From: Thalassiosira profunda
Taxonomy: Eukaryota; Bacillariophyta; Thalassiosirophyceae; Thalassiosirales; Thalassiosiraceae
Direction: 5' to 3'
Assembly: GCA_036939355.1 (NCBI GenBank)
Contig: JALLAP010008082.1
Location: forward strand, 1 to 19,368
Length of the DNA stretch: 19,368 bases
The notes beneath the pieces were generated by a model that ran no database searches, was not told the origin of the DNA, and saw only the letters and a list, made by a program, of their open reading frames with translations. The position numbers and the translations under genes were made by a program. Position 1 is the first letter of the stretch, and every line of letters starts with the position of its first letter. Shown here piece after piece: positions 1 to 19,368 of the stretch.

Positions 1-574
1 GATGTAGCCGATTGTGCTCGATGTTCCACGCCTCGGGCTGCATCCAATCCAACCAGTCGACGCACCGGTTCACCAATCCCAGAGCGAAACCCCGGGAGTT
101 GAACTTTCCGGCGTCCACGCGATTATATCCACCATGGCAGACATGGTGGCCGATCATCGTCCAGCTCGCGTACGTCCACGTGCTCAGCGCCGCGACGGTG
201 AGCGGGTTGGGCGCCATCCAGACCGTGCCCAATCCCACCACCGCCGCAATGTTCCTCCATCCGACAATCTTCTCGAGGTGCTCCACGTCCGCCTCGCCGG
301 TCTCGGCGAGAAGATCCTTGCCGAGTGCGGCCACCTCCTTTCCGAACGCGGCGTAGTCGAGGTCGGCGATCCACCGATCTTCGGGATCGAGGAGCGACGG
401 CGGGGTCTTTGTGGATGCCTCGTCGGAGGGCGCCAGGGGCACGTCGAGGGGCAAAGCGACGGCATGCTTCGCGGTCGCCGGCTTCGGGGCGACGAGCGGA
501 GGGCGGCCGCCGACATTGAAGGCCGCGGCCGCCGAGGAGAGGGCGGCGAGGGAGGCGCCGTATCGGACGAGCAT
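1..574 (-). CDS. Plastid-targeted fatty acid desaturase (5' part, runs off left edge)
   Basis: Membrane di-iron fatty acid desaturase, which introduces a double bond into an acyl chain; the partial sequence does not show substrate or position. The frame is open from ATG at 572-574 to base 1 (191 codons), so the C-terminal part lies outside the window. The N-terminus (residues 1-20) is a hydrophobic Ala-rich signal followed by SAAAAFNVGG, which resembles the signal peptide plus Phe motif of secondary red plastids; this suggests a plastid location. Residues about 105-140 are hydrophobic and membrane-like. A first histidine box is visible at 143-147 (GHHVCHGG), and a second begins at 183-191 (WNIEHNRLH) and is cut by the window edge. 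No in-frame ATG lies shortly upstream. It is divergent from the reductase gene at 929. Family recognition is by motifs only; subtype is not resolved. Confidence 0.85.
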   Translation of the reverse strand, partial: MLVRYGASLAALSSAAAAFNVGGRPPLVAPKPATAKHAVALPLDVPLAPSDEASTKTPPSLLDPEDRWIADLDYAAFGKEVAALGKDLLAETGEADVEHLEKIVGWRNIAAVVGLGTVWMAPNPLTVAALSTWTYASWTMIGHHVCHGGYNRVDAGKFNSRGFALGLVNRCVDWLDWMQPEAWNIEHNRLH

Positions 575-928
575 GGCTGCGATGGGATTGGCTTTGCAAA
601 GAACAATATGAGCACGAGTTGTGAGCACGCCTATCCCATCGGCATTTTTTTGCAAAGCTTGGTGGAGCAGGGAGGAGGCGGCCAATGCTTCGCAGTGAAG
701 TTGGGACACGTGTTGTCCGAGAGAGCCGCGGAGGTGACGCACGACGAGCCCGGAGACGAAGACGTCGCCCGCCTGAGATGATGAGAGGAGAGCTGGATGG
801 AGGAGAGGGCGGAGAGGGTTCGCTGGTCGATGCATGCTATGTATGTCTCGCTGCTCTTGCGTTGGTGGTTGCCAAGGGAGATAAATGTCGATAGATCTGT
901 GCGGTAGGGTTGCAGTAGACACAGCATC
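575..928. promoter_or_regulatory. Shared upstream region of desaturase (-) and MDR reductase (+)
   Basis: This 354-bp head-to-head spacer must hold the 5' UTRs and promoters of both flanking genes. No clear TATA box was seen near either start. The palindrome CTTTGCAAAG occurs at 592-601, and TTTGCAAAG recurs near 649-657. The open frames that cross this spacer have no recognisable protein similarity. No regulator can be named. Confidence 0.4.
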
Positions 929-2076
929 ATGGCGAGCGACGTCCCCGCGACGATGAAGCGCCTCGTGGCGAAGGAGCCCGGCCACGACGTGGCCAGCTGC
1001 AAGATCGAGGTCGAAACGGCGGACGTGCCCTCTCCGAAGAGCGGCGAGCTGTTGTGAGTTGATTATGTGTTCATGTGCACTTATTGTTTCATACGATTGC
1101 GTTGGTGCTGGATACTAACATCCTCCGTCCGGATAGGATCCGCGTCGTGGCGGCGCCCATCAACCCCTCAGACTACGGCGAGTGGTACAAATCCAATGCA
1201 TCCAAGTATCCCCTGACCATGGGCAAGGAGGGCTGCGGCGTCGTCGTCCAATCCGGCGGCGGGCTGGCCACCTACCGATTCTCCATCGGAGCCAAGGTGG
1301 GATTCATCGGCCTCACGAAGGGGCAGGGCTCGTACTCGGAGTATGTGAGCGTTGACGCCTCGAGTTGCTTCAACATGCCCGATGACGTGCCCATCGAGGA
1401 CTGCGCTTCTTTCTTTGTCAATCCGTACACGGCCATTGGCATCCTCGACACGGCCGTGAACAAGGAGAAGAGCCCTGCGTTTGTCCATACCGCTGCGGCA
1501 AGCCAATTGGGGCAGATGATTGCCAAGCTCGCCCCGGAGGAGGATGTGGACGTGATCCATGTCGTGAGGAGGGAGGAGCAGGCAGAGATCCTGAGAAAAT
1601 TAGGTGCTGAGCACGTTGTCGTCACTGGCTCGGGAAGCGACGAGGAGAGTATGGAAAAATGGAAGGAGGAGCTGAAACGGAAGATCAAGGAGCTGGATTG
1701 CACGTGCGCCTTCGACGCCGTCTCGGGACGGATGACGGGCGACCTGTTGGATTGCATGCCTCCCAAAGGAACGGTCTACACCTACGGCGGATTGGCGGGC
1801 AAGTGCTCCAATATCACGCCTTCGGATCTCATCTATCGCAAAAAGGAATTGAAGGGGTTTTTGCTTACGAATTGGGTGAGGGATGGGGGCATGATGTCGA
1901 TGGTTCCGAGAATGCTCCGGGCGTCGGGCAAGGTCAACGCGGGGCTGAAGGGACCGGATGGGTGGAGTAGCACACAGTTCGAAGACACCACGCTGGAGAA
2001 GGCGCACGACGACATTGTTCGATTGTTGAGCAGCAGCGCTACCGGGAAGAAGCTCCGCATCCGGTTCGACAAGTAA
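929..2076 (+). CDS. Zinc-independent MDR-family NAD(P)H reductase (enoyl/quinone reductase-like)
   Basis: Medium-chain dehydrogenase/reductase of the quinone reductase / enoyl reductase type, expected to use NAD(P)H to reduce an enone, enoyl thioester or quinone; the real substrate is unknown. Exons are 929-1053 and 1137-2076, giving 354 aa. The 83-nt intron (1054-1136) has a GTGAGT donor, a TAG acceptor and a perfect TACTAAC branch site at 1113-1119. Splicing joins in phase 2 to read ...SGELLIRVVAAPINPSDYGEWY, the GroES-like N-terminal fold. Residues 71-78 (GKEGCGVV) are the family glycine motif. The nucleotide-binding fold starts near 157-170 (FVHTAAASQLGQMI), a variant of the usual GxGxxG. 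The clustered Cys ligands of zinc alcohol dehydrogenases are not seen. The start was chosen because it gives the complete N-terminal strand. No plastid or mitochondrial targeting is obvious. Confidence 0.85.
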
Positions 2077-2137
2077 AGAGTGCAATGAATGAACGATGAA
2101 TGTGCTTGCGTCCTCGGAAAGGGGAGGGTGAGCTCTC

Positions 2138-3126
2138 TCAGGGATGCAATACGCATGGGCCGAGAGGAGCACCCACAATTCTTGCTACATCGATTTGATA
2201 GTTGTAACACTATGGTTATCGAAACAAGGAGGCGATGTCTCGGCGACTTACCTTTGCTACAGCAGCTCGAATAGAACAGGAACACGAACGTGACGACAAA
2301 ACAACAACCGAGGAACAGAGCCGAGCATGAGATATCCAACACTGGTGCCGCGTAGGCATGGCCAGAGTGCTTGCTCGAATGCAGATCCCAGATCTGCGCG
2401 GTCTCGCCGGATACAAGGTAGCTACCGAAGATGAGATAGGCTTCTCGGAATGGGTGGTCAGAACTCAGAGCCCAGCAAGGCATTTTCCGAACTGTTGCGT
2501 GTGGCAGAGGGAATGGACAGTTGGCTGTTGCACTCCTCCAGCGAGGAATGTTTGGCAGAAGGATCAGGAAGACTCCAGTCTCTAATCACTTTGTCGCACA
2601 TGACCGTTTGCGAGGGATTGGAAGACCCTACGACCGTTCGTTCTGATCTCAAAGTCGTCCAGCCTGACGCGCGATGTCCCATGAAGCATCTCGCGGGTCG
2701 TGTTGTGATACAAGAGCAGCATCTTTGCATCGACAACGCCAGAAGTTTCGTAGTCCCCTCCTTCGCTTCATTTCGGTGCAATTGCCGAAGGTCACCTGAC
2801 TAGGACAGAACTGAAACCACGCTGCCCACCACATGGCCCACGGGAACGAAAGCACCCTATTCGAACTCAACTCATCCACACAGAGCATCCCGTGTGAACC
2901 CCAAACGTTTATCGTTACACCTCATCCATTGGACCTCCAAGGAGACTACACGATTCCCTACTGGATGGCTCCATCTCCGCATCATCGCGGATGCAGAAGA
3001 TGGAGCCTCTTGATCTCGAAGGCCATCCTTGGCTCAAACGGCCAGGGACGGCACAAGCCTGTGCGCCAAAGCACATCCTTGAATCAACCAAACAAACAAC
3101 CCCGAGGAGATGGACTTGAGCTACCT
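2138..3126 (-). CDS. Unrecognised multi-exon gene, probable C-terminal membrane segment
   Basis: I do not recognise this protein and the model is partial. The best-supported part is the 3' end: an exon at 2252-2581, a consensus donor (GTAAGT at 2251-2246), a 67-nt intron (2185-2251), and a final exon at 2138-2184 ending in TGA. A further exon at about 2632-2762 joins through a 50-nt GT-AG intron in the correct phase. It contains a stretch near 2690-2740 reading AKMLLLYHNTTREMLHGTSR. An acceptor with a long pyrimidine tract lies at 3127-3150 and starts an open exon running down to about 2918. The link between that exon and the 2762 exon is uncertain. The 2252-2581 exon ends with a hydrophobic segment of about 23 residues (SALFLGCCFVVTFVFLFYSS), so the protein may be membrane-anchored near its C-terminus. 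GC content is lower than in the neighbours. It could instead be a decayed gene or non-coding RNA. The 5' end is unresolved. Confidence 0.3.
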
Positions 3127-3403
3127 GAAAGAGACAGAAGAGAGAAACATCGGTGAGGATCTTGTCGCTGGCTTGGCAGCGAACAAGGGTGAGAGGAGGG
3201 CGTTGGGAAAGGTAAGGTGTCCTGATCTCGAATGACAGCGCTTTTGTTCGGGCCAAACCAGTCGTCTGTCGAACTCGCTGAAGCTGAGCCGTCAGTCTCT
3301 CGGGTCTTCGCGACACTCAGCCATGGACTGGATCTTCCTTCGGGGACAGCGTGCAGCTAACCAGAGTACACTCTCGTCTAACGCTCAGCTGCTGGCGACG
3401 AAG
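3127..3403. other. Presumed 5' region of the unrecognised minus-strand gene
   Basis: Read on the minus strand, 3127-3150 is a strong polypyrimidine tract and CAG acceptor. This suggests that an upstream exon or 5' UTR lies between about 3160 and 3340, but no convincing start exon was found. Short open frames occur on both strands with no recognisable similarity. Confidence 0.25.
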
Positions 3404-4000
3404 CTTCAGGATCTCTTCTCACTTCAGGGACTTCTGGCTCTGACAGGACAAACCTGCAAATGGGGAGAACGGTACTCACAGGCAGCGACCAGCCACCCGG
3501 ATTATCACCCAAAAGCCTCGCCGGATATTGAAGAGGCAACGGGGCTCGCAACCTTCCGGACCACGCAAACTTCAGGAACGCTTCGAACTTCAGGGACATC
3601 GGGAAATTGGAACTAGGAGCAGCTGCACCCCAACTCAACACGACCCACGAGGGCCTTCCTTCAGGGAAGAACCATCTCCAAAGGGAACTCAAGGGACGCA
3701 GACCGGAAGGTAGCAAGGAAGCAATCTCGGGTCTCTCTCCTCGTGACAGGGACAGGATGAATCCTTCTGCAGGTTCTCTCTGGAGCTCGTCCAATCTTCA
3801 GGGGCATAACGCCTTTCTCGGAGGGCCATCTTCAGGGACTCGAGATCGGGAACACTCTCTGAGCGCTAGCCTTCTGGAACACTCGAACTTCTTCGGTCGA
3901 TGATTCAGCTTCGGGAACAAACCACTCTCTCTCTCGGAGCGCAAGCTTCTGGAACACTCGTCTGGAGCGCAAGTCTTCTGGGATCTCGTGTCTTCGGGAA
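3404..4000 (+). repeat. Array of CTTCNGG(G/A)A repeats with heat-shock-element-like dyads
   Basis: About 14 copies of a CTTCNGG core, all in the same orientation, occur at 3404, 3422, 3431, 3553, 3570, 3588, 3659, 3796, 3830, 3871, 3909, 3946, 3975 and 3992. Five contain an exact TTCNNGAA inverted pair (3571-3578, 3872-3879, 3910-3917, 3947-3954, 3993-4000), the core of eukaryotic heat-shock elements. The 15-mer CTTCTGGAACACTCG occurs exactly twice (3871-3885 and 3946-3960) inside a longer imperfect tandem unit that also carries GAGCGC(A/T)AG. No coding frame across the array has recognisable similarity. It lies upstream of the minus-strand gene ending at 2138 and downstream of the RNA-binding protein gene. 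Confidence 0.6.
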
Positions 4001-4054
4001 GCCTTCGCCCAACACCCTCCTCAAACCCACATCACACCGCAACTTACCAACGAT

Positions 4055-5910
4055 CTAATACCCGCCGCCTCCGTACCCTCCGCCTCCCGAATATCCTCCC
4101 CCGCCGCCGCCTCCGTAGCCTCCGCCGCCACGACCACCATAGTCATCGCGGCCGCCTCCGTAGCCTCCGCCTGGAATTGCAACAAGAAACGAAGAAGGGG
4201 GTATGTGTGTGAGACAAATGAAAGAAAGGAAGAAGAAAGACGGGGAGCAGTAAGACACTCACCGCCGCCGCCGTATCCTCCTCCGCCGCCACGGCGATCG
4301 TCGTATCCCCCGCCTCCTCCGTAGCCTCCTGATGGCAGAAATAAGGTACACCCAAAAGGTGAGTGAGAGATGTCCAGAGGGGAAGGTCATCACATCTTCA
4401 GGGTGCAGACAAAACGGAGCCACAAAACCCACCTCCTCCGCCGCCACGTCCACCGTAGTCATCATATCCTCCTCCTCCTCCCCCGTAGCCTCCTGATGGC
4501 AGACATACACGTACAAAGTGTTGGGGGTGAGAGGTGTGTGTCATGAGGCGGAGATCGACCCCTTGTGCGCATCGACAACGGCAAAACTCACCTCCCCCGC
4601 CGCCGTAGCCCCCACCACGCCCGCCGCCGTAGTCGTCACGGCCGCCGTATCCCCCGCCTCCATATCCACCTCCTGCAATGTGGGCGTAAACAAGTCAAGT
4701 GTGGGGTGAGACACTTCAAGTACAAAATCTGTGCACATCATGTGCACAGTCATGAAAAATAACACTCACCTCCGTAGCCTCCTCCCCCGCCTCCGTATCC
4801 ACCGCCCCCGTATCCTCCGCCGCCGCCACGTCCTCCCCCGCCCATGCCTGAGGTGTAGATAGAATAGCCATGAAACCAAAGGGGTGAGATTTGACCGTGA
4901 GACAATAAACTTTTCCCCTTGCAAACACACATCCCCAACTCCCCCCAAAATTCACCACTCACCCTTGGGCTGGGCCTCGTTGACGCGCAAGCTCCTCCCG
5001 TCGAGCTCCATCCCGTTGACCTTCCCGCACGCAACCTCGGCCTCCTTGGCCGGCATGGTCACGAACGCGAATCCGCGGGGACGCCCCGAATCGCGGTCCG
5101 TGGGGAGGAAGCAGTCGGTCACGGCGCCGTACTGCTCGAACATCCCCCGCACCGACTCCTCGGTGGTGTCGAACGAGAGGTTCCCGACGTAGAGCTTCAC
5201 CTCCGCGCTCCCCTGGGGGTTGAAGGTGCCGTACCCCCCGGGGCCGAGGCCCCGGGACCCTCCCCCGAAGCCGCCGCGGTCCGCGGGACCCTCCCCGCGG
5301 GGCTTGGATTCGTTCACGCGCACGGTCCGCCCGTCGAGCTGGGATTGGTCCATCTTGGCGATGGCCTCCTCGGCCGCCGCGCGGGTCGCGAGGGTGACGA
5401 AGCCGAAGCCGCGGGGGCGGCTGGTGCCGCGCTCCATGGGGAGGAAGACGTCGGTGACGGAGCCGAAGGCGCCGAAGACCTCGCGGAGGCGCGACTCGTC
5501 GGTGGCTGATGTGATATATAATTGCAATTAATATAGAGGGGTGGTGAGCAATTGGGGGCATGGGATGGGATGGCTAACATTCATGACGGCGTCTCTACAA
5601 GATTCAATCCCACGCATTGCCAAATGATCAATCTCCGGGCGGCCCCAATGAAATTTCTCCGCCATGCCAGCCAACAATAATTGCAAAACGCACCGTAATC
5701 GAGGTTGCCCACGTAGAGCTTGACCTCGTCCCCGCCTCCCTCTCCTCCTCCGCCGTTCAGGGCGTCCCCACCGCCATTTTCAGCGGGAGGAGGGGCTCCA
5801 TCAGTCGGAGGGGGAGCGTCGCCCTCGGCGGGCGGCGGGGCCCCGTCGGCGGCCGCGCCGCGGTCGGGGGAGCGCGAGCGGGAGCGGGAACGGGAGCGGT
5901 CGTCGGCCAT
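4055..5910 (-). CDS. SR/two-RRM/glycine-rich (RGG) RNA-binding protein, seven exons
   Basis: Predicted nuclear hnRNP-like RNA-binding protein acting in mRNA processing, export or stability. Exons in transcription order are 5694-5910, 4963-5505, 4770-4847, 4592-4672, 4433-4492, 4263-4328 and 4055-4170; together they give 1161 nt and 386 aa ending in TAG. Residues 1-18 are an Arg-Ser tract and 19-60 a Pro/Gly-rich linker. RRM1 (about 64-138) has RNP2 LYVGNL at 65-70 and RNP1 RGFGFVTL at 104-111. RRM2 (about 175-248) has LYVGNL at 177-182 and RGFAFVTM at 216-223. Residues 254-386 are GGYGGG and DDYGGRGG repeats. The first intron (5506-5693, 188 nt) interrupts RRM1 right after RNP2. The five downstream introns are all phase 1, and the exons between them are multiples of three. 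The start has the expected SR N-terminus. Resembles cold-inducible or nucleolin-like GAR proteins; exact orthology is not resolved. Confidence 0.9.
4263..4847 (-). repeat. Tandem array of duplicated mini-exons encoding Gly-Tyr repeats
   Basis: Four internal exons of 78, 81, 60 and 66 nt each begin with G(G/C) completing a Gly codon, end in G before GT, and encode GYGGGG-type repeats. The acceptors of the 60- and 66-nt exons share an identical stretch running from the intron end (CTGCCATCAG) into the exon (GAGGCTACGG), at 4483-4502 and 4319-4338. That is direct evidence of duplication of an intron-exon unit. The final exon (4055-4170) encodes the same repeat type. Confidence 0.75.
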
Positions 5911-6334
5911 GATGCTGGTGCGGTTGGGTGATGGATAGGGCGGGCGGGTGCTAAGAGTGAGCGTGGCCGCGGGAAGGCGGGAAATGTGGCAAGATCTTTG
6001 GTTTGCTTGGGCGGGCGCAAAGATTTTGTGGATTGGTTATGAGCCCATCAACTCGGTGCACGAGCTTCCGCTGTGCTGCAAGCTTCGTTCAGCAAGGGAG
6101 ACAGTCACAATGACCTCCCGCCTTCTCTCCGTCTCTCACCAATCTGCCATGCTGCCAATGCGCCGAGCTGCTGAGCAGACCAATGACCCGATCGACATGA
6201 CTCCAACGACGACTCTTGCGCCTCTGCCTTCTTGCCCATTTGCACGCACTGCGCTGCCTTCCCAACATGCTAGGTACTGCTTGAGTTCACAATTCTTCTA
6301 CAGCTCCCACTCAAACAACTCTTCGACAGCAACA
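5911..6334. promoter_or_regulatory. Bidirectional upstream region with four CCAAT boxes
   Basis: This 424-bp spacer separates the divergent RNA-binding protein (-) and methyltransferase-like (+) genes. CCAAT occurs at 6139-6143, 6155-6159 and 6180-6184, and in inverted form (ATTGG) at 6032-6036. CCAAT boxes bind NF-Y in many eukaryotes; their use here is inferred. Although an open frame runs through this spacer into the gene at 6335, the protein upstream of 6335 shows no similarity and carries several possible starts, so the start was placed at the Met just before the hydrophobic anchor. Confidence 0.45.
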
Positions 6335-7512
6335 ATGCAACAGCGGCATCAAATCGTCCTTTCCGTCCTCGGCGTCGCGGCCTGGTCGGGGTTCCTCCTT
6401 GGAGGCCACAAGTCGTCTCCCGTCGATCAGGTCCGTCGTGCCCTACGCGTCGTCGACACGTCGAGCGCCGATCGCTTGGGCGGGCTGCGCGATCCCAAGA
6501 CGGTCGTCCACCGCCCCCACTCAGCCTTGGCCGCCTCCCTCCCCCCGCCCCAAGTGACGCCCAACGGCCATCCCGACTTCGAGTCCATCCTGGAGCAGTA
6601 CGTCCCCGCGAACGAGCGCAGTCACTACCTCATCAACATCGGGGCGCGCGACGGGAAGGAGCACGACCCGACGTACCCCCTCCTCGCCCGGGGGTACGAC
6701 GGCATCCTCTTCGAGGGCGACGACGAGGTGAAGGAGGCGCTGCACGCCAACGTCGCGGCGTTGGAGTCGAAGACGAAGCCCGCGATCTCGTGGGGCTTCC
6801 TCACTCCGGACACGGTGCTCGAGCGCCTCGCGGCCGGCGGGGCGCGGAAGGACGCGGACGTCTTCAAGGTGGACGTGGACTCGTTCGACGCCGNCAGATG
6901 GTAGAGTTCAACCCTGACATTGCCCCACCGTTGGCCTGGCGCCAGATGTACTCGCCCCACCCCTTCAAATTCGACAAGGTCGCCCTTGGCAACTATGGCG
7001 CCTCCGCTTCGGCTTGGCACCAAATCTTGACCGAGAAGTACGGCTTCGGTCTCGTGGCGATGGAGGTCGACGATCCTCGCGAGGGCTGTTCTCGTTGCGA
7101 GCACAACATGTGGTTCGTGTCTCCCGAGATCCTCGCGCGGCGGGGCCTCCGTCCCCACACCCACGAAGAGGTCACGTCGTTGTTCTGGGAGACCCACCAC
7201 GCCGCCCGTCGCGTCTATTGCCTCCACGCCCGGACGCCGTGCGGGCTGATGTGGCCCGCGGCCGTGACGGACGCGGTGCCAGGGGGTGTGGAGAAGTTGT
7301 CGCCGTTGCAGGCGAGGCTGAAGGTGTCGCTGGCGGTGACGGATCCGAATGCAGGCGCGGGGCTGCGGAAGGCGTACCACGATGCAGTGGTGGTCCCGTT
7401 CCTACAGCAGATGCGGAATGCGTGCAACTGCAAGACGTGCCAGGGAGGCGATCCATGCCTGAGCGAGTGGACCGTGGTGCAAAGCACGAGGGTCCAGGAG
7501 GCCACTGCCTGA
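6335..7512 (+). CDS. FkbM-like methyltransferase-type protein, type II membrane anchor (broken by an N)
   Basis: Predicted SAM-dependent methyltransferase-like protein, probably luminal in the secretory system. Residues 7-23 form a hydrophobic signal-anchor (QIVLSVLGVAAWSGFLLGG). NIGARDG at 101-107 fits the SAM-binding motif I, FEGD at 126-129 the acidic residue after strand 2, and FKVDVDSFDA near 176-185 the motif normally leading into a short variable stretch and then INPDIxPP. Here EFNPDIAPPLAWRQMY follows, but in another frame, just after the single N at 6894. The two halves clearly belong to one gene; the frame change and missing 15-20 residues point to an unresolved gap rather than a mutation. 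The C-terminal half has paired Cys (GCSRCEHNMWF; CNCKTCQGGDPC). It is convergent with the CCDC130-like gene. No restored join is proposed; acceptor substrate is unknown. Confidence 0.75.
6894..6894. other. Ambiguous base, probable collapsed assembly gap
   Basis: The only N in the window lies inside the methyltransferase-like coding region. Coding signal is strong on both sides, but the frame differs by one and a family-typical segment of roughly 15-20 residues is absent, so the N probably stands for several tens of unknown bases. Confidence 0.7.
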
Positions 7513-7700
7513 GAAACCGAGTGGTGATTACATTAATGGACGCAGACACCGCAACCAATAACTGTATTGTACTCACGAAGCTTGTTGGAGAGCGGGCCGC
7601 CCCTCTCCCACTCTCCTCAGGCGCCTCTTGTTGTCTATCAGTGATGCAATTATCAGCGTGCATAGGAAAGACAGAAGAAGCCAATGTGCGCGCTCGTTCC

Positions 7701-8783
7701 TTATTCGCTATCAGATGCGTAGAAACCCGACAAGGCGGCCAACGCACCTTGATCGGGCGATGGAGGGGATGTCACTGCCACCTTCGGTTGGCCTCCCAAC
7801 GGTTGCGTGCAAATAGGTATCTTCCGCTTCGGCATCGGCTTCGTCGCATCATCGGCCGCTCCACTTCCCCTGGCTTTACCCTGACCAGAAGAAGCTGCAG
7901 CATCGCTCTCTCCCGCTCGTCTGCCCCCCGAAGACTTCTTCTTCTTCGTCGGAGAGCCCTTCGCCCCGAAAATGCCCCCCGCCCGCACGCTGCGAAATCG
8001 ATCCTTTTCGGATTGCAGCGCCCGACCGCCCTCCCGGCTCCGCATCGCTCTTTGGGCAAGGGCCGCATCCTCCGCCCGTCCCTCGGCCAGTTCGATGCCC
8101 TTCCCCAGCCCCAATCCCGCCGCCTCTCCCAGCCTCCTCTTTTTGGCCTTGCGGTCCTTTCTAAAGGTCGCCCGGATGGAGGCGTTGGCGTCCGCATCCT
8201 CCAACAGTTTCGCATTGAGGCCAATCAACGACTCCATGTGCTCGTGCTCCGTCTGGGCCTTGCGGTGGCCCGCCACGTGACTCTCCAACCGATGCAGATT
8301 TCCGTCCGCGTCGTCGGGGGCGTCGAGTTTGCCATTCTTGTACTCCAATATTCCGTTGCCAAAGTCGGTGTCGATGACGCCGCGCGTCCCCGCCTCGGCG
8401 CTGTCGAATTCCTCCACCTTCTTCCTAATGCCCGACACATAATCAAATGTCCTCTCTTTGGGATTGGTGCGGATCTTGAACTCGCACTCCTGACACGCTC
8501 TGCAATTCGTCGTGAACTCGTATATTTTCGTGGTGAAATAATCGTCCACATGCGCCTTGTGGGCGTTGAACCGCGTGCCCTTCCCCACGATGTTTTGGCA
8601 CTTGGTGCAGAATCCATCGAAGGGCAATTCGAAGCGGCAGACGTTGCGCTGGAGAAATTGATTGTGGCCCTTGAATCCGGGTTGGTTGTGTTGAGAGACG
8701 GACTTCTTCTTGTAGGCGCCCGAATCGTGGTAGGACGGCGGGATGTAGTAGCCGTCGGCCTGCGTAGCGGCGAGGGAGCTCAT
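7701..8783 (-). CDS. CCDC130/Saf4 (YJU2/CWC16 family) splicing factor
   Basis: Spliceosome-associated protein of the CWC16 family, which joins the catalytic spliceosome around the first transesterification or acts in splice-site and intron choice. The CDS is a single exon of 360 aa. The start at 8781-8783 gives MSSLAATQADGYYIPPSYHD, matching the conserved ADGYYPP-type N-terminus; an in-frame start at 8894 would add 37 residues unlike the family. A four-Cys zinc site is formed by C59/C62 (FCTKC) and C94/C97 (CRAC), with the linker GKGTRFNAHKAHVDDYFTTKIYEF typical of this family. After C97, the segment reading TNPKERTFDYVSGIRKK corresponds to the CCDC130/Saf4 branch rather than YJU2. The C-terminal third is basic and low-complexity, consistent with nuclear localisation. 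It is convergent with the gene ending at 7512 and divergent from the DUF445 gene. Confidence 0.9.
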   Translation of the reverse strand: MSSLAATQADGYYIPPSYHDSGAYKKKSVSQHNQPGFKGHNQFLQRNVCRFELPFDGFCTKCQNIVGKGTRFNAHKAHVDDYFTTKIYEFTTNCRACQECEFKIRTNPKERTFDYVSGIRKKVEEFDSAEAGTRGVIDTDFGNGILEYKNGKLDAPDDADGNLHRLESHVAGHRKAQTEHEHMESLIGLNAKLLEDADANASIRATFRKDRKAKKRRLGEAAGLGLGKGIELAEGRAEDAALAQRAMRSREGGRALQSEKDRFRSVRAGGIFGAKGSPTKKKKSSGGRRAGESDAAASSGQGKARGSGAADDATKPMPKRKIPICTQPLGGQPKVAVTSPPSPDQGALAALSGFYASDSE

Positions 8784-9143
8784 GGTTATTATTGCCGGTG
8801 GGCGAGGGTGCCAGGAGCCAGGAGGGCCGCGGGCGGAGAAGGTGCATGTGTAGATAATGGGCAAGGGCGGGGGGATCGATTTTGCAATTTGCAAGTGGGC
8901 AGTGGAAGTGGCCGAGTCCCTCCGTCCGCCCGACCCTCCCTCCCGCCTCCCGCGCCGGCCTCCTCACTTTTGCCGGGCGAGGAAGCCCTCGACCTCCGAC
9001 CTCGATGCGACGCCTCCACAGCCCGACGGAGCCAAATGATGCCTTGCCGATGATCTCCTGTCGTTGACTTGTGCCTAGCATATCCCTTCTTAGTCGTTGG
9101 AGCGTCAATTTCTACCTCACAGCCTGGTAAATAGGCGAATAGT
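8784..9143. promoter_or_regulatory. Shared upstream region of Saf4-like (-) and DUF445 (+) genes
   Basis: 360-bp head-to-head spacer. No recognisable coding similarity, RNA gene or clear TATA box was seen; it is assumed to hold both promoters and 5' UTRs. A pyrimidine-rich, CCTCCC-rich stretch lies at about 8918-8965. Confidence 0.35.
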
Positions 9144-10955
9144 ATGCGGCGCCTGCCCAGCTTCCTCGCGGCCACCGCCGTTGCAACGTCCTGCTGCCCG
9201 ACCTCGCTGGCGCCGATACACACGGCGGCCGCCTTCTCTCCCGGGCACACATCCAGAAAACGAGTGCATCGTGAGAGGAATCCTCAAAAATCGTCGCCAT
9301 TGCAACATAGATTCAGAAACAACGGTTCACCTTCACCTCGCACGTCGATGGTGAGGCACGTGACGCCGATAGACCCCGTCCTGGCGACCACCTCCATTGC
9401 CAAGGGGGTTTTCAGCCACGGAATCACGACGTTCCTGTCCAGCTGGAAGACGTACAGCTTGATACCGCTGATCGCCGGGTTTGTGGGTTGGTGAGTGCTG
9501 ATTTTGTGCATAAGATGTGTCTCACATATCCAGCCGTCCCTCTGACCTTGATCCTCCTTCTGCAACCCCAGGTTTACGAATTACCTGGCCGTGCAAATGA
9601 TATTCTATCCCATCAGATGGCGGGGACTGCCGATATACAGAGTGGAGGGGGAACCCCTGGGCTTGTTCGGCTGGCAGGGCATCATCCCGGCGAAAACGCT
9701 CAAAATGTCCGAGGCGATGGTGAACACCACAATCAACGAACTCCTGACGATGGAGGAGATCATACAGCGGCTCGATCCGGACACGGTGGCCAACATCCTC
9801 CAGCCCCAGAGCGGCAAGATGATCAAGCCGTTCATCGACGAGCTCCTCGCCGACAAATCGAAGGGGGTGATTGACTTTGCGTCCAATTATACTGCGAACA
9901 CGGGCGGCTTCGTCCAGCAAAAGGTGGCCCACGAATTTCTCCGGGAGCTGACGGTGGACGTCCAAAAGAACATTGGGACTATTTGCAACCTGAGGAACTG
10001 CGTGGTGGAAAAGATGATGGGGGACCGATCGCTGCTGGGGAAGCTGTTTCAGGTATCGGGGAAGGATGAGCTAACCTTTCTGGTGGACAGCGGGCTGCTG
10101 TTTGGGTTCTTTCTGGGCTTGATTCAGCTGGTCGTGTCGTTGTACTGGGACAATCCCTGGACCTTGAGCGTGGGCGGGCTCATCGTTGGTCTGGCCACGA
10201 ACTGGCTGGCGCTCAAGTGGATCTTCGAGCCGGTCAATCCCTTCAAAATCGGGCCCATCGTCCTCCAGGGGCTCTTCCTCCGTCGCCAGAACGAGGTGTC
10301 GGCGGACTTTAGCAACTTCTTCGCGAACAATGTGCTCACATCTCGACAGATTTGGAAGTCCATGCTCACGGACCCGACAACATTGCTGGCGTGGGAGAAG
10401 CTTCTGGCGCGGAGATTCTCCAAATTCACGAGCACATTTACGCTGGGAACGGTGGATCTGGAAGAGTCGAAGCAGAGGAAGTTGAACACTGCCGCGGCCA
10501 GGCTGTGCGGAAGCCTTTACGATTACCTGGAGGACCTGCACGAATACGTGGACGAAGCACTGGAGATTGAGAAGACTTTGCGAGCTCGCATGATGGCCAT
10601 GACATCGGCACAGTTTGAGAGGGTGCTGCATCCCATCTTCGAGGAGGATGAGCTGACATTGATCTTGGCCGGCGGTGGGTTGGGCTTCTTGGCAGGGTTG
10701 GTGCAACAGCTCCTTTCTACTGGATCAATCTCTCTGCCAAAGATAACGTTCGGAGTGAATACCAATCTGGTGTCGCTGGTGAGCTCCGTTGTCAGCATCT
10801 TCGTCATGTCCATCGCGATGAAACCGAGGAAAAGCCTGGTGTTGTTCGTGGATCGTCTGGTGGAGAGGACGCGGCGATTACGGAAGAGGACATACCGCTA
10901 CATCAAAGGAGCAGGAAGCAGCAACAGGAGGAGCAAAGCGGGTGGCAGAGCTTGA
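9144..10955 (+). CDS. DUF445 family membrane protein, predicted plastid-targeted
   Basis: DUF445 (YheB-like) integral membrane protein of unknown biochemical role, found in bacteria and in plastid-bearing eukaryotes. Exons are 9144-9490 and 9572-10955 (576 aa). The 81-nt intron (9491-9571; GTGAGT...CCCCAG) falls in phase 2 within Trp116 of the signature GFVGWFTNYLAVQMIFYP; splicing exactly restores that signature. A second copy reads GGLIVGLATNWLALKWIFEPVNP near 315-338, as expected for this duplicated family. Predicted membrane segments lie at about 103-123, 286-308, 315-333, 477-496 and 515-532. The N-terminus has a signal-like stretch ending TAAAFSPGH, followed by an Arg/Ser/Pro-rich, acid-poor segment (residues about 33-75): a bipartite targeting presequence of the secondary red plastid type. 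The C-terminal tail is strongly basic. Single start; divergent from the Saf4-like gene. Confidence 0.88.
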
Positions 10956-11081
10956 AAGGTGGGAATGTCGGTTGTAGATTGGCTAAAGAATTATTTTCTG
11001 GTGTATTGGCATTGGATATTGCTTGGTTTGGAACACAGAACAACTTGTCGCTGGTCACGAATGAGGACGTTGTAGTTTCGC

Positions 11082-12377
11082 CTATGCCTTTGAGTACCTG
11101 TCCAAAGCACTTATATCTGCGCGGAAGAAAATTGTGTCCTCGCATTCCCCATTAACCACTCTAGTGAAAGGACGCGATCTCGCGTCGCCGGTCTCGAGAC
11201 GACAGATCAATACCCACCGCGTGAGTTCCATGAACATCATTGTGCGGGCCCTGCAATGACGTGCCCTTTGCGAAGGAGAAGTCATCATTGGCAGATCGGG
11301 TGGAGTATCGTGAGCCACTGCACTGATAATGTCGCCCCCTCCCGCTTTCAGGAGCCGCACTGCCTTGTTTTGGGAGCATTTACGCACTTTGGCAACCATC
11401 GCGATGGCATTTTGGGGGAGATCCCTTTTCTGAATTGGGGTATCATCCTCATCCTCCCCATGGCCCCCACCAAGAGATTTCCAACGCACCAAATCAGCTT
11501 GTGTGATATCTTCTTTTGTATCAAAGAACCTATTGACGGAGCAGCCCTTGTAATTCATGAAAAGCACCCGGAACGTGCGGTTGTTTTCTCTGACGAAGGT
11601 GGCCTGGGCGGGGCTGAGGTTGTCCAGGATGTCAGTGACGATAGCTGCCCGCGGTCTCATGTGGCTCGTCTCCGCAAAGAGGCATGAATACTGATCTTCC
11701 ATCAGAAAGACGAGGGCGTCGAATGGATGGCAGGGCATGACCGAACCGGTATAGACAAGCCTTTCCTCGTTGAGGTCCCCCTCCATCAGATGAGCAATGA
11801 AGCCGAACCCATCTGACATTATTTGTTCTTCCCAAACTCGAATAATATCCTCGGTCAATGCCCAATACTCTTCATACGTCATTGGCACTGAGCATGGCTC
11901 TTCGGAATGCTCTTTGTATCTATCAAACCCTTCCTCCATCTTGGCCTCGACGACCAGGTCTCCCCTCTCCAAGGAGAGGGGAGGATACTCGCCTTGCTTA
12001 GTAAGCTCGAAGTTCATGCTTGCCAACAAAATACGAGAGCGTTCAGAGGCGGAAAAGCTCCTCGTGACCTCTCGCTCACCATTGACGAATATATCGCCTT
12101 TGCCGCTGATAACCGCATCCTCCTCCTTTAGCTTTGGCGGCGGTTCCCGTTGCTCATCGTCGCGCCCGGGCTCCTCGGGACTAGGCGCGACGCCCGGCTG
12201 CTCGACGCCCCCATCCAGTACGCAGGCGCCAGCAGCACCCGATTCATCCCCGCCGCCCCGCCTCTTCTTCGGCGCCCTCTTCTTTGTCCGTTTCTTTGCC
12301 ATCGTCGTGCCTCCTGCCGCTTGCTTCTTGCTAGCTTGGGGTCCGCCCGCCCGCGGATCTTTGTCATTGCTCGACAC
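11082..12377 (-). CDS. Uncharacterised basic/acidic protein with a UBA-like helical domain
   Basis: No family recognised for most of this 431-aa protein. Residues 27-40 (KKRTKKRAPKKRR) are a strong candidate nuclear localisation signal. Residues about 45-90 are disordered and acidic/Pro-rich. Residues about 95-305 look globular, with conserved-looking patches such as MTYEEYWALTEDIIRVWEEQ and MPCHPFDALVFLMEDQYSC. Residues about 320-356 (NAIAMVAKVRKCSQNKAVRL, then LKAGGGDIISAV) resemble the UBA domain of NAC-alpha and HYPK, which bind ubiquitin or sit near the ribosome exit tunnel. The last about 75 residues look less like folded protein; an undetected intron or different end there is possible. 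Met26 is an alternative start. It is convergent with the DUF445 gene and divergent from the uracil phosphoribosyltransferase gene. No intron was needed for the 1296-nt frame. Confidence 0.65.
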   Translation of the reverse strand: MSSNDKDPRAGGPQASKKQAAGGTTMAKKRTKKRAPKKRRGGGDESGAAGACVLDGGVEQPGVAPSPEEPGRDDEQREPPPKLKEEDAVISGKGDIFVNGEREVTRSFSASERSRILLASMNFELTKQGEYPPLSLERGDLVVEAKMEEGFDRYKEHSEEPCSVPMTYEEYWALTEDIIRVWEEQIMSDGFGFIAHLMEGDLNEERLVYTGSVMPCHPFDALVFLMEDQYSCLFAETSHMRPRAAIVTDILDNLSPAQATFVRENNRTFRVLFMNYKGCSVNRFFDTKEDITQADLVRWKSLGGGHGEDEDDTPIQKRDLPQNAIAMVAKVRKCSQNKAVRLLKAGGGDIISAVAHDTPPDLPMMTSPSQRARHCRARTMMFMELTRWVLICRLETGDARSRPFTRVVNGECEDTIFFRADISALDRYSKA

Positions 12378-12766
12378 AAGATGTGTTTTTAGTCGAACTC
12401 GTATGTACGTACTTTGTCACAATTTCGTCATATCTCGTACCAGTACGTACTATGCCTAGTTCCACAAAATGGTAGGTACTTACGTACCTATCTAAAAGCG
12501 ATAACAAAGATTCTTGGCACGGCTGTGAAAGAAGAATTCGCTCGGCGTCAGTCGTCAGCCTCCCGTTTGCAGAACAACGATGGCGACGACGCCAAGTTGA
12601 AGCGGAATCCAGCCCCCTCGCCATTCCAACGCCCCCAGCCCCTCATAATTCTTGGATTGCAATCCCAGTATCGTAGCGCCCTCGACCGATCGGCCCGCCC
12701 CTACCATCTATGCCGCTGCGAGCCGCCCACCACTCCTCGATAGATCCGCTCTGCACCCTCGCAAAA
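12378..12766. promoter_or_regulatory. Divergent upstream region with a cluster of GTAC cores
   Basis: 389-bp spacer between the UBA-like gene (-) and uracil phosphoribosyltransferase (+). Seven GTAC tetramers fall within 12405-12488, including the palindrome GTACGTAC twice (12405-12412, 12443-12450) and a perfect 7-bp inverted repeat TAGGTAC/GTACCTA (12473-12479 and 12484-12490, loop TTAC). The cluster sits 28-111 bp from the start of the minus-strand gene, so it may be an operator-like site for it. No matching regulator is known from the sequence. Confidence 0.4.
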
Positions 12767-13907
12767 ATGGAAGACGAGAAGAAGACCGCCGATGGGGAGA
12801 CGTCCTCCCCCGCCGCTGCGGCCGCCGCGGCCGCTGCCGCTGCCGCATTGAAACCCTCGCCCGCCAAGGTCGAGCCCAGCTTCACCGCCCCCTACGGCCC
12901 CAACGTCCACGTGTCGAAGCACCCCGTCCTCGCGCACAAGCTCTCCGTCCTCCGCTCGTCGAGCACCGGGCCCAGCAGCTTCCGCAGCACCCTCCGCGAG
13001 ATCACTTTTCACCTCGGCTACGAGGCCACATCCACTCTTTCCACGCGGGAAATTCCCCTCACCGTGCCCGCCACCAACCACGAGGACCACGTCGAATCGG
13101 TGGGGCAGAAGATCAACGACAAAGTGGCGCTGATTCCCATCTTGCGGAGCGGGTTGGGGATGGTCGATCCGATGCTCGAGCTGGTGAGCAGCGCGACGGT
13201 CCATCACATTGGCATGTACCGCTCGAAGGCGTTGATGCCGGTGCAGTATTACAATCGGCTGCCGAAGGTGTGCGACGTGGACGTGGCGTACGTGCTGGAT
13301 CCGCTGATTGCGACGAGTGCGACGCTCATCAGCGTCGTGGGGATATTGAAGAAGGTGAGTTGATACTCGTCTGGGTAGAGGCGCAGGGAGTATTTCAATG
13401 AAAGCCAAGCAGGCATATCGAGTACTTGTGAGAAAGTTGGGCGGAGAAAGAGAATTGCTGGTTGCAACTTTCCGGACGTTCGTCCGAATCTCAAATGAGA
13501 AATAGTGTTCGCGTGCTGATTGGGGGCGGGGGCAAAGCAGGAGAGAAAGTCCTCACGCCGAAGTTGATTTGGTGCCTTTGATTCTACGTCATCTGTTGAC
13601 TGCCGCCTTATTCACAAACTCACTTCTCCAATCACTCCAATCGCGCTCGCAGTGGGGTGCGCCCCAGATCCACGTCCTTTCGGTGATTGCCTCGAAAAAG
13701 GGTCTCTCGGAATTGCTGAAATACCATCCTGACGTAGGAATTACAATTGGAGCAATCGACGAAAAGCTGAGCGCGGATGGCGATCTCATGCCGGGGTTGG
13801 GCGATGCAGGAGATCGGCTGTTCGGTACCCCGTTTGTGGACGACGAGGAAGAGCTGGTTCACCCGAGCAAGCGGAAGAGGACGCTGAGCATGAACGAGAG
13901 CAGCTAG
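12767..13907 (+). CDS. Uracil phosphoribosyltransferase
   Basis: Pyrimidine salvage enzyme: uracil + PRPP gives UMP + PPi. Exons are 12767-13354 and 13653-13907 (280 aa); the 298-nt intron has a GTGAGT donor and CAG acceptor in phase 0, and is one of the longest in the window. Splicing gives GILKK|WGAPQIHVLSVIASKKGL. Residues 125-140 (ILRSGLGMVDPMLELV) and 246-255 (GDAGDRLFGT) are the family hallmarks. The PRPP loop reads DPLIATSAT at 178-186, whereas many family members have DPMLATGGS/T. Residues 16-27 are 12 consecutive Ala (12812-12847), a likely variable disordered N-terminal tract. The start at 12767 has AAA before ATG and G after it; an upstream in-frame ATG at 12710 would add 19 residues. 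The protein tail after residue 256 is acidic, then basic. It is convergent with the armadillo gene. Confidence 0.9.
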
Positions 13908-14061
13908 ATCTTTGTGGGTTTGGGGTGGTTGGGGGGCAATTTTCTTTTTCGTCCTCAGAATGAATTGGGTACGTCGCCTGCATGGAGCTCTGATGGAGGA
14001 GGGATGAGATTCAATATAGGACCATAGATGCTAAAGACTGCAGTCGTCTGCTATCTCTACT

Positions 14062-17000
14062 TCATTCTTTCTTTGCCCCCTTTTTGGACGGCCCTTTCCG
14101 TCTGGCTTTCTTCTTCGCGTTTGTAATCGATTGCAACTTTCGCCTCTTCAACCTTTCAGCAACCGAATCGCCTTCGAAGTTCTCCTTGCCGCAAACGCCC
14201 CCTGTCTTGAGCATCTCATCATCATCATCCACGCACATAAAGATCTTCTCGAGCCCTAATTCGACTTCGTTGATTTGCAAACTCCTCGGATAGCTCGACC
14301 TCACAGCTTTCAGCAAAAGCACGGTCGAAATAGATTGCTTCAATGCCTCGTTGACACCAGCAAGGTTTGTTGGGAGGTTGTATAGAGGTAAAGTTGTGTT
14401 CAATTCTCTCCGAAGGGCATCCTGCTTCATCTTCGCGTGGAGATGGCGACTGTGAATCTTGTACAGCACCTGAGCAAGGCATAACGTTGGGTTTGGCGTT
14501 GCTCCGTAGGAAGATACCACTGCGAGGGATAGAAAGAGTGAGTACACACGAGCGTTTCTGGCAAGCCCAAGCACTGAACTTACTATCCTCCATGTATTCA
14601 TAGAACCAGGGCTGCTGTCCAAGCTCCATCGCAAACAAAAGCTTTTTTCCAAGCTCCGCCTCGAACACACGCTTCAGTCGCTGAAATTCAGCACTCAACC
14701 TAATTGTCTGCTTTTGGTTGGCATTGAACTCGAGCCGTGCCTTCTTCGCTCGAAGCATTGCCACACGCTTCTCAGCGTGCTGGAGGCGTAGAATTTCGTC
14801 TTGCCATTCGCCAATCTTCCTCTCCATCGATCGAACGTCGTGATGTGCCCCAGCCACCTTGCCAACGCCAAGCATCTGCAATAAAAGTGAGTTGTAAAAT
14901 GGGAGAGCGATTTGGAGAGTGGCACGGCGAAACTCACATTCTTTAGCGCCCCGATAGCCACTAGCGCTTTGTCGAGATCTCCATCATGGAGCAACGTGCA
15001 CAGCCTTTTGGTGCAGCTATGTGCCACAAGGTACTTCACCTGCGATGCAACACCGACCTCAGTTACCTTGCAGACAGTCTTCAGCGCCAGTGACTTCACT
15101 GCAGCCGTTGGCGCAAGCGCCGATAGGACATTCTGCTGGAGTGGCAGCCTCTGTAGCACACATGGCAAGACCTTTGCGTCGATGGCAGCCTGGATATGTT
15201 GCGCGTCCCCGACGACATTGCCAACGATTGAGCACGCAAGTTCCCTTATCTTGTCCTCTGGGCTGAACATCAATGCATCCCTGATGCACTTCATCCAACC
15301 CGAGTCCACGATGGATTGAATGCACTCGCCGCCAGCCACGGATACGTGGTAAATAGACATCATCGCTGGCTTCTGCACATCTGCCCGCCCCTTCGATACC
15401 AACTTCACCAACCGTTTGACAAAACCAATATTGATCACGCCATGTATCTCCGACGCACTCAAGCCTTCCAGAATGTTGCACAATGCCCAGCAGCAATTCA
15501 ACATCGTCTTGTCATCGCGGTTTGTCAGCAGCTCTGTCGCAACACTCATGCAAGACTTTGCCAATGAAAAGTCGAACTGCGTCTGTCGAGGCGTGTGCAT
15601 GCTTCGCCGTGTGCAAATTGCAAGAGTCTCAGATGCAACTCTCAATGCGGACTCCCCGCCAAAGATCAGTAATTGCAATAGAGGCTGGGCAATGCCTGCT
15701 TTCAACACCAGTTCGTTGTGGTAGCCAGAGATGTCTCCAATCTTTCCTAGCGCGGATACAGCTTTCACCGAAGAGCATCCATCGGACGACGCCGATATCT
15801 GCACCAAGGTTGAAAGCAATTTCATTTGAATATGACTTGGGACGTTGCGGGCCTGCTGTGTGCTCACAAGCCCCACCAATAACGAGGTTAGGCCAGAGTC
15901 CAGCACTTGTTTCACATGAGCCTGCTCCATCAACTCATGCTCGAGGACTTTGCCGAGCAACTTGGAGCAGCTTTCAGACACACTGCATCCCGCGGTAGGC
16001 GACCTCAACAAACGAACGACAGGAGGAAATAGCCCCTTGTCAACCATAGTCTTCACGTGATCTCGATTGGTATAAAGACTGGCCACCAGCACCTTGAGTG
16101 CACTTTGGACGCATTCATCGTCTTCTGAATCAAGAACATTGACCAAGCGAGCGAAAAATGACCTCTTGTGTACCGACTGCAACACTCCACTGACGCCCTC
16201 AGTTTTGACGATGATGGCCACCGCCTGCGCAGCAGCTTTGACAATGTTGACGTTGTCTGATTCCAGCAACCGGCTGAATTTTGGGATGGGCTTGGCTACA
16301 AGTACCATCGCCTTGTACTCATAAGCGCCCTTCACCAGAATGTTTTTCAGCGTAGTGACTGCCATTTCCTTGTGTTCAGCGGGGCCAGACAGGCAGTCGA
16401 CTAAAAAAGGAATTGCGTCGGTGATTTGATGCAAGGGTGGGTCATCAAGATCAGTGAAGTGCCGAACGAGCTTGAGACAATCGACCAGGATATCATCGAA
16501 GTCATTCTCGTCCTTCGCAGCCCATGCAATCTGCCGCGCGTGTTCAACCAGGCCAGCTGCATCAGCGCCAATCTCGTTTCGATCGAGATTGAGGCCTATG
16601 TTCTCCACGAGATGATCGAGGGAAGCCTCCGAAAAATAGCGGTCCTTCTTTGCCGGAATTGGATCGCACTCGCCCTTTGTGAAGGATCTCATGACGGCAT
16701 CTGATAGCCCCTGCATCGACAACTGCTTGACGTCCAGCTCGGCGTATTCGATCACACGTTTGATCTCGTCCAACTGCTCCTCTCTGTACTTGACAATATG
16801 GATTGCACGTGCGCCATCTTCTGCCGCAATCTTATACAGGCTTCCCCTGCCCAAAAGGTGCAACAAACGTCGTTCTGAACGAAGCAAATCACGTCCCCCC
16901 GGCCTGCTTTCGAATATGCTCTCAATCTGGGCCCTTTCCACACAAACGTCGAGGCTATGCGCCCTCCCTGAGCGGGTGCTCTGTATGGAGGACCCTCTGC

Positions 17001-17874
17001 ACTCGAAGCAAAGAACCGATTCCAGAGGAAAACTCCGGCACGCATTCAGGCATGTGTCGCAGTGGCTAGTGCCATCGGATGAGTATTCCCCATTCGCAGA
17101 GTTTGGGCAGCACAGCCCAAAGATTTCCAGCCTTTGAGACAACGCTCTGCACCTGAAGTTTGCCGCAACGTGATCCAGAAAGGCCCAAGTGCTTTCCTTT
17201 GACCCCTCCTCTGGGTAGCCTTCTCCCTCCCAAAAATGCCCCGATGCAGATGCAAAACCATCAATGGTCTCCCCCTCTCTGGTTTGCGCTCCAAAATGTA
17301 CCCTCCGCAGCTTCGTATCAAACCGTGAGAGGAATGTCGCCACCCTGTTCCTCGATTCGTCGTCGACCTCGACCACTCTGCTCTCCTCGTCAGTCCCTTC
17401 ATCCTCGACGACCAGGCGAAATAGCGAGTTGATGTGGATCTCTTCGACATCCCGGAATCGAGAAGCAACTGCAAGATTCATTTGGTTTGGGTGGTCGATG
17501 CGGAACCTGGAGAGCCGGGGCATTGCCTCATGCAGCATCGAGCGCGACACTGCGCCACACAACAGGACGGAGGCGAAGGGGAGGTCTGCAATGAAATTGA
17601 GCGTGCACCAAAATTGAGCGTGCACCATTGCAAAATATTCACATTGTTATTGTCACATAGCAAAGAAATCAACCGCCCGACCCCTCCACTTACATTCCAT
17701 CGCCCCCGCCCACAGTTCCGGAGGCAGCTCAAGGCGACATTCGGGAGGAGGTGACAACTCGAGCCTCCCCCCTCCGTCGTGGTCATCGTCATTGGGTGCA
17801 GACCGCAGGCGCTTAGCCGCGCGCCCGGAGGGCGACGGCGCCGACGGCGCCTCCTCGGCGTTGACAGCATCCAT
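14062..17874 (-). CDS. F-box-like plus armadillo-repeat protein (1192 aa)
   Basis: Predicted protein-interaction scaffold; the F-box-like part could place it in an SCF-type ubiquitin ligase, but this is inference. Exons in transcription order are 17694-17874, 14938-17585, 14584-14875 and 14062-14519, with introns of 108, 62 and 64 nt and consensus GT(A/G)AGT donors; phases match throughout. The first junction joins LPPELWAGAME to YLPFASVLLCGAVSRSMLHE, an F-box-like helix set (residues about 48-80). Residues about 215-265 hold a Cys-rich stretch (CCPNS..., HCDTCLNAC, CFEC) that could bind zinc. Residues about 430-940 are tandem armadillo repeats of the importin-alpha/catenin fold (for example ESALRVASETLAICTRRS). 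After the repeats come a coiled-coil-like region, rich in charged heptads, and a basic tail (KKKARRKGPSKKGAKKE) that suggests nuclear entry. The start at 17874 has A at -3 and G at +4; 17904 is an alternative. Similar F-box-like/ARM architectures occur in stramenopiles. Confidence 0.85.
17594..17627. repeat. Perfect 17-bp tandem duplication next to an intron acceptor
   Basis: AAATTGAGCGTGCACCA is present twice head-to-tail (17594-17610 and 17611-17627) inside the first intron of the armadillo gene, eight bases from the acceptor site read on the minus strand. Both copies lie in the intron, so the duplication should be neutral unless it changes branch-point or acceptor use. Confidence 0.9.
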
Positions 17875-18178
17875 TATTCCACGCCCCGCTCGCCTACTCC
17901 TCACAATTGCTTGCGATGCCCTTTGCTCCCGATTCCTCTGCTTTGCTGCTCCCCTGCTTTTGCTCCCCGGGCGGGTGCGCGGTTCATGTCAGTCGCGCAA
18001 TTTATTTTTTTACGAGGAAAGTTAGGAGATTAGCTTGCGACTTGTTCCCCGACTCCAGAGAACAGACATCAAACAGCATCAAACCTCATCAAACATCCAT
18101 CCCGGCCGAAACATCAACCCGTGCGTCAACATCATCTCACCTCTTTGTCCACCCATCTCTCGTCGAGGACTGCGAAAC
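17875..18178. promoter_or_regulatory. Shared upstream region of armadillo (-) and selenoprotein-candidate (+) genes
   Basis: 304-bp head-to-head spacer. It contains a T-rich run (18001-18010, TTTATTTTTT) and the CATCAAAC repeats at 18067-18094. No other gene was recognised. Confidence 0.4.
18067..18094 (+). repeat. Three CATCAAAC repeats with 10-bp period
   Basis: CATCAAAC starts at 18067, 18077 and 18087 with exact 10-bp spacing, and a degenerate fourth copy (CATCAACC) lies at 18112. They sit about 85-110 bp before the start codon of the selenoprotein candidate, probably in its 5' UTR or promoter. Confidence 0.7.
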
Positions 18179-18557
18179 ATGTGCTGGAAGGATACTTGTG
18201 CCACGTGCGGCAAGGCCACTTGGGCCGGATGAGGCAAACACATCGACAGCGCTCTCCGCGGGGTGGCGGAGGAGGAGCGCTGTCCGGGTTGGCAGACGGG
18301 ACAGTGCACGGCGGGTGGGGGCGTCAGCAAGCACACGTGTCCGGAGTGCGGTGAGTGACAACTGTGCTTACTTGTTGACAAGTTGCTCGCATCCTCCTTG
18401 ATGTCCCATCAATTGAAACAACAACTCACTCCACGCAGGAATGGATATGCAGGCTAGCTCGGAGAAATTCTTAGGTGACGTGATTTCCGCGCACAAGAAG
18501 AAGGCGATGCTGATCGGGAAGAGCCAGTGCGAGAAGAAATTGGCCGGGGAAATCTAG
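18179..18557 (+). CDS. Candidate selenoprotein of the TCxxCxKxTWxGCGxH family
   Basis: Small Cys-rich protein of unknown, possibly redox or metal-binding, function. Exons are 18179-18350 and 18439-18557 (96 residues counting the recoded TGA). The first 17 codons read MCWKDTCATCGKATWAG, then TGA (18230-18232), then GKHIDSALRGVAEEERC. Related short eukaryotic proteins are recalled as TCxxCxKxTWxGCGxHVxxVxxxVPxxxRC, so the TGA stands exactly at the invariant Cys of GCG, and the following residues continue the family pattern. The frame stays open to a phase-1 intron (18351-18438, 88 nt, GTGAGT...CAG). The second exon continues GMDMQASSEKFLGDVISAHK and ends at TAG (18555-18557). A second CxxC (TCPEC) lies near the junction. 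With the SECIS-like hairpin after the stop, the simplest reading is selenocysteine. Alternatives are a nonsense mutation or base error (TGC to TGA). Confidence 0.85.
18230..18232 (+). other. In-frame TGA, predicted selenocysteine codon 18
   Basis: TGA interrupts the conserved WAGCGKH-type motif (WAG-TGA-GKH) at the position of the family cysteine. It lies 292 nt of spliced transcript upstream of the ATGA core of the hairpin at 18593-18665, which is beyond the minimum spacing needed by eukaryotic SECIS elements. Confidence 0.8.
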
Positions 18558-18592
18558 GCGACAATATATCTGGTTCATGAGGAGAGCACAAT

Positions 18593-18665
18593 GCACATGA
18601 TTCCTTCGAATGACGCGAGATGCTGCAATCAATTTACAGCCTCGTCGAGAAGAAGGATTCTGTGC
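18593..18665 (+). promoter_or_regulatory. SECIS element (predicted) in 3' UTR
   Basis: Hairpin beginning 36 nt after the TAG stop. Lower helix: GCACA (18593-18597) with TGTGC (18661-18665), an internal loop, then TCCTTC (18602-18607) with GAAGGA (18652-18657). Core: ATGA at 18610-18613 opposite A-GA-A at 18648-18651, the tandem G.A quartet. Upper helix of 10 bp: CG 18614-18615 with 18646-18647, CGAG 18616-18619 with CTCG 18641-18644, GCTG 18622-18625 with CAGC 18637-18640, interrupted only by a 1-nt and a 2-nt bulge. Apical loop 18626-18636 has unpaired AA at 18627-18628, 13 nt after the ATGA. These are the defining parts of a eukaryotic SECIS, which recruits SBP2 and the Sec-specific elongation factor to decode UGA. 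Pairings were found by eye, without energy calculation. Confidence 0.8.
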
Positions 18666-18836
18666 TGAGAACTCCGCAAAAAGGACTGAGAGATCAAGAG
18701 AGAGAGTGCATTGTCAGGTGCTGGAAGAGAGGGAGGGGTGGAGCGCGGGTGGAAATGATATGTACTTAATGCATTTGTACCACGATAAATGGGACCTCTC
18801 GTCAGCAATCAGCAACAGGGGCTTTCCGCCCATCAT

Positions 18837-19368
18837 CTAGGCATCGCACTGCACCATGATTTTGCTCAGCCTCGTCGAAACTGATTTCACATCCACGTTC
18901 TCCGGATACTGTTCGATTGTGTGCCTCGTCGCCTTCGGGGATAGCCATCGTGCCAGCTCCTTCGACAAAGCACTGTAGCCCCTCAGCACGTGACGAGGAT
19001 ATGCAGCGCACATTACCTCCTTTCGGAACTCATTGGCACTTTCGCCATCCTGGGGTGGCTGCCCTTCCACCAATCGATCGCACTCCTCCAGAAAGTCCCT
19101 CGCCGCATACCAAAGCAGCCGCTGATAATTGGGGAATTTGTACTCCTTCCCCACCTTCATCTGCCTCTCCAGACGATAAATGCCCAGCTGCATCTCGAGC
19201 GAATGCCGGTGAATGAAGTTCCCTCCAAAGACGAGGCTGTCCTCGGGGGTGGACACGGCGTGGATCCACCCGCTGGGGATGAAGAGAGTTTGGCCCTTCA
19301 ATACTGGCACCTCGTACACGGCCCCTCCTGCCGCGGTGATGACATCGGGCAAGAATTCGTACTTCGAC
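18837..19368 (-). CDS. JmjC-domain histone demethylase, KDM2/PHF8-like (C-terminal part, runs off right edge)
   Basis: C-terminal 176 residues of a JmjC Fe(II)/2-oxoglutarate dioxygenase; the N-terminal part with the first two iron ligands lies outside the window. Visible are the end of the jelly-roll, with KGQTLFIPSGWIHAVSTPED containing the third iron ligand His, and LVFGGNFIHRHSLEMQLGIY, typical of the KDM2/PHF8/JHDM1 branch, which removes methyl groups from histone H3 lysines. After it comes the helical segment FPNYQRLLWYAARDFLEECD seen in the same branch. The TAG stop is at 18837-18839. There is no chromatin-reader domain (PHD, CXXC) in the visible part. The gene is convergent with the selenoprotein candidate; their 3' ends are separated by 279 bp that includes the SECIS hairpin. 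Confidence 0.88.
   Translation of the reverse strand, partial: SKYEFLPDVITAAGGAVYEVPVLKGQTLFIPSGWIHAVSTPEDSLVFGGNFIHRHSLEMQLGIYRLERQMKVGKEYKFPNYQRLLWYAARDFLEECDRLVEGQPPQDGESANEFRKEVMCAAYPRHVLRGYSALSKELARWLSPKATRHTIEQYPENVDVKSVSTRLSKIMVQCDA

What the first reader, a model, noticed from the sequence alone, without database searches (positions are those of the whole stretch)
18179..18557. Cys-to-Sec replacement in a small conserved protein: likely undescribed selenoprotein
Seen: TGA at codon 18 lies inside an otherwise intact family motif (TCATCGKATWAG-TGA-GKH), at the position of the Cys found in relatives. The frame after TGA continues with family-like residues, crosses a phase-1 intron correctly and ends at TAG. 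Known: selenoproteins are usually recognised by TGA aligning with Cys in homologs, and many marine algae, notably pelagophytes, have large selenoproteomes. Inferred: the TGA is decoded as selenocysteine. I do not know of a selenoprotein described for this protein family.
Basis: partly seen in the sequence, partly recalled or inferred. Interest (0 to 1): 0.95.

Follow-up and report, generated by a model that had tools for sequence, protein, structure and literature searches.

The report
New algal selenoprotein, thiol-redox type
A small two-exon gene, probably of an alga, has a TGA stop codon where 52 of the 54 related proteins that show this site have a cysteine, and a sequence predicted to fold like the selenocysteine signal (SECIS) follows it, so the codon is likely read as selenocysteine, which would add a family to the known selenoproteins and mark the probable reactive residue of an unnamed protein family found in many actinobacteria.

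Summary
Exons 18179-18350 and 18439-18557 (88-nt GT-AG intron) encode 96 residues with one in-frame TGA at codon 18 (18230-18232). That codon aligns with Cys in 52 of 54 homologs showing the site (Trp in two) and in 102 of 102 ORFs of fetched bacterial and viral loci. That descriptor misses three known selenoprotein genes of this genome; a simpler one finds two of them. The genome has SecS, an eEFSec fragment, and SelW, GPx and SELENOU-like genes with TGA at their known Sec sites. tRNA-Sec and selenophosphate synthetase were not found. No Pfam or NCBIfam model reached its cut-off for the domain. Bacterial Cys relatives follow a CoA-disulfide-reductase-like gene in 28 of 80 loci; some other relatives are fused to BolA or thioredoxin. 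I read it as an undescribed selenoprotein with redox-active Sec beside a zinc ribbon (mechanism inferred).

The parts
18179..18350 (+). exon 1: CxxC...TWAG(U)GKH domain, predicted zinc ribbon
   Evidence: reading frame; homology
18230..18232 (+). in-frame TGA, codon 18, predicted selenocysteine
   Evidence: aligned residue is Cys in 52 of 54 proteins and in 102 of 102 ORFs of 82 fetched loci
18351..18438 (+). phase-1 GT-AG intron, 88 nt (predicted, no RNA reads)
   Evidence: three metagenomic homologs (P0008-P0010) become homologous at the same residue, preceded by unrelated residues
18439..18557 (+). exon 2: second CxxC...H...C module and stop TAG
18593..18665 (+). SECIS-like hairpin in the predicted 3' UTR; 35 nt separate it from the stop codon
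18610..18613 (+). AUGA, 5' side of the SECIS-like core
18627..18628 (+). apical AA of the SECIS-like hairpin
18647..18648 (+). GA, 3' side of the SECIS-like core

Best explanation
The in-frame TGA at 18230-18232 is likely decoded as selenocysteine, directed by a predicted SECIS hairpin at 18593-18665, in a small two-module protein whose relatives nearly always have cysteine there. Inferred mechanism: eEFSec and an SBP2-type protein (not searched for) would place Sec at codon 18 through the 3' UTR hairpin. Cys7, Cys10, Cys35 and Cys43 would bind zinc. Sec18, with the invariant His21 (motif TWAGUGxH), would be the reactive selenol in thiol, disulfide or persulfide exchange. Shown: the TGA, the frame, the aligned Cys, the hairpin sequence, SecS, the eEFSec fragment, and TGA in SelW, GPx and SELENOU-like genes. 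Predicted or inferred: decoding, splicing, metal binding and redox role.
For: Position 18 is Cys in 52 of 54 proteins that show it (Trp in 2) and in 102 of 102 ORFs of 82 fetched loci; the loci were fetched with patterns holding GCG, so most of that second count is biased. A strict SECIS descriptor gives one hit in the window, both strands, at 18610. Same descriptor, other loci of this genome: 12 hits in 181,098 nt, one as stable; 3000 shuffles of the 280-nt flank: 149 with any hit, 2 as stable. A core descriptor without the AA rule finds one hit in the 300 nt after the stop of this gene, of SelW and of SelU, none for GPx, against 21 of 768 pieces of 300 nt. SecS at two places. eEFSec C-terminal part (best PDB match 5izk, E 3.9e-71). 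TGA at CGG(U) of SelW, VVNVASK(U)GLTK of GPx and RRPG(U)VLCREE of SelU. 12 of 91 homologs start at the Met two codons after the site, 11 with the two-module build; 0 of 7 full-length two-module proteins have Met there, while 11 full-length one-module ones do (Fisher p 1e-5). Function: CoA-disulfide-reductase-like gene upstream in 28 of 80 bacterial loci, a thioredoxin-like cluster in 7 of 80, 10 BolA fusions and 1 thioredoxin fusion. Position 43 is Cys in 39 and His in 5 of 54; 18 is never His and 21 is always His.
Against: tRNA-Sec and selenophosphate synthetase were not found; completeness of the assembly is not given. Rfam found no SECIS here, nor in the SelW and GPx loci (the SelU locus was not given to it). 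My strict descriptor finds nothing in the 300 nt after SelW, SelU or GPx (0 of 3), so its sensitivity is not shown, and it was changed after a first version missed this candidate. The GPx flank has no core hit either. With GUGA cores also allowed, the core descriptor gave 71 hits in 206,952 nt (window included), 8 of them at -27.9 kcal/mol or lower, one being this candidate, i.e. about 0.1 hit per 300 nt. The folding energy alone is not exceptional (z -1.45; 18 of 200 shuffles as good). No DNA of a relative with TGA was obtained: conservation of TGA is inferred from truncated annotations. Residue 18 could be a zinc ligand.
Confidence: 0.88

Rival explanations
1. The TGA is a recent disabling mutation or a sequencing or assembly error in an ordinary Cys gene.
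For: One base separates TGA from TGC and TGT. It rests on one assembled contig.
Against: Frame, splice sites and exon 2 are intact and the part after TGA is conserved. 12 of 91 homologs start just after this codon. A SECIS-like hairpin follows. The genome has TGA at the Sec site of three known families.
Confidence: 0.07
2. TGA is reassigned to Trp or another residue throughout this genome.
For: Two homologs from other sources (P0017, P0036) carry Trp at this position.
Against: Among the own-genome family matches, TGA lies inside only a SelW and a GPx match, at the known Sec site; the SelU TGA lies just before the matched part, also at the known site. 52 of 54 homologs have Cys here.
Confidence: 0.01
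3. Sec is made, but Sec18 is a zinc ligand (C7, C10, U18, H21) with a structural rather than a redox role.
For: CxxC-x7-CxxH spacing is zinc-finger-like (recalled). The AlphaFold2 model of P0002 has a strand at 13-17, right before residue 18.
Against: Another ligand set exists: C35 is followed within 12 residues by Cys or His in 51 of 54 proteins and 101 of 102 ORFs, and at position 43 Cys and His exchange, whereas 18 is never His and 21 never Cys. Sec usually replaces catalytic Cys (recalled). No coordinates of the model were available to measure geometry.
Confidence: 0.2
4. Translation stops at the TGA to give a 17-residue peptide, and the rest is not made.
For: TGA is a stop by default.
Against: The part after TGA is conserved, 70% identity to P0005. 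In the reading the next Met is residue 59, so a restart would give only the last part.
Confidence: 0.02

Closest known systems
Eukaryotic selenoproteins with Cys homologs (SelW, GPx, SELENOU)
   Same: In-frame TGA at the position of a conserved Cys, in the same genome; SelW and SelU also have a SECIS-like core hairpin after the stop
   Different: The domain here matches no Pfam or NCBIfam model above its cut-off, hence none of those families
Algal selenoprotein catalogue of 42 families, including PDI_e, AhpC_b, SymSEP (PMC7539508; abstract, sections 5, 6 and 22 and passages read)
   Same: Algal Sec forms of families that are otherwise Cys-containing
   Different: The three new families there have thioredoxin-fold or AhpC domains; this one is a small Cys-rich protein. 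The family 'Hypo' there and hypothetical proteins 1-3 of Ostreococcus (PMC2375036, sections 8 and 11 and passages read) are not described in what I read, so identity with one of them is not excluded.
Actinobacterial TWAGCGxHI small proteins (unnamed, e.g. L032, L036)
   Same: Same N-terminal motif CxxC..TWxGCGxH..C
   Different: Cys instead of TGA, and no second CxxC..H module in the bacterial ones printed

Membership tests
Eukaryotic selenoprotein | in-frame TGA aligned with Cys of homologs | tested here: met
Eukaryotic selenoprotein | SECIS element (AUGA, apical AA, GA core) in the 3' UTR on the coding strand | tested here: met
   sequence and predicted fold present; own descriptor, which in its strict form misses 3 of 3 known selenoprotein genes of this genome; Rfam silent here and in two control loci; function untested
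Eukaryotic selenoprotein | Sec machinery in the genome | tested here: inconclusive
   SecS and an eEFSec fragment found, with SelW, GPx, SelU genes holding TGA; tRNA-Sec and SPS not found, PSTK not established, SBP2 not searched
Eukaryotic selenoprotein | TGA conserved at the same codon in other species | tested here: inconclusive
Eukaryotic selenoprotein | Sec present in the protein | not testable with these tools
   needs 75Se labelling or mass spectrometry
TWAGCGxH small-protein family (unnamed) | C7, C10, W15, G17, C18, G19, H21, C35 | tested here: met
   present here except that codon 18 is TGA
Any Pfam-A or NCBIfam family for this domain | score above curated cut-off | tested here: not met
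   Pfam: the window protein and 8 homologs, only BolA of the fusion P0061 above cut-off; best sub-threshold zf-Mss51, 21.5 of 27 bits, in P0013; NCBIfam: 6 homologs, none above cut-off

The most novel reading that the evidence does not exclude
A new eukaryotic selenoprotein family: a mini zinc-ribbon protein in which Sec sits in a UGxH dyad that takes sulfur or electrons from CoA-disulfide or persulfide reductases and thioredoxin. Its Cys-to-Sec exchange points to the catalytic residue of a whole unnamed actinobacterial and protist family.
Probability: 0.45. Interest if true: 0.75.

Novelty: new member of a known kind. Interest (0 to 1): 0.65.

Why it matters
New selenoprotein families are found rarely (recalled), and annotation tends to cut selenoproteins at TGA: 12 homologs here may be cut at exactly that point.

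Full report
What is there. The window is a whole contig (C1366) of a 21.8 Mb, 1366-contig assembly. On the plus strand 18179-18557 holds a two-exon gene: exon 1 18179-18350, 88-nt intron 18351-18438 with GTGAGT and ACGCAG ends, exon 2 18439-18557. It reads 96 residues with one in-frame TGA at codon 18. In the own genome the search found its two exons and one weak match at E 0.02.

Family. Three searches returned 9, 61 and 54 proteins, 91 distinct ones (P0002-P0092). At codon 18, 52 have Cys, 2 have Trp (P0017, P0036), 12 begin at the Met two codons downstream, 5 begin a little later, and the remaining 20 lack this part or are read from another frame or an intron. Among the 54 that show the site, C10, W15, G17, G19 and H21 are invariant. 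102 ORFs from 82 of these and the viral loci all have Cys at 18, but the fetching patterns contained GCG, so this count is biased. Named eukaryotic Cys members include Saprolegnia, Phytophthora and Peronospora. No Pfam or NCBIfam model reaches its cut-off for the domain.

Why the truncated homologs matter. Twelve proteins start at 'MHIDSAL' or its like, exactly two codons after the site, and 11 of them carry the second CxxC..H module seen in the window gene. Of 7 full-length two-module proteins none has Met at residue 20, whereas 11 full-length one-module proteins do (Fisher p 1e-5). The proteins are related, the second search was seeded with three of the truncated ones, and the contrast was formed after seeing the data, so the p-value is only a guide. 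A gene caller that treats TGA as stop would produce just this. P0007 is from Cyclostephanos tholiformis and P0005 is an MMETSP transcript ORF marked complete; P0006 (Thalassiosira rotula) starts at a later Met. Trp in P0017 and P0036 may be TGA translated with code 4 or a real TGG; I cannot tell.

SECIS. The flank GCACATGATTCCTTCGAATGACGCGAGATGCTGCAATCAATTTACAGCCTCGTCGAGAAGAAGGATTCTGTGC (18593-18665) folds into helix I, an AUGA/GA core, a helix II of 9 pairs with a 2-nt bulge and an apical loop with AA 13 nt after the AUGA. With a strict descriptor it is the only hit in 19.4 kb on both strands. In 181,098 nt of other loci of this genome (both strands, some overlapping) there were 12 hits, one of equal or better energy; in 3000 dinucleotide shuffles of the 280-nt flank, 149 had any hit and 2 an equally stable one. 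Against this: the descriptor was revised after its first form missed the candidate, and it finds nothing in the 300 nt after the stops of SelW, SelU or GPx. A simpler descriptor without the AA rule finds exactly one hit in the 300 nt after the stop of this gene, of SelW and of SelU, none for GPx, and hits in 21 of 768 pieces of 300 nt, those genes' own pieces included. A looser form of it that also takes GUGA gave 71 hits in 206,952 nt, 8 at -27.9 kcal/mol or lower, one being this candidate. So the element is likely, not proven.

The genome appears to decode Sec. SecS matches at two places. An ORF at the end of contig C1013 best matches the Sec-specific elongation factor 5izk (E 3.9e-71). In-frame TGA lies at the known Sec site of SelW (CGGU) and GPx and of a SELENOU-like gene; the sites are recalled. 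Not found: tRNA-Sec and selenophosphate synthetase. PSTK was not established and SBP2 was not searched. Completeness of the assembly is not given.

How it may work. Bacterial relatives have C35 followed by His three or four residues later (66 and 8 of 102) or Cys two residues later (26 of 102). The proteins of the three searches have Cys at position 43 in 39 of 54 and His in 5. A position that exchanges Cys and His, together with C7, C10 and C35, is what a zinc site shows. Residue 18 is never His and 21 never Cys. Hence I take residue 18 as the reactive thiol or selenol and His21 as its partner. Context agrees: 28 of 80 bacterial loci have, upstream on the same strand, a BLAST relative of the L032 flavoprotein, which is CoA-disulfide-reductase-like (TIGR03385 378 bits, below the cut-off of 579; Pyr_redox_2). 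Its C-terminal rhodanese domain is my reading, because the piece scanned was cut before it; a 29th locus has only that part. The 80 loci are related, so these are not 28 independent cases. L036 has a CsoR-type repressor domain (PF02583) after the flavoprotein, L032 a thioredoxin behind, and L052 a metallo-beta-lactamase-fold gene upstream. Ten homologs are fused to BolA and one to thioredoxin by their precomputed Pfam domains. AlphaFold2 gave P0002 a confident model (pLDDT 92.2, pTM 0.81) with no solved relative found. I had no coordinates, so ligand geometry is untested.

What is known. The algal survey PMC7539508 (abstract, sections 5, 6 and 22 and passages read) reports 42 families including three new ones; none is described as this protein in what I read, though 'Hypo' is not described. 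PMC2375036 (sections 8 and 11 and passages read) lists 16 selenoproteins of Thalassiosira pseudonana, none of this kind by name, and three undescribed hypothetical Ostreococcus proteins. PMC6627142 was only searched for terms. Supplements were not available. That this family is not in print as a selenoprotein rests on those readings and in an open-access library that lacks most subscription journals.

Verdict. The family appears new for selenoproteins. The redox and persulfide role is a reasoned inference (about 0.5).

Noticed in passing
L032, L036 and 26 other bacterial loci; L052: The Cys form sits behind a CoA-disulfide-reductase-like gene (28 of 80 loci), at times with a CsoR-type repressor or a thioredoxin; in L052 behind a metallo-beta-lactamase-fold gene: a possible sulfur or disulfide stress operon.
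   Followed up: partly
P0061-P0069 and P0088: Ten members with a BolA domain (nine with the full N-terminal motif); a BolA partner suggests a link to glutaredoxin and iron-sulfur handling (recalled).
   Followed up: no
L114, reverse strand: SELENOU-like gene with TGA in RRPG-TGA-VLCREE and a SECIS-like core hairpin 6 to 89 nt after the stop.
   Followed up: partly
G000:C266 and C517: Two SecS matches with nearly equal scores, perhaps alleles or a duplication.
   Followed up: no
window 18837-19367, minus strand: Open frame at the contig end that looks like part of a JmjC or cupin protein (recalled, not tested).
   Followed up: no
window 6894: The only ambiguous base of the window; frames 5948-6904 and 6790-7512 on the plus strand meet there, so one gene may be split by it.
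   Followed up: partly
window 17950-18011, plus strand: Sub-threshold Rfam match to anti-hemB (33.6 bits, gathering score 49.5), a bacterial RNA; probably chance.
   Followed up: no
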